A stretch of 64,000 nt of DNA, from the NCBI GenBank assembly GCA_033344915.1, contig JAWPML010000001.1, positions 1,422,369 through 1,486,368 on the forward strand, written 5' to 3'. The notes under the pieces were generated by a model. That model had not been told where the DNA came from. It did not search any database and was given only the letters and a program-made list of their open reading frames with translations. The position numbers and the translations under genes are program-made. Shown piece after piece: positions 1 to 64,000 of this stretch (positions within the stretch are counted from its first letter, which is position 1; each line of letters starts with the position of its first letter). This DNA comes from Acidimicrobiales bacterium (GTDB lineage Bacteria > Actinomycetota > Acidimicrobiia > Acidimicrobiales > Aldehydirespiratoraceae).

Positions 1-1
1 G

Positions 2-2170
2 ATCATCTGTGTGGACCCGCGCCTGTCCAACACGGGGTCGAAGGCCGATCACTGGCTGCCGGCGTGGCCCGGCACCGAGCCCTTCCTGCTGCTGACGATC
101 GCCCGGCTGCTGCTCGAGAACGGCACCTGGGAGCGCGACTTCGTCCGCCGCTGGACGAACTGGGAGACCTACCTCCGCGAGACCAGGCCGGACCTGCCGG
201 TGGAGTTCGCCTCCGTGGAGTCGGCCCTGCTCGATGCCTACGCCGAGTACACGCCGGAGGCCGCCGAGGAGATGTGTGGCGTCGACGGCGACGAGCTCCG
301 GGAGATCGCTGCGATCATCGGCGCCCACCCCACGAAGTTCGCGTCGCACAACTGGCGCGCCGCCGGCGCGGGCAATCTCGGCGGCTGGCAGACCGCTCGC
401 TGCCTGTTCTTCCTCAACGTGCTGACCGGGTCGGTGGCCACCGTCGGCGGCACGAGCGGCAACGGCTGGAACAAGTTCAAGCCGGCCCAGCCGAAGGGCG
501 CGCCCGCGCTGCACCAGTGGAACGAACTCTCGTGGCCCCGCGAGTACCCGCTCTCGTACCACGAGATGTCCATCCTGCTCCCGCACTTCCTCAACGAGGG
601 CCGAGGCACGCTCGACGTCTACTTCAGCCGGGTCTACAACCCGATCTGGACCAACCCCGACGGCTTCTCCTGGATGGAGGCGCTCACCGACGAGTCGAAG
701 GTCAAGTGCCACGTCGCCCTCACCCCGACCTGGTCGGAGACGTCGTGGTTCGCCGACTACGTCCTCCCGATGGGGGTCGGCACCGAGCGCCACGACGTCG
801 CCAGCTTCGAGACGCACAACGGTCGCTGGATCGGCTTCCGCCAGCCCGTGTACCGGCGCTACGCCGAGATCCGGGGCGAGGAGCTCGACCACGAGACGCG
901 CACCCACGAGTTCAACCCCGGGGAGGTCTGGGAGGAGAACGAGTTCTGGATCGACCTCTCGTGGCGCATCGATCCCGACGGATCCCGGGGAATCCGGAAG
1001 TGGTTCGAATCGGACGAGCGCCCGGGTACGCCGATCACGGTCGACGAGTACTACGGCACGATGTTCGCCGAGTCCGTGCCGGGTCTCGCCGACGATGCCG
1101 CCGCGGCGGGGAAGACACCGCTCGAGTACATGCGCGACGTCGGGTCGTACGCGGTGCCCGGCGACATGATCACGCCCTACGCGCGGCTCGTCGGCGACGC
1201 CGAGGTCGCCGACTGCGACAAGGGTGACGACGGGGTGTTCCGCAAGCCCGGCACGATCAGCAACTGGGACGGAACGCCCGCCGGGCTCGAGGAGATCAGC
1301 CTCGCCGATCTCGGGGAGGGATCGCCGGCCGTCGAGGTCGACGGCGAGGTGAAGGCGGGGTTCCCGACGCCCTCGAAGAAGCTGGAGCTGTTCTCCACCA
1401 CGCTGAAGGACTGGGGGTGGCCCGAGTACGCGGCGCCGACGTGGATCCCGTCCCATGTCCACCACCAGGACCTCGACATGGACGCAGGGGAGCGGATCCT
1501 GCTGCCCACGTTCCGGATCCCGACCCTCATCCACACGCGCTCCGCGAACTCGAAGTGGCTCAACGAGATCAGCCATCGCCATCCGCTCTGGATCCACCCG
1601 AGCGACGCCGAAAAGCTGGGGATCGAGGAGAACGGACTCGTCCGGATCACCACCCGCATCGGCCACTTCGTCATCCAGGCCTGGCGGACCGAGGGAATCC
1701 GACCCGGCGTCGTCGCCGCCTCGCACCACATGGGCCGCTGGCGCATCGAAGAGGACCAGGCCCGCTCGTGGGGAGCCGGGAAGGCCACGATCGACAAGCA
1801 GCCCGACGGCACATGGAAGCTGTCGCGCACCGACGGCATCCGCCGTTGGGACAGCGACGACCCCGACACGAACCGGATCTGGTGGAACGACACCGGCGTC
1901 CATCAGAACCTCACCTTCTCCGTGCAGCCCGACCCGGTCTCCGGCATGCAGTGCTGGCACCAGCGGGTCACCGTGGGGCCGGCTGAGTCCGGCGACCAGT
2001 ACGGCGACGCGGTCGTCGACACCGCCAAGTCCCGCGAGGCCTACCTCGACTGGCTCGCCAAGACCCGCCCCGCCCCAGGCCCCGGCGGGTTGCGCCGACC
2101 CCTGTGGTACGCCCGCCCCCTCAAGCCCGCCGCCCCCATGTACCACCTCGGCGAACCCACGCGTTCTTAA
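2..2170 (+). CDS. Molybdopterin-dependent oxidoreductase, DMSO reductase family (5' truncated)
   Basis: The frame is open to the left edge, so the N-terminus, including any iron-sulfur motif, lies outside the window. The first visible residues (VDPRLSNTGSKADHWLP, then PGTEP) are the typical family motif of the cofactor-binding region. The catalytic domain continues through about residue 480. A C-terminal molybdopterin-dinucleotide domain begins near LLPTFRIPTLIHTRSANSK and ends with SHHMGRWR. The substrate cannot be read from the sequence. There is no Tat signal to inspect and no partner subunit downstream, since the next gene is unrelated and a strong hairpin follows the stop. A mobA gene at 60969 could supply the dinucleotide cofactor. 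The family call is firm, the subfamily open. Confidence 0.88.
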   Translation: MICVDPRLSNTGSKADHWLPAWPGTEPFLLLTIARLLLENGTWERDFVRRWTNWETYLRETRPDLPVEFASVESALLDAYAEYTPEAAEEMCGVDGDELREIAAIIGAHPTKFASHNWRAAGAGNLGGWQTARCLFFLNVLTGSVATVGGTSGNGWNKFKPAQPKGAPALHQWNELSWPREYPLSYHEMSILLPHFLNEGRGTLDVYFSRVYNPIWTNPDGFSWMEALTDESKVKCHVALTPTWSETSWFADYVLPMGVGTERHDVASFETHNGRWIGFRQPVYRRYAEIRGEELDHETRTHEFNPGEVWEENEFWIDLSWRIDPDGSRGIRKWFESDERPGTPITVDEYYGTMFAESVPGLADDAAAAGKTPLEYMRDVGSYAVPGDMITPYARLVGDAEVADCDKGDDGVFRKPGTISNWDGTPAGLEEISLADLGEGSPAVEVDGEVKAGFPTPSKKLELFSTTLKDWGWPEYAAPTWIPSHVHHQDLDMDAGERILLPTFRIPTLIHTRSANSKWLNEISHRHPLWIHPSDAEKLGIEENGLVRITTRIGHFVIQAWRTEGIRPGVVAASHHMGRWRIEEDQARSWGAGKATIDKQPDGTWKLSRTDGIRRWDSDDPDTNRIWWNDTGVHQNLTFSVQPDPVSGMQCWHQRVTVGPAESGDQYGDAVVDTAKSREAYLDWLAKTRPAPGPGGLRRPLWYARPLKPAAPMYHLGEPTRS

Positions 2171-2172
2171 CC

Positions 2173-2201
2173 GAGTTGTGGTCGTGAGACGACCACAACT
2201 C
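2173..2201. terminator. Perfect 13-bp hairpin after the oxidoreductase
   Basis: GAGTTGTGGTCGT and ACGACCACAACTC form a perfect 13-bp stem around a 3-nt loop, 2 nt after the TAA. No T-tract follows on either strand, so it is a terminator-like or mRNA-stabilising hairpin rather than a canonical intrinsic terminator. Confidence 0.6.
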
Positions 2202-2237
2202 AACGCGGATCGGGAAAGATCGGGGAGAATGGGGCCC

Positions 2238-2717
2238 ATGACCGATCCCGTCCTCGACGCACTCGCAGATCTGGAGCACGAGGTCGTGCCGTGTGATCCG
2301 GACCTCGCGGACACCGCCGCATTCTGCGAGGCCTACGGCTACGCACCGGACGACTCGGCCAACGCCATCCTCGTCGTCGGCAAGTCCGACGAACGGCCGA
2401 TGGCCTGCTGCGTCGTGCTCGCGACGACCCGCCTCGACGTGAACGGCGCAGTCCGCAAGAGACTCGGCACCCGCAAGGCGTCGTTCGCGGCAGCGGAGGA
2501 GACGATCGAGCGGTCCGGCGGTATGCAGATCGGCGGCGTCACACCGTTCGGCCTCCCCGCGGACATTCCGGTCTGGATCGACGCCGCCGTGATGGCACGC
2601 GATCGCGTGATCGTCGGAGGCGGGACGCGGGACCGAAAGATCCTCTGTCCTCCGACGACGCTCGCGGCCCTGGCGGACGCCGAGGTCGTCGACGGCCTCG
2701 CGAAGCCCGTCGACTGA
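2238..2717 (+). CDS. YbaK/EbsC-family aminoacyl-tRNA deacylase
   Basis: A 159-residue single-domain protein of the YbaK/ProX family, which hydrolyses mischarged aminoacyl-tRNA in trans. The family core is visible as VVLATTRLDVNGAVRKRLG, the lysine in TRKASFA, the GGVTPFGLP loop, and VIVGGGTRDRKILCPP near the end. Two in-frame ATGs occur (2229 and 2238). The second was chosen because GGGGAG at 2222-2227 is then about 10 nt upstream, whereas the first would abut it. It is a stand-alone gene between two hairpin or promoter regions. Which amino acid is edited cannot be told. Confidence 0.85.
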   Translation: MTDPVLDALADLEHEVVPCDPDLADTAAFCEAYGYAPDDSANAILVVGKSDERPMACCVVLATTRLDVNGAVRKRLGTRKASFAAAEETIERSGGMQIGGVTPFGLPADIPVWIDAAVMARDRVIVGGGTRDRKILCPPTTLAALADAEVVDGLAKPVD

Positions 2718-2749
2718 CGATCAGCCTCCCACGACCGTCGTATCTCTCG

Positions 2750-2755
2750 TACCGT
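2750..2755 (+). promoter_or_regulatory. -10 box TACCGT, leaderless promoter of ald
   Basis: TACCGT ends exactly 6 nt before the ATG at 2762 and there is no Shine-Dalgarno sequence, so transcription is predicted to start on the start codon. Confidence 0.65.
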
Positions 2756-2761
2756 GGGCGG

Positions 2762-3889
2762 ATGCGCATCGGATGCCCCACGGAAATCAAGACCGCAGAG
2801 CGCCGTGTCGGCCTGACCCCGACCAGCGTCCGCGAGCTCGTGACCCACGGTCACGAGGTCGTGGTGCAGAAGGGCGCCGGGGAAGGCATCGGCGCGACCG
2901 ATCTCGACTACACCACCGCGGGCGCCTCGATCGAGCCGGACGTGGCCAGGGTCTGGGCGGGCACCGACATGGTCGTGAAGGTCAAGGAACCTCAGGCCGA
3001 GGAGCGGGCGATGCTGCGCGACGGGCAGACCCTGTTCACCTATCTCCATCTCGCCCCCGATCCGGCCCAGACGGCGGATCTCCTCGCTAGCGGCGGCACG
3101 GCGATCGCCTACGAGACCGTCACCGACCCCCACGGGGGACTCCCACTGCTCGCCCCGATGTCGCAGGTCGCAGGGCGGATGTCTATCCAGGCCGGCGCGT
3201 CCTCGCTCGAAGCGCCCCACGGCGGTGCCGGTCTGCTGCTCGGTGGGGTGCCCGGGGTCCCGTCGGCCCGCGTCGTGGTGATCGGGGGCGGCGTCGTCGG
3301 CGAGAACGCGATCGAGATGGCGATCGGCCTCGGCGCGCAGGTCACCGTGCTCGACCGCGATCTGGACGTCCTCGGCCGACTGTCCCGCCGGTTCGGCGCC
3401 GAGCTCGAGACCGTCTACTCGACCACCGCCGCGCTCGAACACCTCGTCGTCAACGCCGACCTCGTGATCGGCGCGGTCCTGGTGCGTGGCGCCCGGGCGC
3501 CCAAGCTGGTCACCGCCGAGATGATCCGGGCGATGCGCGACGGTTCCGTCGTCGTCGACGTGGCGATCGACCAGGGCGGGTCCATCGAGACGGCTCGCCC
3601 CACCACCCACGCGGAACCGACTTATGTCGTCGACGGGGTCGTGCACTATTGCGTCGCCAACATGCCCGGTGCGGTGCCGAAAACGTCGACCTACGCGCTC
3701 AACAACGCCACGTTGCCGTTCACGCTCGCCCTCGCCGACAAGGGCGTCGCCCGCGCGCTGCGCGACGACGAACATCTCCGCAACGGTCTCAACGTGTGCG
3801 CCGGGATGCTCACCGAGCAACACGTCGCCGAGGCCCAGAGCCTCGAATTCGTGGAGCCCAGCGACGCGATCGACCGCGCCCTCGGCTGA
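2762..3889 (+). CDS. ald: Alanine dehydrogenase
   Basis: A 375-residue NAD-dependent L-alanine dehydrogenase that interconverts alanine and pyruvate plus ammonia; full length for the family. It opens with the signature [20 protein letters not shown]. The substrate-binding lysine (K75 in VKVKEPQ) and catalytic histidine (H96 in TYLHLAPD) are in place. The Rossmann nucleotide site is [13 protein letters not shown] near residue 180, followed by the conserved [10 protein letters not shown] and [17 protein letters not shown]. It is predicted to be translated from a leaderless transcript. It stands alone, convergent with the amidohydrolase and separated from it by a long inverted repeat. Confidence 0.97.
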
Positions 3890-3904
3890 CCCCGGTACGA
3901 GGCT

Positions 3905-3973
3905 TCTCTGGTCACGAAAGGCGCGAAAACGGCGCTATTGCGCGTCCGGAGTCGACACTTTCCTGACCAGAGA
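3905..3973. repeat. 69-nt intergenic inverted repeat between convergent genes
   Basis: TCTCTGGTCA (3905-3914) pairs perfectly with TGACCAGAGA (3964-3973). After a 2-nt mismatch the stem resumes with AAAG/CTTT. The interior holds a GCGC-TATT-GCGC hairpin. It probably acts as a bidirectional terminator for ald and the amidohydrolase, but the arms are long and spaced like a small REP/MITE-type element. Confidence 0.55.
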
Positions 3974-3991
3974 TCGCCTGCGGAGGGGGAC

Positions 3992-5227
3992 CTACTCGGT
4001 GATGCCGAAGCGCTGGAGGCCGTAGGCCTCGATGGCGTTGCCGCGGAGCACCTTGTAGCACTCCTCGGCGTTCATGCCGACGGCGGCGAACATCGAGTGG
4101 GCGACCTTGCGCGAGTGGGGGAACGTGCCGTCGGAGTGCGGGTAGTCGGTCTCGAACAGGATCTGTTCGATGCCCACGTCCTCGCGCTGCTTGAGGCCGA
4201 CGAGGTCGTCGAAGATACAGCCGAAGATCCGCCCCTTGGCGATCTCGCTCGGCAGGGGACCGGAGCCACCGACGCCGCCCCGCCCCTCGCGGAAGACGGA
4301 ATCCATGCGTTCCATCTGGAACGGCATCCATCCGACCTGACTCTCGGCGTAGGCGATCTTGATCTCGGGGAACCGCTCGAGCGTGCCGGAGAAGACCCAG
4401 TCGACGAACGAACCCTCGGCGTTCTGCGCATAGAGGGACATCGACGTGGCAAGCGGCGCGTCAGGCGAGGTCGACGGCATCGACGACGAGGAGCCGATGT
4501 GCATCGACACCGTGACGTCGGCTTCCTCGCAGGCCTGCCACAGGACGTCCCACTCGCCGCTGTACATCGTTGCGCAGCCGAGCTTGGAGGGGTTCTCCGA
4601 GAACGCGATGGCGTACGAGCCCTTCGCCGCGCACCGGCGAACCTCCTCGGCCGCGAGCGCCGGGTCCCACAGCGGGACGAGGGTGAGCGGGATCAGGCGA
4701 CCCTTGCCGGCGCCGCCGCCCCAGTCATCGATGATCCAGTCGTTGTAGATCTTCAGGCACTCGAGCGCGAACTCCTTGTCCTCGCGCTCGAGGAACCCCT
4801 GCCCGCAGAAGCGGGGAAAGATGTTCGGGTAGTTGATGGCGGCCTCGACATGGTTCATGTCCATGTCGGCGAGACGAGCGGCCTGGTCGTAGGTGCCGGG
4901 CCGGAGATCCTCGTAGACGGCGGCGACGTTGCGCTGCTCCTCACGGGGCACGCCGGCCGGGCCGTGCAGGAAGCCGGTCGGCACGACGAGGTCGTCGTAG
5001 AGCCACACATCGCAGAGCTGACCGTCGGGGTCGTTGCGCTCGAAGCCGTAGTGGCCACCCTCGAACTTCAGCCGGATCTTCTCCTGGACGACACGCGGAC
5101 CGCGGTCACGCTTGCTCGCCGGCAGTTGCTGCTGCCAGAGATCCTTCGGCTCCATGACGTGATCGTCGACGGAGATCATCAGCGGGAGATCTTCCTCCGC
5201 CGGGGTGACATCGCTCGCGGTGCTCAT
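3992..5227 (-). CDS. Amidohydrolase-2 family metal-dependent hydrolase
   Basis: A 411-residue protein of the amidohydrolase-2 (ACMSD-like) TIM-barrel family. Metal-ligand motifs are visible in order: the D-x-H type motif in ISVDDHVMEPKDLW near residue 20, a histidine in VSMHIGSSS near 240, and the aspartate in ILFETDYPHSDGTFP near 360. The family includes decarboxylases and hydrolases of aromatic or cyclic acids, but the substrate cannot be inferred from this locus. It reads toward ald and starts on an ATG preceded by TAGATT plus 6 nt. The divergent neighbour is a short unknown gene. Confidence 0.85.
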   Translation of the reverse strand: MSTASDVTPAEEDLPLMISVDDHVMEPKDLWQQQLPASKRDRGPRVVQEKIRLKFEGGHYGFERNDPDGQLCDVWLYDDLVVPTGFLHGPAGVPREEQRNVAAVYEDLRPGTYDQAARLADMDMNHVEAAINYPNIFPRFCGQGFLEREDKEFALECLKIYNDWIIDDWGGGAGKGRLIPLTLVPLWDPALAAEEVRRCAAKGSYAIAFSENPSKLGCATMYSGEWDVLWQACEEADVTVSMHIGSSSSMPSTSPDAPLATSMSLYAQNAEGSFVDWVFSGTLERFPEIKIAYAESQVGWMPFQMERMDSVFREGRGGVGGSGPLPSEIAKGRIFGCIFDDLVGLKQREDVGIEQILFETDYPHSDGTFPHSRKVAHSMFAAVGMNAEECYKVLRGNAIEAYGLQRFGITE

Positions 5228-5233
5228 GCGCCC

Positions 5234-5239
5234 AATCTA
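5234..5239 (-). promoter_or_regulatory. -10 box TAGATT, leaderless promoter of the amidohydrolase
   Basis: On the minus strand TAGATT ends 6 nt before the ATG at 5227, with no Shine-Dalgarno sequence between them. Confidence 0.6.
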
Positions 5240-5271
5240 CCGAGACGCGAGCGATGAGGAAGAATGCGGGC

Positions 5272-5622
5272 ATGAACGATTCGACCGCACCCATCCGCCG
5301 GGCCGGCGACCCCGACACGATCACCGTGTCCGGCCTCGTCGCCAACCAGATCACCGTCGCCCGCCGGTCCGGGCCGCTGGCGACGCTGCTCGGCGACGCC
5401 CGGCCGACGGGCGATCACGGCACCGTGCACTCGGGCGACGGCCTGTTCCTCGCCTCGATACCGCTCGACGTGCTGCGCCATGCGCTCATCTCGGACGAAG
5501 GACGCCTGGTTCTCGACGACGCGCCCACCAAGTGCTGGCTGGTCAAGGACGTGCGCCGGGTCGACGTGACCGCCGGCCGCCAACCCGACAGCCTCCCGGA
5601 CGAGGAGCGGGCGAAGACGTGA
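5272..5622 (+). CDS. Hypothetical protein paired with a deoxyribosyltransferase
   Basis: A 116-residue soluble protein that I do not recognise. It has no transmembrane segment, cysteine pair or nucleotide-binding loop. The sequence alternates short beta-like stretches (TITVSGLVANQITVA, DGLFLASIPLDVLRHAL, CWLVKDVRRVDV) and ends in a charged tail. The ATG at 5272 was preferred to 5254 because GAGGAAG at 5256-5262 is well placed for it. Its TGA overlaps the GTG of the next gene by four bases (GTGA), so the two are probably translationally coupled. A role in nucleoside or nucleotide handling is only a guess from that coupling. Confidence 0.7.
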   Translation: MNDSTAPIRRAGDPDTITVSGLVANQITVARRSGPLATLLGDARPTGDHGTVHSGDGLFLASIPLDVLRHALISDEGRLVLDDAPTKCWLVKDVRRVDVTAGRQPDSLPDEERAKT

Positions 5623-6026
5623 GCCGCGGTCTCGTCTACGTGGCCGGTCCGCTCTTCGACGAGGGCGAACGCTGGTGGATCACCGAGGTGGACCGAGTGG
5701 TGGCGGCGGCGGGCTACGCCACCTTCCTGCCCCATCGCGACAACCCGGACAAGACAGCGGACAACGTGCGGGACATCTACGAGAACAACGTCAGCGCCAT
5801 CGACCGGTGCGACCTCGTGGTCGCGAGCCTCAACGGCCTGTCCACGGACGACGGCACCGCGTGGGAGGTCGGCTACGCCGCCGCGAAGGGTGTCCGCGTC
5901 GTCGGCATCCACACCGACTGGCGCCGTCGCTTCGACGACGAGATCGTCAACCTGATGATCGAGTGCTCGCTGGAGCGCATCGTCCACTCGCTCGAGGACC
6001 TCGCCGAAGCGCTCGACGCCCGGTGA
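5619..6026 (+). CDS. Nucleoside 2-deoxyribosyltransferase family protein
   Basis: A 135-residue protein starting at GTG 5619 inside the stop of the upstream gene. It shows the family's N-terminal VYVAGPLFDEGERWW, the middle motif NVRDIYENNVSAIDRCDLVVASLNG, and DDGTAWEVGYAAAKGVRVVG, whose glutamate is the expected catalytic residue. Members exchange or hydrolyse the N-glycosidic bond of (deoxy)ribonucleosides. Similar small proteins act on damaged nucleotides or modified nucleosides, so the substrate remains open. It ends just before a GGGGTC-A-GACCCC element and converges on the flavoprotein gene. Confidence 0.82.
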   Translation: MSRGLVYVAGPLFDEGERWWITEVDRVVAAAGYATFLPHRDNPDKTADNVRDIYENNVSAIDRCDLVVASLNGLSTDDGTAWEVGYAAAKGVRVVGIHTDWRRRFDDEIVNLMIECSLERIVHSLEDLAEALDAR

Positions 6027-6044
6027 GCGCTCGAAGGTGAAGCG

Positions 6045-6057
6045 GGGGTCAGACCCC
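6045..6057. repeat. GGGGTC-A-GACCCC palindromic element
   Basis: A 6+1+6 palindrome between convergent genes. A related core, GGGGTC-T-GACCCC, forms the centre of the hairpin at 27368-27402. A partial direct repeat (GAAGCGGGGGTCAG at 6039, then GAAGCGGGTCAG at 6062) adjoins it. Confidence 0.55.
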
Positions 6058-6069
6058 AGTTGAAGCGGG

Positions 6070-7287
6070 TCAGGCGGTGGCGCGGGTGCGGCGCAGGATG
6101 GGGTCGGCGAGGGCGAGCGTGCGGTCGGCGACGCGGAGCACGCGGCCGGCCGCCCCCGGGGTGTCGGTGTCCACGAGGTTGCCCATGACCTGGAGGGTCA
6201 TGTTGGCGATCGACTGGGTGCCGACCGCGAACCGGAGCCCGGTGCGGAGAATCCACGGATGGCCGATCAGGAAACTGAAGCGCCGGCCGGTGCGCAGGAA
6301 CGAATCGAAGCGTTCGCCGACCTGCTGGTCGTAGGCCGCGGCGGCGGACCCGGGGTCGGCGAGGAACAGGTCGGCGGCGAGCATCCCGGATTCGAGGCCG
6401 TAGTCGATGCCCTCACCGTTCATCGGGTTGATGAGGCCGGCTGCGTCCCCGATCGCGACCCAACCCGGGCCGTGGCGACGTTGCACGCTCATCGGGAGGC
6501 GCCATGCCCGCGGTCGCTCCAGATACTCACCGAGCTCCCACTCGTCGTTCACGAGATCGCGATACGAGTCGAGCAGGGTGTTGAGGTTCAGCTTCTTGAA
6601 CCCCTTCATCGTCGAGAGCGCGCCGACGCCGATGTTCACGGTGCCGTCGCCGGCGGGGAACATCCAGCCGTAGCCCGGCACCGGCGTGCCCTTGTCGTCG
6701 CGCAGGGTCAGACACGCCTCGAGGTGGCGGTCGGCGTGGCGAGGGGTCTCGGCGTAGGTGCGGATCGCGAGACCGAACGGCTCGTCCTCCACGCGCTGGG
6801 CACCGAGCATCCGGGCGACACTGCCGGGGGCGCCGGTGGCGACGATGGTGAGCCCCGCTTCCCAGCGGTGGCCGCCGGCCTCCACTCCGATGACGCGGTC
6901 ACCGTCGAGGATCGGCAGGGCCTCGGTGTTCCACTCGATCTCCGCGCCGGCCTCGATCGCCGCCTTGACGAGATGGGCGTCGAGGTGGCGACGGGGCCAC
7001 ACGGCGCCGTGGGCGGCGAACCGTCCGGTCGCCGGCCACGGCAGTTCCCGTCGGGTCGCGTTGGCGATCATGCGCAGCCCGTCGATGCGATGGGACCCGG
7101 CCATGTCGATGTCGAGCTCGTTGAGCGCATGGACCGCCCGGGGAGTGAGCCCGTCGCCGCACACCTTGTCGCGGCCCTGACCGGCTTTCTCGAACACCCG
7201 GACGGTGGCGCCACCCCGTGCGGCGCGGATCGCCGCGGCCGCGCCCGCCGGGCCGGCTCCGATCACGACGACGTCACGGCGCTCCAT
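6070..7287 (-). CDS. Geranylgeranyl reductase family FAD-dependent oxidoreductase (MenJ-like)
   Basis: A 405-residue flavoprotein. The N-terminal dinucleotide-binding motif is VVVIGAGPAGAAAAIRAARGG, then FEKAGQGRDKVCGDGLTPRAV, typical of the geranylgeranyl reductase family. A second FAD motif, GWVAIGDAAGLINPMNGEGIDYGLESG, lies near residue 285. Actinobacterial members reduce isoprenoid double bonds, for example in the menaquinone side chain (MenJ) or in lipids. menB lies 5 kb away, which makes a quinone role plausible but does not prove it. It lies downstream of the DUF4916 gene on the same strand, with a 36-nt gap. Confidence 0.88.
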   Translation of the reverse strand: MERRDVVVIGAGPAGAAAAIRAARGGATVRVFEKAGQGRDKVCGDGLTPRAVHALNELDIDMAGSHRIDGLRMIANATRRELPWPATGRFAAHGAVWPRRHLDAHLVKAAIEAGAEIEWNTEALPILDGDRVIGVEAGGHRWEAGLTIVATGAPGSVARMLGAQRVEDEPFGLAIRTYAETPRHADRHLEACLTLRDDKGTPVPGYGWMFPAGDGTVNIGVGALSTMKGFKKLNLNTLLDSYRDLVNDEWELGEYLERPRAWRLPMSVQRRHGPGWVAIGDAAGLINPMNGEGIDYGLESGMLAADLFLADPGSAAAAYDQQVGERFDSFLRTGRRFSFLIGHPWILRTGLRFAVGTQSIANMTLQVMGNLVDTDTPGAAGRVLRVADRTLALADPILRRTRATA

Positions 7288-7323
7288 GGGCGACAGTCTC
7301 GCCGATCCCGGATGGGTTTCCCT

Positions 7324-7860
7324 CTACGGGAGCTGACAAACGTGGGCGAGTGCGAGCCGCAGCAGCCGGTCGTGTCCGCCGGTCATCTCGTTGCGGACCT
7401 CGGGACTGTTCGCCTCCTCCGGTGTGACCCACGTCAGGTCGAGCGCGTCCTCGGACGGCTGGGGTTCACCGGCGATCGGCACGACGTAGGCGAGGCTCAC
7501 GGCGTGCTGGCGCGGGTCGTGGTAGCCGGACACGCCGGGATCCGGGAAGTATTCGGCGATCGTGAACGGCGTCGGATTCGCCGGGATCCGGGGGAGCGCC
7601 ATCGGTCCGAGATCCTTCTCGAGATGGCGGAGCAGCGCCGCCCGGATCCGTTCGCCGAAGAGGATGCGACCGGTGACGAGGGCGCGGCTGACGGTGCCAT
7701 CTGCCATCGCCCGCAGCAGCAGCCCGATGTGGGTCACCTCGCCGAGCGCATCGACCCGCACGGGCACGGCATCGACATAGACCATGGGGACGCGGCCCCG
7801 CACGGTCTCGAGATCCTCGTCGCTCAGCCAGGTGTTCGCGGTCTCGGTGATGTCGGTCAC
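7324..7860 (-). CDS. DUF4916 NUDIX-like hydrolase
   Basis: A 178-residue protein matching the actinobacterial DUF4916 family over its whole length: WLSDEDLETVRGRVPMVYVDAVPVRVD at the N-terminus, GLLLRAMADG, the arginine-rich ALVTGRILFGERIRAALLRHLEKDLGP that corresponds to a modified NUDIX box, PFTIAEYFPDPG, and DPRQHAVSLAYVVPI. The biochemical substrate of this family is not established to my knowledge. The start is GTG. It sits between the ABC-2 exporter genes and the flavoprotein on the same strand, with 39- and 36-nt gaps. Confidence 0.85.
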   Translation of the reverse strand: MTDITETANTWLSDEDLETVRGRVPMVYVDAVPVRVDALGEVTHIGLLLRAMADGTVSRALVTGRILFGERIRAALLRHLEKDLGPMALPRIPANPTPFTIAEYFPDPGVSGYHDPRQHAVSLAYVVPIAGEPQPSEDALDLTWVTPEEANSPEVRNEMTGGHDRLLRLALAHVCQLP

Positions 7861-7899
7861 GCCGCCGATTCTCGCGCCCCGGCCGCCTCGATTCGGGGA

Positions 7900-8670
7900 C
7901 TACGCGAAGAACTCCTTGGTCTCGTCGGCGCGGAAGCGGATCGAGGCGAGCGCACTCGCCACCAGCGCGATCGCGAGCAGGATGGCACACGGCCCGAGCA
8001 CGTCGTCGACGCCGCCGCGTTCGAGGAACACCGAGCGGAAGGCGTCCATGGCCCAGTACTGCGGCGAGACGGGCGCGATCGTCTCGGCCCAGCCGGGGAG
8101 CTGCTCGACGGGGACCAGTGCGCCACCGAGCCCGCCGAAGACGAGAGCACCGAGATTCACGAGCGCCTGGAGCTGGTTCACGGTGCGAAACGTCGCCGCG
8201 GCGAGGATCACGATGGCCACGACACACGCGGCGAACGCGACGACCGTGAGCACCAGGGCGACCGGCGACCCACCGTTGAGCCGGAGATCGAAGAAGAGCG
8301 CACCGGACCCGAGCATCACCAGTTGGAACAGGACGTGGATGAGCACCCACGGCGCACCGAAACCCGCCAGGATCTGACGCGGCGACGCCGGCGACGCCCG
8401 CAACCGATCCCATGTCCGCCACCCGTGCTCGCGGAACAACGCGAACGCGGCCGAACCCGCGACCATGAACCCGAAGAGCACCGTCTGACCGGGGACCAGC
8501 TGCTCGGCGCCGTTCGCATCCGGGAATCCGGACGCCACGAGCGAGAGGGCGATGGTCTCCTTCATCAGCGGCATGATCGCCAGCGGCATGCCGAACATGA
8601 CCACGAGGAACGCCGGGTCACGGCGCAGCACCCGCAGTTGCAGCCGGCTGACGGCGACGAATCCGGTCAT
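7900..8670 (-). CDS. ABC-2 type exporter permease
   Basis: A 256-residue integral membrane protein with about six hydrophobic segments. A cytoplasmic segment (REHGWRTWDRLRASPASPRQILAG) lies between the second and third, as in ABC-2 permeases. Its ATG overlaps the stop of the ATPase gene by 4 nt, so the two are translated as a unit. The late extracellular segment PVEQLPGWAETIAPVSPQYWAMDAFRSVF matches the common ABC-2 pattern. It probably exports a hydrophobic compound or drug; the TetR gene divergent from the operon suggests inducible efflux. Confidence 0.9.
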   Translation of the reverse strand: MTGFVAVSRLQLRVLRRDPAFLVVMFGMPLAIMPLMKETIALSLVASGFPDANGAEQLVPGQTVLFGFMVAGSAAFALFREHGWRTWDRLRASPASPRQILAGFGAPWVLIHVLFQLVMLGSGALFFDLRLNGGSPVALVLTVVAFAACVVAIVILAAATFRTVNQLQALVNLGALVFGGLGGALVPVEQLPGWAETIAPVSPQYWAMDAFRSVFLERGGVDDVLGPCAILLAIALVASALASIRFRADETKEFFA

Positions 8671-9590
8671 CGGTCGACCTCGTCCTCCAACCCGCGCCCG
8701 GTGATCTCGAGGAACACCCGTTCGAGGTCCGGCCGTGACGCCTCGATCGCCACGATGTCGGGGGCGTGGTCGTCGAGGCGCCGGACGATGTCAGCCACGT
8801 CCGTCTGCCCGCGAAGGTGCCAGCGGCGCGGGCCGACCACCGTCGGTTCGAGGCCATCGAGGCGGGGGAGTGCCGCGAGGTCCAACCCGGTCGCCATCTC
8901 CAACTCGACACCGGCGGCGAAGTACGTCGCGACGAGCTCGGCTCTCGTGCCCCGGGCGAGGAGCGCGCCCTCGTCGATCACCACGATGTCGGCGTCGAGC
9001 GCCTCGACCTCGGGCAGGTAGTGGGTGGTGTAGACGACCGCGGCGCCATCGGCCGCGAGAGCCCGAACGGAGGCGATCAGCTGGTTGCGGGTTGCGACAT
9101 CGGCGCCGACCGTCGGTTCGTCGAGGAGCAGCAGGGGAGGAGCATGGACGAGCGCGCACGCGGTGTGGAGCCGCCGCGCCTCACCGCCCGACAGGGTCGT
9201 GGCCGTGCGGTCGAGGAGGGCGGACAACCCGAGCGCCTCGCCGACCTCCTCGGCGCGCGCCCGACGCGTGGCACGGTCCAGGCCGGCGATCTCTCCGAAG
9301 AACTCGAGGTTCTCGCGCACGGTGAGCACGCGATAGATGCCGGTCTCCTGGGGCGCGATGCCGATGCGGGTGGCCGCGGCCGAGCGGTGCCGACGCACAT
9401 CCACGCCGTCGACCAGGATCTCGCCGGCGTCGGGTTCGAGCAACCCGGCGATGATCGAGAGCATGGTGGTCTTCCCCGCGCCGTTGCGCCCGAGGAGGGC
9501 GACGACCGAACCGGCGTCGACCGCGAAGTCGACGCCCCGCAGGGCCACGACGTCGCCGTACCTCTTCGTGAGCCCCGTCGCCCGCAGCAT
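8667..9590 (-). CDS. ABC transporter ATP-binding protein
   Basis: A 307-residue ATPase subunit. Walker A is GRNGAGKTT near residue 35, the signature is LSGGEARR near 140, Walker B is LLLLDEPTVG, and the switch histidine is in VVYTTHYLPE. A roughly 90-residue C-terminal extension follows the core, as in drug-exporter ATPases of the DrrA/CcmA class. It is co-translated with the permease and divergent from the TetR gene, across a 101-bp region holding a palindromic operator candidate. Confidence 0.94.
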   Translation of the reverse strand: MLRATGLTKRYGDVVALRGVDFAVDAGSVVALLGRNGAGKTTMLSIIAGLLEPDAGEILVDGVDVRRHRSAAATRIGIAPQETGIYRVLTVRENLEFFGEIAGLDRATRRARAEEVGEALGLSALLDRTATTLSGGEARRLHTACALVHAPPLLLLDEPTVGADVATRNQLIASVRALAADGAAVVYTTHYLPEVEALDADIVVIDEGALLARGTRAELVATYFAAGVELEMATGLDLAALPRLDGLEPTVVGPRRWHLRGQTDVADIVRRLDDHAPDIVAIEASRPDLERVFLEITGRGLEDEVDR

Positions 9591-9654
9591 GGAGTCAGAC
9601 TCGCCGTGAAGCGAGGGAGGGGCAAGCGAATACGGTCCCGGCCGGGATCCGTCG

Positions 9655-9684
9655 TTGACCGCCGGTCGATATACAGCGTATATT
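9655..9684 (+). promoter_or_regulatory. Promoter of the TetR-TauD operon
   Basis: TTGACC (9655-9660), 18 nt, then TATATT (9679-9684), ending 7 nt before the ATG at 9692. The transcript is therefore predicted to be leaderless. This is the only such promoter in the window where I also see a convincing -35 box. Confidence 0.6.
9669..9683. promoter_or_regulatory. TetR-type operator candidate
   Basis: ATATAC-AGC-GTATAT is a perfect 6+3+6 inverted repeat in the region between the divergent ABC and TetR genes. It overlaps the predicted -10 box of the TetR gene, as expected for autorepression. Confidence 0.6.
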
Positions 9685-9691
9685 CACACCG

Positions 9692-10354
9692 ATGACCACC
9701 GCGACACGGGACACCGGACTGACCCCCGAACACGTCGTCGACGTTGCCCGCCGGCTGATCTCCGAACACGGCCTCGAGTGGTTCTCCATGCGCAAACTCG
9801 CGGCGGAGCTCGACGTCAACCCGATGACCGTCTACCTCCGTTTCGAGAACAAGGACGACCTCCTCGACGCCGTCGCCCGGCACGCGCTGAGCGACGTGCG
9901 GCTTCCCGACCTTCCCGACGGTCCCTGGGAGGAACGCGCTGCTGCGCTGTGCATCGCCCTGCGCAGCCACCTCCTCGCCGACCGCAACCTGCTCGAGCTG
10001 TTCGCCACCGCGGATCGGCTCTCGGGCGCCGTGGCCCAGGCGGTCGAACACGGACTGACCCTGATGGAGGAGCTCGGCCTCGCGGACGACGACGCCGTGC
10101 AGGGGTTCCGCACGCTTTTCTGGCACACGGTCGGTTTCACGCTCGTCGATCACCGCTTCGATTCGTTCCCGGCCGACTCTCCGGGTGGCCTGCAAGCCAG
10201 CATCGGCGCTATCGACGCCGAAACCCATCCGACCTTCGCTCGCCATCTGCCGTCGTTCACGTCCGTCGACGGCGACGCGCTCTTCGCCCACACCACCCGA
10301 CTGCTCGTCGCCGGCATGCACGCCGCGGCAACGTCTCTCCAAGGAGCACCATGA
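9692..10354 (+). CDS. TetR/AcrR family transcriptional regulator
   Basis: A 220-residue repressor-type protein. The helix-turn-helix is at residues 10-55: LTPEHVVDVARRLISEHGLEWFSMRKLAAEL, then DVNPMTVYLRFENKDDLLDAV. The C-terminal part resembles the TetR_C ligand-binding domain. It is divergent from the ABC-2 exporter and overlaps the start of the dioxygenase by 4 nt (ATGA), so it probably controls both and itself through the palindrome at 9669-9683. The ligand is unknown. Confidence 0.92.
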   Translation: MTTATRDTGLTPEHVVDVARRLISEHGLEWFSMRKLAAELDVNPMTVYLRFENKDDLLDAVARHALSDVRLPDLPDGPWEERAAALCIALRSHLLADRNLLELFATADRLSGAVAQAVEHGLTLMEELGLADDDAVQGFRTLFWHTVGFTLVDHRFDSFPADSPGGLQASIGAIDAETHPTFARHLPSFTSVDGDALFAHTTRLLVAGMHAAATSLQGAP

Positions 10355-11319
10355 CCACCACCGAATCCACCGAACGGGCCGGCACGAGCGACCCCGCGGG
10401 CGCCGTCGCCCCCGGGCGGGTGTACATCGACCGCTTCGACATGTCGATCGGCCCGTGGCTGCACCTCGCCGACGAACGCCAACGACTCGCCAATCCGCGA
10501 TTCGACCACATCACCGTGACCCCGCGCGGCGTCACCCTCGGCGCGGAGATCAGCGGCGTCGACCTCGCCACCGAGCTGGGCGACGAGGTGATCGACGAGA
10601 TCGCCCGGGCGCTCGCCGACTACAAGGTCGTCTTCTTCCGCGATCAGCCGGTCACCTCGGCGCAGCACGTGGCGTTCGCCCGGCGTTTCGGCGCCCTGGA
10701 GATCCATCCGTTCATCACCGGCAACGAGGAACACCCCGAGCTCGTCCGTTTCGAGAAGGGGGCGGACACCGGCGGTTTCGAGAACGGCTGGCACCACGAC
10801 GTGACCTGGCGGGAGGTGCCGTCGATGGGGGCGATCCTCCACGCGATCCAGGTGCCGCCGACCGGCGGCGACACGCTGTTCGCCGACATGGCCGCGGCCT
10901 ACGACGGGCTCACCGACGAGTGGAAGGAGCGCATCGACGGACTGCACGCGATCCACGACTACACGCTCGCCTTCGCCCACCAGGTGCCCGAGGACCGGAA
11001 GGCCGAGATGCGCGAGAAGTACCCGCTGGTGCGCCATCCGGTCGTGCGCACCCACCCGGTCACCGGCCGCATGCTCCTCTACGTCAACGGCTACTTCACG
11101 TCACACATCGACGGCATGGACGCCGACGAGAGCCGCGAGATCATCATGCACCTCATCGCCCAGGCGGCGGTCGTCGAGTACCAGTACCGCCTGACCTGGG
11201 AGAACGACACGATCGTGTTCTGGGACAACGCGTCCGTGCAGCACTACGCCGCCAGTGACTATTACCCGGACATCCGCATCATGGAACGGGCCAGCATCGT
11301 CGGGACGCGCCCCGCCTAA
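10351..11319 (+). CDS. TauD/TfdA family Fe(II)/2-oxoglutarate dioxygenase
   Basis: A 322-residue oxygenase. The facial-triad H-x-D is in NGWHHDVTWRE near residue 150, the distal histidine in NASVQHYAASDYYPD near 300, and the 2-oxoglutarate arginine in RIMERASI. The core begins at FDHITVTPRGVTLGAEISGVDL, the typical TauD start. An unusual 45-residue N-terminal leader precedes it. Its ATG overlaps the TetR stop. Family substrates include taurine, sulfonates, aryloxyalkanoates and alkyl sulfates. No sulfonate transporter is adjacent, so the substrate is open. Confidence 0.9.
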   Translation: MTTTESTERAGTSDPAGAVAPGRVYIDRFDMSIGPWLHLADERQRLANPRFDHITVTPRGVTLGAEISGVDLATELGDEVIDEIARALADYKVVFFRDQPVTSAQHVAFARRFGALEIHPFITGNEEHPELVRFEKGADTGGFENGWHHDVTWREVPSMGAILHAIQVPPTGGDTLFADMAAAYDGLTDEWKERIDGLHAIHDYTLAFAHQVPEDRKAEMREKYPLVRHPVVRTHPVTGRMLLYVNGYFTSHIDGMDADESREIIMHLIAQAAVVEYQYRLTWENDTIVFWDNASVQHYAASDYYPDIRIMERASIVGTRPA

Positions 11320-11322
11320 TGT
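11317..11322 (+). promoter_or_regulatory. -10 box TAATGT, leaderless promoter of ung
   Basis: TAATGT begins on the TAA stop of the dioxygenase and ends 7 nt before the GTG at 11330. Confidence 0.5.
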
Positions 11323-11329
11323 CGCGAGG

Positions 11330-12001
11330 GTGACGCCGACCACCGACTGGAATCCCGTCCTCCGCGGCGAGTTCGAGAAGCCGTACTGGGCCTCCCTCAT
11401 GGCGTTCGTCCGCGAGGAGCGGGCCATCTACGAGGTGTTCCCGCCCCACGACGAAGTGTTCGCCGCCCTGCACCTGACCCCCCTCGCGGCCGTCAAGGTG
11501 CTGATCCTCGGCCAGGACCCGTACCACGGCCCGGGGCAGGCCCACGGGCTCTGCTTCTCGGTGCGACACGGCGTGCGGGTGCCACCGTCTCTTCAGAACA
11601 TCCACAAGGAGCTGCACGACGACCTGGGCGTCGCCATCCCGGACCACGGGAACCTCGAGGCCTGGGCCCGCCAGGGCGTCCTGTTGTTGAACACCACGCT
11701 CACGGTGCGGGCCCACGAGGCGGCGAGCCATCAGCGCCAGGGGTGGGAGGACTTCACCGACGCGGTCATCGATGTGGTCAACGCCAAGGACGAACGGGTG
11801 GTCTTCGTCCTGTGGGGCGCGGCGGCTCGCAAGAAGCGGTCGATCATCGACCGCCACCGCCACGCGGTGATCGAGTCGCCCCACCCGTCGCCGCTGTCCG
11901 CCCACAAGGGATTCTTCGGTACGAAACCGTTCAGCCGCGCGAACGCCGCCCTCGTCGACGCGGGCCGGACGCCCGTGGACTGGAGCCTTCCGCCTCGTTG
12001 A
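11330..12001 (+). CDS. ung: Uracil-DNA glycosylase, family 1
   Basis: A 223-residue enzyme that removes uracil from DNA in base-excision repair. The water-activating aspartate lies in VLILGQDPYHGPGQAHGLCFSV, and the leucine-loop histidine in ESPHPSPLSAHKGFFGTKPFSRAN. The uracil-specificity region LLLNTTLTV is present. GTG 11330 is the only start that keeps the usual family N-terminus. The last 71 nt overlap the 3' end of the convergent pseudouridine synthase gene. Confidence 0.97.
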   Translation: MTPTTDWNPVLRGEFEKPYWASLMAFVREERAIYEVFPPHDEVFAALHLTPLAAVKVLILGQDPYHGPGQAHGLCFSVRHGVRVPPSLQNIHKELHDDLGVAIPDHGNLEAWARQGVLLLNTTLTVRAHEAASHQRQGWEDFTDAVIDVVNAKDERVVFVLWGAAARKKRSIIDRHRHAVIESPHPSPLSAHKGFFGTKPFSRANAALVDAGRTPVDWSLPPR

Positions 12002-12578
12002 GCGAGGCCCGCAGCGCGTCGACCTCCTCCGGGGCGAGCACGTCCCACGCGCCCGGCACGAGGCCGACGAGATCGATCGGACCGATGCGCTCGCGCACGA
12101 GTCGCAGCGTCGGGAAGCCGACCGCCGCGGTCATGCGCCGGACCTGCCGGTTGCGGCCCTCGGTCAACGTGAGGCGGATCCACGAGTCCGGGACGGACTT
12201 CCGCACGCGGATCGGGACCCGGCGCTCCGGCAGGTCGGGCGGGCTCGGAAGCGGTTCGACGGTCGCCGGCCGGGTGCGCCCGTCCTTGAGGTCGACGCCC
12301 TGCTCCAGCGCCCGGCACGCCGCCGCGTCCGGCACGCCCTCGACCTGGACGAGGTAGGTGCGCGGGTGCCCGATGTCCGGGCGCATCAGCTGGGTCCGCA
12401 GGCTCTTCCCCCTGGTGAGGAGCAACAGTCCCTCGGAGTCGCGGTCCAGCCGGCCTGCGGCGTAGACGCGGGGAACGTCGATGTGGTCGGCGAGCGTCTC
12501 ACGGCCCTCGCGGTCGGTGAACGCGGTCATGACACCGTGCGGTTTCCAGAACCGCAGCACGAGGTCCGGGTCGTCCAC
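11931..12578 (-). CDS. Pseudouridine synthase, RsuA/RluE-type
   Basis: A 215-residue stand-alone catalytic domain without an S4 domain. The catalytic aspartate is in VYAAGRLDRDSEGLLLLTRG near residue 45. Further family motifs are HPRTYLVQVEG, EGRNRQVRRMTAAVGFPTLRLVRERIGPI and the final domain residues before an arginine-rich tail. The small RluE-like architecture suggests action on 23S rRNA, but the target is not certain. The start is GTG. It lies 5 nt downstream of menB and probably shares its transcript. Its 3' end runs 71 nt into ung on the other strand. Confidence 0.9.
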   Translation of the reverse strand: MDDPDLVLRFWKPHGVMTAFTDREGRETLADHIDVPRVYAAGRLDRDSEGLLLLTRGKSLRTQLMRPDIGHPRTYLVQVEGVPDAAACRALEQGVDLKDGRTRPATVEPLPSPPDLPERRVPIRVRKSVPDSWIRLTLTEGRNRQVRRMTAAVGFPTLRLVRERIGPIDLVGLVPGAWDVLAPEEVDALRASLNEAEGSSPRASGPRRRGRRSRG

Positions 12579-12583
12579 GGACG

Positions 12584-13486
12584 TCAGAAGTACCAGGGGA
12601 ACGCGGACCAGTCCGGGGTCCGCTTCTCGAGGAACGCGTCACGGCCCTCGGTGGCCTCGTCGGTCATGTAGGCCAGCCGGGTGGCCTCGCCGGCGAACAC
12701 CTGCTGGCCCACCAGCCCGTCGTCGATCAGGTTCATCGCGAACTTCGCCATGCGCTGACCGGTGGGACTCTTGGCGTTGATCTCGGCGCCCCACTCGAGC
12801 GCCGTCGCCTCCAGTTCGTCGTGGGGGATCGCGGCGTTGCACATGCCCATGGCGACTGCTTCGTCGGCGGAGTACTCGCGCCCGAGGAAGAAGATCTCCC
12901 GGGCTCGTTTCTGGCCGATCTGACGGGCGAGGTAGGCCGAGCCGAAGCCCCCGTCGAAGCTGGCGACGTCGGTGTCGGTCTGCTTGAAGATCGCGTGCTC
13001 GCTGCTCGCGAGCGTGAGGTCGGCCGTGACGTGCAGGCTGTGGCCGCCGCCGACCGCCCAACCGGGCACGACGGCGATCACGATCTTGGGCATCGTGCGG
13101 ATCAGCCGCTGCACCTCGAGGATGTGGAGGCGGGCGGCCTTCGCGGGGTCGACCGTGTCGGCGGTCTCGCCCTCGGCGTACTGGTAGCCGGCCTTGCCGC
13201 GGATCCGTTGATCGCCGCCCGAGCAGAACGCCCAACCGCCGTCGCGCGGGGACGGGCCGTTGCCGGTGACGAGCACGCAGCCGACGTCGCTGGTCATCCG
13301 GGCGTGGTCGAGACACCGGTAGAGCTCGTCCACGGTGTGGGGCCGGAACGCGTTGCGCACCTCGGGCCGGTCGAAGGCGATGCGAACGGTGCCCTGGTCG
13401 ACGGCCCGGTGGTACGTGATGTCGGTCAGGTCATCGAACCCGGCGATGTCGCGCCACCTGCTCGCATCGAAGATGTCCGAAACCAT
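12584..13486 (-). CDS. menB: 1,4-dihydroxy-2-naphthoyl-CoA synthase
   Basis: A 300-residue crotonase-fold enzyme of menaquinone synthesis that closes the naphthoate ring of o-succinylbenzoyl-CoA. Diagnostic MenB stretches are TYHRAVDQGTVRIAFDRPEVRNAFRP, WAFCSGGDQRIRGKAGY, VVPGWAVGGGHSLHVTADLTLAS, DVASFDGGFGSAYLARQIGQK and the family's C-terminal RTPDWSAFPWYF. An AGGAGG sequence stands 6 nt before the ATG on the minus strand. It is part of a leftward run from the small protein at 15914 to the pseudouridine synthase. No other men genes are in the window. Confidence 0.97.
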   Translation of the reverse strand: MVSDIFDASRWRDIAGFDDLTDITYHRAVDQGTVRIAFDRPEVRNAFRPHTVDELYRCLDHARMTSDVGCVLVTGNGPSPRDGGWAFCSGGDQRIRGKAGYQYAEGETADTVDPAKAARLHILEVQRLIRTMPKIVIAVVPGWAVGGGHSLHVTADLTLASSEHAIFKQTDTDVASFDGGFGSAYLARQIGQKRAREIFFLGREYSADEAVAMGMCNAAIPHDELEATALEWGAEINAKSPTGQRMAKFAMNLIDDGLVGQQVFAGEATRLAYMTDEATEGRDAFLEKRTPDWSAFPWYF

Positions 13487-13520
13487 GCCGTACCTCCTCA
13501 GGCGGGCGCAGGTTATCCCG

Positions 13521-14690
13521 TCAGGCCGGGACCCTCGTGAGGCGGGCGTCGAGACGCGTCACCATCGACTCGACCAGGGCCAGACCCCGATCGTCGCCCA
13601 TGTCGAGCTGTTCGACCGCGGTGAGTCCGCCCAACACGCTCAGGAGGCCGTCCTCGTAGTCGGCGAACAGCCGCTCGAGCGGATAGTCCGTCACCCCGTG
13701 TTCGACGAGGCCGGCGTGGTAGCGGGTCAGGAGGCCGGTGATGACGTCCTCGTCGACCTCGGATCCGAGCGAACCGGCGATGAAGTAGGCCACGTCGACC
13801 ACCCCCGGACCGGTGCGGGTGAGCTGCCAGTCGATGAGCGCCCGCACGTCGTCACCCGCGAAGAAGATGTTGTCGAGGCGGAGGTCGCCGTGGACGAGGC
13901 ACTGGGGCAGGTCGGTGTGGATGCGACGACCGCGCTCGAGGCCGTCACGACGCAAGCGGTCGAGCATCGCCCGCATGTGGGCACTCACGCGCCGGCCCGC
14001 GCCCTTGAGGAAGGCCTTGCGCATCCCGAGGTAACTCGCCTGGAAGAGCTTGGGGGCGAGACCGCCCGATTGCAGCCACGGTCCCGCCTCGGGGACCCGT
14101 TCCCCCCAGGTGCGGGCGTGCATCCGCGCCGCCACGTCGAGGACGGCACCGACGCGCTCGAGCGAGGCTCCCGACACCTGGTCACCGATCTCCGCCCCGT
14201 CCAGATCCTCGAGGATCAACACACTGGCGCGGGGCTCCGGCTTCACGAAGCGGCGCAGGACCCAGGCGAGGAAGCGCAGGAGCCAGATCGGAAGCTTCTC
14301 CGCCCGCCGGATCGCCTCCATCTGCTTCTCCCAGTCCGGATTCGGGTCGACGTCGGCGTAGTAGAGCTGGGGCACCGGCAGATCCAGTTCCGGCAGGAGC
14401 TCCTGGTACATGCGGATCTCGCGCTCGTAGACACCGAGCATCTCCGAACCTCGGCGGTTGTCGTCGATCGACGTGGGGATCTTCGCGACCATGGTCGCCG
14501 GACCGGTGCCGTGACCGTAGGTCACCGTCAATCGGGCGAGGTCGCCGGCGAACCCCTCACCGGTACCCAGCACGACGGCGGACACCGTGTCGATCTCGGC
14601 GTCCTCCCCGATCACACCGGAGGCGCGTAGGGCCCCGGTCAGCCAATCGGGAGTGATGTCGTCGAGCGACGACGGAATCGTGGCAGCCAT
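13521..14690 (-). CDS. Phosphotransferase (APH/EcKinase-like) family protein
   Basis: A 389-residue kinase-fold protein. The catalytic loop is QCLVHGDLRLDNIFFAG near residue 275, followed by the metal-binding ALIDWQLTRTGPGVVDVAYFIAGSL. The start SSLDDITPDWLTGALRASG is typical of this family, which supports ATG 14690 despite a 52-nt overlap with the upstream HTTM gene. Relatives phosphorylate small hydroxylated molecules such as aminoglycosides or sterols, but actinobacterial members of this type are mostly uncharacterised. The overlap suggests co-translation with the HTTM protein. Confidence 0.82.
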   Translation of the reverse strand: MAATIPSSLDDITPDWLTGALRASGVIGEDAEIDTVSAVVLGTGEGFAGDLARLTVTYGHGTGPATMVAKIPTSIDDNRRGSEMLGVYEREIRMYQELLPELDLPVPQLYYADVDPNPDWEKQMEAIRRAEKLPIWLLRFLAWVLRRFVKPEPRASVLILEDLDGAEIGDQVSGASLERVGAVLDVAARMHARTWGERVPEAGPWLQSGGLAPKLFQASYLGMRKAFLKGAGRRVSAHMRAMLDRLRRDGLERGRRIHTDLPQCLVHGDLRLDNIFFAGDDVRALIDWQLTRTGPGVVDVAYFIAGSLGSEVDEDVITGLLTRYHAGLVEHGVTDYPLERLFADYEDGLLSVLGGLTAVEQLDMGDDRGLALVESMVTRLDARLTRVPA

Positions 14691-15511
14691 GGCGAGACCG
14701 TAGCGCCCACCCGTTCCACGGGAAGCAACGGTGCGAGGGCGATGCCGAGCAGGTGGTACGGGAACAGGATCGCCATGAAGGCGAGGATCGCCACGTGGAA
14801 GCCGAAGGCGAGCGCGCACCACCCCCGGGCGATGCGGGCCCGGAGCAACGCCAGCGGGGCGGCGATCTCCACCACCATTGCGAGCATCGCCGCGGGCGCG
14901 AGCAGCCAGTCCCGACGGAGCAGCCATCCGGCGAACGGGGACGACACGTCCCCGAGGAGTTCCTTGCGGGCGTTGTCGAAGGCGACCTGATGACGGAGCA
15001 CGTCGCCGTCGAGCCAGGCCGTGCCGCTGATGCGCAGCTTCGCGATGCCGGCGACGAGGTACGTGCCCACGGTGAGGACGGCGAGCGCGTCGATCGCCCA
15101 GCGCCGATCTCCCCGCGCCCGGACCACGACCGCCAGCACGACGAGGTGGAGGGCGGCCAGGTTCTCGGTGTGGAACAACTGACCCCACGAGTTCCGGTAG
15201 GTCGTGACGAAAAGGAACCCGAGCGCGGCCAGCGGCCCGGTCCAGCTCGAACCACGGTCGAACGCGAACGCGATCGCCGCGACCGGGGTGGCCACGATCA
15301 CCGCGACCAGGACCAGCGCGGGGACGGGCGCGCCCAGGAAGGCGAGCGGCCCGACGGGATCGAACCGTCGCTCCGCGAAGTCGAGCGCGTCGAGCAGGTG
15401 CGGGGTACGCACGATCGTCCACACCGCGGCATACAGGGCGACGAGGATCCGCAACACCCGCAGGCGCGCGTCCACGGTCGCCGGGTCGTCGAGCGCCGGA
15501 TCACCCCACAC
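14639..15511 (-). CDS. HTTM-domain membrane protein
   Basis: A 290-residue membrane protein with about seven hydrophobic helices. The family signature TYRNSWGQLFHTENLAALHLVVLAV lies near residue 105, and AGIAKLRISGTAWLDGDVLRHQVAFDNARK follows. HTTM proteins share a fold with vitamin K-dependent gamma-carboxylase, but bacterial functions are mostly unknown. GTG 15511 was chosen because it falls just inside the stop of the upstream small gene (11-nt overlap). Its 3' end overlaps the kinase by 52 nt, so all three genes look coupled. Confidence 0.82.
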   Translation of the reverse strand: MWGDPALDDPATVDARLRVLRILVALYAAVWTIVRTPHLLDALDFAERRFDPVGPLAFLGAPVPALVLVAVIVATPVAAIAFAFDRGSSWTGPLAALGFLFVTTYRNSWGQLFHTENLAALHLVVLAVVVRARGDRRWAIDALAVLTVGTYLVAGIAKLRISGTAWLDGDVLRHQVAFDNARKELLGDVSSPFAGWLLRRDWLLAPAAMLAMVVEIAAPLALLRARIARGWCALAFGFHVAILAFMAILFPYHLLGIALAPLLPVERVGATVSPWLPRFRRRSTTSLPIG

Positions 15512-15914
15512 AGGTCGCCTCGACCTCCACGTGGAGTGGGGAGGCGTCGTCCGCGACGACCGCCACCACATCGACCGTCTCCCGCCGGACCTCGACGGCG
15601 CGACCCGCACCGAGCCGCGCCGCGATCTCCGCGCACAGGTCGTCGGCCTCACCGCGGGCCAGCGCCCGCTGCACCGTCGCGGCCGCGAGGATCACCTCGT
15701 CGGTGCCGGCGATCAGATCGGGCGACAGCCGGGCCACGTCGCCGCCCGGCAATCGCTCGACCGCCGTCGCGATCTGGTGCACCGCGCCACGGTCACCGGC
15801 GAACATCGGGTACGTCGACAGTGGGTAGGTGTCGCTCGTCGGCTCGCGCAACAACGGCGACAACACCACGACGGCCGCGATGGCCGACGCGAGGAGTCGG
15901 GTCCGAGGTCGCAC
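15501..15914 (-). CDS. Small secreted or membrane-anchored protein associated with HTTM
   Basis: A 137-residue protein with an N-terminal hydrophobic segment (residues 7-22, LLASAIAAVVVLSPLL), followed at once by DTYPLSTYPMFAGDRG. That motif recurs in small proteins encoded beside HTTM genes. The rest is a soluble alpha/beta region exported or facing outside. It begins the leftward operon from a GTG that has TACGAT 6 nt upstream. Function unknown; the genetic coupling suggests a complex with the HTTM protein. Confidence 0.72.
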   Translation of the reverse strand: MRPRTRLLASAIAAVVVLSPLLREPTSDTYPLSTYPMFAGDRGAVHQIATAVERLPGGDVARLSPDLIAGTDEVILAAATVQRALARGEADDLCAEIAARLGAGRAVEVRRETVDVVAVVADDASPLHVEVEATCVG

Positions 15915-15920
15915 GAGCGC

Positions 15921-15942
15921 ATCGTAGGACTGGCGCTATCTT
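15921..15942. promoter_or_regulatory. Back-to-back leaderless promoters
   Basis: The minus strand carries TACGAT (15921-15926), 6 nt before GTG 15914. The plus strand carries TATCTT (15937-15942), 6 nt before GTG 15949. The two boxes are 10 bp apart in a 34-bp intergenic region, and neither gene has a Shine-Dalgarno sequence. Confidence 0.6.
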
Positions 15943-15948
15943 TCCGCG

Positions 15949-17139
15949 GTGCGTGCGGTCGCTCCCCGTGTCATGCGGGCTCTCGTGGGATGGATCCTGG
16001 TCGTCGGCCTGACCGCCATCGCGGTCCATCCGGAGCGATGCGGTCGGCCGACCGACGCCGCCGTACGGACCGCCGCCGAGCAGGCCGTGGCCTGGTTCGC
16101 GGCGAACATCGACGACGAGGGCGACTTCCTCTACCGCTGGGACCGTGGCCGCGAGACCGAGGAGGGCGGCTACAACGACACCCGCCATGCCGGCGTGTTG
16201 TGGTCGCTCTGGCAGGCCGAACGCCTCGGCGTGGACGGCGCCGGAGCGGTCGCCGAGGCCGGGTTCGCGCGGGTGGAACGGCTCCTCGTCGACACCGTCG
16301 TCGGGCCGGCGGTCGGCGTCGGTTCACGGCTGGGCTCCGGCACCGTCGGTCTGCTCGTCGCCGCGCTCGACGAACGACGTCTCGCCACCGGCCGGACCGA
16401 TCTCGACGGGCTGCTGATCGATTTCGGCCACACCCTGACGGCAGTCGTCAACGAGGACGGCAGCGTCAGCGCCAACATCCATGTGGACGACGGGCCCGAC
16501 GACAGCCGCTCGCCGTTCTTCACCGGCGAGGTCATGTGGGCGCTGGCCCGTCTGCACCTGACCTTCCCCGACGAGGGCTTCGACGCGCCGGCCCTGCGCA
16601 TCCGTCGCTACCTCGTCCACGATCGCGACGACGTCGAGCGTCCCTGGCCGCCCGTGTCCGATCACTGGGGCGCCTACGCGTTCGAGACGATGAGTCGGTG
16701 GCCCGACCCGCCGGCGATGACCGAGGCCGACCGCACGTGGCGTCGGCGCCAGCTCGGGCTGTTCAGTCTCCAGGTGCGCTACGAGTCCCAGCGGGTGGGT
16801 GGCCTGACGACACTGACCCGCGGCGAGACCGCCCTCGCCGCCGGTGTCGGCACGCTCGGGGAGGGGCTCGGCAACCACCTCCTCCACGCCCTCGCGACCG
16901 GCGACCTCGAGTCCGATCTCGGCACGCTCGTGACCCGCGCCGACTGCGCGGCCCACCTCCTCGTGTCCCGACAGATCACGACCGACGACGCGGCGCACGA
17001 GGCCGAGCCCGAGCGCTCGGTGGGCGCCTGGTTCCGACTCGGCGACACCCAGATGGACGATCAACAGCACGCCCTCAGCGCGCTCCTCCTCGTCGAGGAA
17101 GTGCGGCGCGAGCTGCGGGCGAGAGAGGCTGCACCATGA
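15949..17139 (+). CDS. Membrane-anchored alpha/alpha-toroid-like protein of unknown function
   Basis: A 396-residue protein. One hydrophobic segment (residues 10-25, ALVGWILVVGLTAIAV) acts as signal or anchor. The rest is a series of paired helices with aromatic and acidic loops (EQAVAWFAANIDDEGDFLYRWDRG, NDTRHAGVLWSLWQAERLG, FFTGEVMWALARLHL, DHWGAYAFETMSRW), recalling the (alpha/alpha)6 barrels of glycosidases, lyases and terpene cyclases. The C-terminal GDTQMDDQQHALSALLL is a typical final repeat. An extracytoplasmic carbohydrate-active role is a guess. It overlaps the next membrane-protein gene by 4 nt (ATGA). Confidence 0.7.
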   Translation: MRAVAPRVMRALVGWILVVGLTAIAVHPERCGRPTDAAVRTAAEQAVAWFAANIDDEGDFLYRWDRGRETEEGGYNDTRHAGVLWSLWQAERLGVDGAGAVAEAGFARVERLLVDTVVGPAVGVGSRLGSGTVGLLVAALDERRLATGRTDLDGLLIDFGHTLTAVVNEDGSVSANIHVDDGPDDSRSPFFTGEVMWALARLHLTFPDEGFDAPALRIRRYLVHDRDDVERPWPPVSDHWGAYAFETMSRWPDPPAMTEADRTWRRRQLGLFSLQVRYESQRVGGLTTLTRGETALAAGVGTLGEGLGNHLLHALATGDLESDLGTLVTRADCAAHLLVSRQITTDDAAHEAEPERSVGAWFRLGDTQMDDQQHALSALLLVEEVRRELRAREAAP

Positions 17140-17666
17140 CCGTGACCCTGTTGATGCTCGCGTTCGTGGCGGCCGCGATGCCGCCGCGCGCCGCGTCCGC
17201 ATCGCCGGCCACCGACCGTCGAGCCGTCGCCGTCGTGGCCGTCACCGTCACCTTCGTCGCCATCGCAGCGTTCGCCGTGCTCAGCGGACCGTTGCTCGAG
17301 CTGCTCGGTGTCACCGGCGCCACGAGTCGGATCGCGGCGGGCATCGCGGTGCTCGCCGTCGCGATCAAGGACATCGTCGTGCAACCGCCGTCGGCCGAGC
17401 CGTCGCTGCCCGGTCGCCGGGCCGGGGTGATCCCGCTGGCGTTCCCGGTGTTGTTCACGCCCGCGGTGGCGATGCTGGCCGTGGCGGGAGCCTCCGACCG
17501 AGGCGTCGTCGTCGCCACCGGGGCGGCGGTGCCCGCCCTCGTGCTCGTCACCGGCGCCATCGTGGCGGGTCCGGCTCTGGGCCGGCGGTCCTTGGTCGTG
17601 CTCGGTGGCTGCGCTGCGGCCGCCGTCGCCGCGCTGGTGACCCTCGACGGCGTGTACGCGATCTGA
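17136..17666 (+). CDS. Small polytopic membrane protein, MarC-like
   Basis: A 176-residue protein with five or six hydrophobic helices. The stretch GPLLELLGVTGATSRIAAGIAVLAVAIKDIV followed by IPLAFPVLFTPAVAMLAVAG resembles the MarC/UPF0056 pattern (fold repeat, short loop, PLAxP), but the match is distant and the protein is short. The function of MarC proteins is not settled. It is translationally coupled to the toroid-like protein upstream, so the pair probably works together at the membrane. It converges on the LCP gene, 13 nt away. Confidence 0.65.
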   Translation: MTVTLLMLAFVAAAMPPRAASASPATDRRAVAVVAVTVTFVAIAAFAVLSGPLLELLGVTGATSRIAAGIAVLAVAIKDIVVQPPSAEPSLPGRRAGVIPLAFPVLFTPAVAMLAVAGASDRGVVVATGAAVPALVLVTGAIVAGPALGRRSLVVLGGCAAAAVAALVTLDGVYAI

Positions 17667-17679
17667 GTTCGGTCCGTCG

Positions 17680-18717
17680 TCAGGCGAACTCGGCGATGAG
17701 CGGCGCGGCTGCCGCCTCGTCGAGCAGGAGCACATCGGCGCCCGCGTCGGTGATGAAGCGGGTCGTCGGCAGGGTCGCGGTGGTGGGCTCCGCACCGCGG
17801 AGCGTCAGACCGAGGGACAGGACCGTTCGGAACCCGAGACCGTCGTCGACGCGCACGTTGGCCGCCACCCCGCGCAGAGCGGCGAGGAGCGTCGTCGGGT
17901 TGCGGGTCGCGCCGAGCTCGGCGAACACCGCGCTCAGGAACCGCTGCTGCCGTTCGACACGACCGAGATCGCTACGCGGGTCGCGGACCTCCCGGCCGTC
18001 GATCGTCTCGACATAGTTCCGTGACCGCACGTAGGCGAGAGCGCCGGCCGAATCGAGTTCGGTGGGTCCTGCGGTCGGGATCGAGAGCCCGGAGTTGGTG
18101 TCGTGGGCCGGGTGCGGGAAGTCGATCGTGACACCGCCGAGCGCGTCGACGAGGGACAGGAAACCGGCGAAGTCGACCTCCAGATAGTGGTCGATCCCGA
18201 TTCCCACCTGCTCCTGCACGGTGCGCACGAGCAGCTCCGGCCCCCCGAACGCGAACGCCGCATTGATCCGGTTGTTCGAACCGTTGACCGGGACGTAGAG
18301 GTCACGAGGGATCGCCAGGAGCCGGACGTCTTCACCGTCGACGCGAAGGATCGCAATGGTGTCGGTGCGTTCGCCGTCCGCACCGAAGATCACGCCCGCG
18401 TTCTCGACGTCCTCGTCGACGCCGGCTCGGGAGTCCGTGCCCACGACGAGATAGTTGGTCGCACCCGTCGCCCCCGCGAGCACGTGATCCAGCTCGATCC
18501 GCTCGACGTCGGACCAGGATCGCCAGGCGGAGACGGCGAGGTACAGCGGGAACAGCGACACGACGACGAGGACGGCAAGCACCCATCGCCACCAGCGACG
18601 ACGCGGCCGATCGGGCCGGGGTAGGGGCGGTTCGACCGTCGGCGTGGGTTCGGGCGACGGGGTCGTCGCGGGTACGTGAAACGACCGGGGATCGGTCTCG
18701 GGAGGGCACACGCCCAC
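17680..18717 (-). CDS. LytR-CpsA-Psr (LCP) family glycopolymer ligase
   Basis: A 345-residue protein that should transfer lipid-linked glycopolymers to peptidoglycan outside the membrane. It has a proline-rich cytoplasmic N-terminus, one transmembrane helix (RWWRWVLAVLVVVSLFPLYLAV, about 50-70), then the LCP domain. Family residues are visible: GTDSRAGVDED, ERTDTIAILRVDGEDVRLLAIPRDLYVPV, NRINAAFAFGG, DALGGVTIDFP, and ALAYVRSRNYVE then DLGRVERQQRFL with the conserved arginines. GTG 18717 is tentative; GTG 18711 is equally possible and neither has a clear ribosome site. It is divergent from the M23 peptidase. Confidence 0.92.
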   Translation of the reverse strand: MGVCPPETDPRSFHVPATTPSPEPTPTVEPPLPRPDRPRRRWWRWVLAVLVVVSLFPLYLAVSAWRSWSDVERIELDHVLAGATGATNYLVVGTDSRAGVDEDVENAGVIFGADGERTDTIAILRVDGEDVRLLAIPRDLYVPVNGSNNRINAAFAFGGPELLVRTVQEQVGIGIDHYLEVDFAGFLSLVDALGGVTIDFPHPAHDTNSGLSIPTAGPTELDSAGALAYVRSRNYVETIDGREVRDPRSDLGRVERQQRFLSAVFAELGATRNPTTLLAALRGVAANVRVDDGLGFRTVLSLGLTLRGAEPTTATLPTTRFITDAGADVLLLDEAAAAPLIAEFA

Positions 18718-18805
18718 AGTCCACCACCGAACGCGCCCAGTTCCGCCGCGATCGAGTGCCACGTCTGTCACACCGGCGACCGGTACCCTGCAACGACGCG
18801 GTCCC

Positions 18806-18824
18806 GTGGGCGGGGGCCGCCCAC
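18806..18824 (+). promoter_or_regulatory. Perfect 8-bp hairpin before the M23 start codon
   Basis: GTGGGCGG-GGG-CCGCCCAC ends 5 nt before ATG 18830. TACCCT at 18784-18789 is a candidate -10 box upstream. The hairpin would lie in a short leader and argues against GTG 18806 being the start. Confidence 0.45.
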
Positions 18825-18829
18825 CTGTC

Positions 18830-20002
18830 ATGCCGTTTCCGCGCACCCACCGAATCGCTCCCCGCCTGCTCCTGGCGCTCGCCGTCGCCGCGGCCCTGCT
18901 CGCCGGCCCCGTGGCGGCGCAGGACGACGACTCGATCGGCGACATCCGGCAGAAACGCGAGGATGCCCGCGACGCGGAGGCCGAAGCCCTCGAGGCGCTC
19001 GAACTGCTCGAACTCGAGGACGAGCGCATCGCCGAGGTGCTCGCCCAGATCCAGGCCGCCGTGGACAACCAGACGGTCCAGGTGGCCGCCGCCCGCCAGC
19101 AGCTCGAGGCGGCCGAGGCCGAAGTCGAATCCCGCGAACGGGCCGCGGACGCCGCGGCGGGCGCCATCCTCCGCACCGAAGCGGAGATCCAGCAGCGAGC
19201 AGTCGACGCTTTCGTCGGAACGAACCGGGAGTTCGAGCCGTGGTTGACGTCGGAGGATCTCAACCAGACCGCGATCCGCCTGTCGCTACTCGACTTCGCA
19301 GCCGGGTCGGACCGAGACCTCCTCGACGAGCTGCGCGTCGTGCAGGTCGAGCGGGACCTCCATCTCCTCGCCGGCGAGGAGGCGCGAGCCGAGGCCGATG
19401 CGCTCCAGCACCAACTCGCGGACGAGCTGGCGGAGCTGGAGGAGCGGCGCAAGACCCAAGCCCGCATCCAGGCCGAGCTCCAGGACCGGATCGAGGAGTG
19501 GGAACGCGAGGCGGACCAACGAGCCCGCGAGGCCCAGGAGTTCACCGATCTCATCAAGGAGAAGCAGGCCGAGGAGCTGGGGTTCGCTCCCGGCGACCCC
19601 GGTGCGGCGTCGGTCGAGGGGTTCATCCTCCCGACCCAGGGTCAGGTCGGATCGCGATTCGGACCGCGCATCCACCCGATCTTCGGTTCGACCCGCGTCC
19701 ACTCCGGTGTCGACATCGGCGCCCCGCAGGGTCAGGCGATCTGGGCCGCGAAGGAGGGCCGAGTCATCTTCGCCGGATGGAAGGGCGGCTACGGCAACGC
19801 CGTCATCATCCAGCACGAGGGCAACGTCGCGACCCTCTACGCGCACATGAGCGAGATCCGCACGAGCGACGGCGAGTGGGTCGATCAGGCCGAGGTGATC
19901 GGGCTGATCGGATCGACCGGATGGAGCACGGGCCCCCACCTCCACTTCGAGACCCGCGTCGACGGCGAACCGAAGGACCCGGAACTTTTCCTTCCGGGGT
20001 GA
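18830..20002 (+). CDS. Secreted coiled-coil M23 peptidase
   Basis: A 390-residue exported protein. It has a signal peptide (residues 1-30, ending GPVAAQ), a long glutamate/alanine/arginine-rich coiled coil (about 35-250), and a C-terminal M23/LytM domain. The zinc motif is RVHSGVDIGAP (H near 291) and the distal motif GPHLHFETR near 370; both are intact, so it should be an active endopeptidase or, as in EnvC-type proteins, an activator. Its place between the LCP ligase and a DivIVA-like gene points to cell-wall remodelling at division or growth sites. ATG 18830 gives a clean signal peptide. Confidence 0.93.
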   Translation: MPFPRTHRIAPRLLLALAVAAALLAGPVAAQDDDSIGDIRQKREDARDAEAEALEALELLELEDERIAEVLAQIQAAVDNQTVQVAAARQQLEAAEAEVESRERAADAAAGAILRTEAEIQQRAVDAFVGTNREFEPWLTSEDLNQTAIRLSLLDFAAGSDRDLLDELRVVQVERDLHLLAGEEARAEADALQHQLADELAELEERRKTQARIQAELQDRIEEWEREADQRAREAQEFTDLIKEKQAEELGFAPGDPGAASVEGFILPTQGQVGSRFGPRIHPIFGSTRVHSGVDIGAPQGQAIWAAKEGRVIFAGWKGGYGNAVIIQHEGNVATLYAHMSEIRTSDGEWVDQAEVIGLIGSTGWSTGPHLHFETRVDGEPKDPELFLPG

Positions 20003-20010
20003 TATCCGGT

Positions 20011-20071
20011 TAGGTTCTCACGCTGCGTCACGAAGTCGACGCACCGTGGCGAGATGGCATGTCATCGCCAC
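20011..20071 (+). promoter_or_regulatory. Promoter and two-hairpin leader of the DivIVA-like gene
   Basis: TAGGTT (20011-20016) predicts a start near 20023. The leader then folds as TGCGTC/GACGCA (20024-20029 with 20038-20043) and GTGGCGA/TCGCCAC (20046-20052 with 20065-20071), just ahead of the GGAGGGG ribosome site at 20076-20082. Confidence 0.5.
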
Positions 20072-20089
20072 GCACGGAGGGGTATGGGT

Positions 20090-20692
20090 ATGGGCGCTGG
20101 AGACCGACGGTTCGCGCTGGACGTGTCGAGCTTCGTGCGGGAGTTCGATCGGGTGCGACGGGGCTACGACCCCGCCGCCGTGGATCATCATCTCGCCCTG
20201 ATCAAGTCGCAGGTGGGGACCTATCTCGAGCGCGAGACGCACGATCCCGATGAGTCGCTGGACCTCGTGCTCCGGGCGACGAAACGGTCGGTCGACGAAG
20301 CGCTGCAGGACGCGCGGGAACGAGCCGACGCGATCCTGGCCGAGGCCCACGCCGAGGCGGCCGAGATCCGTCAGGAGGCGCGCACCGAGGCAACCCGCCT
20401 CACGGCCGACGCCGAGGAGCGCGTCCGCGCCCTCGACGGCGAAGGACGGGAGCGCTACGCGGAGATGGGCCGACTCACCGAAGCCCGGGGTCGGGAGATG
20501 CGGCGCATCGACGCGGAGCTGCGGGCCCGCACCGACTCGCTGCGGTCCGCGGCCGAGGATCTCGCCCGCATCGCCGCGTCCATCGAAGTCGCCGACACCG
20601 GCCCGGCCCCGTCGGTTCCGTCGCCCATCGCCGCGATGACCGAACGCCAGGGGGAGATCGTCCTGCCGGCCGATCCTGGGAGCGACGCCTGA
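20090..20692 (+). CDS. DivIVA-domain coiled-coil protein
   Basis: A 200-residue protein with a short DivIVA-like N-terminal module (SSFVREFDRVRRGYDPAAVDHHLALIKSQVGTYL, residues 10-42). A long coiled coil follows (about 55-160, rich in A, E and R). Such proteins sit at curved membrane and recruit wall-growth or division factors. Of two ATGs, 20090 was chosen because GGAGGGG lies 7 nt before it, while 20084 would touch that site. It lies between an M23 peptidase and a sugar kinase. It is not Wag31 itself, being short and lacking that protein's C-terminal half. Confidence 0.8.
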   Translation: MGAGDRRFALDVSSFVREFDRVRRGYDPAAVDHHLALIKSQVGTYLERETHDPDESLDLVLRATKRSVDEALQDARERADAILAEAHAEAAEIRQEARTEATRLTADAEERVRALDGEGRERYAEMGRLTEARGREMRRIDAELRARTDSLRSAAEDLARIAASIEVADTGPAPSVPSPIAAMTERQGEIVLPADPGSDA

Positions 20693-20700
20693 GCCCGCAC

Positions 20701-20706
20701 TAGGTT
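20701..20706 (+). promoter_or_regulatory. -10 box TAGGTT, leaderless promoter of the PfkB gene
   Basis: TAGGTT ends 6 nt before GTG 20713, with no Shine-Dalgarno sequence. Confidence 0.6.
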
Positions 20707-20712
20707 GCCCCC

Positions 20713-21570
20713 GTGCTCGTGTGCGTGGGAGACCTGGTGGAAGAGGTACTGGTACAGCTGCGCACCGACCCCCGACGCGGCGGGGACATCCCGGTGCGGG
20801 CGGCGAGGGTGCGCGGCGGTTCGGCCGCCAACGTGGCCGCGATCACGGCGGAGCAGGGGAGTGACGTGCGCTTCGTGGGACAGGTGGGCGACGACCACGT
20901 CGGCCGCACGCTGACGGAGGATCTGGAGCGCCGCGGGGTCGACCTCCGGGTCGCGTTCGCCGGGGGCACGGGCGTGATCATCACCATGATCGGACGCGGG
21001 GGGCGGAGCCGCATGATCGACCGCGGCGCATCGCGGCGGCTGAGCCGGCTGGACCCCGCATGTCTCGACGGCGCGGAACAGCTCTACCTCGCGGCCTCCG
21101 CCGTCACCGACGACCCCCTCGCCACCGCGGTCGACCGACTGCTCGGCGAGGCGACGGAGCGCCGGGTACCGGTGACGCTCAGTGGACCGACGCTCGCCGA
21201 GCTCGAGAGTTTCGGGACCGATCCCTTCCTGGAGCTGTGTCGCACGCTCGAGCCCGCCCATGTGATCCTCAACCGCGCCGAACACCATGCGCTCGACCTC
21301 CGGGCCCGCAGTGGCATCGACGGTGCGGCCACCACGGTCGTGACCAACGGTCGTCGACCGACGTTGGTGATCGACCGCAGCGGCACCACCTCCGTCGAGG
21401 TGCCCCCACTCGACGACGTGCTCGACCGCACCGGCGTGGGCGACGGGTTCATCGCCGGCTTCCTCCGGTCGCGCCGATCGGGCGCCGATCCAGCGTCCGC
21501 CGCCCACGCGGGTCATCGCGTGGCCGCGAGCGTGCTGCGGAACTTCGGCCCGACCGCAACGGCGCCATGA
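20713..21570 (+). CDS. PfkB family carbohydrate or nucleoside kinase
   Basis: A 285-residue kinase of the ribokinase/PfkB family. The N-terminal sugar-binding signature is RVRGGSAANVAAITAEQG near residue 35. The C-terminal anion-hole signature with the catalytic aspartate is LDRTGVGDGFIAGFL near 240. The lid between them (FAGGTGVIITMIGRGGRSRMIDRGASRRL) is typical. The sugar cannot be assigned. Its stop overlaps the start of the next gene by 4 nt. Confidence 0.9.
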   Translation: MLVCVGDLVEEVLVQLRTDPRRGGDIPVRAARVRGGSAANVAAITAEQGSDVRFVGQVGDDHVGRTLTEDLERRGVDLRVAFAGGTGVIITMIGRGGRSRMIDRGASRRLSRLDPACLDGAEQLYLAASAVTDDPLATAVDRLLGEATERRVPVTLSGPTLAELESFGTDPFLELCRTLEPAHVILNRAEHHALDLRARSGIDGAATTVVTNGRRPTLVIDRSGTTSVEVPPLDDVLDRTGVGDGFIAGFLRSRRSGADPASAAHAGHRVAASVLRNFGPTATAP

Positions 21571-22055
21571 GCACCGCCCCGACTCCCCGCGAAGCCATCA
21601 GCGACGTGCTGGCCACGTACTGCCGCGGCATCGACCGGCGGGACCGTCACCTCGTCACGGCGTGCTTCCACCCCGACGCGACGGATGACCACGGCACCGG
21701 ACCGCGCGGCATGGACGACTTCCTGACCTGGTGTTTCGAACTCCTGGCCGGCTACGACTCGACGTTTCACTTCCTCGGTCAGTCGACGTTCGAGTTCGAG
21801 TCGGACGACGTGGCCCGGGTCGAGACATACGGAATCGCCGCTCACCGGACGCCGGGCGGCCCCGACCACCGCAACCTGACGACGGGGTTTCGCTATCTCG
21901 ACCGGTTCGAGGAGCGCGGCGACGGGTGGCGGATCGCGACGCGCCTGGCGATCACCGACTGGTCGCGCGTGGACCGCGAAGGCGATTGGTGGTCCGTCCC
22001 CGACACGCTCGCCCGGGGGAGCGCCGGACCTGACGACCCGAGTCACCGGCACTAG
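21567..22055 (+). CDS. NTF2/SnoaL-like family protein
   Basis: A 162-residue protein of the NTF2-like cone fold. It begins with the helix EAISDVLATYCRGIDRRDRHLVTACFHPDATDDHG, characteristic of the SnoaL_4 group. It continues with beta strands carrying FHFLGQSTFEFESDDVARVETYGIAAHR and ends FEERGDGWRIATRLAITDWSR. Members are small dehydratases, isomerases or binding proteins. It is coupled to the PfkB kinase by an ATGA overlap, yet the next gene has its own promoter. No catalytic assignment is safe. Confidence 0.8.
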   Translation: MSTAPTPREAISDVLATYCRGIDRRDRHLVTACFHPDATDDHGTGPRGMDDFLTWCFELLAGYDSTFHFLGQSTFEFESDDVARVETYGIAAHRTPGGPDHRNLTTGFRYLDRFEERGDGWRIATRLAITDWSRVDREGDWWSVPDTLARGSAGPDDPSHRH

Positions 22056-22058
22056 CTT
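22053..22058 (+). promoter_or_regulatory. -10 box TAGCTT, leaderless promoter of the alcohol dehydrogenase
   Basis: TAGCTT starts on the last base of the TAG stop region of the upstream gene and ends 6 nt before ATG 22065. Confidence 0.6.
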
Positions 22059-22064
22059 GCGCGC

Positions 22065-23165
22065 ATGCGCGCCGCCCTGCTGACCGAAGCCAACGCCCCG
22101 CTCGAGATCGTCGACGATCTCGAGATCGAGGAACCCCGCACCGGCGAGGTGCTGGTCGACGTGCGATTCTGCGGCATCTGTCACTCCGACGTGACGGTGC
22201 AGGAGAGCGGCCACGCCATGCCCGCAGTTCTCGGTCACGAGGCGGCCGGCGTCGTCGAGGCCGTGGGTCCCGGCGTGACCCACCTCGCCGTCGGCGATCA
22301 CGTCATGCTCACCCCGTTGGCACCCTGCGGTCATTGCCCGGCCTGTGCCCGTCACGAGGCGACGGCGTGCCCCGATGCCCTCTCCTTCGCGATGAACGCC
22401 CGACCGGACGGGAGCACGCCGTTCTCCCGCGCCGGCGCGCCGGTCTACCGGGGCCTGGGCGTGGGTGGCTGGGCGGAGAAGACCGTCGTGTCCGCCACCG
22501 GCGCCGTGAAGCTCGCCGAGGACATCCCCCTGGAGATCGCGTGCGTGATCGGCTGCGCGATGCAGACGGGCGTCGGCGCGGTGTTCAACAGTGCCGACGT
22601 GCAGCGGGGCTCGAGCGTCCTGGTGATGGGTCTGGGCGGCATCGGCCAGGCGATCGTCCAGGGGGCCGTCGTGGCCGGCGCGACCGAGATCATCGTGTCG
22701 GACCCGGTCGAGGCGCGCCGTGAGGTCGCGTCGTCGTTCGGGGCAACGGTGCTGGTGGACCCGACGAGCGACGACCTGAACGCTGCGGTCGCGGACGCCA
22801 CCGGGGGCATGGGTGTCGACTACGCGTTCGACGCAGCCGGCCGCGTCGCCCTGGTCGAACAGGGCATCGAGAACACCCGCGTCGGCGGCACCACGGTCAT
22901 GGTCGGTGCCTCACCGTTCGAGGAGAACGTGACGATCAACGCGGCCGTCCTCTTCATGACCATGCAGAAGCGCCTCATCGGCAGCCTGCTCGGTCACTGC
23001 TGGCCGGACCGCGACATCCCGCTGCTTCTCGATCTGTGGCGCAACGGCCGGCTCGACCTCGAGGGCATGGTGAGCCACCGCCTCGGCCTGAGCGACGTCA
23101 ACGAGGGCATCGCCCGTCTCCACGCGGCCGACGGGATCCGAACGGTCCTCGACCTCAGCGCCTGA
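22065..23165 (+). CDS. Zinc-dependent alcohol dehydrogenase (MDR family)
   Basis: A 366-residue NAD(P)-dependent dehydrogenase. Catalytic zinc ligands are C39 (CGICHSD) and H58/E59 (VLGHEAAG). The structural zinc cluster is C88, C91, C94 and C102 (PCGHCPACARHEATAC). The nucleotide fold is VLVMGLGGIGQAIVQGA near 185. Length and the class III-like internal region suggest a relative of the glutathione- or mycothiol-dependent formaldehyde dehydrogenases, but a general alcohol dehydrogenase is equally possible. Its last 11 nt overlap the convergent J-domain gene. Confidence 0.93.
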   Translation: MRAALLTEANAPLEIVDDLEIEEPRTGEVLVDVRFCGICHSDVTVQESGHAMPAVLGHEAAGVVEAVGPGVTHLAVGDHVMLTPLAPCGHCPACARHEATACPDALSFAMNARPDGSTPFSRAGAPVYRGLGVGGWAEKTVVSATGAVKLAEDIPLEIACVIGCAMQTGVGAVFNSADVQRGSSVLVMGLGGIGQAIVQGAVVAGATEIIVSDPVEARREVASSFGATVLVDPTSDDLNAAVADATGGMGVDYAFDAAGRVALVEQGIENTRVGGTTVMVGASPFEENVTINAAVLFMTMQKRLIGSLLGHCWPDRDIPLLLDLWRNGRLDLEGMVSHRLGLSDVNEGIARLHAADGIRTVLDLSA

Positions 23166-23679
23166 GCGCATCCATGAGCGCGGCGACGACGTCGCCGATC
23201 GGCGGGGCGGGCGTGACGCCGAGCGGTTCGAGCGTGAACGAGACGGGCGTCCCGTCGAGACCGGGCGCGCCCACCATCACGGCGAGCTGGCCGACCGCGG
23301 GTGCCTGACCGACCACGATCTCGAGCAGGCCGACATGGGGATCGACGAACACGACCTCGCCAACGCCGTGGCCCGCCTCGGCGAGGCGCGCCAGGAGATC
23401 ATCGGCCGGGTCATCGACGACGAAGACCCGGTCGGCGTCCTCGAGATCCGTCGGGATGGGGGCAGGGGTCGCGGTCGCGCGCGCAGGCTCGGCCGGGGGA
23501 GCGGCGGCCGGGGGATCGAGGAGGAGGGCGAGCGCCTCATTGAGTTCGGCCGCGGCCCCGTCGCTGCCCCCGGCGTCGGGGTGGGCGCGACGAATGCGGG
23601 AGCGATGGGCCGCGCGCAGGACGACCTCGTCCGCGGCTGCCGTCACGCCCAACAAGGCGCGGGCTCGTCCGATGTCCAC
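23155..23679 (-). CDS. J-domain-like protein
   Basis: A 174-residue protein whose first 60 residues look like a J-domain: LGVTAAADEVVLRAAHRSRIRRAHPDAGGSDGAAAELNEALALLLD. HPD is at residues 33-35 and helices lie on both sides. A proline/alanine linker and a compact 80-residue C-terminal domain follow (DADRVFVVDDPADDLLARLAEAGHGVGEVVFVDPHVGLLEIVV). No G/F region or zinc finger is present, so it is not DnaJ but may steer Hsp70 to a specific client. GTG 23679 starts just before the J-domain. It lies 31 nt downstream of the degenerate GGDEF gene on the same strand. Confidence 0.72.
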   Translation of the reverse strand: MDIGRARALLGVTAAADEVVLRAAHRSRIRRAHPDAGGSDGAAAELNEALALLLDPPAAAPPAEPARATATPAPIPTDLEDADRVFVVDDPADDLLARLAEAGHGVGEVVFVDPHVGLLEIVVGQAPAVGQLAVMVGAPGLDGTPVSFTLEPLGVTPAPPIGDVVAALMDALRR

Positions 23680-23710
23680 CGGGCCAGTGTGGCCCAGCAA
23701 GGGGTCGGGG

Positions 23711-24169
23711 TCAGCCTCGGCTCTTGGCTCGACGGGCCAGCGCGGTGTCGAGGGCGGCGTCGGCGCGAGCGGCCGCAGCCGGAAGGCCGCCGCTGCGCCG
23801 GCGGACGCTGTACGCCACGTCGATGTCCAGACCGCATTCCCGCAGGTCACGATGGAGCTCGCGAGCTCGGCGGGACAACGTCAGGGCACCGTCGATCGGC
23901 ACGGTGACGACACCGAGGCGACCGGGGGCGATCAACTCGGCGCGATCCGTCCAGCCGAGGTGTCGGTCGATGATCGCAAGCACGGCTGCCTCGGTCACGG
24001 CTCGCGTGTCCTCGTCGGCGTGGCGAAGGAGTTCGCCGCCGTAGTGGATCACGAGCACGCCCGCGCCGAAGCCCTGCTTCGCGACATGGCGCTCCTCGGC
24101 GTCGAGGAGCTCTGCCCACCCGCCGCTCGCGACGGGAGTGGTCTGCGCTGATCGTCCGATCGAAAGCAT
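23711..24169 (-). CDS. Degenerate GGDEF-like domain protein
   Basis: A 152-residue protein that follows the shape of a GGDEF domain without its signature: AELLDAEERHVAKQGFGAGVLVIHY at the start, a central helix, ELIAPGRLGVVTVPID where GGDEF would be, and the typical end AAARADAALDTALARRAK. Catalysis is not expected; it could bind nucleotide or a partner. ATG 24169 has GGGAG 8 nt upstream. It precedes the J-domain gene. The assignment is by pattern only. Confidence 0.55.
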   Translation of the reverse strand: MLSIGRSAQTTPVASGGWAELLDAEERHVAKQGFGAGVLVIHYGGELLRHADEDTRAVTEAAVLAIIDRHLGWTDRAELIAPGRLGVVTVPIDGALTLSRRARELHRDLRECGLDIDVAYSVRRRSGGLPAAAARADAALDTALARRAKSRG

Positions 24170-24346
24170 CTGCAATCTCCCTACGTGTGTCTCCGTCCCT
24201 CCCATCGACCGTCTGGTTCCCGGCGATCAGGGCTGTCGACCCTTCGTTACGGAACCGTCACCGGAGTTCGACGGCGGGTAGCCAAAGTCACCACCCTCCG
24301 TGGGTTTGCGCGATCGCAGGGCATGCCTGACCTAGTGTCGCCCGTC

Positions 24347-25093
24347 GTGCCGGAGACCATTCGTTTCGTCGGAAGTGGGGGCCACGAGCTCGCCGCAGTG
24401 GTTCGCCGCCCCGAGGGGGCTGCGCGGGGCAGCGTCCTGATGGCGCACTGCTTCACCTGTTCGAAGGACCTCCACACGATGACCCGGCTCGCTGACGCCC
24501 TCGCGGCCGCAGGTTGGGTGAGCTTCGCCTTCGACTTCACCGGCCTCGGCGAGAGCGGAGGAGACTTCGCAGGCACGACCGTGAGCACCAATGTCGGTGA
24601 CCTCCGCCGGGCGGCGCTCACCATGCTCGCGCAGCGAATCGGTCCGTGTCTGCTGCTCGGCCACAGCCTCGGCGGCGCCGCCGCCGTGCTCGCAGCCGCG
24701 TCCCTCAAGACGGTCGACCGGGTGATCTGCGTCGCCTCGCCGTCCGATGTCGGGCACATACGCGCCCTGCTCCCGTCCGACGCCGACGAGCGTGACGACC
24801 GTTTCACCATCACGGTTGGCGGCCGACCGTTCGCCCTCGATCCGGGCTTCCTCGACGACCTGGACGATCACTCGGTGCTGGACGCCGCGGCCGGCCTCGG
24901 GCGGCCCATGCTCGTGGTCGAGGCCGGAGCCGACGCCATCGTCGACCGGAGCCAGACCCGGGCGCTCGCCGCCGCCGGCGGAGCCGACATCGCGGTCGTC
25001 GAGGGTGCCGACCATCTTTTCTCCGGAATCGACCACGCGCGCCAACTCGCGGACATCGTCGTCGAGTGGGCGTCGCGGGACACGAGTCGGTAG
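24347..25093 (+). CDS. Alpha/beta hydrolase (OsmC-associated type)
   Basis: A 248-residue serine hydrolase. The nucleophile elbow is LLLGHSLGGAAAV near residue 105, the oxyanion region MAHCFTCSKDLHTMTRLADALAAAGW, then FAFDFTGLGESGGDFAGTTVSTNVGDL, a stretch typical of the hydrolase half of OsmC/alpha-beta-hydrolase fusions. The acid and histidine are near VEAGADAIVD and EGADHLFSG. No OsmC domain is attached or adjacent. GTG 24347 was chosen because TAGTGT lies 8 nt upstream and homologues begin near this point. ATG 24323 would add 8 residues. Confidence 0.85.
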   Translation: MPETIRFVGSGGHELAAVVRRPEGAARGSVLMAHCFTCSKDLHTMTRLADALAAAGWVSFAFDFTGLGESGGDFAGTTVSTNVGDLRRAALTMLAQRIGPCLLLGHSLGGAAAVLAAASLKTVDRVICVASPSDVGHIRALLPSDADERDDRFTITVGGRPFALDPGFLDDLDDHSVLDAAAGLGRPMLVVEAGADAIVDRSQTRALAAAGGADIAVVEGADHLFSGIDHARQLADIVVEWASRDTSR

Positions 25094-25096
25094 CGT
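25091..25096 (+). promoter_or_regulatory. -10 candidate TAGCGT for hppA
   Basis: TAGCGT overlaps the stop codon of the hydrolase. It would start a leader of about 62 nt that carries AGGAGT at 25155-25160 ahead of GTG 25165. Confidence 0.35.
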
Positions 25097-25164
25097 GTCC
25101 CGGTCTTTGACGCGGTTGTTCACACCCGGATGACCGCACCACGAGGCGACGAACAGGAGTATTC

Positions 25165-27351
25165 GTGAGCGCCGTTCCCTATCTGGCCCTGATCTCGGCG
25201 ATAGCCGGGCTCGCCTTGGCCGGCTTCTATTACAAGGCCGTCGAGGCCGCCCCGCCGGGCAACGACCGCATGGTCTTCCTCATGACCGAGATCCAGAAGG
25301 GGGCCAAGGCATTCCTCAAGCAGGAATACACCTGGGTCTCCGCCTTCGTCGTCGTGATGCTGGTCCTGATCGCGATCGTGATCACCCCGTTCGCCTCTGT
25401 CGCCTACGTGATCGGCGCGGTGCTGTCCGCGGGCGCCGGCTACGCCGGCATGACCGTCGCCACCATGGCCAATGCCCGCACGACCGAGGCGGCCAAGGAC
25501 GGGCCGGGCAAGGCCCTTCCCATCGCGTTCCGCGGCGGTGCGGTCATGGGCTTCGCCGTGGCCGGACTGGCCCTGGCGGGCCTGATGGCTGTCTACATCG
25601 TGTTCGTCGAGATCATCGAGCACGGTGAGGCGTTCGAGATCGTCACGGCCTACGGCCTCGGCGCCAGCTCGATCGCCCTGTTCTCCCGTGTCGGCGGCGG
25701 CATCTACACCAAGGCCGCCGACGTCGGTGCCGACCTCGTCGGCAAGGTCGAGGCCGGCATTCCCGAGGACGACCCCCGCAACCCGGCGACCATCGCCGAC
25801 AATGTGGGCGACAACGTCGGTGACGTCGCCGGTATGGGCGCCGACCTCTTCGAGTCCTACGCCGGTTCGATCATCGCGCCGATCTCGGTGACCGCCTTCT
25901 CCCTGGCCCTGGTGGCGAAGGAGACCGAGGCGCTCGAGCCCACCAACTGGGCCGGTGGCGACTTCGCCCTTCCGCTCCTCGTGTTCCCGATGGCGATCGC
26001 CTTCGTCGGCATGATCGCGTCGATCATCGGTTCCTTCCTCGTCAAGGGCGGCGACAGCACCGATTCCAAGTCGCTCAGCCGGGCGCTGCACATGGGCACC
26101 AACGTCGCCATGGGAATCACCCTCGTGGCGACCCTGGGCGTGGCCTACTGGCTGTTCGGCGACACCGATGTCGTCAACCCCGGCGGGGGGCAGGCGTTCG
26201 ACAAGCCGTACGGCATCGCCATCTCCGTCATCGGCGGCCTGCTCGTCGGTTGGGCGCTCGGCAAGACCGCCGAGTACTACACCTCCGACCACTTCGGCCC
26301 GGTCAAGAAGATCGCGGCCCAGTCCGAGACCGGCCCGGCGACCACCGTGCTGTCCGGCATCTCGGCCGGCATGATCTCCGTCGCGGCGTCGGTTCTCCTC
26401 ATTCTCGTCGGCGTGTTCATCGCGGAGTGGGGCGGGGAGCAGACGTTCGGCGAGCAGGGATTCGGCGGCATCTACGGCATCGCCGTGGCCGCCATCGGCA
26501 TGCTCGCCACCACGGGCGTGGTCGTCTCGGTCGACGCCTACGGCCCGATCGCCGACAACGCCGGCGGCATCGCCGAGATGGCCGAGCTCGACCCGGAGGT
26601 CCGCGAGGTCACGGACGCGCTCGACTCGCTCGGCAACACCACGGCGGCCATCGCCAAGGGCTTCGCCGTCGGCTCGGCGGCGCTCACCGCGCTGGCCCTG
26701 TTCAAGAGCTTCGAGTTCGCGATCGCCGACGCGGTGACCGAGAAGGTCCTCGCCGGCGAGCTCGCCGTCGAAGACGCGGCCGGCAAGCTGCTCAGCCTCA
26801 ACGTGGGCGAGGTCGACGTGTTCATCGGCCTCTTCATCGGTGCGGGTCTTCCGTTCCTCTTCGCCGCGCTCACCATCGACGCCGTCGGCCGTGCGGCCAA
26901 CGCGATGATCGAGGAAGTGCGTCGCCAGTTCCGCGACATCCCGGGCCTGCGTGAAGGCAAGGAGGGCGTCGTGCCCGACTCCGCTCGTTGCGTGGCGATC
27001 TCCACCGAGGCCAGCCTCAAGGAGATGATCATCCCCGGCGCCCTCGCCGTGGTGGTGCCCCTCGTGGTCGGCTTCATCAGCATCAACGCTCTCGGCGGCC
27101 TGCTCGCCGGTGCGCTCGTGACCGGCTTCGCCCTCGCCATCTTCATGGCGAACGCGGGCGGTGCATGGGACAACGCCAAGAAGTACATCGAGGCCGGTGC
27201 GCACGGCGGCAAGGGCGGCGACCCGCACAAGGCCGCGGTCGTCGGTGACACGGTCGGTGACCCCTTCAAGGACACCTCGGGTCCGGCGATGAACATCCTG
27301 CTCAAGGTGATGACGATCGTCTCGCTCGTCTTCGCCAGCGCCTTCGTCTGA
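25165..27351 (+). CDS. hppA: Membrane-bound ion-translocating pyrophosphatase
   Basis: A 728-residue, 16-helix-type pyrophosphatase that couples pyrophosphate hydrolysis to H+ or Na+ export. The substrate site is IADNVGDNVGDVAGMGADLFESYAGS near residue 210, with its C-terminal counterpart DNAKKYIEAGAHGGKGGDPHKAAVVGDTVGDPFKDTSGP. The K+-subclass motif reads GNTTAAIAKG (residues 490-499), with alanines at the two positions that are lysine and threonine in K+-independent enzymes. A K+-dependent enzyme is therefore predicted. K+-dependent enzymes include both Na+ and H+ pumps, so the exported ion is open. GTG start with AGGAGT 5 nt upstream. Confidence 0.97.
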   Translation: MSAVPYLALISAIAGLALAGFYYKAVEAAPPGNDRMVFLMTEIQKGAKAFLKQEYTWVSAFVVVMLVLIAIVITPFASVAYVIGAVLSAGAGYAGMTVATMANARTTEAAKDGPGKALPIAFRGGAVMGFAVAGLALAGLMAVYIVFVEIIEHGEAFEIVTAYGLGASSIALFSRVGGGIYTKAADVGADLVGKVEAGIPEDDPRNPATIADNVGDNVGDVAGMGADLFESYAGSIIAPISVTAFSLALVAKETEALEPTNWAGGDFALPLLVFPMAIAFVGMIASIIGSFLVKGGDSTDSKSLSRALHMGTNVAMGITLVATLGVAYWLFGDTDVVNPGGGQAFDKPYGIAISVIGGLLVGWALGKTAEYYTSDHFGPVKKIAAQSETGPATTVLSGISAGMISVAASVLLILVGVFIAEWGGEQTFGEQGFGGIYGIAVAAIGMLATTGVVVSVDAYGPIADNAGGIAEMAELDPEVREVTDALDSLGNTTAAIAKGFAVGSAALTALALFKSFEFAIADAVTEKVLAGELAVEDAAGKLLSLNVGEVDVFIGLFIGAGLPFLFAALTIDAVGRAANAMIEEVRRQFRDIPGLREGKEGVVPDSARCVAISTEASLKEMIIPGALAVVVPLVVGFISINALGGLLAGALVTGFALAIFMANAGGAWDNAKKYIEAGAHGGKGGDPHKAAVVGDTVGDPFKDTSGPAMNILLKVMTIVSLVFASAFV

Positions 27352-27367
27352 GCAAAGCGCTCGCCGA

Positions 27368-27402
27368 GAGAATGGACAGGGGTCTGACCCCTGTCCATTC
27401 TC
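27368..27402 (+). terminator. Perfect 17-bp hairpin after hppA
   Basis: GAGAATGGACAGGGGTC-T-GACCCCTGTCCATTCTC begins 17 nt after the hppA stop and is followed by CGTTTTCGG. The stem is perfect; its centre GGGGTC-T-GACCCC echoes the element at 6045-6057. Confidence 0.75.
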
Positions 27403-27447
27403 CGTTTTCGGGGCGATCGGCTCATTCGACGAACCCGCCCGGCCCGA

Positions 27448-27453
27448 TACCGT
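27448..27453 (+). promoter_or_regulatory. -10 box TACCGT, leaderless promoter of the formyl-THF cyclo-ligase
   Basis: TACCGT ends 7 nt before ATG 27461, with no Shine-Dalgarno sequence. Confidence 0.55.
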
Positions 27454-27460
27454 TTCCGCG

Positions 27461-28066
27461 ATGAGCGATGCGGACGCGTCAGAGCGGCGGAGAGCACTGC
27501 GCGCCACCATGCGCGGGCGACGCGCCGCGCTGGACCCCGATGACCAGGCTGCCGCGTCGATGGCCGTCATGGCCCGCCTGGCCCGCATCCCGGTGCTGCG
27601 CCACGCGTTCACGATCTCGGGCTACCGCGCCGTGCGCGGCGAACTCGACATCGACGCCGCACTCATCCTGCTCGCCGAACGCGGTGCCGTGGTGACCGTG
27701 CCGCGGGTTGTGGGGGAGCATCTGGAGTTCGTCCGCTGGTCAGAGGGACAGGCAACGGCACCGGGCTCGTTCGGTATCGCCGAACCGACGGACGGCGAGG
27801 TGGTCGCGCTCCGTCTCCACGACGTCATCCTGGCGCCCCTGGTCGCCTTCGACGCGGCCGGCAACCGCCTCGGCCAGGGTGCCGGCTTCTACGACCGTGC
27901 CCTCGCCGGCTGCGGCGCCGACCGCCCGGTGGTCATCGGGATCGCCCACGGTTTCCAGCAGGTGGACGCCATCCCGAGCGAAGCGTGGGACCAGCCGCTG
28001 GACGCCGTCGTCACGGAGGACGAGGTCGTCGAGTTCCGGCCCGGGGTGCTCGACCCCGCCATCTGA
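27461..28066 (+). CDS. 5-formyltetrahydrofolate cyclo-ligase
   Basis: A 201-residue enzyme that converts 5-formyl-THF to 5,10-methenyl-THF with ATP. Family landmarks are the N-terminal RRALRATMRGRRAALDPDDQ, ISGYRAVRGELDIDAALILLAERG, VPRV, and the phosphate-binding loop NRLGQGAGFYDRALAGC near residue 145, followed by VVIGIAHGFQQVDAIPSEAWDQPLDAVVTED. It is monocistronic by context: a strong hairpin precedes it and trkA has its own box. Confidence 0.93.
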   Translation: MSDADASERRRALRATMRGRRAALDPDDQAAASMAVMARLARIPVLRHAFTISGYRAVRGELDIDAALILLAERGAVVTVPRVVGEHLEFVRWSEGQATAPGSFGIAEPTDGEVVALRLHDVILAPLVAFDAAGNRLGQGAGFYDRALAGCGADRPVVIGIAHGFQQVDAIPSEAWDQPLDAVVTEDEVVEFRPGVLDPAI

Positions 28067-28087
28067 CCCGTTCGCGGTTTCAGCGGG

Positions 28088-28093
28088 TAGAAA
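28088..28093 (+). promoter_or_regulatory. -10 box TAGAAA, leaderless promoter of the trk operon
   Basis: TAGAAA ends 6 nt before GTG 28100. The last base departs from TAnnnT, so it is weaker than the other boxes. Confidence 0.4.
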
Positions 28094-28099
28094 AGGGCG

Positions 28100-29443
28100 G
28101 TGCACGTGATCGTGGTCGGAGCCGGCGAGGTCGGTTCCTATGTCGCCGACCGGTTGAGTCGCGAAGGACATGACGTGGCCATCGTCGACATGGACGTGTC
28201 GCGGCTGCGCCAACTCGCCGACGACCTCGACGTCCTCACCGTGGCCGGCAGCGGAACCCACCCGCAGACGCTCGAACGCGCGGGCGTGGCCAACGCAGCG
28301 TTGCTGGTGGCCGTCACGAGCGACGACGAGGTCAACCTCATCTCCTCGCTGCTCGCCAAGTCGATCGGCGTCGAGCGCACGATCGTTCGCATCGAGGCCG
28401 CCGAACTCCGGGGTCCGGAGGCCGAGAGCCTCCGGAAGGCGTCGGGCGCCGACCTGGTCATCGATCCCGATGCGGAGACGGCCGAGGAGGTCCTCGAACT
28501 CCTGGACTATCCGGGTGCCGACGAAGTGGCCCACATGGCCAACGGCGAGGTCATCGTGATCGGGGCCCGACTCCCCGAGCACGCGCCTCTCGTCGGCCGC
28601 ACCCTCAAGGAGATCGGCGAGGAGTTCGAACCGGACTGGGACTTCGTCGTCGGATCGATCGGTCGGGGCGACGAAACCATCATTCCCCGCCGCGATCATC
28701 GACTCGAGGCCGGCGACCACCTCCGCGTCGCGGTGAAGAAGCGGGCCCGACGACTCGTCATCGAACTCCTGGGACTGGACCGCGGGAGTCTCAACCGCCT
28801 CATGCTCCTCGGCGGTGGGCGCACCGCGGAGATTCTCGCCGACCGGCTCACCAACCGCGGCGTGCACGTCGTCATCGTCGAGCGCAACCCCGAACGGGCC
28901 CGCCAACTCGCCGAACGACTGGACGACACGCTGGTCCTCCACGGCGACATCGCCGATGCCGACCTCCTCATGGAGGCCGATGTCGGCCGCTACGACATGG
29001 TCGTCGCGCTGACCGGCGAGGACGACGCGAACATCCTCGCCTGTCTCTACGCGAAGTCGGCCGGGGCGGGCGAGACCGTCGCCACCGTGCACCGTCTCGC
29101 CCTGCTGTCGCTGCTCGGCGAGGCGGGCATCGACGTCGCCCTCTCGCCCCGCACCGCCACCGCGAACGGCGTCCTGCGCTTCGTGCGCGGTGACGTCGCC
29201 GCCGTCGCCACATTCCTCCAGGGCAACGCCGAGGTCCTCCAGCTCGAAGTGGCGCCGAACAGCCCTGCGGACGGTGCGCTCGTGAAGGACCTCGGGCTAC
29301 CCAAGGACGTGCTCATCGGCGCCCTCGTGCGGGACGGGAAGGCGCAGATCGCCCGGGGTCGCAGCCGACTCCGAGGTCGAGACCACATCGTGGCGTTCGC
29401 GATGCCCGAAGCGGTCGACGAGGTCCACCGAGTCCTGGGGTGA
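28100..29443 (+). CDS. trkA: Trk potassium uptake regulatory subunit TrkA
   Basis: A 447-residue cytoplasmic gating subunit with two tandem RCK_N/RCK_C repeats. The first nucleotide-binding fold is MHVIVVGAGEVGSYVADRLSREGHDVAIVDMD, the second LNRLMLLGGGRTAEILADRLTNRGVHVVIVERN near residue 235. Each is followed by a TrkA_C domain (LVGRTLKEIGEEF, and NSPADGALVKDLGLPKDVLIGALVRDG). It binds NAD(H) or ATP to open the channel subunit. It leads an operon with two trkH genes; its stop overlaps the GTG of the first by 4 nt. Confidence 0.96.
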   Translation: MHVIVVGAGEVGSYVADRLSREGHDVAIVDMDVSRLRQLADDLDVLTVAGSGTHPQTLERAGVANAALLVAVTSDDEVNLISSLLAKSIGVERTIVRIEAAELRGPEAESLRKASGADLVIDPDAETAEEVLELLDYPGADEVAHMANGEVIVIGARLPEHAPLVGRTLKEIGEEFEPDWDFVVGSIGRGDETIIPRRDHRLEAGDHLRVAVKKRARRLVIELLGLDRGSLNRLMLLGGGRTAEILADRLTNRGVHVVIVERNPERARQLAERLDDTLVLHGDIADADLLMEADVGRYDMVVALTGEDDANILACLYAKSAGAGETVATVHRLALLSLLGEAGIDVALSPRTATANGVLRFVRGDVAAVATFLQGNAEVLQLEVAPNSPADGALVKDLGLPKDVLIGALVRDGKAQIARGRSRLRGRDHIVAFAMPEAVDEVHRVLG

Positions 29444-30948
29444 CCACGCTGCGCCGGCCGCGGATGCGCGACCCCCTGGAGCTGCAGGGCGGCCGAGCGA
29501 GCAGCTACTCGCGGCTCGCGGCGGCCGACGCCGGTCTCGCCCTCGGCACCGTGAGCGTGGCGTGCGGCGCGGCCGGATTGTTCGACGACGGGGGCGACGG
29601 CCTCCTGCTGATCGGTGTCGGCCTCGCCGCGATGAGCGTCGGGATCCTCGCCCGTCGGTCGCTCGTACGTCGGCACCGATCCTCACCCAGCCGGCTCCTC
29701 ACCGGCCTCGCGATCTCGTGGGTCCTCCTCGTGCTGATCGGGGCGACGATCTATCTGGTGACCGGGACAATCGACCGGGTCGACGATGCCCTCGTCGAGT
29801 CGGCCGCGGGCTTCAGCACCACCTCGCTCACGACCCTCGACCCGAGCACGCTGTCGGTCCCGATGCAGCTCTGGCGGGCCTCGACCCAGTGGGTCGGCGG
29901 GCTGCTCGGCATCATCGTCGGCGTCGTCACCCTGCCCCTGATCCTGCGCGGCGCGATGCCGGGGAGCCAGGGGGCACGTCATGTCGCCGAGCAGATCGCG
30001 CCGACCCCGCTGATCGGACGCCGGCGCATCATCCTCATCTATCTCACCGTGACCACGCTGATCGCCGTGGGCTACGCGGCCACCGGCCTCGGCGCGACCG
30101 ACAGCATCGCCCACGCCTTCAGCACCGCGTCCACCGGCGGTTTCTCGACGCGGGCCGACTCCTTCGTCGGTTTCGGCTCCGGTCCGCGGACCGTGGCCGT
30201 GTTGGGGATGCTCGTCGGCGGGGCGAGCTACGCCCTCATGTGGTGGGCGGTCCGGGGGCGCCGGACGACGGTGTGGCGCAGCACCGAGCTGCGTCTCTAC
30301 CTCGGCCTCCTGGCCGGGGCGAGCGTCGTCGTCGCCCTCGGCAGCGAGGCGTCGGCGGGCGAGGCGGTGTTCACCACCGTGTCCGCCTTGTCGACGACCG
30401 GCTTCGCGGTCGGGGAGTGGACCCTGCTGCCCGACTCGGTACTCATGGTGCTGCTGGTCCTGATCGGGACGGGCGCGATGTCCGGCAGTGCCGGCGGCGG
30501 ACTCCGCCTCATCCGGGCGTGGACCCTCGTCGGGTTCGCGCGACGGGAGATGCGGCGCCAACTGGACCCGAACTCGGTCGTCGTGGTCAAGCAGGCCGGC
30601 GAGCCGATCCAGGAACGCACCCTCGATCGCACCACCGGTTACCAGATCGGCCACCTGGGCGTCTGTGGTGCCGCGGCAACCCTGCTCGCGTTCACCGGCC
30701 AGGACGTGTTGCCGGCCGTCTACACCGGCATCTCCGTGGTCTCGACCCACGGTCCGGGGATCGGCCCGGGCGCCTTCGGCGACCTGTCGAGTTTCTCGCC
30801 GGCCGCGCGGATCGTGCTGCTGCCGTTCATGCTCGCCGGCCGTCTCACCATCCTGCCGCTCCTGCTCGCCGTCTCGTATGCCTTCCGGATCGAGAACGAT
30901 GCGGTGCGCCGATTGCGCCGAGGCTTTCGACGAATGGTGCGGCGATGA
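29440..30948 (+). CDS. trkH: TrkH-family channel subunit, variant filter
   Basis: A 502-residue membrane protein with the four membrane-pore-membrane repeats of TrkH/KtrB/HKT. Pore loops read SAAGFSTTSLT, FSTASTGGFSTR, SALSTTGFAVG and VVSTHGPGIG. Loops 2-4 keep the filter glycine, but loop 1 has serine (S129) where TrkH normally has TTTG. In plant HKT transporters a serine at the equivalent place marks the Na+-selective class; transfer to this protein is inference. GTG 29440 overlaps the trkA stop. Its own stop overlaps the second trkH by 4 nt. Confidence 0.9.
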   Translation: MTTLRRPRMRDPLELQGGRASSYSRLAAADAGLALGTVSVACGAAGLFDDGGDGLLLIGVGLAAMSVGILARRSLVRRHRSSPSRLLTGLAISWVLLVLIGATIYLVTGTIDRVDDALVESAAGFSTTSLTTLDPSTLSVPMQLWRASTQWVGGLLGIIVGVVTLPLILRGAMPGSQGARHVAEQIAPTPLIGRRRIILIYLTVTTLIAVGYAATGLGATDSIAHAFSTASTGGFSTRADSFVGFGSGPRTVAVLGMLVGGASYALMWWAVRGRRTTVWRSTELRLYLGLLAGASVVVALGSEASAGEAVFTTVSALSTTGFAVGEWTLLPDSVLMVLLVLIGTGAMSGSAGGGLRLIRAWTLVGFARREMRRQLDPNSVVVVKQAGEPIQERTLDRTTGYQIGHLGVCGAAATLLAFTGQDVLPAVYTGISVVSTHGPGIGPGAFGDLSSFSPAARIVLLPFMLAGRLTILPLLLAVSYAFRIENDAVRRLRRGFRRMVRR

Positions 30949-32516
30949 TCTCCCGGGCGCGCCTACGCGATCCCGTCGAGCTCGCGGCTCCCGCCCGAGG
31001 CCGGCCGAACACCGCGCTGCACGTCACGGGCATCGCGCTCACGTTCGTCTCCGTCGGCATGGCGATCGCGACCGTGATCGAGCTCGCGTCGACCAACGTC
31101 GACACCGGCGCGCTTCTCGTCTCCACCCTGATCTGCGGTGGCCTCGGCATCGGGCTCTGGTCGGGCACCCGCGCGGGACCCGTGCGCACCCGCGACGTGT
31201 TCGCCGCCGTCGGCTGGACGTGGTTGAGCATGACGCTGGTCGGCGCCCTGCCGTTCCTGTTCGCCGGCACGTTCGCGCCCGGTGGCGCCGACTTCTGGGA
31301 GCAGGTCGTCAACTCGGTCTTCGAGGCCGCGTCCGGGTTCAGCTGCACCGGTTCCACGGCACTGACGGACTTCGACAGCCCCGGCCGCGGCCTGATGATG
31401 TACCGCCAGGCGACCCAGTGGTACGGCGGCATGGGGATCGTCGTGCTCGCCGTCACCGTCCTGCCCTTCCTCGGCGTCGGCGGACTGGATCTGATCGCCG
31501 CCGAGGCCCCCGGACCCTCGTCCGACCGGCTCGCGCCGCGGGTTTCGGAGACGGCGCGCCAGCTGTGGGTCATCTACGTGCTGTTCACCCTGACCGTCGG
31601 ACTGGTGCTCTTCATCATTCCCGGCCCGGGCCTCTACGACAGCGTCGCCCACGCCCTCACCACCACCTCGACGGGCGGGTTCTCCCCGAACGCCGCGTCG
31701 ATCGGCCACTACGACTCGCTCGCCGTCGAGATCGCGATCATGGCCGGCATGCTCTACGGCGGCATCAACTTCGCCCTGCACTGGCGAGCGGCCCGCGGCG
31801 GCCTGTCCTTCTACGCGCGCGACTCCGAACTGCGCGCGTATCTGTCGATCCTTTTCGTCGCCTGCGCCGTGATCGTCGCGGTCCTGTGGCTGGACGAGGC
31901 CGACAATGTCGTCGGCGTCGCCGACTCGCTGCGCTACGGCGTCTTCAACGCCCTCTCGCTCGGCACCAGCACCGGGTTCGGCAACGCCACGGAAGCCGGC
32001 TCGCCGGGCGATTTCGTGCATTGGGCAGCGGGGGCGCAGATCGTCATCCTCTTCCTGTTCGTGATGGGCGGTTCGACAGGGTCCACCTCCGGCGGCATCA
32101 AGGTCATGCGGGTACAGGTCCTGTTCAGTCACACGATCCGTTCGATCCGGCGCACCCAACTCCCGCGGGCGGTGTTGCCGGTCAAGCACGGCAAGATCGC
32201 GGTGGCGGAGGACATCGTGAGCCGCATGGCCGGGTTCTTCCTGCTGTACATACTCCTGATCTCGGTCGGCGTCGCACTCCTGACCGGGCTCGGTGGAGGA
32301 TTCGAGGAGTCGATCGGCGCGATCATCGGCGCCCTCGGCAACATGGGCCCGGCCCTCGGCGAGGCGGGGCCCACCGCCAGCTTCTCCGACGCGTTCCCGC
32401 AACCCGCGCGGCTGGTGCTGTCCGCGTTCATGCTGATCGGTCGGCTCGAGATCTTCCCGATGCTGTTGATGTTCGCGGCGCCCTACCGGGCGATCAGCGA
32501 CTCCCTCACGCGCTGA
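30945..32516 (+). CDS. trkH: TrkH-family potassium channel subunit, canonical filter
   Basis: A 523-residue second TrkH paralogue. All four pore loops have the filter glycine: EAASGFSCTGSTALTD (G136), TTTSTGGFSPN, LSLGTSTGFGNA and GALGNMGPALG. The gating loop region MGGSTGSTSGGIKVMRVQVLFSH and the C-terminal GRLEIFPMLLMF are typical TrkH. The two paralogues differ greatly in sequence. With one TrkA gene the operon could make two homodimeric channels or one heterodimer. The last 11 nt overlap the convergent M18 peptidase gene. Confidence 0.94.
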   Translation: MISRARLRDPVELAAPARGRPNTALHVTGIALTFVSVGMAIATVIELASTNVDTGALLVSTLICGGLGIGLWSGTRAGPVRTRDVFAAVGWTWLSMTLVGALPFLFAGTFAPGGADFWEQVVNSVFEAASGFSCTGSTALTDFDSPGRGLMMYRQATQWYGGMGIVVLAVTVLPFLGVGGLDLIAAEAPGPSSDRLAPRVSETARQLWVIYVLFTLTVGLVLFIIPGPGLYDSVAHALTTTSTGGFSPNAASIGHYDSLAVEIAIMAGMLYGGINFALHWRAARGGLSFYARDSELRAYLSILFVACAVIVAVLWLDEADNVVGVADSLRYGVFNALSLGTSTGFGNATEAGSPGDFVHWAAGAQIVILFLFVMGGSTGSTSGGIKVMRVQVLFSHTIRSIRRTQLPRAVLPVKHGKIAVAEDIVSRMAGFFLLYILLISVGVALLTGLGGGFEESIGAIIGALGNMGPALGEAGPTASFSDAFPQPARLVLSAFMLIGRLEIFPMLLMFAAPYRAISDSLTR

Positions 32517-33786
32517 GGAGTTCGGTCAGGGCCGCGAGGAACCAGCCCGGATCGTGGCTGCCGGACATCTCCCGGGCCGCGTGCATGGCGAGTTGGGCGC
32601 AGCCCGCGTCCACCACCGCTATGCCGAGTTGCCCGGCCGAGACGGGTCCGATGGTCGAACCACACGCCAGGTCGGTCCGCGTGACGAAGCGTTGCAGCGG
32701 CACCTCGGCCCGTTCGCAGGCGAGGGTGAACGCCGCGGCGGACTCCGCGTCCGTCGCGTAGCGCTGGTTCGCGTTGATCTTCAGCACCGGCCCGGCGTTG
32801 ACCGCGACTCGGTGGTCCGGCTCGTGGCGGTCCGCGAAGTTCGGATGCGTGGCATGGGCGCCGTCGGCCGACACGACGAGACTCGCGGCGCGGCTCGTGG
32901 CGCGACTCTCGAGGTCACCACCGAGGGCCGCCCCGATGCGGTCCAGAACGTCGCTGAGCAGGGGCGATGCCGCGCCCGAGCTCGACACACTGCCCACCTC
33001 CTCGTGGTCGAAGAGGCAGAGCATGGGGATGCTCTCTCCGGCATCGGCGGCCGCGGCGACGAGAGCATCCAGTCCGACGAAACACGAGAGCAGGTTGTCG
33101 ATGCGCGCCGATGCGAGGAACTGCTCGTCGAGTCCGGTCAGCGCCGCCGGAGTGACGTCGTGGGCCATCATGTCCCACGCGACGACATCGGCTTCGTCGA
33201 CATCGGCGAGCGTGGCCAGATAGGCGGCGAACGTCGGTGCGTCGCCGGTTGCCCACACGGGCGCCATGTGGTGCTGCGGGTTGAGCAGCAGGCCCTTTTC
33301 CCGGATGTCGCGGTCGAGATGGATCGCAAGCTGTGGCACCCGCAGCAGGGGGCGGTCGTCGCGGACCAGCCGCGTGGTGGTCCCGTTACCGTCGCGCACC
33401 GCGATCCGGCCGGCGAGGCCCAGGTCACGGTCGAGCCAGGAGTTGAGCAGGACGCCGCCGTAGATCTCGACACCGAGCTGACGCCAACCGGCGGTTCCCG
33501 TGTCGGGTTGGGGCTTGATCCGCAGGTTGGGACTGTCCGTGTGGGCCCCGACGATGCGCACCGGCGACGCCGCAGCGTGGTGTTCGCCGACGCTCCAGGC
33601 CACCAGCGCGCCGCCGCGACGGGTGTAGTGCGACCCCCGTGCGGGCAGGGCATCGCCCGGCGCGATCTCCCGGAATCCCGCCGCGTCCAGCGCCGCGGCG
33701 GCTGTGGCCACCGCGTGGTACGGCGTGGGTGACGCGTCGATCAGGGAGGCGACTCGACGGGAAACGGACAGGTCAGGGGCGCGCAT
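32506..33786 (-). CDS. M18 family aminopeptidase
   Basis: A 426-residue dinuclear zinc aminopeptidase, similar to aspartyl aminopeptidases. Metal-site motifs are [19 protein letters not shown] near residue 80, [19 protein letters not shown] near 215, [26 protein letters not shown] near 250 and the late histidine in [12 protein letters not shown]. The N-terminus [22 protein letters not shown] is typical. ATG 33786 was chosen as the first start in register with that signature. It probably works in intracellular peptide turnover, releasing acidic N-terminal residues. Confidence 0.94.
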
Positions 33787-33805
33787 GGGCCTATGATGAC
33801 CCAGT

Positions 33806-33825
33806 GACGACCCGAGTTGGTCGTC
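33806..33825. repeat. Inverted repeat upstream of gltB
   Basis: GACGACC-CGAGTT-GGTCGTC, perfect 7-bp arms, midway between the divergent M18 and gltB genes and about 17 nt before the candidate gltB -10 box. It could be an operator. Confidence 0.35.
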
Positions 33826-33841
33826 CACAGGCGAGAATCGG

Positions 33842-33911
33842 TAGCGTTTCTCGTTCTGGCAGCCGGGCCAATGTCGTCCCAGCTCCGCACCGTGCAGGCC
33901 GCTCCCTGCAC
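33842..33911 (+). promoter_or_regulatory. Candidate promoter and leader hairpin of gltB
   Basis: TAGCGT (33842-33847) predicts an approximately 82-nt leader. It contains the perfect hairpin GTGCAGG-CCGCTC-CCTGCAC (33892-33911), then GAGGAG (33925-33930) before ATG 33936. Confidence 0.4.
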
Positions 33912-33935
33912 ATCTGGAGACCCCGAGGAGACACC

Positions 33936-38552
<4,617 letters not shown>

Positions 38553-38561
38553 GGAGCGACG

Positions 38562-40028
38562 ATGGCTGATCCCCGCGGATTCATGAAGCACGACCGGGAG
38601 CTGCCCACGCGGCGCCCGGTGCCGGTCCGGCTCAAGGACTGGAAGGAGGTCTACGACGACTTTCCCGAGGACGCGCTGCGCACGCAGGCGAGCCGGTGCA
38701 TGGACTGCGGCATCCCGTTCTGCAACTACGGGTGTCCCCTCGGCAACATCATCCCGGACTGGAACGACCTGACGTACCGGGGTCACTGGCACGACGCCAT
38801 CGATCGACTGCACGCCACGAACAACTTCCCGGAGTTCACCGGCCGCCTCTGCCCCGCCCCCTGCGAGACGGCGTGCGTGCTCGGCATCCACGAGCCCCCC
38901 GTCACGATCAAGCGGATCGAGGTGGAGATCGTCGACCGGGCGTGGGCCGAGGGCTGGATCACCCCGGAGATCCCCGTCGTCTCCACCGGGAAGTCCGTCG
39001 CCGTCGTCGGCTCCGGGCCCGCCGGGCTTGCCGCGGCTCAGCAGCTCACCCGAGCCGGCCATCGGGTCGTCGTGTACGAACGGGCGGACCGTCCCGGCGG
39101 CCTCCTGCGCTACGGCATCCCGGAATTCAAGATGGAGAAGCGCCACCTCGATCAGCGCCTCACCCAGATGGAAGCCGAGGGCACCGAGTTCCGCTGCAAC
39201 GTCGCGGTCGGCACCGATGTCACCGCGGACGAGCTGCGAGCCGGGTACGACGCGGTGGTGCTCGCCTGCGGGGCCACCCAGGCGCGGGACCTTCCCATTC
39301 CGGGGCGCGAGTGCAAGGGCATCCACCAGGCGATGGAGTTCCTGCCGATCGCCAACCGCGTGCAGGAGGGCGATCTCGACGAACCGACGCTCACCGCCGA
39401 GGGCAAGAACGTCATCATCATCGGTGGCGGCGACACCGGTGCCGACTGTCTGGGCACGTCGCTGCGCCAGAGTGCCGCCTCGATCCACCAGTTCGAGATC
39501 ATGCCCCGCCCACCCGACGAGCGTCCGGCGGAGAACCCCTGGCCGACCTGGCCGATGATCTATCGGGTGAGCTCCGCCCACGAGGAGGGTGGCGAGCGCG
39601 AGTACGCCATCAACACCGTGGAATTCGTCGGTGACGACGAGGGCAACCTCACGCTCCTGCGCACGGTCCGCGTCGAGCAGGTCGTCGAGGACGGCCGCAT
39701 GAGTTTCGAGCCGATCGCCGGGAGCGAAGAGGACTTCCCGGCCGAGTTGGTCCTCCTCGCGATGGGATTCACGGGCCCCGAACAGGGCGCGTTGACCGAA
39801 CAGTTCGGTGTCGAGCTCGACGGCCGGGGCAACGTCGTTCGCGACGACCGCTGGTCCACGAACGTCGACGGCGTCTTCGTGTGCGGTGACATGGGCCGGG
39901 GCCAGAGTCTCATCGTCTGGGCGATCGCGGAGGGTCGCTCGGCCGCGGCATCCGTCGACGAGTGGCTGATGGCGACGGCCACCCAGCTCCCGTCACCGAT
40001 CACCCCGACCGCAGCACCGCTTCGGTGA
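38562..40028 (+). CDS. gltD: Glutamate synthase small subunit
   Basis: A 488-residue NADPH-dependent flavoprotein that feeds electrons to GltB. Fe-S ligands are C46, C49, C54 and C58 (RCMDCGIPFCNYGCPLGN), then C97, C101 and C105 (CPAPCETAC). The FAD motif is VAVVGSGPAGLAAAQQLTRAGH near 147. The NADPH motif is VIIIGGGDTGADCLGTSLRQ near 285. The C-terminal FAD loop is VFVCGDMGRGQSLIVWAIAEGR. GAGGAG in the 9-nt gap after gltB gives tight co-translation. A small hairpin (40075-40091) follows the gene. Confidence 0.98.
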   Translation: MADPRGFMKHDRELPTRRPVPVRLKDWKEVYDDFPEDALRTQASRCMDCGIPFCNYGCPLGNIIPDWNDLTYRGHWHDAIDRLHATNNFPEFTGRLCPAPCETACVLGIHEPPVTIKRIEVEIVDRAWAEGWITPEIPVVSTGKSVAVVGSGPAGLAAAQQLTRAGHRVVVYERADRPGGLLRYGIPEFKMEKRHLDQRLTQMEAEGTEFRCNVAVGTDVTADELRAGYDAVVLACGATQARDLPIPGRECKGIHQAMEFLPIANRVQEGDLDEPTLTAEGKNVIIIGGGDTGADCLGTSLRQSAASIHQFEIMPRPPDERPAENPWPTWPMIYRVSSAHEEGGEREYAINTVEFVGDDEGNLTLLRTVRVEQVVEDGRMSFEPIAGSEEDFPAELVLLAMGFTGPEQGALTEQFGVELDGRGNVVRDDRWSTNVDGVFVCGDMGRGQSLIVWAIAEGRSAAASVDEWLMATATQLPSPITPTAAPLR

Positions 40029-40074
40029 ACGCCGTCGCGATCCGGCCCGGATCTGGGCCGAACGGGTCATTCTG

Positions 40075-40091
40075 GGCAGGAAGGATTGCCC
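40075..40091 (+). terminator. Small hairpin after gltD
   Basis: GGGCA and TGCCC pair around a 7-nt loop 46 nt after the gltD stop. There is no T-tract beyond CCCTTAATT. A weak terminator at best. Confidence 0.3.
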
Positions 40092-40097
40092 GGAGCC

Positions 40098-40123
40098 CTT
40101 AATTCCTCTGGGCAACGGCCGAA
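40098..40123 (+). promoter_or_regulatory. Sigma-28-like promoter candidate before the conservon
   Basis: CTTA (40098-40101), 16 nt, GCCGAA (40118-40123). This resembles the CTCA-N15/17-GCCGAA type of motile actinobacteria, with one mismatch in the -35. The predicted start near 40130 leaves a 42-nt leader with the hairpin GGCACCC-GCCGT-GGGTGCC (40134-40152) and AGAGG before ATG 40172. TTAATT (40099-40104) is an alternative housekeeping -10. Confidence 0.4.
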
Positions 40124-40171
40124 TTGAGCGGGGGGCACCCGCCGTGGGTGCCGTGACGCTCAGAGGCCCGC

Positions 40172-42940
40172 ATGCTCAAGAGGATCAAGGTACGAGGAAA
40201 GCTCCTCCTCCTACTCGCCACCCCGCTCGTCGCCGTCATGGTGTTCGCGTACGCCGGGATCATCGACCGGACCGAAGCCACGACGCATCAGGAACGAGAA
40301 GCTCGGATCGCCGAGTTCGCCAATGCGGGTGCGGATCTCTCTCTGTCCATCCAGGTCGAGCGCATCCGGTTGCTCGAGGTCGAGCGCCTCTCGCTCGTGG
40401 GTGCGGACCTCCTGAGCGAGGAGCGCCTCAACACCGATGCCCAGCTCGAGCGCTGGGTCGAGTCCTACACCCGTGTCCGCGGTGAACTCGAGAACCCCGA
40501 CCTGGTGGCCTCCCTGGACGACATCACCAGTCGGCTCCCCGAGACGATCGGTCCGGACCGCGGGACCGACTCGGTCACCGGGACGCTTCTGGCCGGCGCC
40601 AGCCGCTCGATCGACGACAACACGATGCTGCTCGCCGGTGAGGCTGCGGATCTCGAGCTGTTCCGAGCCCTCACGAACCTCAACGAGCTGCTGACGATCC
40701 AGTCGTCGTACGCGTCGATCACCTCGGTCGGCGCCGACGCCATCTTCCAGGGCGAGTGGGATGCCGTCGGTCTGACCCGCGTCAGCGAGGCCGAGCAGGA
40801 CGCAGAGCGTGCCATCGCATCCTTCAACGCGACCGCCGACGCCGAGTACGTGACCCAGTTCGTCGCGCTCCAGGAGTCGGGTCAGATTCCGAGCCCGGTG
40901 CCCGGCCGTGTCGACGTGTTGGCCGACATCCAGTCGTACATGGATGACCCCGGCGTCGGTGGCGTGCTCACCTGGCTCGAGCAGGGCAAGGAGCAGCTCA
41001 CCGCCCTCAACGGCCTCATCGACCAGTCGGTGACCGCCACCGTGGCCGACGCCCAGCTCGCGGCCACCACTGCCAACGAGGAGGCGCAGTCGTTCCTCAT
41101 CCTGGCCGGCTCGGTCGCCCTCCTCACCCTCGTCATGGCCGTGGCGGTCGGCCGTTCGATCAGCCGCCCGCTCATCCGTCTGACCCGCAACGCCGAACAG
41201 CTGTCCACCGAGGAGCTTCCGGCTCTCGTGGAGTCGCTGCGTTCGGCCGGTCGCGCCGAGGCGCCAGTCCTCACGCCGATCGAGGCCAAGGGCCGCGACG
41301 AGGTCGCCCAGCTCGCCCACGCGATCTCGGAGATCCAGCAGGTGACGATGGACGTCGCCGAGGAGCAGAGCGATCTGCTCCGGCGCGGCATCTCCGACAT
41401 CTTCGTGAACCTGGCCCGCCGCAACCAGAGCCTCCTCGATCGACAGATCGACTTCATCGACCAGCTCGAGTCCCGCGAGGAGAACCCGGACCAGCTGGAG
41501 AACCTCTTCCGCCTCGATCACCTCGCCACCCGCATGCGGCGCAACGCAGAGTCGCTCCTCGTGCTGGCCGGTGCCGAGCCGACCCGCCGCCGCGGCCGCC
41601 CCGTCGAAGTCGTCGACGTGCTCCGTGTCGCCATGGGTGAGATCGAGGACTTCGGTCGGATCCAGCTCATGTCCGTCGATCCGTCGACGGTCGCCGGCTC
41701 CGTCGCGGTCGACCTCGCCCACCTGATGTCGGAGCTGATGGAGAACGCGACCCAGTTCTCCCCGCCGGACGTCGACGTCGAGGTCATCGGCTACCGCATC
41801 GCCGACGGCAGCTACCAGCTGACCCTCGCCGACAAGGGCATCGGCATGAGCGCCGAGCAGATCGCCGCGGCGAACAAGACCCTGGCCGAGCCGCCGCTCG
41901 TCGGCCTGGACCTCAGCCGCTCGTTGGGCTTCACCGTGGTCTCGCGCCTGTCGCATCGCCTCGGCGTGGGCGTGCAGCTCACCGCCGGCGCAGAAGGTGG
42001 CGTCACCGCGGTCATCACGATCCCCGCCGAGATGGTCGGTTCCACCGAACTCGACCAGACGCCGGCGATCACCGAGACCGAGGCCGTCGAAGAGGAGCCG
42101 GTCGACGAGACCCCGGCACCCCCGATGCTCGACCCGTTGGCCCCGGCCGACCTGTCCGAAAACCCCTTCGGCGACAGCACGCCGCAGTATGTGGAGCCCA
42201 CCCCGGAGCCGGAGCCTTCGCCGGAACCCACGATCGAGCCCTCGCCGGAACCGACGTCCGAGCCGGCACCGGTCGCCGAGGCGCCGACTCCGCCCCTGGG
42301 GGCCGACGAGCTCGGAAAGCTGCCGATGCGGCGTCCGACCACCCCCGAACCGACCTCGGCGTCGGCCGAGCCGATCGCCGGCGTCGAACCGGAGCCGGAG
42401 GCGCCCGCCGCCGCACTCCCGACCCGTGTGCCCGCGTCGGCCCCGGAGCCCGCCCCCGAGCCCGCCGCCGACCAGGGGGCCGACCTCTTCGCCGCCTTCG
42501 GGTCACCGAGCAGCCCGCCGGCCGACACCGACGCCGACCTCTTCGCGCCGATCGACGGTGGTGCCCCGGCCGAACCGGTCGCACCGACCCCGCCCGCGGC
42601 CGATCCGGCGCCGACGCAGCAGCTGCCCGTCACCCCGGCGCCGGACGCACCGGCACCCCTCCCGACGCGCGACCCGGCCGCCGTCGGCGCCGTGCCCCAG
42701 GCCGTCACGAGTGCGGGCCTCATCCGCCGCACGCCGAAGCAGATCGACGTCCCCGAGGAGTCCCGCTACGCGCCGGGCGCCACGCCGACCCCGACGGGAC
42801 CGGCCGCTCCGGAGGCGGTCGCACCCACGGCCAACCGTTCCCCCGAAGAGGTCCGGCAGATGCTTTCGCGATATCGAGCCGGCCTCCGCAAGGGACGCGG
42901 ACCCGAATCCGATCCTGACCAGTCGAACCGACGGAGCTGA
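40172..42940 (+). CDS. cvnA: Conservon sensor histidine kinase with nitrate-sensor-like extracellular domain
   Basis: A 922-residue membrane kinase. It has TM1 (about 9-30), a 275-residue extracellular all-helical region of the nitrate/nitrite-sensing type, TM2 (about 307-330) and HAMP. The actinobacterial dimerisation segment follows (RRNQSLLDRQIDFIDQLE to LDHLATRMRRNAESLLVLAG, about 415-466), then an HATPase domain (N-box HLMSELMENATQFSPP near 515; DKGIGMS near 552; SRSLGFTVVSRLSHRLG near 580). About 230 residues of Pro/Glu/Ala-rich tail lead to a conserved end, RSPEEVRQMLSRYRAGLRKGRG. With the next three genes it forms a complete conservon, a module thought to couple sensing to a GTPase switch. 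Confidence 0.93.
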   Translation: MLKRIKVRGKLLLLLATPLVAVMVFAYAGIIDRTEATTHQEREARIAEFANAGADLSLSIQVERIRLLEVERLSLVGADLLSEERLNTDAQLERWVESYTRVRGELENPDLVASLDDITSRLPETIGPDRGTDSVTGTLLAGASRSIDDNTMLLAGEAADLELFRALTNLNELLTIQSSYASITSVGADAIFQGEWDAVGLTRVSEAEQDAERAIASFNATADAEYVTQFVALQESGQIPSPVPGRVDVLADIQSYMDDPGVGGVLTWLEQGKEQLTALNGLIDQSVTATVADAQLAATTANEEAQSFLILAGSVALLTLVMAVAVGRSISRPLIRLTRNAEQLSTEELPALVESLRSAGRAEAPVLTPIEAKGRDEVAQLAHAISEIQQVTMDVAEEQSDLLRRGISDIFVNLARRNQSLLDRQIDFIDQLESREENPDQLENLFRLDHLATRMRRNAESLLVLAGAEPTRRRGRPVEVVDVLRVAMGEIEDFGRIQLMSVDPSTVAGSVAVDLAHLMSELMENATQFSPPDVDVEVIGYRIADGSYQLTLADKGIGMSAEQIAAANKTLAEPPLVGLDLSRSLGFTVVSRLSHRLGVGVQLTAGAEGGVTAVITIPAEMVGSTELDQTPAITETEAVEEEPVDETPAPPMLDPLAPADLSENPFGDSTPQYVEPTPEPEPSPEPTIEPSPEPTSEPAPVAEAPTPPLGADELGKLPMRRPTTPEPTSASAEPIAGVEPEPEAPAAALPTRVPASAPEPAPEPAADQGADLFAAFGSPSSPPADTDADLFAPIDGGAPAEPVAPTPPAADPAPTQQLPVTPAPDAPAPLPTRDPAAVGAVPQAVTSAGLIRRTPKQIDVPEESRYAPGATPTPTGPAAPEAVAPTANRSPEEVRQMLSRYRAGLRKGRGPESDPDQSNRRS

Positions 42941-42951
42941 GGAGCCCCGAT

Positions 42952-43371
42952 ATGACCATGAGCAGTGCAGCAACGAACGTCAACTGGCTCGTTGCGAACT
43001 TCGTCGAGCGGGTACCCGGCGTGAGCGAGGCGGTTGTCGTCTCCTCCGACGGTCTCCCGATGGCGCTCTCGGGCGGCCTCGACCGTGACGCCGCCGACCG
43101 CTTCGCCGCCGTCGCCTCCGGCCTGATCGGACTCGCCTACGGCGCCGCCGGTCGATTCGGTGGCGGTCGGGTGAACGAGATCATCATCGAGATGGAGCAT
43201 GCGTTCCTCTTCGTGACGGGCGTGAGCGATGGCTCGTGCCTCGCCGTCGTCGCCGACTCCGACTGTGATGTCGGGCTGGTCGGCTACGAAATGGCCGTCC
43301 TCGTCGAGAAGACCGGCCCCTTCCTCACGCCCGAGCTCCGAGCTGAACTGCAGAGCGCTCTCCCGCGATGA
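42952..43371 (+). CDS. cvnB: Roadblock/LC7 domain protein of the conservon
   Basis: A 139-residue roadblock/LC7 protein: NVNWLVANFVERVPGVSEAVVVSSDGLPMALSGGLDRDAADRFAAVASGL, then GGGRVNEIIIEMEHAFLFVTGVSDGSCLAVVADSDCDVGLVGYEMAVLV. Such proteins act as regulators or scaffolds of small Ras-like GTPases, here the cvnD product. GAGGAG stands just before ATG 42952, 11 nt after cvnA. Its stop overlaps the cvnC start (ATGA). Confidence 0.95.
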   Translation: MTMSSAATNVNWLVANFVERVPGVSEAVVVSSDGLPMALSGGLDRDAADRFAAVASGLIGLAYGAAGRFGGGRVNEIIIEMEHAFLFVTGVSDGSCLAVVADSDCDVGLVGYEMAVLVEKTGPFLTPELRAELQSALPR

Positions 43372-43733
43372 CCGATCAGCCCCGTGACAACCGGCTGCGT
43401 GTGCGTCCGTACGCGTTGACCGGCGGACGAGTTCGATCGTCGACCGAGCTCGCGCTCGAGACGATCGTGCGCGTCACCCCGCGGGGCGAAGAGGGCGCGA
43501 AGGATCTCCCGACCGAACGGCGGGCGATCCTCGAGCTCTGTGCCACCCCGACGTCCATTGCCGAGGTGTCCGCACACCTCAGCCTTCCCCTTGGTGTCGC
43601 CCGCGTTCTCGTGGGTGACCTGGTCACCGACGGCCACCTCGACTCCCATGCCAACCCGGCAGGGGACGAAGAGGGGTCTCGCCCCGACCTCCGACTCCTC
43701 GAAAGGGTCCTCGATGGTCTTCAAGCGCTCTGA
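43368..43733 (+). CDS. cvnC: DUF742 protein of the conservon
   Basis: A 121-residue DUF742 protein: LRVRPYALTGGRVRSSTELALETIVRVT, then the winged-helix-like RRAILELCATPTSIAEVSAHLSLPLGVARVLVGDLVTDGHL and LLERVLDGLQAL. DUF742 proteins occur almost only in this operon context and probably bridge the kinase/roadblock and GTPase parts. It overlaps cvnB by 4 nt and cvnD by 20 nt. Confidence 0.95.
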   Translation: MTDQPRDNRLRVRPYALTGGRVRSSTELALETIVRVTPRGEEGAKDLPTERRAILELCATPTSIAEVSAHLSLPLGVARVLVGDLVTDGHLDSHANPAGDEEGSRPDLRLLERVLDGLQAL

Positions 43734-44310
43734 GAAGAACGAAGCTGCCAGCAGCAGCAGCGTTCCCATCCCGGTCAAGATCGTCGTGGCCGGCGGCTAT
43801 GCCGTCGGCAAGACGACCTTCGTCGGGTCGATCTCCGAGATCGAACCGCTCACAACCGAGGCCTCCCTGACCTCCCACAGCCAGGGCGTGGACATCGCCG
43901 GTGAGGCGGCCAAGACGTCGACGACCGTGGCGATGGACTTCGGTCGCATCAGTCTCGGTGACGATCTGATCCTCTACCTGTTCGGCACGCCGGGCCAGGA
44001 CCGCTTCCACTTCATGTGGGACGATCTCGTGCGCGGCGCCATCGGTGCGGTCGTCGTGGTCGACACGTCCCGTCTCGAGGACTGCTTCGCGGCGGTCGAC
44101 TACTTCGAGTCCGCCGGCATCCCGTTCGTCGTGGCCGTGAACGCCTTCTTCGGACGCATCCACCACTCGCTCGAGGACGTGCGGGAGGCCTTGGCGATCT
44201 CGCCGGACGTGCCGATGATGATCACGGACGCCCGTGATCGCGCCGCGACGAAGGGCACGCTGCTCGAACTCGTCCAGCACGCGCTCGCCCGCGCGACCAC
44301 CCCCGCCTAG
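43714..44310 (+). CDS. cvnD: Conservon small GTPase
   Basis: A 198-residue Ras-like GTPase. The P-loop is VVAGGYAVGKTTFVGSISE near residue 25. The G2/G3 region is EASLTSHSQGVDIAG to LYLFGTPGQDRFHFMWDDLVRGA, with the PGQ typical of the group. The guanine-recognition region lies in VVAVNAFFGR. ATG 43714 has GAAAGGG upstream. Its TAG and the stop of the convergent AftD-like gene share the four bases CTAG at 44307-44310. No cytochrome P450 gene follows, unlike several Streptomyces conservons. Confidence 0.94.
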   Translation: MVFKRSEKNEAASSSSVPIPVKIVVAGGYAVGKTTFVGSISEIEPLTTEASLTSHSQGVDIAGEAAKTSTTVAMDFGRISLGDDLILYLFGTPGQDRFHFMWDDLVRGAIGAVVVVDTSRLEDCFAAVDYFESAGIPFVVAVNAFFGRIHHSLEDVREALAISPDVPMMITDARDRAATKGTLLELVQHALARATTPA

Positions 44311-47300
44311 TCGTCGTCGCGACGAACGGCCGCGACCAGATAGTCGGCCGCGAGGAACAGGAACGCGAGCACGCCCCACACGTGGAGGTGGGCGAACTGC
44401 TGGGGCCATCCGAAGTCCGGGCCGTAGCGTTCGGCCCGCTGTTCGAGCATCAGCGCGACCACGGTCACGCCAAGTGTGCCGGCCGCGAACAACGCCGGCC
44501 GTACGCGACGGTTGCCCCACGCAAGGAGGGCGGCGACCGCGACGCCGACCAGCACCGCCAAGCCCGGCAGCCGCGGCAGGTTCAACCAGGCGAAGACCGC
44601 CGCACCGGTTCCCGCGGCCGTCGCGACGGCGACCGTCACCGGCCCCCGCGGACCCGGAGGGTCGAGCCACGGCAGGGCGAGCACAGCCGGCGGTGGCGCG
44701 GTGGCGCGCGCCGCCGGCATGGTCCTGCGGCGGCGCAGCGCGAGGGCCAGGACGATCACGAGCGCGACGATCGACACCGCCATGGCGCGGCCGACGAGGC
44801 GCTGCGGCGTCCACTCGAGATCGACGGTCACCGCGTCCCCGGCGGGGAGCAGCCAACCGTTGGCAAAACCGTCGATGAGTACGGGCTCACCCAGCGACGC
44901 GCCGTCGACCGTGGCCTCCCACCCGAGGTTGTGACTCTGCCCGAGCACGAGCCACCGATCCTCCTCCGAGGCGGGCACGCGCACCCGATACGACGTGTCG
45001 TCGTGTGATTCCACGGCCACGACGGGCCCGGCGACGGGCGGCTCGACCGGTCGGGGGCTCGAGAGCACCAGTTGATCGATGTCGAACCCGTGCGGACGTC
45101 CGCTGGTCTCGATCTCGATCCGGCTGTCGGCCGAAACCGGTTCGCAGCCGACGAGCGTGAGTTCGTCGCGGTCGAGCGCTTCGTCGACCGACGCCTCGAT
45201 ACGGGCGTGGGCGGTCACCCCGTCGAGCGTCGCGAGAGGCAGGCAGGGGGTGGCGATCGGCTGGAGGGGACCGAAGGCGCGGCCCACGCCGAGGTCGACT
45301 TCGGCGAAGGAGGTGGGGAGCCCAATGAAGTCGTTGGAGTACCAGTCCCGCGTGGTGTTCTCGTCCACCGCGGTCGACTGGAGCCGCACGACTCGTCCCG
45401 TACCGACGGCCGGGAGCGAGACCCGCGTGACGGTCCCGCGTTCGGCATCGCCGGCGCGGAGCCCGGTCGGGTAGGCCCCGATGACCGTCCCGTCGACCGA
45501 CACCTCGATCTCGGTGGGCACCGAGTGCAGGGCATCGTTCACCACAAGGACCTCGATGCCGTCGAAGGAAACCGGCGCGTCGTGCTCGACCTCCACCCAG
45601 CGCCACAGCTGACCGCCGAACTCGCCGGTCCACGCCGTGGTCGGATCACCGTCGAACGCCATCGACGCGATGCTGCGGAGGTCACCCTGGAGCGATTCCT
45701 CGGCCCGGGCCCACATGGCGTCGCCGAGGGTGTCGGTCGTGCGGCCGAGAAGGGCGTCGACCACGGAGTCGTCGACCGCGGCGGAGACCCGCGCCGACCC
45801 CCCGAGCACGAACTCGCGGTCGTGGGCGGTGACGACGATGCGACGGATCTCCCGCTCGGGGTCCTCCCGCACGGGTTCCTGGGGATTCGAGCGCTCCCGG
45901 GTGACTACGACGGCGAGGTCGTGCTCGGCCAGGTCGTCACCCAGCTGCTCGACGAGCGCCACGGGCGTGCGGAGGAACTCGGTGACCGGCTCGGCCCCGG
46001 CCATCACGATCTCGGCGAACCCCACCGGAGAGACGCCGGCATAGTTCGCCTGCGGAGCCACGTCGAGGTCGGTCAGGTGCACGGTGAACGTCGAGGCTGC
46101 CTCGTGGGTCGGAAGGTCGATCGTCTGGCCGGGGGACGTGTGTGAGGCATCGGTGAGGGCGACCCGGCGCAGAAGCTCACCATCGGCGCGGATCTCGATC
46201 TCGGTGATGCGACGGTTGACGTCGCCACCGGGCTGCACGACCCGGATCGACGGCACGACGGTGGGCGTCGTGTAGGCGAACTCGAGCCATTCGCCTCGGG
46301 CCTCGGCGAAGGCTCCCACAACCCAGGCGGTGGTGGCGTCACCGTCGATCGCGAGCACCGGGCGGTCGTCGTTCGTGTAGGTCACCGGGTTGCCGTAGTC
46401 AGAGGCCCGCAACCGGAACGGCGCCTCCTGCACACTGACCGTGCGGGTGTCGTCCGGGTCCAACCCGGCGTCGGCCACGCCCGCGAAGAGCTCGAGCCGG
46501 TTGTCGGTCGGATCGTCGACGAGCGGTTCCTGACCCGGCCACTCGGTGTAGCCCTGGTTCTCGCGCAGTGTCCCCCAACGGTTGGCCTCGCGGCGGTTGC
46601 TGTCGGTGATGACGATCGTCGCCGGCTCGGCGAGAACGGTGTCGGCGAGTGTGGGGTCGGCGACCAGGTCCGCGGCGAACCACAACGGACGCTCGACGTC
46701 GAGCAGCCCGGCGGCCGCGGTGTCGACCAGGCCCTCCGCGTCGCCGACCACGACGATTCCGCCCGTGACGGGACGCGTCCGCACGATGTCGAGTGCGCCG
46801 TCGACGGGGTAGGCGGTGACGGGGGCGGGGTCGGGCAGCGCGGGGTCGATCGCGAGATGGACCTCGTCGATCATCGTCTGCTCCGGCCCGGCGATGTTCG
46901 GCGCGGGCGGACCGAATCCGATCCCGTCGCCGAGCCCGTCGACCTCGTCGAGGAGGGCGGCCGTCGGCACCGGCCGGGGCGTACGGAACCGCTCGAAGGT
47001 GAGATCGGCGCGATGGACGATGTCGTCGATCGAGAGCAGGCGGGCGATCGGCGCGATGGCGTCCGCGTCGACCGTGTCCTCCTGGAATCGCTGGTCGAAC
47101 GCGATCAACAGGTCGGCCGACGGGGCGGACCCGAAGGGCACCAACTCCCGCGCCACATAGCCCCGGTCGAGAAATCCCGGCGTGATCGGATCCACGGTGT
47201 TTCCCCAGCGGTACGACGCGAAGTCACTGCCGGGGAGCTCCATCACCCGACCGTCCCGGCCGGACGCGTCGAGATGGTCGATCGCCTCGAGCCAGTACTC

Positions 47301-48599
47301 CGGGACGTCCTCGTCCCGATGGAGGTGTTCCTCGATCATCCGCACCCGCCAGATCGCCGGATTGTTGAGCACGACGGCGAGGACGACGAGAGCGGCGAAC
47401 CCGCGGGCGAACCCCGGCCATCGCTCGTGCAGGGCCCGGACCACGACCGCGAGCAGGACCGAGGTCGCCAGCACGAGCATCGGGAGCGCCCGTGGCGTCG
47501 ACCGCAGGGCGAGCCCGGCATCGGTGCCCGTGAAGTCCTTGAAAAGCGCCCCCAACGGTGAGGGCGCGTCGAACGGATGGCTGCCGACGGCGATGAGTCC
47601 GCCCATCACGATCAGCAGCACGAAGTAGCTGCGGTGCCGCCACCGCACGAGGGCCGCGCCGAGCAGGCTGAGGACGACCAAGCCGAACGAGAGGAAGAGC
47701 AGCCAGACCCCCTGCGTGTACTCGATGCTCGGCTGGATCCACGGGCCGAACTTGTCGTTGCCGTAGAAGAACCAGTAGCCGAGCCCACGGAACACCTCCG
47801 GGGCGGTCGACGCGGACGCGACCGTCTGGTACGTCTCCGTGTAGCGGGTGACGGGCAGGCTGTAGCCGCCCTGGAGCACGAGGCCGGCGATCCACCAGAT
47901 GGACACACCGAGGCTCAGCACACCGATCCGCAGGGCGGCGCCGACCGCCGCCCGGGTGCTCACCGTCCGCTCCACCAGGCGGGCGTGAACGAGCCAGGCG
48001 ACCGGAGCGAGACCGACGAGGAGCAGCGACGTCGCGTTGACCGAGCCAACGGTGAGCACGACCAGCGCGAACCGGGCCGGGTCGCGCCAACCTCCGTTGC
48101 GGGCGGCCCGGATCGTGAGGGCGATCATCCAGGGGAGTCCGGCCCAGGGGAGCAGCACCGCCGAGATGCGAGCCGAGTAGTCGAGCACGTACGGGCTGAT
48201 CTCGTAGGCGAGCACCGCGATCAGCAGACCCGGACCCTGCCAGTCGAGCGTCTTGAGCAGGTAGCGGACGCCGGCGCCGGCCGCGAAGAGGAGGGTGCCG
48301 AGCCAGAGTCGTTGGGCGAGCCAGTCGGGGCTCCCGATCGTCTCGAAGAACCAGTACCAGGGACCCATCGGCCAGAGGTAGCCGATGTTCTGATGGGTGA
48401 CGGTGCCCAGGGCGACGTCGCTGTCCCAGAGGCTCGACGCGTTGGCGAGGACGCGGCCCGGATCGAGATAGAGGTAGGTCTTGGTGTCGGCCCCGACCGT
48501 GCCGGGGCGGGAGAGCACGATCGGCACATAGGCAACGAACGCAGCCGTGAGCAGCACCGCGTGGCGTCGCACGCGATCCACCAGGCCGCGGATCGTCAT
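44307..48599 (-). CDS. AftD-like arabinofuranosyltransferase (DUF3367 family) with discoidin-type domains
   Basis: A 1430-residue membrane glycosyltransferase, close in length to mycobacterial AftD. The GT-C N-terminus is diagnostic: PGTVGADTKTYLYLDPGRVLANASSLWD, then HQNIGYLWPMGPWYWFFETIGSPDWLAQRLWLG, with about ten helices to residue 470. A large periplasmic part contains at least two discoidin/CBM-like modules (AIDGDATTAWVVGAFAEARGEWLEFAY and FDGDPTTAWTGEFGGQLWRWVEVEHDAPV). Several C-terminal helices close the protein. AftD adds arabinose from decaprenyl-phosphoryl-arabinose in mycobacteria; the donor here is inferred. It follows a glycosyltransferase gene by 10 nt. Confidence 0.85.
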   Translation of the reverse strand: MTIRGLVDRVRRHAVLLTAAFVAYVPIVLSRPGTVGADTKTYLYLDPGRVLANASSLWDSDVALGTVTHQNIGYLWPMGPWYWFFETIGSPDWLAQRLWLGTLLFAAGAGVRYLLKTLDWQGPGLLIAVLAYEISPYVLDYSARISAVLLPWAGLPWMIALTIRAARNGGWRDPARFALVVLTVGSVNATSLLLVGLAPVAWLVHARLVERTVSTRAAVGAALRIGVLSLGVSIWWIAGLVLQGGYSLPVTRYTETYQTVASASTAPEVFRGLGYWFFYGNDKFGPWIQPSIEYTQGVWLLFLSFGLVVLSLLGAALVRWRHRSYFVLLIVMGGLIAVGSHPFDAPSPLGALFKDFTGTDAGLALRSTPRALPMLVLATSVLLAVVVRALHERWPGFARGFAALVVLAVVLNNPAIWRVRMIEEHLHRDEDVPEYWLEAIDHLDASGRDGRVMELPGSDFASYRWGNTVDPITPGFLDRGYVARELVPFGSAPSADLLIAFDQRFQEDTVDADAIAPIARLLSIDDIVHRADLTFERFRTPRPVPTAALLDEVDGLGDGIGFGPPAPNIAGPEQTMIDEVHLAIDPALPDPAPVTAYPVDGALDIVRTRPVTGGIVVVGDAEGLVDTAAAGLLDVERPLWFAADLVADPTLADTVLAEPATIVITDSNRREANRWGTLRENQGYTEWPGQEPLVDDPTDNRLELFAGVADAGLDPDDTRTVSVQEAPFRLRASDYGNPVTYTNDDRPVLAIDGDATTAWVVGAFAEARGEWLEFAYTTPTVVPSIRVVQPGGDVNRRITEIEIRADGELLRRVALTDASHTSPGQTIDLPTHEAASTFTVHLTDLDVAPQANYAGVSPVGFAEIVMAGAEPVTEFLRTPVALVEQLGDDLAEHDLAVVVTRERSNPQEPVREDPEREIRRIVVTAHDREFVLGGSARVSAAVDDSVVDALLGRTTDTLGDAMWARAEESLQGDLRSIASMAFDGDPTTAWTGEFGGQLWRWVEVEHDAPVSFDGIEVLVVNDALHSVPTEIEVSVDGTVIGAYPTGLRAGDAERGTVTRVSLPAVGTGRVVRLQSTAVDENTTRDWYSNDFIGLPTSFAEVDLGVGRAFGPLQPIATPCLPLATLDGVTAHARIEASVDEALDRDELTLVGCEPVSADSRIEIETSGRPHGFDIDQLVLSSPRPVEPPVAGPVVAVESHDDTSYRVRVPASEEDRWLVLGQSHNLGWEATVDGASLGEPVLIDGFANGWLLPAGDAVTVDLEWTPQRLVGRAMAVSIVALVIVLALALRRRRTMPAARATAPPPAVLALPWLDPPGPRGPVTVAVATAAGTGAAVFAWLNLPRLPGLAVLVGVAVAALLAWGNRRVRPALFAAGTLGVTVVALMLEQRAERYGPDFGWPQQFAHLHVWGVLAFLFLAADYLVAAVRRDDD

Positions 48600-48609
48600 C
48601 GCGTGCCGA

Positions 48610-49755
48610 TCAGCGGCCGCTGGCGGTCGCGGCGAGGACGGCCAGCGTGTCGTACGCCGTGCGATCCCAGGTGAGCTCGGCAGCCGACCGACGGGCGCCA
48701 TCCGACAGACGGGCCCGGAGATCGTGATCCGTGAGCACGGCCCGTAGCGCCCCGACGAACTCGTCGTCGGTGTCGACCAACAGTCCGCCGACACCGTCGC
48801 GTACGGCATCGAGGTGGCCCGGAATCCGCGTCGCCACGGCGGGCGTTGCGCAGGCGGCCGCCTCGGTGAGCGTCATGCCCCAGCCCTCGCTGCTCGACGT
48901 GCTGGCCACCACCCACGCCTCCTGGTAGCGGCGCACGAGCTCGTCGTCGTCGACGTAGCCGGCCAGGTCGCACCACTCCTCGGCGTCGAGGGAGGACACA
49001 AGCCGCTCGAGCTGGTCGCGCTCGTAGCCCTCGCCGATGATCGTGAGCCGGGCGGGCACGTGCTCGCGCACGGCGTGGACCGCTCGAATGAGTCGATCGA
49101 ACGACTTCGCCGGCATGAGGCGGCCGACCGCGAGCACGGTCGGCTCGGGCGCCTTGTCCGCGCCGGGCCGGTAGCGGGCGTCGATGCCGGGGGGCACGAC
49201 GTGCACGTTCTGGGCGGGCAGGCGCAGACGGTCGAGGAGATGCTGACGGCTGCTGTCGCTCAGCGTGATCACCTGCGTGCGGCGGTAGAACGGCGGCGCC
49301 ACTCGGCGCTCGAGCAACTGACCCATCCGGGCCAGGCCGGGCGGGAGCACCATCGGCCACATGTCCTCGTGCACGTGATGGAGCCACGTGACACGCGGCC
49401 CACGGGCCCAGAGGGGGGAGAAGAACGGGACGCCGTTCCAGATCTCGACGAGACCGTCACGACGACCGTGGCGACCGGCGAGCTCGGCGGCCACCGCTCG
49501 GGGGAAGACGAGATAGCGCCCGGCACGGCGCACGACCTTGTAGCCGTCGCGGATCGTTTCCGGCGGTGCACCCTGGGCGTAGGACGTGCGCATCGTGACA
49601 TCGATGCCGGCGTGGGCCCACCGCGAGGCCACCATCGACGCGTGCAACTCCGAGCCGCCGGCCTCGACGTCGGCGAGGTCCCGCCACGCGAGCATGTGGA
49701 TGCGCTTGAGGCCGGACTCGGCGGCGAGGTCACCGATCTTCAACGCGGATTGCAC
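48610..49755 (-). CDS. GT-B glycosyltransferase (GT4/GT1 type)
   Basis: A 381-residue retaining-type glycosyltransferase. The N-terminal half has HMLAWRDLADVEAGGSELHASMVASRWAHAGIDVTMRTS. The C-terminal half has VLAVGRLMPAKSFDRLIRAV and the donor-site ASTSSSEGWGMTLTEAAACATPAVATRIPGHLDAV. GTG 49755 starts inside the palindrome TGCACCGGTGCA, with TAACAT 6 nt upstream, so the mRNA should be leaderless. It forms an operon with the AftD-like gene and probably builds the same cell-surface glycan. Confidence 0.9.
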   Translation of the reverse strand: MQSALKIGDLAAESGLKRIHMLAWRDLADVEAGGSELHASMVASRWAHAGIDVTMRTSYAQGAPPETIRDGYKVVRRAGRYLVFPRAVAAELAGRHGRRDGLVEIWNGVPFFSPLWARGPRVTWLHHVHEDMWPMVLPPGLARMGQLLERRVAPPFYRRTQVITLSDSSRQHLLDRLRLPAQNVHVVPPGIDARYRPGADKAPEPTVLAVGRLMPAKSFDRLIRAVHAVREHVPARLTIIGEGYERDQLERLVSSLDAEEWCDLAGYVDDDELVRRYQEAWVVASTSSSEGWGMTLTEAAACATPAVATRIPGHLDAVRDGVGGLLVDTDDEFVGALRAVLTDHDLRARLSDGARRSAAELTWDRTAYDTLAVLAATASGR

Positions 49756-49767
49756 CGGTGCATGTTA
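49751..49767 (-). promoter_or_regulatory. Leaderless promoter and 12-bp palindrome at the glycosyltransferase start
   Basis: The minus-strand -10 is TAACAT (49762-49767), ending 6 nt before GTG 49755. The perfect palindrome TGCACCGGTGCA (49751-49762) spans the predicted transcription start and start codon, a good position for a repressor site. Confidence 0.5.
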
Positions 49768-49815
49768 GCGGCCGGGTTGTCGACTGATCACGACGGTGTG
49801 CACACTGCGGCTCCC

Positions 49816-50679
49816 ATGACCGCTGCGCCGGTGACGGCCGTCATCATCCATCGTGACCGACCCGACGCGGTGGGCCGAACGGTCGCCGCGTTCCGCGAGC
49901 AGACCGTGCCGACCCGGGTGATCGTCGTCGACAACGGGTCACGGTCCGACACGCAGGATGCCCTGGCCGGTCTCGTCGGCGACGCCGAGGTCATCCTCAC
50001 CGGCGAGAACCTCGGGTTCGGCCCCGGCGGCAACGTCGGGCTGCGCACCTTCCTCGCCGGGGCGGGGGAGTGGGTCGCCGTCGCCCCCCACGATGCCCTC
50101 CCGGATCCGGACACGATCGAGAAGATGCTGGCGGCGGTCGAGGACCGTCCCCGGGTCGGCCTGATGAGCGCCGACGTCGGCGACGGCATGCGGCCGATCA
50201 TCCAGCCCTACCTCGGCACCATCGACGCGCCACCGACGGTCGAGGAGGGGTTCGACCCGGCGGACTATCCCCACGGCACCCTGATGATGTGCCGACGGGC
50301 CTGCCTGGACGAGGTCGGCCTGTTCGACGAGCGCTACTTCGCGTACTGCGAGGAGAGTGAGCTCGCGATCCGGGCGGCCGACCGGGGGTGGGACTGCGGC
50401 GTGATCCGCGGCGCAATGGTCCGCAACCCGGGCATGAGCGCATCGATCGAGCGGGTCGCCTACCTCCAGCTGCGCAACACGCTGCTGATGCTGCGCGAGC
50501 ACTACGGCCGCAGGAACGCGTGGTTTCGCATCGCCGTCGCGCTCGTCCAGATCCCGGTCGGCATGGTGCACGTCCCGTCCCGCGGTCTGCACTGGTCGCC
50601 GCGGGGCCGCCTTCTCGGCATCCGCGACTATCTCCGGGGCCGTTTCGGCCCACCTCCGGCCGACGTCGGCGGCGGTTGA
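49816..50679 (+). CDS. Family 2 glycosyltransferase (rhamnosyltransferase-like)
   Basis: A 287-residue GT-A enzyme. The N-terminal VTAVIIHRDRPDAVGRTVAAFREQTVPTRVIVVDNGSRSD is followed by ILTGENLGFGPGGNVGLRTFL and a DxD-like VAPHDALPDPDTIEKML. Next come LMMCRRACLDEVGLFDERYFAYCEESELAIRAADRGWDCG and the late helices of WbbL-type enzymes. ATG 49816 was chosen; GTG 49798 is possible. It is divergent from the other glycosyltransferase and meets the GGDEF-EAL gene tail to tail with a 3-nt gap. Confidence 0.88.
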   Translation: MTAAPVTAVIIHRDRPDAVGRTVAAFREQTVPTRVIVVDNGSRSDTQDALAGLVGDAEVILTGENLGFGPGGNVGLRTFLAGAGEWVAVAPHDALPDPDTIEKMLAAVEDRPRVGLMSADVGDGMRPIIQPYLGTIDAPPTVEEGFDPADYPHGTLMMCRRACLDEVGLFDERYFAYCEESELAIRAADRGWDCGVIRGAMVRNPGMSASIERVAYLQLRNTLLMLREHYGRRNAWFRIAVALVQIPVGMVHVPSRGLHWSPRGRLLGIRDYLRGRFGPPPADVGGG

Positions 50680-50682
50680 GTC

Positions 50683-52401
50683 TCAGTCGGCCCGCACGGG
50701 CGTCGTCTGGCGGAGCTTCGGCAACACGATCGCGGCGCTCTGCTCGGGCGTCGGGTCCGCGATCATGCTCGGCGCGGGAAGCACCGGATCCTCGGCGGTC
50801 GGCTCGGTGACCGGCTGGACGCCGTTGATCTGCCGCTGGAGCAGACTCTCGATGATCGTCGGCGGTTGCGGTTCCGAGAAGAAGTACCCCTGCCCGAGCT
50901 CACAACCGATGTCCAACAGGCGTTCGACCTGGTCCGCGCTCTGGACCCCCTCGGCGAGCGTTGCGATGCCGAGCGCCCGGGCGAGGGACACGACGTGGCG
51001 CACGATCGCCTCGTCCGACTCCCGCTCACCGAGCCCGGAGATGTAGGAACCGTCGAGCTTCAGGAGTTCGAGATCGAAGTTGCGCAGATGGCTGAGCGAC
51101 GAGTAGCCCGTGCCGAAGTCATCGAGGGCGAGACCCACACCGAGTTCGCGCGCCGCGGACAGGGCGGTCCACGCCGCCCGCGGATCGGCGATGAGTCCGG
51201 ACTCCGTCAGTTCGAGATAGAGCAACGACGGATCGATGCCGGAGGCGAGCAGTGCCCCGCGGAGGTCGTCCACGAAATCCGACTGACCGATCTGACGGGG
51301 CGACACGTTGGTGGTGACCCGCAACGGCGGTTGGCCCTCGGGCACGAGAGACGCCCAGCGAGCGGCCTGACGACAGGCCTCCTCGATGACCCAGCGACCG
51401 ACCGGCACGATGAGTCCGGTGTCCTCGAGCGAGCCGAGGAAGTCGCCGGGCGGGATGAGGCCCCGGTCGGGATCGTCCCAGCGCAGCAGGGCCTCGCACC
51501 CGACGATGCGGTTGGCCCGTAGGGCGAGGATCGGCTGAAAAAGGAGGCGGAACTCCCCGTCGGCGAGCGCTCTTTGGAGGCGACGCTCCGCGGTGGCCGG
51601 CGTGAGACGGGCGCGCATCGACTCGGAGAACACGGCGGCGCGGTTCTCGCTGTGCTTGGCGTCGTACATCGCGGTGTCCGCGTCGTGCAGGACCTCCTCC
51701 GGCTCATCGGTGACGTCGCCGAACGCGACGCCGATGCTCGCCGAGATGCCGATCTGGTCGGCCCCGAGCTCGAACGGTGTCTCGATGACACCTACGAGAT
51801 CCTTGGAGAAGCGAACCGCGTGCTCGGCCGTCTGCGGCGCCGGATCGATGATGACGAACTCGTCGCCCGCATAACGGGCGACCCAGCGATCGTCGCCGGC
51901 GGTACGACGGAGACGCTCGCCGACGGCCGCCATCAGGCGGTCGCCGACCTCGTGACCGTAGGTGTCGTTGACCGCCTTGAACCCGTCGAGGTCGATGAAG
52001 ATCACCGCGGCCTTGGTGTGGTGGCGGCGGGCGACGCGGAATGCCTCCGGGAGGACCTCGCGCAGGTGCCGGCGGTTCGGGAGGCCGGTCAGCGCGTCGT
52101 GCAGGGAGAGGTGGGTGAGCTCACGCTGGGCACCGACGGCATCGCGATAGCGACGGAAGGCGAACACGGACGCGCCGAGCGGCACGACCGTCGTGAGGGC
52201 GATGATCCCGTTGGCGTTGATGCCACTGCGATCCGCGACGCGGTCGAGCACGGCGTCCGGCACTGCGAACGCGATCGCCAGGACGCACAGGATGGTGCCG
52301 AACACCACGATCCAGGCGAGGTCGGTGCCGGCCTTGTGTTCCGTCTCGACGAGATGGTCGACGCGTAGGGCGTTCGGCGACGAGTCACGTTGTCGACCCA
52401 C
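50683..52401 (-). CDS. Membrane GGDEF-EAL protein (c-di-GMP cyclase/phosphodiesterase)
   Basis: A 572-residue protein with two N-terminal membrane helices (about 28-50 and 62-82). The GGDEF domain has signature AGDEF at 178-182 and HDALTGLPNRRHL at its start, with no RxxD inhibitory site visible. The EAL domain has E303-A-L, N365, ELTES, DDFGTG at 427-432, KLDGSYI, AEGV and GQGYFF, which is the full catalytic set. Both activities are possible. GTG 52401 has AGGAGG 6 nt upstream. A sigma-28-like promoter at 52454-52480 ties it to motility. Confidence 0.94.
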   Translation of the reverse strand: MGRQRDSSPNALRVDHLVETEHKAGTDLAWIVVFGTILCVLAIAFAVPDAVLDRVADRSGINANGIIALTTVVPLGASVFAFRRYRDAVGAQRELTHLSLHDALTGLPNRRHLREVLPEAFRVARRHHTKAAVIFIDLDGFKAVNDTYGHEVGDRLMAAVGERLRRTAGDDRWVARYAGDEFVIIDPAPQTAEHAVRFSKDLVGVIETPFELGADQIGISASIGVAFGDVTDEPEEVLHDADTAMYDAKHSENRAAVFSESMRARLTPATAERRLQRALADGEFRLLFQPILALRANRIVGCEALLRWDDPDRGLIPPGDFLGSLEDTGLIVPVGRWVIEEACRQAARWASLVPEGQPPLRVTTNVSPRQIGQSDFVDDLRGALLASGIDPSLLYLELTESGLIADPRAAWTALSAARELGVGLALDDFGTGYSSLSHLRNFDLELLKLDGSYISGLGERESDEAIVRHVVSLARALGIATLAEGVQSADQVERLLDIGCELGQGYFFSEPQPPTIIESLLQRQINGVQPVTEPTAEDPVLPAPSMIADPTPEQSAAIVLPKLRQTTPVRAD

Positions 52402-52453
52402 GTCCTACCTCCTCGGTCGGCTCGCGCCCGGATGGCGAGGGCTCCTCCTTCCC

Positions 52454-52480
52454 GTCGGCCGTAGGCACGCGGGTCTTGAG
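52454..52480 (-). promoter_or_regulatory. Sigma-28/FliA-like promoter of the GGDEF-EAL gene
   Basis: On the minus strand CTCA (52480-52477), 17 nt, GCCGAC (52459-52454), about 46 nt of leader, then AGGAGG and GTG 52401. This fits the CTCA-N15/17-GCCGAA form described for motile actinobacteria, except for the last base. Confidence 0.5.
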
Positions 52481-52541
52481 CCTCCTGGTCTTGCGGGATG
52501 ATGACCTCGCCACGCCCGGTTCGGCGCCGGCCGTACCAAAA

Positions 52542-53261
52542 TCAGCGGTGTGAGGGGCTGGCCCGTCGGGGTGAACCGAGCAGGGCCACGAGCAGACGGG
52601 CGTAGTGGTAGGCCAGCCGGAACGGTCGCTGCGAGGGAACCCCGCCGGCCCGCTCCCGCATCGCCGTCGGTACCTCGACCACACGATGACCGGCGCGGCA
52701 GGCGTTCACCAGGGTCTCCACGCTGTCCATGTACTCCACCGGGTACTCCGTCGCGAAGACGGTGAGGAGCGGGCCCTGCACGGCACGAAAGCCCGACGAC
52801 GTGTCCGTGAAGCGCTGGCCCGTGAGGGCGCGCACGCCGAGCCGGAGCAGCCCCATCGCCGCCCCGCGGCTCCGGCCGACGTCATAGCCGCCGGCCGCGA
52901 AGCGACTGCCCACCGCCATGTCGGCGCCGTTGTCGAGGGCGGCGAGGAGGACCGAGATCTGGTCCGCCCGGTGTTGACCGTCGGCGTCGAACTGGACCGC
53001 CCGCTTGAACCCGTTGTCCGCCGCGTACCGATAGCCGGCCCGCAGCGCGCCACCGATGCCGAGGTTGAAGGGGAGCGCGACGCAGGGAACGCCGGCGCCA
53101 CGGGCGACCGAGGCGGTCCGATCGTCGCTGCCGTCGTCGACGACGACCACCGCGAGGTCCGGCACGACGTCGGCCAGCTCGGCGAGGACTGCCGGCAGCG
53201 TTTCCTCCTCGTTGAACGCGGGGATGACGACGATCGCGTCGGCGCCGGCCCCGTGGCTCAT
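52542..53261 (-). CDS. Family 2 glycosyltransferase, DPM1-like
   Basis: A 239-residue GT2 enzyme without membrane helices. Motifs are AIVVIPAFNEEETLPAVLAELADVVPDLAVVVVDDGSDDRT, LPFNLGIGGALRAGYRYAADNGF, then AVQFDADGQHRADQI with the metal-binding D-A-D, and the acceptor region FTDTSSGFRAVQGPLL. Relatives transfer a sugar to a polyprenyl phosphate. Its ATG overlaps the stop of the flavoprotein by 4 nt, so both belong to one transcript. Confidence 0.9.
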   Translation of the reverse strand: MSHGAGADAIVVIPAFNEEETLPAVLAELADVVPDLAVVVVDDGSDDRTASVARGAGVPCVALPFNLGIGGALRAGYRYAADNGFKRAVQFDADGQHRADQISVLLAALDNGADMAVGSRFAAGGYDVGRSRGAAMGLLRLGVRALTGQRFTDTSSGFRAVQGPLLTVFATEYPVEYMDSVETLVNACRAGHRVVEVPTAMRERAGGVPSQRPFRLAYHYARLLVALLGSPRRASPSHR

Positions 53262-54709
53262 CCCGCGGACTCGCTGATCTCCTCGTGGTACTCCGCTTCG
53301 ACGTTGACCTCCCACACGTCGTGGGTCGTACCCGACACGATGTTCTCCACGGTCAGCATCGCGGTGTACATCGAGTGGTCCTGGTTGTTGTACCGATGCA
53401 TGCCGTTGCGTCCCACCGGATGGACATTCGTGGCGTGTTCCTCCAACCAGCGGCGAAGGATCTCCACGTTCTCCTTGTAGGTGGCGTCGTACATCGGATA
53501 CGCCTTGGGCATCCGGACCACGTAGCCCTTCTCGACCCGGTCCTCGGCCAGCAACCCGAGCTCGATCATCTCGCGGGTGCCCCGTTCGACGAGCGCGGCG
53601 TCGTCGCTCACCCACAGGTCGTCGCCCTCGTTCACGAAGTACTCGAGGCCGAGGCAGGTCTTGCCCGGTTCGGGGATCATCTCGGGCGACCAGGAACCGA
53701 AGTTCTGGATTCGGCCGACGGACACCTCGGGGGCGTGGATGTAGATCCAGTTGTCGGGGAAGCCGTCCTCCTCCGGGACCACGAGCGCGACCGTGAGGAA
53801 GTCCCGGAAGTCGAGGGACTTCGCCGCGAGCTGGATGTCCTCCGGCGCGGGCGGATCCATCGCCTGCACGAGCCGAGGGATCGGCATCGACGAGACGACC
53901 TCGGTGCAGGCGTGCTCGACCGGTCCGTCTGGGCCCTCGGTGACCACGTGGGTCGCGCGGCCGTCGCGATGGCGGATCCTGGTGACCGGCTGACGGAAGT
54001 GAACGTCGCTGCCCTGGGCGACCACGAGCTCGTGACAGCGCTCCCACATCATGCCGGGACCGTGGCGGGGGTACTCGAACTCCTCGATCAGGCTCGTGAT
54101 GTCCTTCTGGTTGCGGCTCGGCGTGATCGCGTTCCAGATGGCGCCGAAGAGGCTGAGGTTCTTGATCCGCTGGGCGGCCCAATCGGCCTCCAGTTCGTCG
54201 GCCGGCACGCCCCACACCTTCTCGGTGTAGGTCTTGAAGAAGGTGCGGTACAACCGCCAGCCGAAGCGGGCCGCCACGTAGCCCTCGAACGTCGACTGGT
54301 CCTCCGGCGGCCGGAAGCGGACCCACACGTAGGACAGCACGCAGCGCAGCGCTTCGATGATGCCGAGGTTTCCCAGCGCATTGAACGCCTTCAGCGGATA
54401 GTCGTAGAACTTCCCCTGGTAGTAGATGCGGCTCATCCGGGGCCGGAGCAGGAAGTCCTCGTCCGGCAGGATCTCGTGCCAGAGGTTCTGGACGGGCTTC
54501 ACCTTCGTGAAGAAGCGGTGGCCGCCGATGTCGAAACGCCAACCGTCTCGCTCCGCGGTCTGCGAGATGCCCCCCACGACGTCGGTGGCTTCGAGAACCG
54601 TCGCGGTGCGACCGGCCTTGCCCAGTTGGTAGGCCGCGGTGAGTCCGGCCGGACCCGCGCCGATGACCACGGTCCGAGCCGCCGTGTCGTTCCTCGTGTC
54701 GTCGCCCAT
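53258..54709 (-). CDS. FAD-dependent oxidoreductase, UDP-galactopyranose-mutase/protoporphyrinogen-oxidase-like
   Basis: A 483-residue flavoprotein. The FAD motif is VVIGAGPAGLTAAYQLGKAGRTATVLEATDVVGGISQT, followed by FDIGGHRFFTK. A middle segment (FFKTYTEKVWGVPADELEADWAAQRIKNLSL) is typical of a group found in polysaccharide gene clusters. The C-terminal FAD loop is near GMHRYNNQDHSMYTAMLTVEN. It is co-translated with the DPM1-like transferase, so a role in lipid-linked sugar or polyprenol chemistry is likely. TAAGAT at 54739-54744 and GGGGAGGGGG form its promoter and ribosome site. Confidence 0.85.
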   Translation of the reverse strand: MGDDTRNDTAARTVVIGAGPAGLTAAYQLGKAGRTATVLEATDVVGGISQTAERDGWRFDIGGHRFFTKVKPVQNLWHEILPDEDFLLRPRMSRIYYQGKFYDYPLKAFNALGNLGIIEALRCVLSYVWVRFRPPEDQSTFEGYVAARFGWRLYRTFFKTYTEKVWGVPADELEADWAAQRIKNLSLFGAIWNAITPSRNQKDITSLIEEFEYPRHGPGMMWERCHELVVAQGSDVHFRQPVTRIRHRDGRATHVVTEGPDGPVEHACTEVVSSMPIPRLVQAMDPPAPEDIQLAAKSLDFRDFLTVALVVPEEDGFPDNWIYIHAPEVSVGRIQNFGSWSPEMIPEPGKTCLGLEYFVNEGDDLWVSDDAALVERGTREMIELGLLAEDRVEKGYVVRMPKAYPMYDATYKENVEILRRWLEEHATNVHPVGRNGMHRYNNQDHSMYTAMLTVENIVSGTTHDVWEVNVEAEYHEEISESAG

Positions 54710-54788
54710 GCGCAGCGCCCCCTCCCCGGGGCCGCCGGATCTTACCCGTATTCGCGGTTCGGCCCATTCCCCGCGCGACACTCGGCCG

Positions 54789-54968
54789 ATGCAGATCACG
54801 TGCCCCCGCTGTGCCACGCCGACCGACGTCGACTTCTACGGTCCGTGCAACTCCTGTCGGGACGAACTGCGGGCGACGATGGGGGCCGACGGCAGCGCGG
54901 CCGCGGCGGTGGAGTACGAGCCGAAGATGAACGTCACGCCCAACGCCGTCGCCCTGAAGGACGACTGA
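54789..54968 (+). CDS. Small zinc-ribbon protein
   Basis: A 59-residue protein: ITCPRCATPTDVDFYGPCNSCRDEL gives two C-x-x-C pairs (residues 5/8 and 19/22), followed by an acidic stretch and MNVTPNAVALKDD. It probably binds one zinc and acts as an adaptor or nucleic-acid-binding protein. ATG 54789 has GACACT 6 nt upstream, a weak version of the leaderless promoter. It is divergent from the flavoprotein. Confidence 0.7.
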   Translation: MQITCPRCATPTDVDFYGPCNSCRDELRATMGADGSAAAAVEYEPKMNVTPNAVALKDD

Positions 54969-54984
54969 GCCTCGAGACCGGGAC

Positions 54985-55051
54985 GAGAAAAGGAGAGAAA
55001 AGGAAGAGACCCCGAGTAGCCTCCCGGCTTTCACCGGTCAACTCCTCGGGG
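54985..55051 (-). terminator. Minus-strand intrinsic-terminator-like hairpin
   Basis: On the minus strand CCCCGAG (55051-55045) pairs with CTCGGGG (55016-55010). It is followed by a pyrimidine tract, TCTCTTCC then TTTTCTCTCC then TTTTC; on the plus strand this tract reads as a tandem GAGAAAAGGA repeat (54985-55004). It would end a transcript coming from the right. Confidence 0.55.
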
Positions 55052-55650
55052 CCTCGTGTCGGCTCCTTCACCTGGCGTGTGGCCACTCCCGTCGGTGTGT
55101 CCTGCCATATGGGGCCCTCCCTTGCGGGGATTGCCCTGAATCCCGGGTCCGAACGTCTCGGTCCCGTGAACCTGAATCAACCGTCGTACCTGGCGGTACC
55201 GGTCCGCTCCGACCCGCTGCCACCCCCGTCGGAGTGACCTCGTCTCGATGCGACCCTGACACGTACCTGCCTTCGGGTGTGTTCCCCCTCCCGGCCTCGC
55301 ACCCCACGGTGCGCTCCTGACGGTGGCGGACCCTCCGGCCGGCGCTGCCTCCCCGTCGCTCCCGGTGCCCCCGTCAGGACGCTCCGTTCGCTCCGGCTCG
55401 ACACCTCCGTGCCTCCGGTCGACCCGCCGGCTCCCTCTCGGGCTCCGGCCTGATCTTGCCGTGTCTCTGCGCTCGCTCCGCCCCCGAGGAACCCGACCCG
55501 ACCCTCCGGGCTTGCGCCCTTCCTGTCGTCTCGGCGTCCCGGAGACCTTGCTCCTGCGTCGACAAGAGGCATCCTGGGGCGGCCGGGGGCGGCGGTCAAG
55601 GGGTCCGGGCGAAATCCCCAGGGATCGGTGGGTAACCCACCGGATATCCC
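54990..55650 (-). ncRNA. Candidate structured non-coding RNA in the 686-nt gene-free gap
   Basis: The stretch 54969-55654 has no convincing coding frame. On the minus strand it contains many perfect stems: CCTGGGG/CCCCAGG (55573-55579 with 55616-55622), CCTGACGG/CCGTCAGG (55316-55323 with 55371-55378), GTACC-GCCA-GGTAC (55186-55199), GGGC-GCAA-GCCC with a GNRA loop near 55507-55518, and a 25-nt hairpin at 55112-55136 with a 2x2 purine internal loop. It ends in the terminator above. I could not match it to RNase P, tmRNA, SRP or 6S RNA. A long 3' UTR or decayed element is possible. Confidence 0.4.
55626..55642 (-). terminator. Perfect hairpin after the lytic transglycosylase
   Basis: CGGTGGG-TAA-CCCACCG, 7-bp arms, begins 12 nt past the stop at 55655. 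There is no T-tract, so it may be a terminator or the first stem of the downstream RNA. Confidence 0.4.
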
Positions 55651-55654
55651 CAAG

Positions 55655-56998
55655 TCAGTCGGCGTTCTCCACAGTTCCGACCACAGCCGAGCTCGGGGCA
55701 GGGGGGTCCGGGAGGGTGAAATCGGCGTATCGATCGGCGTGCCCGATGACGTCGTCGACGTACGCGCTCGAGTTGTTGTAGCCGAAGTAGGCGCGGCGCA
55801 GGTTGGCCCGACTCGACAGGTCCCCACCGATCGCACAGAGGTATCGGCCGGCGCTGTACGCGGCGTCGTACATGTTCTGCGGGTCCGCCCAGCCGTCGCC
55901 GCTACCGTCGCGGCCCCGGAGCAGCCACGTCTCGGGGATGAACTGGAGGGGGCCGACGGCGCGGTCCCAGACGTCGTCGCCGTCGAACTCGCCGTCGTCG
56001 GTGTCGTGGATCGCCCGCACCCCGGGGCCACCGTCGAGGGGGATGCCGATGATCGGGCGGTCGACGCGGCCGTCCGCGCGCAGCGTCCGCCCGCCGTAGC
56101 GGCCGTGACGACTCTCGATCCGGGCCACCCCGGCGATCATCCACCAGCGCGCGTTGCAGCTCGGCCAGACGTCGGCCAGCAGGTCCTCGGCGTTGAGGTA
56201 GGCGTCGAGGGCGACGACGGAGAGGTCGAGTCCGGGGATCCCGGCGGTCCAGCGCGCGCTGCGCACCGCCACTGCGGCGGCATCGACCTCGGCGAGCAGG
56301 GCGGGGACGGCGGTCTCGCGATCGCCGATCACCTGCGACGTCGACTCGATCTCGGCGGCGAGCTCGACCTGGCGGGCCAGGAGGTCGAGCTGCTCGCGCT
56401 CCGTCGAGCTCTGCCGGGCGAGGAGCTCGTCGCGGGTGGAGAACTGCACCTCGTCGACCCGTTGGCTCAACTCGGTCGACCGAGCCGCATCGGTGGCGAG
56501 GCTCGGGTCGTCCAGCCCGACCAGATCGTCGGTGCCGAAATTGAGGAAGCGGTCGAGGGCGCGGGCCCGCAGGATCACCTCGACGTCGGCGATGCGATCG
56601 TCGAGGGCGGCGACCTCGGCCGAGATGGCGGTGTAGTCCGTCTCGACACCGTCACGTTCCTCGGTCAGGGCGACGAGACGCTCCTGGGCCGACCGCAGGC
56701 GGCGGGTGTTGTCGTTGACGGCGAACAGGGCGGCGTCGAAGCGGTCCACCGCCGCCTGCCAGGTCAGACCCGTGAGTTCGAGCGCGATGATGCGGGGATC
56801 CAGGCGGTCGTCGGGGATGAGCAGGGCGACCGACGCCACCGCGTCCTCGGACGCCGCGGCAGCCGGTGCGGGGCCGTCATCGCGCAACGAGATCGCGGCC
56901 GCGACGATGGCGACCACCAGACCGATCGCGCACGCGAGCATGGCGGTGGACGCATAGTCGCCCCGCCGCCTCGGGCCATCGCTTCGGTTCGGAATCAC
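55655..56998 (-). CDS. Membrane-anchored coiled-coil lytic transglycosylase
   Basis: A 447-residue protein. It has one N-terminal membrane helix (about 18-38), a long alpha-helical coiled coil (about 85-235) and a C-terminal MltB/SLT-like domain. The catalytic glutamate is in IAGVARIESRHGRYGG near residue 293. The conserved fold motifs are DRAVGPLQFIPETW and DPQNMYDAAYSAGRYLC. It should cleave peptidoglycan glycan strands. GAGGTGG stands 7 nt before GTG 56998, with hairpin TGGACC-CGTT-GGTCCA (57014-57029) just above it. TAGAGT (57055-57060) is the candidate -10. Confidence 0.9.
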   Translation of the reverse strand: MIPNRSDGPRRRGDYASTAMLACAIGLVVAIVAAAISLRDDGPAPAAAASEDAVASVALLIPDDRLDPRIIALELTGLTWQAAVDRFDAALFAVNDNTRRLRSAQERLVALTEERDGVETDYTAISAEVAALDDRIADVEVILRARALDRFLNFGTDDLVGLDDPSLATDAARSTELSQRVDEVQFSTRDELLARQSSTEREQLDLLARQVELAAEIESTSQVIGDRETAVPALLAEVDAAAVAVRSARWTAGIPGLDLSVVALDAYLNAEDLLADVWPSCNARWWMIAGVARIESRHGRYGGRTLRADGRVDRPIIGIPLDGGPGVRAIHDTDDGEFDGDDVWDRAVGPLQFIPETWLLRGRDGSGDGWADPQNMYDAAYSAGRYLCAIGGDLSSRANLRRAYFGYNNSSAYVDDVIGHADRYADFTLPDPPAPSSAVVGTVENAD

Positions 56999-57013
56999 GG
57001 GATCGCCACCTCA

Positions 57014-57029
57014 TGGACCCGTTGGTCCA
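57014..57029 (-). promoter_or_regulatory. Leader hairpin of the lytic transglycosylase gene
   Basis: TGGACC-CGTT-GGTCCA, a perfect 6-bp stem immediately upstream of the ribosome site, with TAGAGT (57055-57060, minus strand) as candidate -10 box. Confidence 0.35.
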
Positions 57030-57057
57030 GGATCGCCCGCGTGACCCGGAGGACACT

Positions 57058-57843
57058 CTACCCAGTCGGCGTGGCGTCCGGCGGACCCCACCACTCGCCC
57101 CGTTCGACCAGTACGGCACGCAGATCCTCGGGCCGATCGGTCATGATGCCGTCGACGCCGAGATCCAGCAGTCGGTGCATTTCCGTGGGGTCGTTGATCG
57201 TCCACACGTGCACATGCGTGCCCAGCTTGTGGGCGTGGCGCACGAGTCGCTCGGTGACGACCGGGACACCCCGCACGGACACCGGCACCTGGAGGGCGTC
57301 GAACCAGCGGGCCGGCGTCGGCACCCCGCGACTGCGCAGCACGATCGCCGCGGTCTGGCGGGGCCCGGCGCTCACCGCGAGTCGCTCGCCCACGAGGGCG
57401 CGCACCGCGTCGATGCGACGGTCGCTGAACGACCCGACCATCACCCGGTCGACGGCGTCGGCCCGCAGGATGGTGTCGGCGAGCGGTTGCACCGCGGCGC
57501 CCGCCTTCGGGTCGAGATTCAACCGGGCCTCCGGAAACGCCTCGAACAACTCCTCGAGCCGCATGATCGGTTCGCTACCGTCCACCCGCGCCCGCCGCAC
57601 GTCGGCCCAGTCCATCTCGGCGATCACCCCGGTTCGATCGGTGACGCGGTCCAGGCGGTCGTCGTGGAACGCGATGGCGACGCCGTCGCGGGTGACATGG
57701 ACGTCCGATTCCAGATGGGTGAAGCCGAGATCGAGCGCATGCCGGAACGCCCGCTCGGTGTTCTCCGGATGCCGCTCCGCACCGCCGCGGTGGGCGAAGG
57801 CGATCGGATGGCCGACATCGAGATACGGATGGATCCTCGGCAC
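57058..57843 (-). CDS. Glycerophosphodiester phosphodiesterase family protein
   Basis: A 261-residue GDPD-fold enzyme. The N-terminal IAFAHRGGAERHPENTERAFRHALDLG carries the catalytic histidine and metal glutamate. LESDVHVTRDGVAIAFHDDRLDRVTDRTG carries the E-x-D and second histidine. The end VHVWTINDPTEMHRLLDLGVDGIMTDRPEDL is typical. It would release sn-glycerol 3-phosphate from deacylated phospholipids. The start is GTG 57843, with TACGGT 6 nt upstream on the minus strand. It is divergent from the SirB1-family gene, only 30 bp away. Confidence 0.93.
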   Translation of the reverse strand: MPRIHPYLDVGHPIAFAHRGGAERHPENTERAFRHALDLGFTHLESDVHVTRDGVAIAFHDDRLDRVTDRTGVIAEMDWADVRRARVDGSEPIMRLEELFEAFPEARLNLDPKAGAAVQPLADTILRADAVDRVMVGSFSDRRIDAVRALVGERLAVSAGPRQTAAIVLRSRGVPTPARWFDALQVPVSVRGVPVVTERLVRHAHKLGTHVHVWTINDPTEMHRLLDLGVDGIMTDRPEDLRAVLVERGEWWGPPDATPTG

Positions 57844-57849
57844 GGGGTC

Positions 57850-57867
57850 ACCGTAGTTGGCTACGGT
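57850..57867. promoter_or_regulatory. Palindromic bidirectional leaderless promoter
   Basis: ACCGTAG-TTGG-CTACGGT is a perfect 7-bp inverted repeat. Each strand reads TACGGT, ending exactly 6 nt before a GTG start: 57843 on minus, 57874 on plus. The whole intergenic region is 30 bp and neither gene has a Shine-Dalgarno sequence. Confidence 0.65.
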
Positions 57868-57873
57868 CGCCTC

Positions 57874-58656
57874 GTGAGCCCCGCTGACCGACTGGCCGAT
57901 CTGTTGTCGAGCGGCGCGGACGTCCCCCTGGCCGAGGCCCTGTTCCTGCTGGCCGAGGCCCGGCCCAGCGGCGGGCCGCCCGCCGCGGTCGGCATGGATG
58001 CGCTCGACGCGATCGCGCTCGCGTGCCCCGATGCCACGGTCGAGGGCCTGATCCGGCATGTCTTCGTGGATCAGGGATTCGCGGGGGATCGCACGGACTA
58101 CCACGACCCGCGCAACAGCTATCTCGACGAGGTCGTCCGCCGGCGGGTCGGCATGCCCATCACGCTCGCGGTCGTGCTCGTGGAAGTCGGCCGGCGTCTC
58201 GGGATCGAGCTCGTCGGCGTCGGCCTGCCCGGCCACTTCCTGGTGCGCGAGCGCGACGACCCGGAGGGGTTCATCGACCCGTACCACTCAGGCGCGCGGA
58301 TCGGGAGCGACGCCTGCATCGCCCGCTTCCGTTCGATCCACGGCGACGGCGTCCGGTTCCACGAGAGCTATCTCGACCCGGTGCCGAGTCGGTCGATCGT
58401 GCACCGCGTGCTCAACAACCTCACGGTCACGTTCCGCAGTCGGAGTCCCCGCGATCTCGACTGGCTCCTCGACCTGCGGCTGCGGATTCCCGCCGATCCA
58501 CCGGACCTGCGGGCCCTCGCCGACCTCTGCGAACTCCGGGGGCGCTACGACGACGCCGCCCTGCTCCTGGACCGCGTCGGCGCGACCGTGGCCGAAGAGG
58601 CGGCGCGAGACCGGATCAGCGATCGGGCGCTGCGCCTCAGAGCCCGGCTCAACTGA
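57874..58656 (+). CDS. SirB1/transglutaminase-core-2 family protein
   Basis: A 260-residue protein. The SirB1 core is YHDPRNSYLDEVVRRRVGMPITLAVVLVEVGRRLGIELVGVGLPGHFLVRERD, then FIDPYHSGARI. It is followed by the TPR-like end DLDWLLDLRLRIPADPPDLRALADLCELRGRYDDAALLLDRVG. The transglutaminase-fold cysteine is absent; LAVVLVEVG replaces the usual L-C/S pattern, so protease activity is doubtful. Function unknown. It is transcribed from the shared palindromic promoter. Confidence 0.85.
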   Translation: MSPADRLADLLSSGADVPLAEALFLLAEARPSGGPPAAVGMDALDAIALACPDATVEGLIRHVFVDQGFAGDRTDYHDPRNSYLDEVVRRRVGMPITLAVVLVEVGRRLGIELVGVGLPGHFLVRERDDPEGFIDPYHSGARIGSDACIARFRSIHGDGVRFHESYLDPVPSRSIVHRVLNNLTVTFRSRSPRDLDWLLDLRLRIPADPPDLRALADLCELRGRYDDAALLLDRVGATVAEEAARDRISDRALRLRARLN

Positions 58657-58702
58657 ACCGGTCGCCCGCCCGAAGTGGTCGGGCCGGCACCCTGCGAGGG
58701 GG

Positions 58703-58708
58703 TAGATT
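58703..58708 (+). promoter_or_regulatory. -10 box TAGATT, leaderless promoter of pyk
   Basis: TAGATT ends 7 nt before ATG 58716, with no Shine-Dalgarno sequence. Confidence 0.6.
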
Positions 58709-58715
58709 CGGGCCC

Positions 58716-60146
58716 ATGCACCGACGGACGAAGATCGTCGCGACGATCGGCCCAGCCTCCGAGGACGAAACGACGCTGCGCGAGATGATGCGAGCCGGCA
58801 TGGACGTCGCCCGTATCGGGCTCGCGCACGGCACCATCGACGACGGCCTCGAACGCTTCCATCGGATTCGCTCCGTCGCCCGGGACGAGGGTCACCGGGT
58901 CGGCATCCTCGTCGATCTGCCCGGCCCCAAGGTCCGCGCCGCGAGCTTCGGCGAGGACGGCGTCGATGTGCCCACCGGCCACACCGTCGAACTGCGCACC
59001 GGCACCGACGCGTCGACGGCCGAGGTGATCGAGGTCGACTACGAGGGCCTCCACGCGGACATGCAGATCGGCGACCGGTTGACGGTCGGCGACGGTGGCG
59101 CGGTGCTCGAGATCGCCGAGAAGTCCGTCGACAAGCTGCTCGCCACGGTGGCGTTCGGCGGCCGCCTGCGGGGCCGCCCCGGCATCCATGTGCCCTCGGA
59201 CCGGTTGCAGATGGCCACGCCCACGGCCGACGACTTCGTCGCGCTCGACGCCTTCGTCGACGCCGGTGTCGACATGATCGCCATCAGTTTCGTCCGCTCG
59301 GCGCACGACATCCGCCGCGTCGGCACCGAACCGCACCCGCGCGGCCCCTTGCTGATCGCGAAGATCGAGACCCGCGCCGCGGTCGACAACCTACGCGGCA
59401 TCATCGAGGCGGCAGGGGCGATCATGGTTGCTCGCGGCGACCTCGGCAACGAGTGCAGCCTCGAGGATCTCCCGCATCTCCAGAAGCAGATCATCCGGGA
59501 CTGCATCGCCGGGGGTCGACCGGTCATCACCGCCACCCAGATGCTCGAGTCGATGGTGTCCAGCCCGGCGCCCACCCGCGCCGAGGCGTCCGACGTCGCC
59601 AATGCCGTCTTCGACGGCTCCTCTGCGGTCATGCTCTCCGGCGAGACCGCGATCGGCACGGACCCCGTGAACGTCGTGCGCACGATGAGTCGGATCGCCC
59701 GTCGGGCCGACGAGGAGATGGACCACGACTCATGGGCCAAGAACCTGGCCGACCTGCGCATGACCGACGAGACCGCCGGTGCCGCGTCGGTCACCGATGC
59801 CATGACCATGGCGACCTGGCGGGCCACCCAGGAGCTCGGCATCGAGCACGTGTTGTGCATCTCCGGTTCGGGCTTCACCGTCCGGTCGATCGCCCGCTTC
59901 CGACCCGAGGCCCAGATCCTCGGCTTCTCGGTCAACGAAGCCACGGTGCAGCAACTGACGCTCAGTTGGGGCACCACACCCATGCTGATCGCCGAGCGCG
60001 AGAGCAACGAGGACATGGTGCGCGAGGCCATCCGCCACGCGAAGGCCGAAGGACACATCCGGTCGGGCGAGTCGGTCGCCGTGCTCGCCGGCTCGGACAG
60101 CCGCAGCCGGTCGACCAACGTCCTGCGTATCGAGCGAGTCCCGTAG
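58716..60146 (+). CDS. pyk: Pyruvate kinase, divergent K+-independent type
   Basis: A 476-residue pyruvate kinase. The start RRTKIVATIGPAS, the catalytic lysine and metal glutamate in LLIAKIETRAAVDNL, the metal aspartate in IMVARGDLGNE, ATQMLESMVSSPAPTRAEASDVANAVFDGSSAVMLSGETAIG and a full C-terminal domain are present. The K+ site differs: DVARIGLAHG (residues 30-39) replaces the usual NVARLNFSHG, so Asn and Ser become G35 and A37. DLPGPKVR (67-74) replaces DTKGPEIR, placing Leu and Lys where K+-dependent enzymes have Thr and Glu. K+-independence is predicted. Confidence 0.92.
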   Translation: MHRRTKIVATIGPASEDETTLREMMRAGMDVARIGLAHGTIDDGLERFHRIRSVARDEGHRVGILVDLPGPKVRAASFGEDGVDVPTGHTVELRTGTDASTAEVIEVDYEGLHADMQIGDRLTVGDGGAVLEIAEKSVDKLLATVAFGGRLRGRPGIHVPSDRLQMATPTADDFVALDAFVDAGVDMIAISFVRSAHDIRRVGTEPHPRGPLLIAKIETRAAVDNLRGIIEAAGAIMVARGDLGNECSLEDLPHLQKQIIRDCIAGGRPVITATQMLESMVSSPAPTRAEASDVANAVFDGSSAVMLSGETAIGTDPVNVVRTMSRIARRADEEMDHDSWAKNLADLRMTDETAGAASVTDAMTMATWRATQELGIEHVLCISGSGFTVRSIARFRPEAQILGFSVNEATVQQLTLSWGTTPMLIAERESNEDMVREAIRHAKAEGHIRSGESVAVLAGSDSRSRSTNVLRIERVP

Positions 60147-60156
60147 ACGCGGCGGG

Positions 60157-60489
60157 CTACGCCTCGACCTCGAGCGAATCCCGACAGCCGACATCCCCGT
60201 CGGCCAGCCGGACGCGTACGTCCTCCGGGAGTTGCTCCCACGGAACCTCGACGTCCTGGCCGTAGAGCGAGCACGCACAGGTGCGGGCGCAGTCGTCGAG
60301 ATCAGCGCGCTGCACCCACAGCGACAGCCCGATTCCCGCGAGCAGCAGGAACAGGGCGACCTTCAGCACCACCCGCTGGACGAAGCGGACGACGACGTAC
60401 ATCAGGTAGAGCAGCACCGCCAGCACGACCAGGATGATCCACTGGAGCAGTTCCGGATCGAGCCAGTCGGGGAGCGCGGCGAGAAGCAC
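60157..60489 (-). CDS. Small membrane protein with cysteine pair
   Basis: A 110-residue protein with two hydrophobic helices (about 12-32 and 38-55, WIILVVLAVLLYLMYVVVRF and VALFLLLAGIGLSLWV). An acidic soluble domain follows, with DDCARTCACSLYGQDVEVPWEQLPEDVRVRLADGDVGC. I do not recognise the family. GTG 60489 was preferred over ATG 60516 because TACCAT lies exactly 6 nt before it, matching the leaderless pattern, whereas 60516 has neither box nor ribosome site. It converges on pyk, 10 nt away. Confidence 0.65.
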   Translation of the reverse strand: MLLAALPDWLDPELLQWIILVVLAVLLYLMYVVVRFVQRVVLKVALFLLLAGIGLSLWVQRADLDDCARTCACSLYGQDVEVPWEQLPEDVRVRLADGDVGCRDSLEVEA

Positions 60490-60495
60490 CCAGCG

Positions 60496-60501
60496 ATGGT
60501 A
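60496..60501 (-). promoter_or_regulatory. -10 box TACCAT, leaderless promoter of the small membrane protein
   Basis: On the minus strand TACCAT ends 6 nt before GTG 60489; this decides the start. Confidence 0.5.
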
Positions 60502-60534
60502 GAGCGCCGTGCTCATCGCCTGGTGGCGCCTCGG

Positions 60535-60540
60535 TAGGCT
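60535..60540 (+). promoter_or_regulatory. -10 box TAGGCT, leaderless promoter of the DUF3151 gene
   Basis: TAGGCT ends 6 nt before ATG 60547, with no Shine-Dalgarno sequence. Confidence 0.6.
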
Positions 60541-60546
60541 CGGGCC

Positions 60547-60972
60547 ATGACCGACGTGAACCTCTACCGCTCCGGCCCGCCCGACACCGTGCTGTCGCCC
60601 GAACCCGCGGAGGCGGAGGCGGCCCTGGAGGCCGCCTTGGTCGCCGAGGATCGGATCGCCGCGATCGGCGCCGTCTGTGCCCAGTGGCCGACCTTCCTCG
60701 CCGCCTGGGCGTCGCTGGGCGACGCCGTCGACGAGCCCGCCCTCGCCTACGCCGCGTACCGCACCGGCTACCACCGCGGTCTGGATCGTCTCCGGGCCAG
60801 CGGCTGGCGGGGGAGTGGCTTCGTCCGTTGGGGCCACGAGACCAACCGGGGATTCCTCCGGGCCCTCAGCGGCCTCCAGCAGACCGCCGCGGCCATCGGC
60901 GAGACCGACGAGGACGAGCGCTGCGCCCTGTTCCTCAAGCAACTCGATCCCGACTGGCCGCCCGCCGCGTGA
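60547..60972 (+). CDS. DUF3151 family protein
   Basis: A 141-residue actinobacterial protein. The family core is AAIGAVCAQWPTFLAAWASLGD, then LAYAAYRTGYHRGLDRLRASGWRGSGFVRWGHETNRGFLRALSGLQQTAAAIGETDEDERCALFLKQLDPDWP. The function of the family is not known to me; the helical pattern suggests a small all-alpha protein. Its TGA overlaps the mobA GTG by 4 nt, so the two are co-translated. Confidence 0.9.
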   Translation: MTDVNLYRSGPPDTVLSPEPAEAEAALEAALVAEDRIAAIGAVCAQWPTFLAAWASLGDAVDEPALAYAAYRTGYHRGLDRLRASGWRGSGFVRWGHETNRGFLRALSGLQQTAAAIGETDEDERCALFLKQLDPDWPPAA

Positions 60973-61535
60973 CCCGACCGTCGCTCGGGGGCGCCGTTCT
61001 GGCCGGTGGCACGTCGTCGCGGATGGGCACCGACAAGGCGCTCATCGAGATCGACGGACGCGCCCTCGTCACCACGGCGGTCGCCGCGCTGACCGCGGCC
61101 GGTGCATCCCCCGTCGTCGTGGTGGGCGGCGACCGACCCGCGCTCGAAGCGCTCGGCGTGACCTATGTGGGCGATCGCTGGCCGGGCGAGGGACCCCTGG
61201 GTGGGATCATCACCGCGCTCACCGCGATGAGCACGGACCTCGTGGCCGTGCTCTCGTGCGACCTCACCGACGCCTCCAGCATCGCCGTGCGGTCCGTCGT
61301 GGGCGCCCTGGGCGACGCGGACGTGGCCGTGCCGGTGGTGGACGGCCACGCCGAATGGCTCCATGCGGTGTGGCGCCGATCCGCGCGGCCAGCGCTCGAG
61401 TCGATGTTCGCGTCCGGCGTGCGGGCCCCCCGCCATGCGGTCGACGGCCTGCGGGTGGCCCAGCTGCTCGACGGTGATCCCTGCTGGTTCCACGACGCCG
61501 ACCGGCCCGAGGATCTCCCGTCCGGCTCCCGGTGA
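60969..61535 (+). CDS. mobA: Molybdenum cofactor guanylyltransferase
   Basis: A 188-residue nucleotidyltransferase. The GTP-binding start is GGAVLAGGTSSRMGTDKALIEIDGRALV, followed by VVVVGGDRPALEALGVTYVGDRWPGEGPLGGIITAL and the metal site in VAVLSCDLTDASS. MobA converts molybdopterin to the guanine dinucleotide form used by DMSO-reductase-family enzymes, such as the one at the left end of the window. GTG 60969 is nested in the DUF3151 stop. Confidence 0.88.
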   Translation: MTRPSLGGAVLAGGTSSRMGTDKALIEIDGRALVTTAVAALTAAGASPVVVVGGDRPALEALGVTYVGDRWPGEGPLGGIITALTAMSTDLVAVLSCDLTDASSIAVRSVVGALGDADVAVPVVDGHAEWLHAVWRRSARPALESMFASGVRAPRHAVDGLRVAQLLDGDPCWFHDADRPEDLPSGSR

Positions 61536-61558
61536 GCGTCCCCGGGGGCGCGGATGGG

Positions 61559-61564
61559 TACCAT
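61559..61564 (+). promoter_or_regulatory. -10 box TACCAT, leaderless promoter of the rhodanese gene
   Basis: TACCAT ends 6 nt before ATG 61571 and supports that start over GTG 61532. Confidence 0.6.
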
Positions 61565-61570
61565 CGCCCG

Positions 61571-61891
61571 ATGGAGATCCCGGAGATCAACGTGGACGAA
61601 CTCGAGCGACATCTGGCCGGTGGCGCGTCCGTCGTCGATGTCCGCGAGGACGACGAATGGGCGACGGCGCACATCCAGGGCGCGACGCTCGTGCCCCTCG
61701 GGACCGTGCCCGACGAGCTCGAGGCGTTCCCGACGGACGCCACCGTCTACGTCATCTGCGCGAAGGGCGGTCGCAGTGCCCGGGCCGTGGAGTTCCTCCG
61801 GTCCCACGCGGTCGACGCCGTGAACGTGGCCGGCGGCATGGGGGCGTGGTTGGACGCCGGGAAGCCCGCCATCAGCGGCGCCGGCGGCTGA
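61571..61891 (+). CDS. Rhodanese-like domain protein
   Basis: A 106-residue single rhodanese domain: ASVVDVREDDEWATAHIQGATLVPLGTVPDEL, then VYVICAKGGRSARAVEFLRSH with the active-site cysteine in CAKGGRS, and VNVAGGMGAWLDAGKP. Such proteins carry persulfide sulfur, possibly toward molybdopterin or iron-sulfur synthesis; mobA next door is suggestive only. Six nucleotides separate it from the RNase D gene. Confidence 0.93.
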   Translation: MEIPEINVDELERHLAGGASVVDVREDDEWATAHIQGATLVPLGTVPDELEAFPTDATVYVICAKGGRSARAVEFLRSHAVDAVNVAGGMGAWLDAGKPAISGAGG

Positions 61892-61897
61892 TCGCCG

Positions 61898-63058
61898 GTG
61901 GCCGACTATCGCATCGTCGACACCGACGCCGGTCTGGCGGAGGTCGTCGATGCCCTGCTCGCCGAGCCTCGGTATGCCCTCGACACCGAGTTCCATCGCG
62001 AACGCACGTACTGGCCGAAGGTCGCACTGGTGCAGATCGCCTGGCCCGGCGATCTCGTCCTGATCGACCCGCTGGAGGTCGATCTGGCGCCGCTGCGAGC
62101 GGTGATGGAGTCGGACGCGGTCGCCGTGCTCCACGCGGCGTCCCAGGATCTCGAAGTGCTCGAACTGGAGTGCGGCGCGGTGCCGAGGATCCTTTTCGAC
62201 ACGCAGATCGCCGCCGGTTTCCTCGGCATGTCCACGCCGTCGCTCGCGTCGCTGCACGAACGGGAGTTGGGCTTCTCGCTTCCGAAGGGCAGTCGGCTGA
62301 CGGATTGGCTCGAACGACCGCTCGCCACGAGCCAGCTCGACTACGCAGCCGCCGACGTCGAACGGCTGCTCGACATCCACGATCAGCTCATGGCCCAGCT
62401 CGAGGAGCGGGGCCGGGTCGGCTGGGCGGCCGACGAGTGCGAGATCATGCGGACGCGGTGGCGGGGCCCGCGGGACCCCGACGAGGCCTGGCGCAAGATC
62501 AAGGAGGCACGGCACCTCAAAGGCAGGCCGCTCACCGTGGCCCGCTCCATCGCGGCCTGGCGTGAGCGCCGCGCCGCGGAGATCGATCAACCCGTGCGGT
62601 TCGTGCTCAGCGACATCGCCGTCGTCGGGATCGCCCAGGCCGCGCCGAGCGATCTCGATGCACTCGCCAAGATCCGTGGCGTCGACAAGGGACTCGCCAA
62701 GGGCTCGCTGGGGCCGGCGATCCTCGAAGCGGTGGCGCACGGCCTCGCGTCGGACTGGCGTCCGCCCCGGGCGCCGAAGCGTTCCTCCGACACCCGGGAC
62801 CTGCGGCCCGCCGTGGCCCTGGTCGCTGCGTGGGTGAACCAGCTGGCCCGTGACCGTGAGCTGGATCCCACCCTCCTCGCGACGCGAGCCGATGTCGAAG
62901 CCCTGGTCAGAGGGGATGACGACGCTCGACTCGCCACCGGGTGGCGGGCGGAGCTGGCCGGCGGCCCGATCCGCCGCCTCGTGGCGGGCGATGCGGCCCT
63001 CGCGTTCGAGGACGGTGCGGTCGTTCTCGAAGAACGATCCGGACGACCCGTCTCCTGA
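61898..63058 (+). CDS. rnd: Ribonuclease D-like 3'-5' exonuclease with HRDC domain
   Basis: A 386-residue DEDDy-type exonuclease. The acidic residues are in YALDTEFHRER (D and E near 28-30), VLHAASQDLEVLELE (near 85), and TSQLDYAAADVERLLDIHDQL (tyrosine and last aspartate near 150). A C-terminal HRDC domain is visible at EIDQPVRFVLSDIAVVGIAQAAPSDLDALAKIRGV. It would trim tRNA or other stable RNA 3' ends. GTG 61898 lies 6 nt after the rhodanese stop, with no ribosome site of its own, so it probably depends on reinitiation. Confidence 0.93.
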   Translation: MADYRIVDTDAGLAEVVDALLAEPRYALDTEFHRERTYWPKVALVQIAWPGDLVLIDPLEVDLAPLRAVMESDAVAVLHAASQDLEVLELECGAVPRILFDTQIAAGFLGMSTPSLASLHERELGFSLPKGSRLTDWLERPLATSQLDYAAADVERLLDIHDQLMAQLEERGRVGWAADECEIMRTRWRGPRDPDEAWRKIKEARHLKGRPLTVARSIAAWRERRAAEIDQPVRFVLSDIAVVGIAQAAPSDLDALAKIRGVDKGLAKGSLGPAILEAVAHGLASDWRPPRAPKRSSDTRDLRPAVALVAAWVNQLARDRELDPTLLATRADVEALVRGDDDARLATGWRAELAGGPIRRLVAGDAALAFEDGAVVLEERSGRPVS

Positions 63059-63083
63059 CGTGGGTCCCCGGCGGGATCGGGGC

Positions 63084-63089
63084 TACAAT
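63084..63089 (+). promoter_or_regulatory. -10 box TACAAT
   Basis: A near-perfect -10 box (63084-63089), 37 nt before GTG 63126. The predicted leader of about 30 nt carries GGGAG 7 nt before the start. Confidence 0.5.
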
Positions 63090-63125
63090 CGAGGGTCTTG
63101 ACGTTGTCGAACGGGAGCTCATCAG

Positions 63126-63311
63126 GTGAAAAAGGGGCGGCACCGGCGTTATGAAGAGGCCCGTGAGCTGAAGCGCTCACACGACGGCGACTTCGACGCC
63201 CTCCTGGAGAGCCTGTCGGACGACGACGACGAAGAGGTCAAGCCCGAGCACTTGGCGTGGGCCGACGAGTTCGACGAGCCGGCCGGGGACGATCCCGCCG
63301 ACCGCGACTGA
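63126..63311 (+). CDS. Small acidic hypothetical protein
   Basis: A 61-residue protein: a basic N-terminus (KKGRHRRYEEARELKRSHDG), then an acidic end (SLSDDDDEEVKPEHLAWADEFDEPAGDDPADRD). It has no recognisable fold. It has its own TACAAT promoter and ribosome site, which supports a real gene. It is convergent with the ClC gene, 8 nt away. Confidence 0.6.
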   Translation: MKKGRHRRYEEARELKRSHDGDFDALLESLSDDDDEEVKPEHLAWADEFDEPAGDDPADRD

Positions 63312-63319
63312 TCCGCTGA

Positions 63320-64000
63320 TCAGCCCCCCGTCTCGTCGAGGATCTCGTCGAGCTTGAGGATCTCGTCCTCGGTGACGACACCGATGAAGTTGCCGTCGCC
63401 GTCGGTGACGGCGAGCACGTCCATCTGGACCGAGTCCATCGCGGCCACGGCGTCGCGCAGCGTCCACGAAGGCAGCGCCGTCGGCAGGTCCGAGGCCATG
63501 GCGTCGCCGACGGTGGTCGTTTCCCATTCGTCGCGTTCCAGCTCCGAGATGTCCTCCAGGCGCGCCATCCCCATGAACTGTCCGCCGTCCACGACGGGCA
63601 CGATGCGTTCGCGTCGACCGAGCACGTGCACGTACACGAACTCCGAGACCGACGCGTCGCTGGGCACCGTGAACACATCGGTCGACAGGATCGAGGTCAG
63701 GGGCAGTTCGAACCGCCGCTCGAGATGACCGAGGCGCTTGGCCCGTTGGTAGTCGGCCACCGATGTCGGGCCGGCGACGACCTGACTCACCGCCGCGGCG
63801 ACGAGCGCGGGCACGACGAACGCGCCCACTCCACCCGTGGACTCGGCGACGAACATCACCGCGGCGATCGGCGCCCGATAGCCCGCACCGAGGAAGGCGG
63901 CGAGGCCGAGGATCGGGTAGAGCGCGGTGTCGTCCTCGCCGATGGCGGACCCGACGAATTCACCGAGGATGACGCCGAGAACCGCGAGCGGGATGAACAT
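63320..64000 (-). CDS. ClC-type chloride channel with C-terminal CBS pair (N-terminus outside window)
   Basis: The visible 226 residues are the end of a ClC protein. They contain a membrane part with GLAAFLGAGYRAPIAAVMFVAESTGGVGAFVVPALVAAAVSQVVAG, matching the late ClC helices, then two CBS domains (ILSTDVFTVPSDASVSEFVYVHVLGRRERIVPVVDGGQFMGMARLEDI and VGDAMASDLPTALPSWTLRDAVAAMDSVQMDVLAVTDGDGNFIGVVTEDEIL). The frame is still open at the right edge, so the pore entrance and gating glutamate cannot be checked. It exchanges or conducts chloride; CBS pairs usually bind adenine nucleotides. Confidence 0.88.
   Translation of the reverse strand: MFIPLAVLGVILGEFVGSAIGEDDTALYPILGLAAFLGAGYRAPIAAVMFVAESTGGVGAFVVPALVAAAVSQVVAGPTSVADYQRAKRLGHLERRFELPLTSILSTDVFTVPSDASVSEFVYVHVLGRRERIVPVVDGGQFMGMARLEDISELERDEWETTTVGDAMASDLPTALPSWTLRDAVAAMDSVQMDVLAVTDGDGNFIGVVTEDEILKLDEILDETGG

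What the first reader, a model, noticed from the sequence alone, without database searches (positions are those of the whole stretch)
54969..55654. 686-nt gene-free, hairpin-dense stretch ending in a minus-strand terminator: candidate large structured RNA
It is the only gap over 300 nt in a window otherwise packed with genes. It has several perfect long-range stems, GNRA-closed hairpins (GGGC-GCAA-GCCC; CCC-CGCAA-GGG), a hairpin with a tandem purine internal loop at 55112-55136, and a stem followed by a T/C-rich tract on the minus strand. I could not assign it to RNase P, tmRNA, SRP, 6S or a group II intron. Its size is in the range of large ornate bacterial RNAs.
Basis: partly seen in the sequence, partly recalled or inferred. 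Interest (0 to 1): 0.65.

Follow-up and report, generated by a model that had tools for sequence, protein, structure and literature searches.

The report
New large structured RNA in Acidimicrobiales
The gene-free stretch appears to encode a roughly 560-letter RNA with its own conserved promoter and a complex fold kept by evolution in many related actinobacteria; it matches no RNA family in the reference library, and what it does is not yet known.

Summary
The minus strand of 55563-55001 specifies a stand-alone RNA of about 560 nt with a conserved promoter (-35 TTGACC, 17-nt spacer, -10 CAGGAT) and an intrinsic terminator hairpin. No Rfam family matches. In 22 complete sequences from eight genera (window included; 541-564 nt from inferred start to hairpin end) the consensus fold is far better than column-shuffled alignments (z -22). 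Of 155 pairs, 94 show changes on both sides, and 85.5% of cells pair against 34-46% when partners are slid. The 3' hairpin recurs across the order and in other orders of the class. Anchored on those hits, a sigma-A-like promoter lies upstream in 39 of 40 loci of other families and 15 of 16 loci of other orders; antisense controls 1 of 40 and 0 of 16. The plan is modular: 5' domain, middle domain of very different size, conserved 3' hairpin. One genus has lost the RNA. It is not RNase P and fails the tests I could run for 6S and Ms1. Function is inferred only: most likely a trans-acting ribonucleoprotein RNA. No expression data were available.

The parts
55001..55563 (-). Structured RNA, predicted start near 55563 to just past the terminator stem (start inferred from the promoter, end from the hairpin; a few nt either way)
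   Evidence: Conservation in 22 sequences and covariation; start 7-8 nt after the -10
55594..55599 (-). -35 element TTGACC
   Evidence: Conserved position and sequence in relatives
55571..55576 (-). -10 element CAGGAT, 17-nt spacer
55643..55652 (-). Upstream box TGGGGATATC
   Evidence: The two-box pattern occurs once in the genome; similar boxes upstream of the RNA in most of the order's loci read
55611..55620 (-). Upstream box TGGGGATTTC near the -35
55463..55563 (-). 5' domain, closed by GUC/GAC, holding the GGGC-GCAA-GCCC hairpin (55508-55519)
   Evidence: helices 1-6; coordinates
55060..55461 (-). Middle domain, closed by CGGC (55458-55461)/GCCG (55060-55063) and UCA/UGA
   Evidence: helices 7 and 8, 80.0% and 98.5% of cells paired, one both-sided pair each
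55174..55425 (-). Long-range 10-bp helix GGGUCGACCG (55416-55425)/CGGUUGAUUC (55174-55183)
   Evidence: helix 10, 91.8% of cells paired, 3 of 10 pairs change on both sides
55258..55413 (-). Long-range helix GGCACG (55408-55413)/CGUGUC (55258-55263)
   Evidence: helix 11, 89.2% paired, 4 of 6 pairs change on both sides
55214..55243 (-). Hairpin capped CCGACGGG
   Evidence: helix 19, 8 of 11 pairs change on both sides; motif enrichment
55081..55102 (-). Hairpin capped CCGACGGG
   Evidence: helix 26, 8 of 9 pairs change on both sides
55005..55056 (-). 3' terminal hairpin / intrinsic terminator with conserved G.A mismatch and tandem G.A pairs, the most conserved element
   Evidence: 98.3% of outer-stem cells paired; model R1
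54987..55004 (-). T/C-rich tail of the terminator
   Evidence: sequence; terminator scan
54789..54968 (+). Neighbour: small protein (59 aa) with two CxxC pairs, converging on the terminator
   Evidence: same place in f1 and f28 relatives by tblastn; no Pfam match
55655..56998 (-). Neighbour: lytic transglycosylase-like protein (SLT), upstream on the same strand
   Evidence: Pfam SLT_2 22.6 bits, just under its cut-off of 24.3
57058..57885 (-). Neighbour: glycerophosphodiester phosphodiesterase (GDPD); start codon not determined
   Evidence: Pfam PF03009 E 1.7e-41
53258..54709 (-). Neighbour: flavin amine oxidase-like protein
   Evidence: Pfam PF01593 E 3.1e-22

Best explanation
It is the gene of a stand-alone, non-coding, highly structured RNA of about 560 nt, transcribed leftward from its own sigma-A-type promoter and ended by an intrinsic terminator hairpin. 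It is a long form of an RNA family of Acidimicrobiales, present once in this genome. Shown by comparison: the fold, the promoter position, the terminator, the conserved locus and the three-part plan (5' domain, size-variable middle domain, conserved 3' hairpin). Inferred: the RNA is abundant and stable and works in trans as the core of a ribonucleoprotein. In this reading the conserved 3' hairpin (G.A mismatch plus tandem G.A pairs) is the main protein docking site, and the middle domain with its repeated CCGNCGGG-capped hairpins is a scaffold that presents the same surface several times. I put about 0.5 on the trans-acting RNP reading and leave the partner open.
For: Rfam: 0 gathering hits in the window and none better than E 0.6 in the region. 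Minus-strand fold z -6.5, plus strand -1.35. 22-sequence alignment: consensus energy -280.9 against -131.0 +/- 6.7 in 60 column shuffles; 94 of 155 pairs change on both sides, 0 of 500 shuffles reach any of five measures, slid controls 34-46% paired. Other sets: f54 (7 sequences) 198 pairs, 43 both-sided against 8-11 when slid, 93.1% paired, z -17.9; f35 short form (16 sequences) 80 pairs, 95.7% paired against 33-51% slid, z -10.6. Promoter pattern upstream of R1 hits: 39 of 40 loci of other families of the order and 15 of 16 of other orders, antisense 1 of 40 and 0 of 16; in the wider regex set 85 of 104 against 2 of 104. Model R2, trained on f1 only, finds f54 in whole genomes, 134 or about 342 nt before the R1 hairpin; an nhmmer profile of the f1 body also finds f54 (best E 1.2e-13). 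No start codon with a shared frame. GDPD or SLT upstream in seven other families.
Against: No expression data: transcription, ends and abundance are predicted. The reverse strand also folds better than its shuffles (-191.2 against -107.3 +/- 6.1, 40 shuffles, z -13.8), as mirrored stems would. In f35 the both-sided changes are few: 10 of 80 pairs, against 3-7 when slid, so there the support is pairing rather than covariation. Six listed g2 genomes and G011 of g6 have no R1 match and two g5 genomes no DNA match, so the RNA is not essential everywhere. Family f56 has the hairpin and GDPD but mostly lacks the promoter pattern. Outside f1 and f54 the body cannot be aligned. Nothing here identifies a partner or function.
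Confidence: 0.82

Rival explanations
1. It is the acidimicrobial counterpart of 6S/Ms1: an RNA that binds RNA polymerase and adjusts its availability, in a lineage with no detectable 6S.
For: No 6S match in the own genome at E <= 1. One copy in the genome, sigma-A-like promoter, terminator. Implied transcripts of 198-284 nt in 15 of 16 loci of other orders are close to Ms1, whose terminator lies 304 nt from its start (PMC4191392, passages). The Ms1 genus table lists no Acidimicrobiia that I recognise (PMC9130861 section 22), and the string 'acidimicrob' does not occur in that paper.
Against: Ms1 is described as one long hairpin with a central bubble; this fold is three-part and multi-branched. 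The locus is not the HAD-hydrolase/oxidoreductase context of Ms1. The 6S model rings in only 6 of 14 control genomes, so absence is weak evidence.
Confidence: 0.22
2. It is a protein sponge in the manner of CsrB: repeated CCGNCGGG-capped hairpins titrate an RNA-binding regulator.
For: 3.8 CCGNCGGG per sequence against 0.37 expected in f1; 0-5 per sequence in f54.
Against: The motif is nearly absent from the f35 short form (1 copy in 16 sequences). GGA, the CsrA motif (recalled), is not enriched (23.9 against 23.3). Loop repeats can also serve tertiary structure.
Confidence: 0.12
3. It is a large ornate RNA of the OLE/GOLLD/ROOL type that assembles with itself or a membrane complex.
For: Size, ornate fold, unknown function.
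Against: No Rfam match; the family includes forms under 300 nt.
Confidence: 0.12
4. It is the 3' untranslated region of the upstream transglycosylase gene or a cis-acting element, not a separate gene.
For: It follows that gene on the same strand.
Against: A conserved dedicated promoter lies between gene and RNA; in other genera and families the upstream gene is GDPD instead; the next same-strand gene comes after the terminator.
Confidence: 0.04
5. Chance structure in GC-rich DNA or an unrecognised protein gene.
For: Long open stretches exist in this GC-rich DNA.
Against: Shuffled and slid controls; no start codon followed by a shared frame; many indels of one or two bases.
Confidence: 0.01

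Closest known systems
Ms1 RNA of mycobacteria and other Actinobacteria (PMC4191392, PMC9130861)
   Same: Single-gene RNA in Actinobacteria, sigma-A-like promoter, intrinsic terminator, weakly conserved body, found through its locus
   Different: About 300 nt hairpin with central bubble; HAD-hydrolase/oxidoreductase locus; no Acidimicrobiia in the published table
6S RNA (Rfam RF00013)
   Same: Stand-alone housekeeping-type RNA
   Different: Model of 187 positions, no match anywhere in this genome at E <= 1
OLE, GOLLD and ROOL large ornate RNAs
   Same: Large (OLE about 600 nt), ornate, biochemical role open (abstract openings)
   Different: No Rfam match; here a conserved 3' hairpin persists while the middle domain varies greatly in size
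RNase P RNA (RF00010)
   Same: Large structured RNA with one match in the genome
   Different: The genome's RNase P RNA lies elsewhere, C1:1669187-1669535, E 7.6e-81

Membership tests
Any Rfam 15 family | Covariance-model score at or above the curated threshold | tested here: not met
   0 matches at gathering; best E 0.6, 14.7 bits against 39
Ms1 | Flanking HAD-IB hydrolase and oxidoreductase genes | tested here: not met
   Neighbours here are GDPD, SLT and a flavin amine oxidase; the five HAD-IB matches in the genome (four over the cut-off) are elsewhere, and no promoter of the pattern used was found in their fetched stretches of 3.3-3.6 kb
Ms1 | One long hairpin with a central single-stranded bubble | tested here: not met
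   Three-part, multi-branched consensus with 28 helices
Ms1 | Binds RNA polymerase core without primary sigma factor | not testable with these tools
   needs pull-down
6S RNA | Match to the 6S covariance model | tested here: not met
   no match in the genome at E <= 1; the model rings in 6 of 14 control genomes
RNase P RNA | Match to RNaseP_bact_a | tested here: not met
   single match lies about 190 kb away
tmRNA | ARAGORN or Rfam tmRNA hit | tested here: not met
OLE/GOLLD/ROOL | Match to their Rfam models | tested here: not met
   no hit among 4227 families; that these families are in Rfam is recalled
OLE/GOLLD/ROOL | Homo-oligomer or membrane RNP | not testable with these tools
   needs biochemistry

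The most novel reading that the evidence does not exclude
A class-wide RNA family of Acidimicrobiia built on a fixed 3' docking hairpin and a 5' domain, with a middle domain that evolution has enlarged from about 50 nt to about 400 nt or more (in one genome by tandem duplication), serving as this lineage's replacement for 6S/Ms1 or as an equally central, undescribed RNP.
Probability: 0.25. Interest if true: 0.85.

Novelty: new member of a known kind. Interest (0 to 1): 0.68.

Why it matters
Large structured bacterial RNAs are few, and several proved to be central machines or unusual assemblies (recalled). This one is backed by covariation in two families, has a dedicated promoter and a conserved locus, and belongs to a lineage in which my searches found no 6S match (own genome only) and no described counterpart. 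Implied transcripts run from about 150 to 730 nt, which would let one test which part is the functional core. The genus that lacks it offers a natural comparison.

Tried and rejected
Rejected: RNase P, 6S, tmRNA and any Rfam family; Ms1 by locus and fold; protein-coding; 3' UTR. I considered reading the upstream TGGGGAT boxes as DnaA boxes and dropped it, because the usual CACA half is changed (recalled consensus, no call). GGA and GGAGG enrichment (CsrA or anti-Shine-Dalgarno binding) was tested and not found (23.9 against 23.3; 4.3 against 3.9). In the other orders of the class no GDPD, SLT or amine-oxidase neighbour was found within the fetched 4-6 kb, so only hairpin and promoter spacing support homology there. 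R2 found nothing convincing outside f1 and f54. The first alignment, mixed strands and was redone. In some searches the small ORF was searched in the wrong frame; one search repeats it in the right one. Literature: sought a prior description and showed none; the lists were capped (15 of 1,274, 12 of 11,008 and 12 of 388 papers shown; one search found 0). Searches were for comparison families.

Rows dropped: L026 was left out of the 22-sequence alignment because its 5' end was not recognised (22 of 23 kept). Truncated loci L012, L014, L017 and L019 were not tried. In f54, L086 (same place as L065), L087 and L091 were left out of the 7-sequence set. One search skipped 17 duplicate loci and L036-L039, then counted 104 of 105 distinct loci; these include close relatives and at least one false hairpin (L113, from an RNA-less genome). 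Its pattern misses the altered -35 of genus g3 and most f56 loci. anchors on R1 hits instead; it covers L072-L111 (without L086), L117-L134 and L136, not f1, f56 or the loci L024-L069; in the two loci outside the class the promoter was found in one (L133) and not in the other (L134). R1 was itself trained on 17 sequences, 14 from f1 and one each from f10, f19 and f25.

Full report
Observation. The stretch 54969-55654 lies between a small + strand ORF ending at 54968 and the minus-strand transglycosylase-like gene ending at 55655. Rfam gives nothing: 0 gathering matches in the whole window, and the best permissive match in the region is E 0.6, 14.7 bits against a threshold of 39. Folded as RNA, the minus strand is 6.5 standard deviations below its dinucleotide shuffles (0 of 20 as good), the plus strand 1.35 (2 of 20 as good). 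The RNase P RNA is elsewhere in the genome and no 6S match exists at E <= 1. The window lies in a single 4.48-Mb contig; the four closest named relatives are metagenome-assembled Acidimicrobiales, Acidimicrobiia or Actinomycetes bacteria by their record titles.

Relatives. A DNA search of 61 genomes (the own one included) found matches in 35 at E <= 0.01, some of them short and weak: nearly full-length hits in five of the six other genomes of the genus and in several other genera of the family, and short hits to the last 45-65 nt (78-91% identical) in more. Oriented properly, the family members show the same unit: boxes resembling TGGGGATTTC, a -35 like TTGAC (altered in genus g3), a 16-18 nt spacer, a -10, and a transcript ending at one hairpin. 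In the 22 complete sequences, window included, the distance from inferred start to hairpin end is 541-564 nt. The two-box pattern TGGGGATWTC-N12-30-TGGGGATWTC occurs once in the genome, here.

Fold and covariation. On the 22-sequence alignment (eight genera, mean column identity 65%) the RNAalifold energy is -280.9, against -131.0 +/- 6.7 for 60 shuffles of columns within conservation and gap classes; the reverse strand gives -191.2 against -107.3 +/- 6.1 in 40 shuffles. Counting pairs: 155 pairs in 28 helices, 85.5% of 3352 cells paired, 94 pairs with at least one change on both sides, 345 such cells. Shuffling 3' partners gives means of 75.8%, 62.2 and 142.6, and no shuffle of 500 reaches the observed values. 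Sliding partners by 1-3 columns gives 34-46% paired. Because the structure was derived from the same alignment, some advantage over slid versions is expected, so other sets matter. The genus-only alignment (6 sequences) had 22 of 166 pairs with both-sided changes. Family f54 (7 sequences) gives 198 pairs, 43 both-sided against 8-11 when slid, 93.1% paired, z -17.9. The short form of f35 (16 sequences) gives 80 pairs, 95.7% paired, z -10.6, but only 10 both-sided pairs against 3-7 when slid, so covariation there is weak.

Anatomy in the window. The predicted start is 55563 (minus strand). A middle domain, 55461-55060, is closed by CGGC/GCCG (CGAC/GUCG in two of the three g8 sequences) and contains a hairpin (55449-55426) and two nested long-range helices (55425-55416 with 55183-55174, and 55413-55408 with 55263-55258). 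The terminal hairpin 55056-55005 is the best conserved part: an outer stem of about 12 pairs, a G.A mismatch, four pairs, a tandem G.A/A.G step (read from the sequence), a short stem and loop, followed by a T/C-rich tract. Hairpins capped CCGNCGGG recur: 3.8 motifs per sequence against 0.37 in dinucleotide shuffles.

Distribution. Model R1 of the 3' hairpin matched 139 of 397 genomes of the order, 78 of 204 genera, at E <= 0.01; by my hand count of that table about 91 reach 1e-6, and the weak ones include uncertain calls. In the class, 39 of 296 genomes match at 1e-6, of which 16 belong to the order and 23 to other orders; in a phylum sample 4 of 296, two of them outside the class. Anchored on R1 hits, the promoter pattern (TTGACN, 16-18 nt, [TCG]ANNNT) lies 130-800 nt upstream in 39 of 40 loci from other families of the order, with 1 of 40 in the antisense control, and in 15 of 16 loci from other orders, with 0 of 16 antisense; the implied transcripts in those other orders are 198-284 nt. 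A wider set found by regular expression gives 85 of 104 against 2 of 104. These loci include close relatives, so they are not independent, but the contrast is large. Exceptions are told in Tried and rejected. Model R2, from a 65-position body segment of family f1 only, matched 17 of 397 genomes, all in f1 or f54; f54 was not in its training set, and its matches lie 134 nt (genus g135) or about 342 nt (genus g93) before the R1 hairpin.

Locus. In f1 the order is GDPD, SLT (in genera g1, g7, g8 and g10 as far as read), RNA, then in many but not all loci the amine oxidase. The small convergent ORF with two CxxC pairs is at the RNA's 3' side in many f1 loci and in three f28 loci. GDPD or SLT also lies upstream in seven other families (f3, f28, f35, f44, f54, f56, f57), while other hairpin loci show neither within the fetched flanks. 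In genus g2 none of the six listed genomes has an R1 match, and in the three examined GDPD is followed by the amine oxidase with 93-106 nt between the matches: the RNA is absent there. In one genome of family f3 the body holds 4.1 copies of a 112-nt unit at 97% match (L102), so the middle part can grow by tandem duplication.

Reading. Shown by comparison: a structured RNA family, not in Rfam 15, with a conserved promoter, terminator and locus. Inferred: a trans-acting RNP with the 3' hairpin as docking site. The Ms1/6S comparison is the most useful rival: the gene architecture is similar, and the published Ms1 genus table shows no Acidimicrobiia (PMC9130861: outline, passages and section 22 seen; PMC4191392: passages only). 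But the defining locus and the hairpin-with-bubble fold are not met here, and RNAP binding cannot be tested. For OLE, GOLLD and ROOL I saw only the search listing and abstract openings. No prior description appeared in searches, which cover only open-licence papers and whose lists were capped.

Limits. No expression data; start and end are predictions. Homology outside f1 and f54 rests on hairpin, promoter and, in some families, locus, not on an alignable body. R1 and R2 E-values are rough by the tool's own statement.

Noticed in passing
54789-54968 (+): Small protein of 59 aa with two CxxC pairs (MQITCPRCATPTDVDFYGPCNSC...NVTPNAVALKDD) and no Pfam match, converging on the RNA's terminator; kept at the same place in many f1 loci and in L046, L048 and L093 of f28.
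   Followed up: partly
L102 171-631: The RNA body in a family f3 genome holds 4.1 copies of a 112-nt unit at 97% match, between promoter and 3' hairpin.
   Followed up: partly
55611-55652 and the upstream regions of relatives: Two or three boxes like TGGGGATTTC or CTGTGGATTTC at roughly fixed spacing upstream of the -35 in most of the order's loci read (not, for example, L104 and L105), and not seen in the other orders read; the pair is unique in this genome. A dedicated regulator is likely but unknown.
   Followed up: partly
L112-L114: Genus g2 of the same family has GDPD directly followed by the amine oxidase, an apparent clean loss of the RNA.
   Followed up: yes
61300-61399 (+): ARAGORN reports a tRNA-like gene of unknown type with a four-base anticodon; Rfam reports no tRNA in the window.
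   Followed up: no
L036-L038: Three Nocardia contigs carry two matches in a row to the window's transglycosylase-like protein.
   Followed up: no
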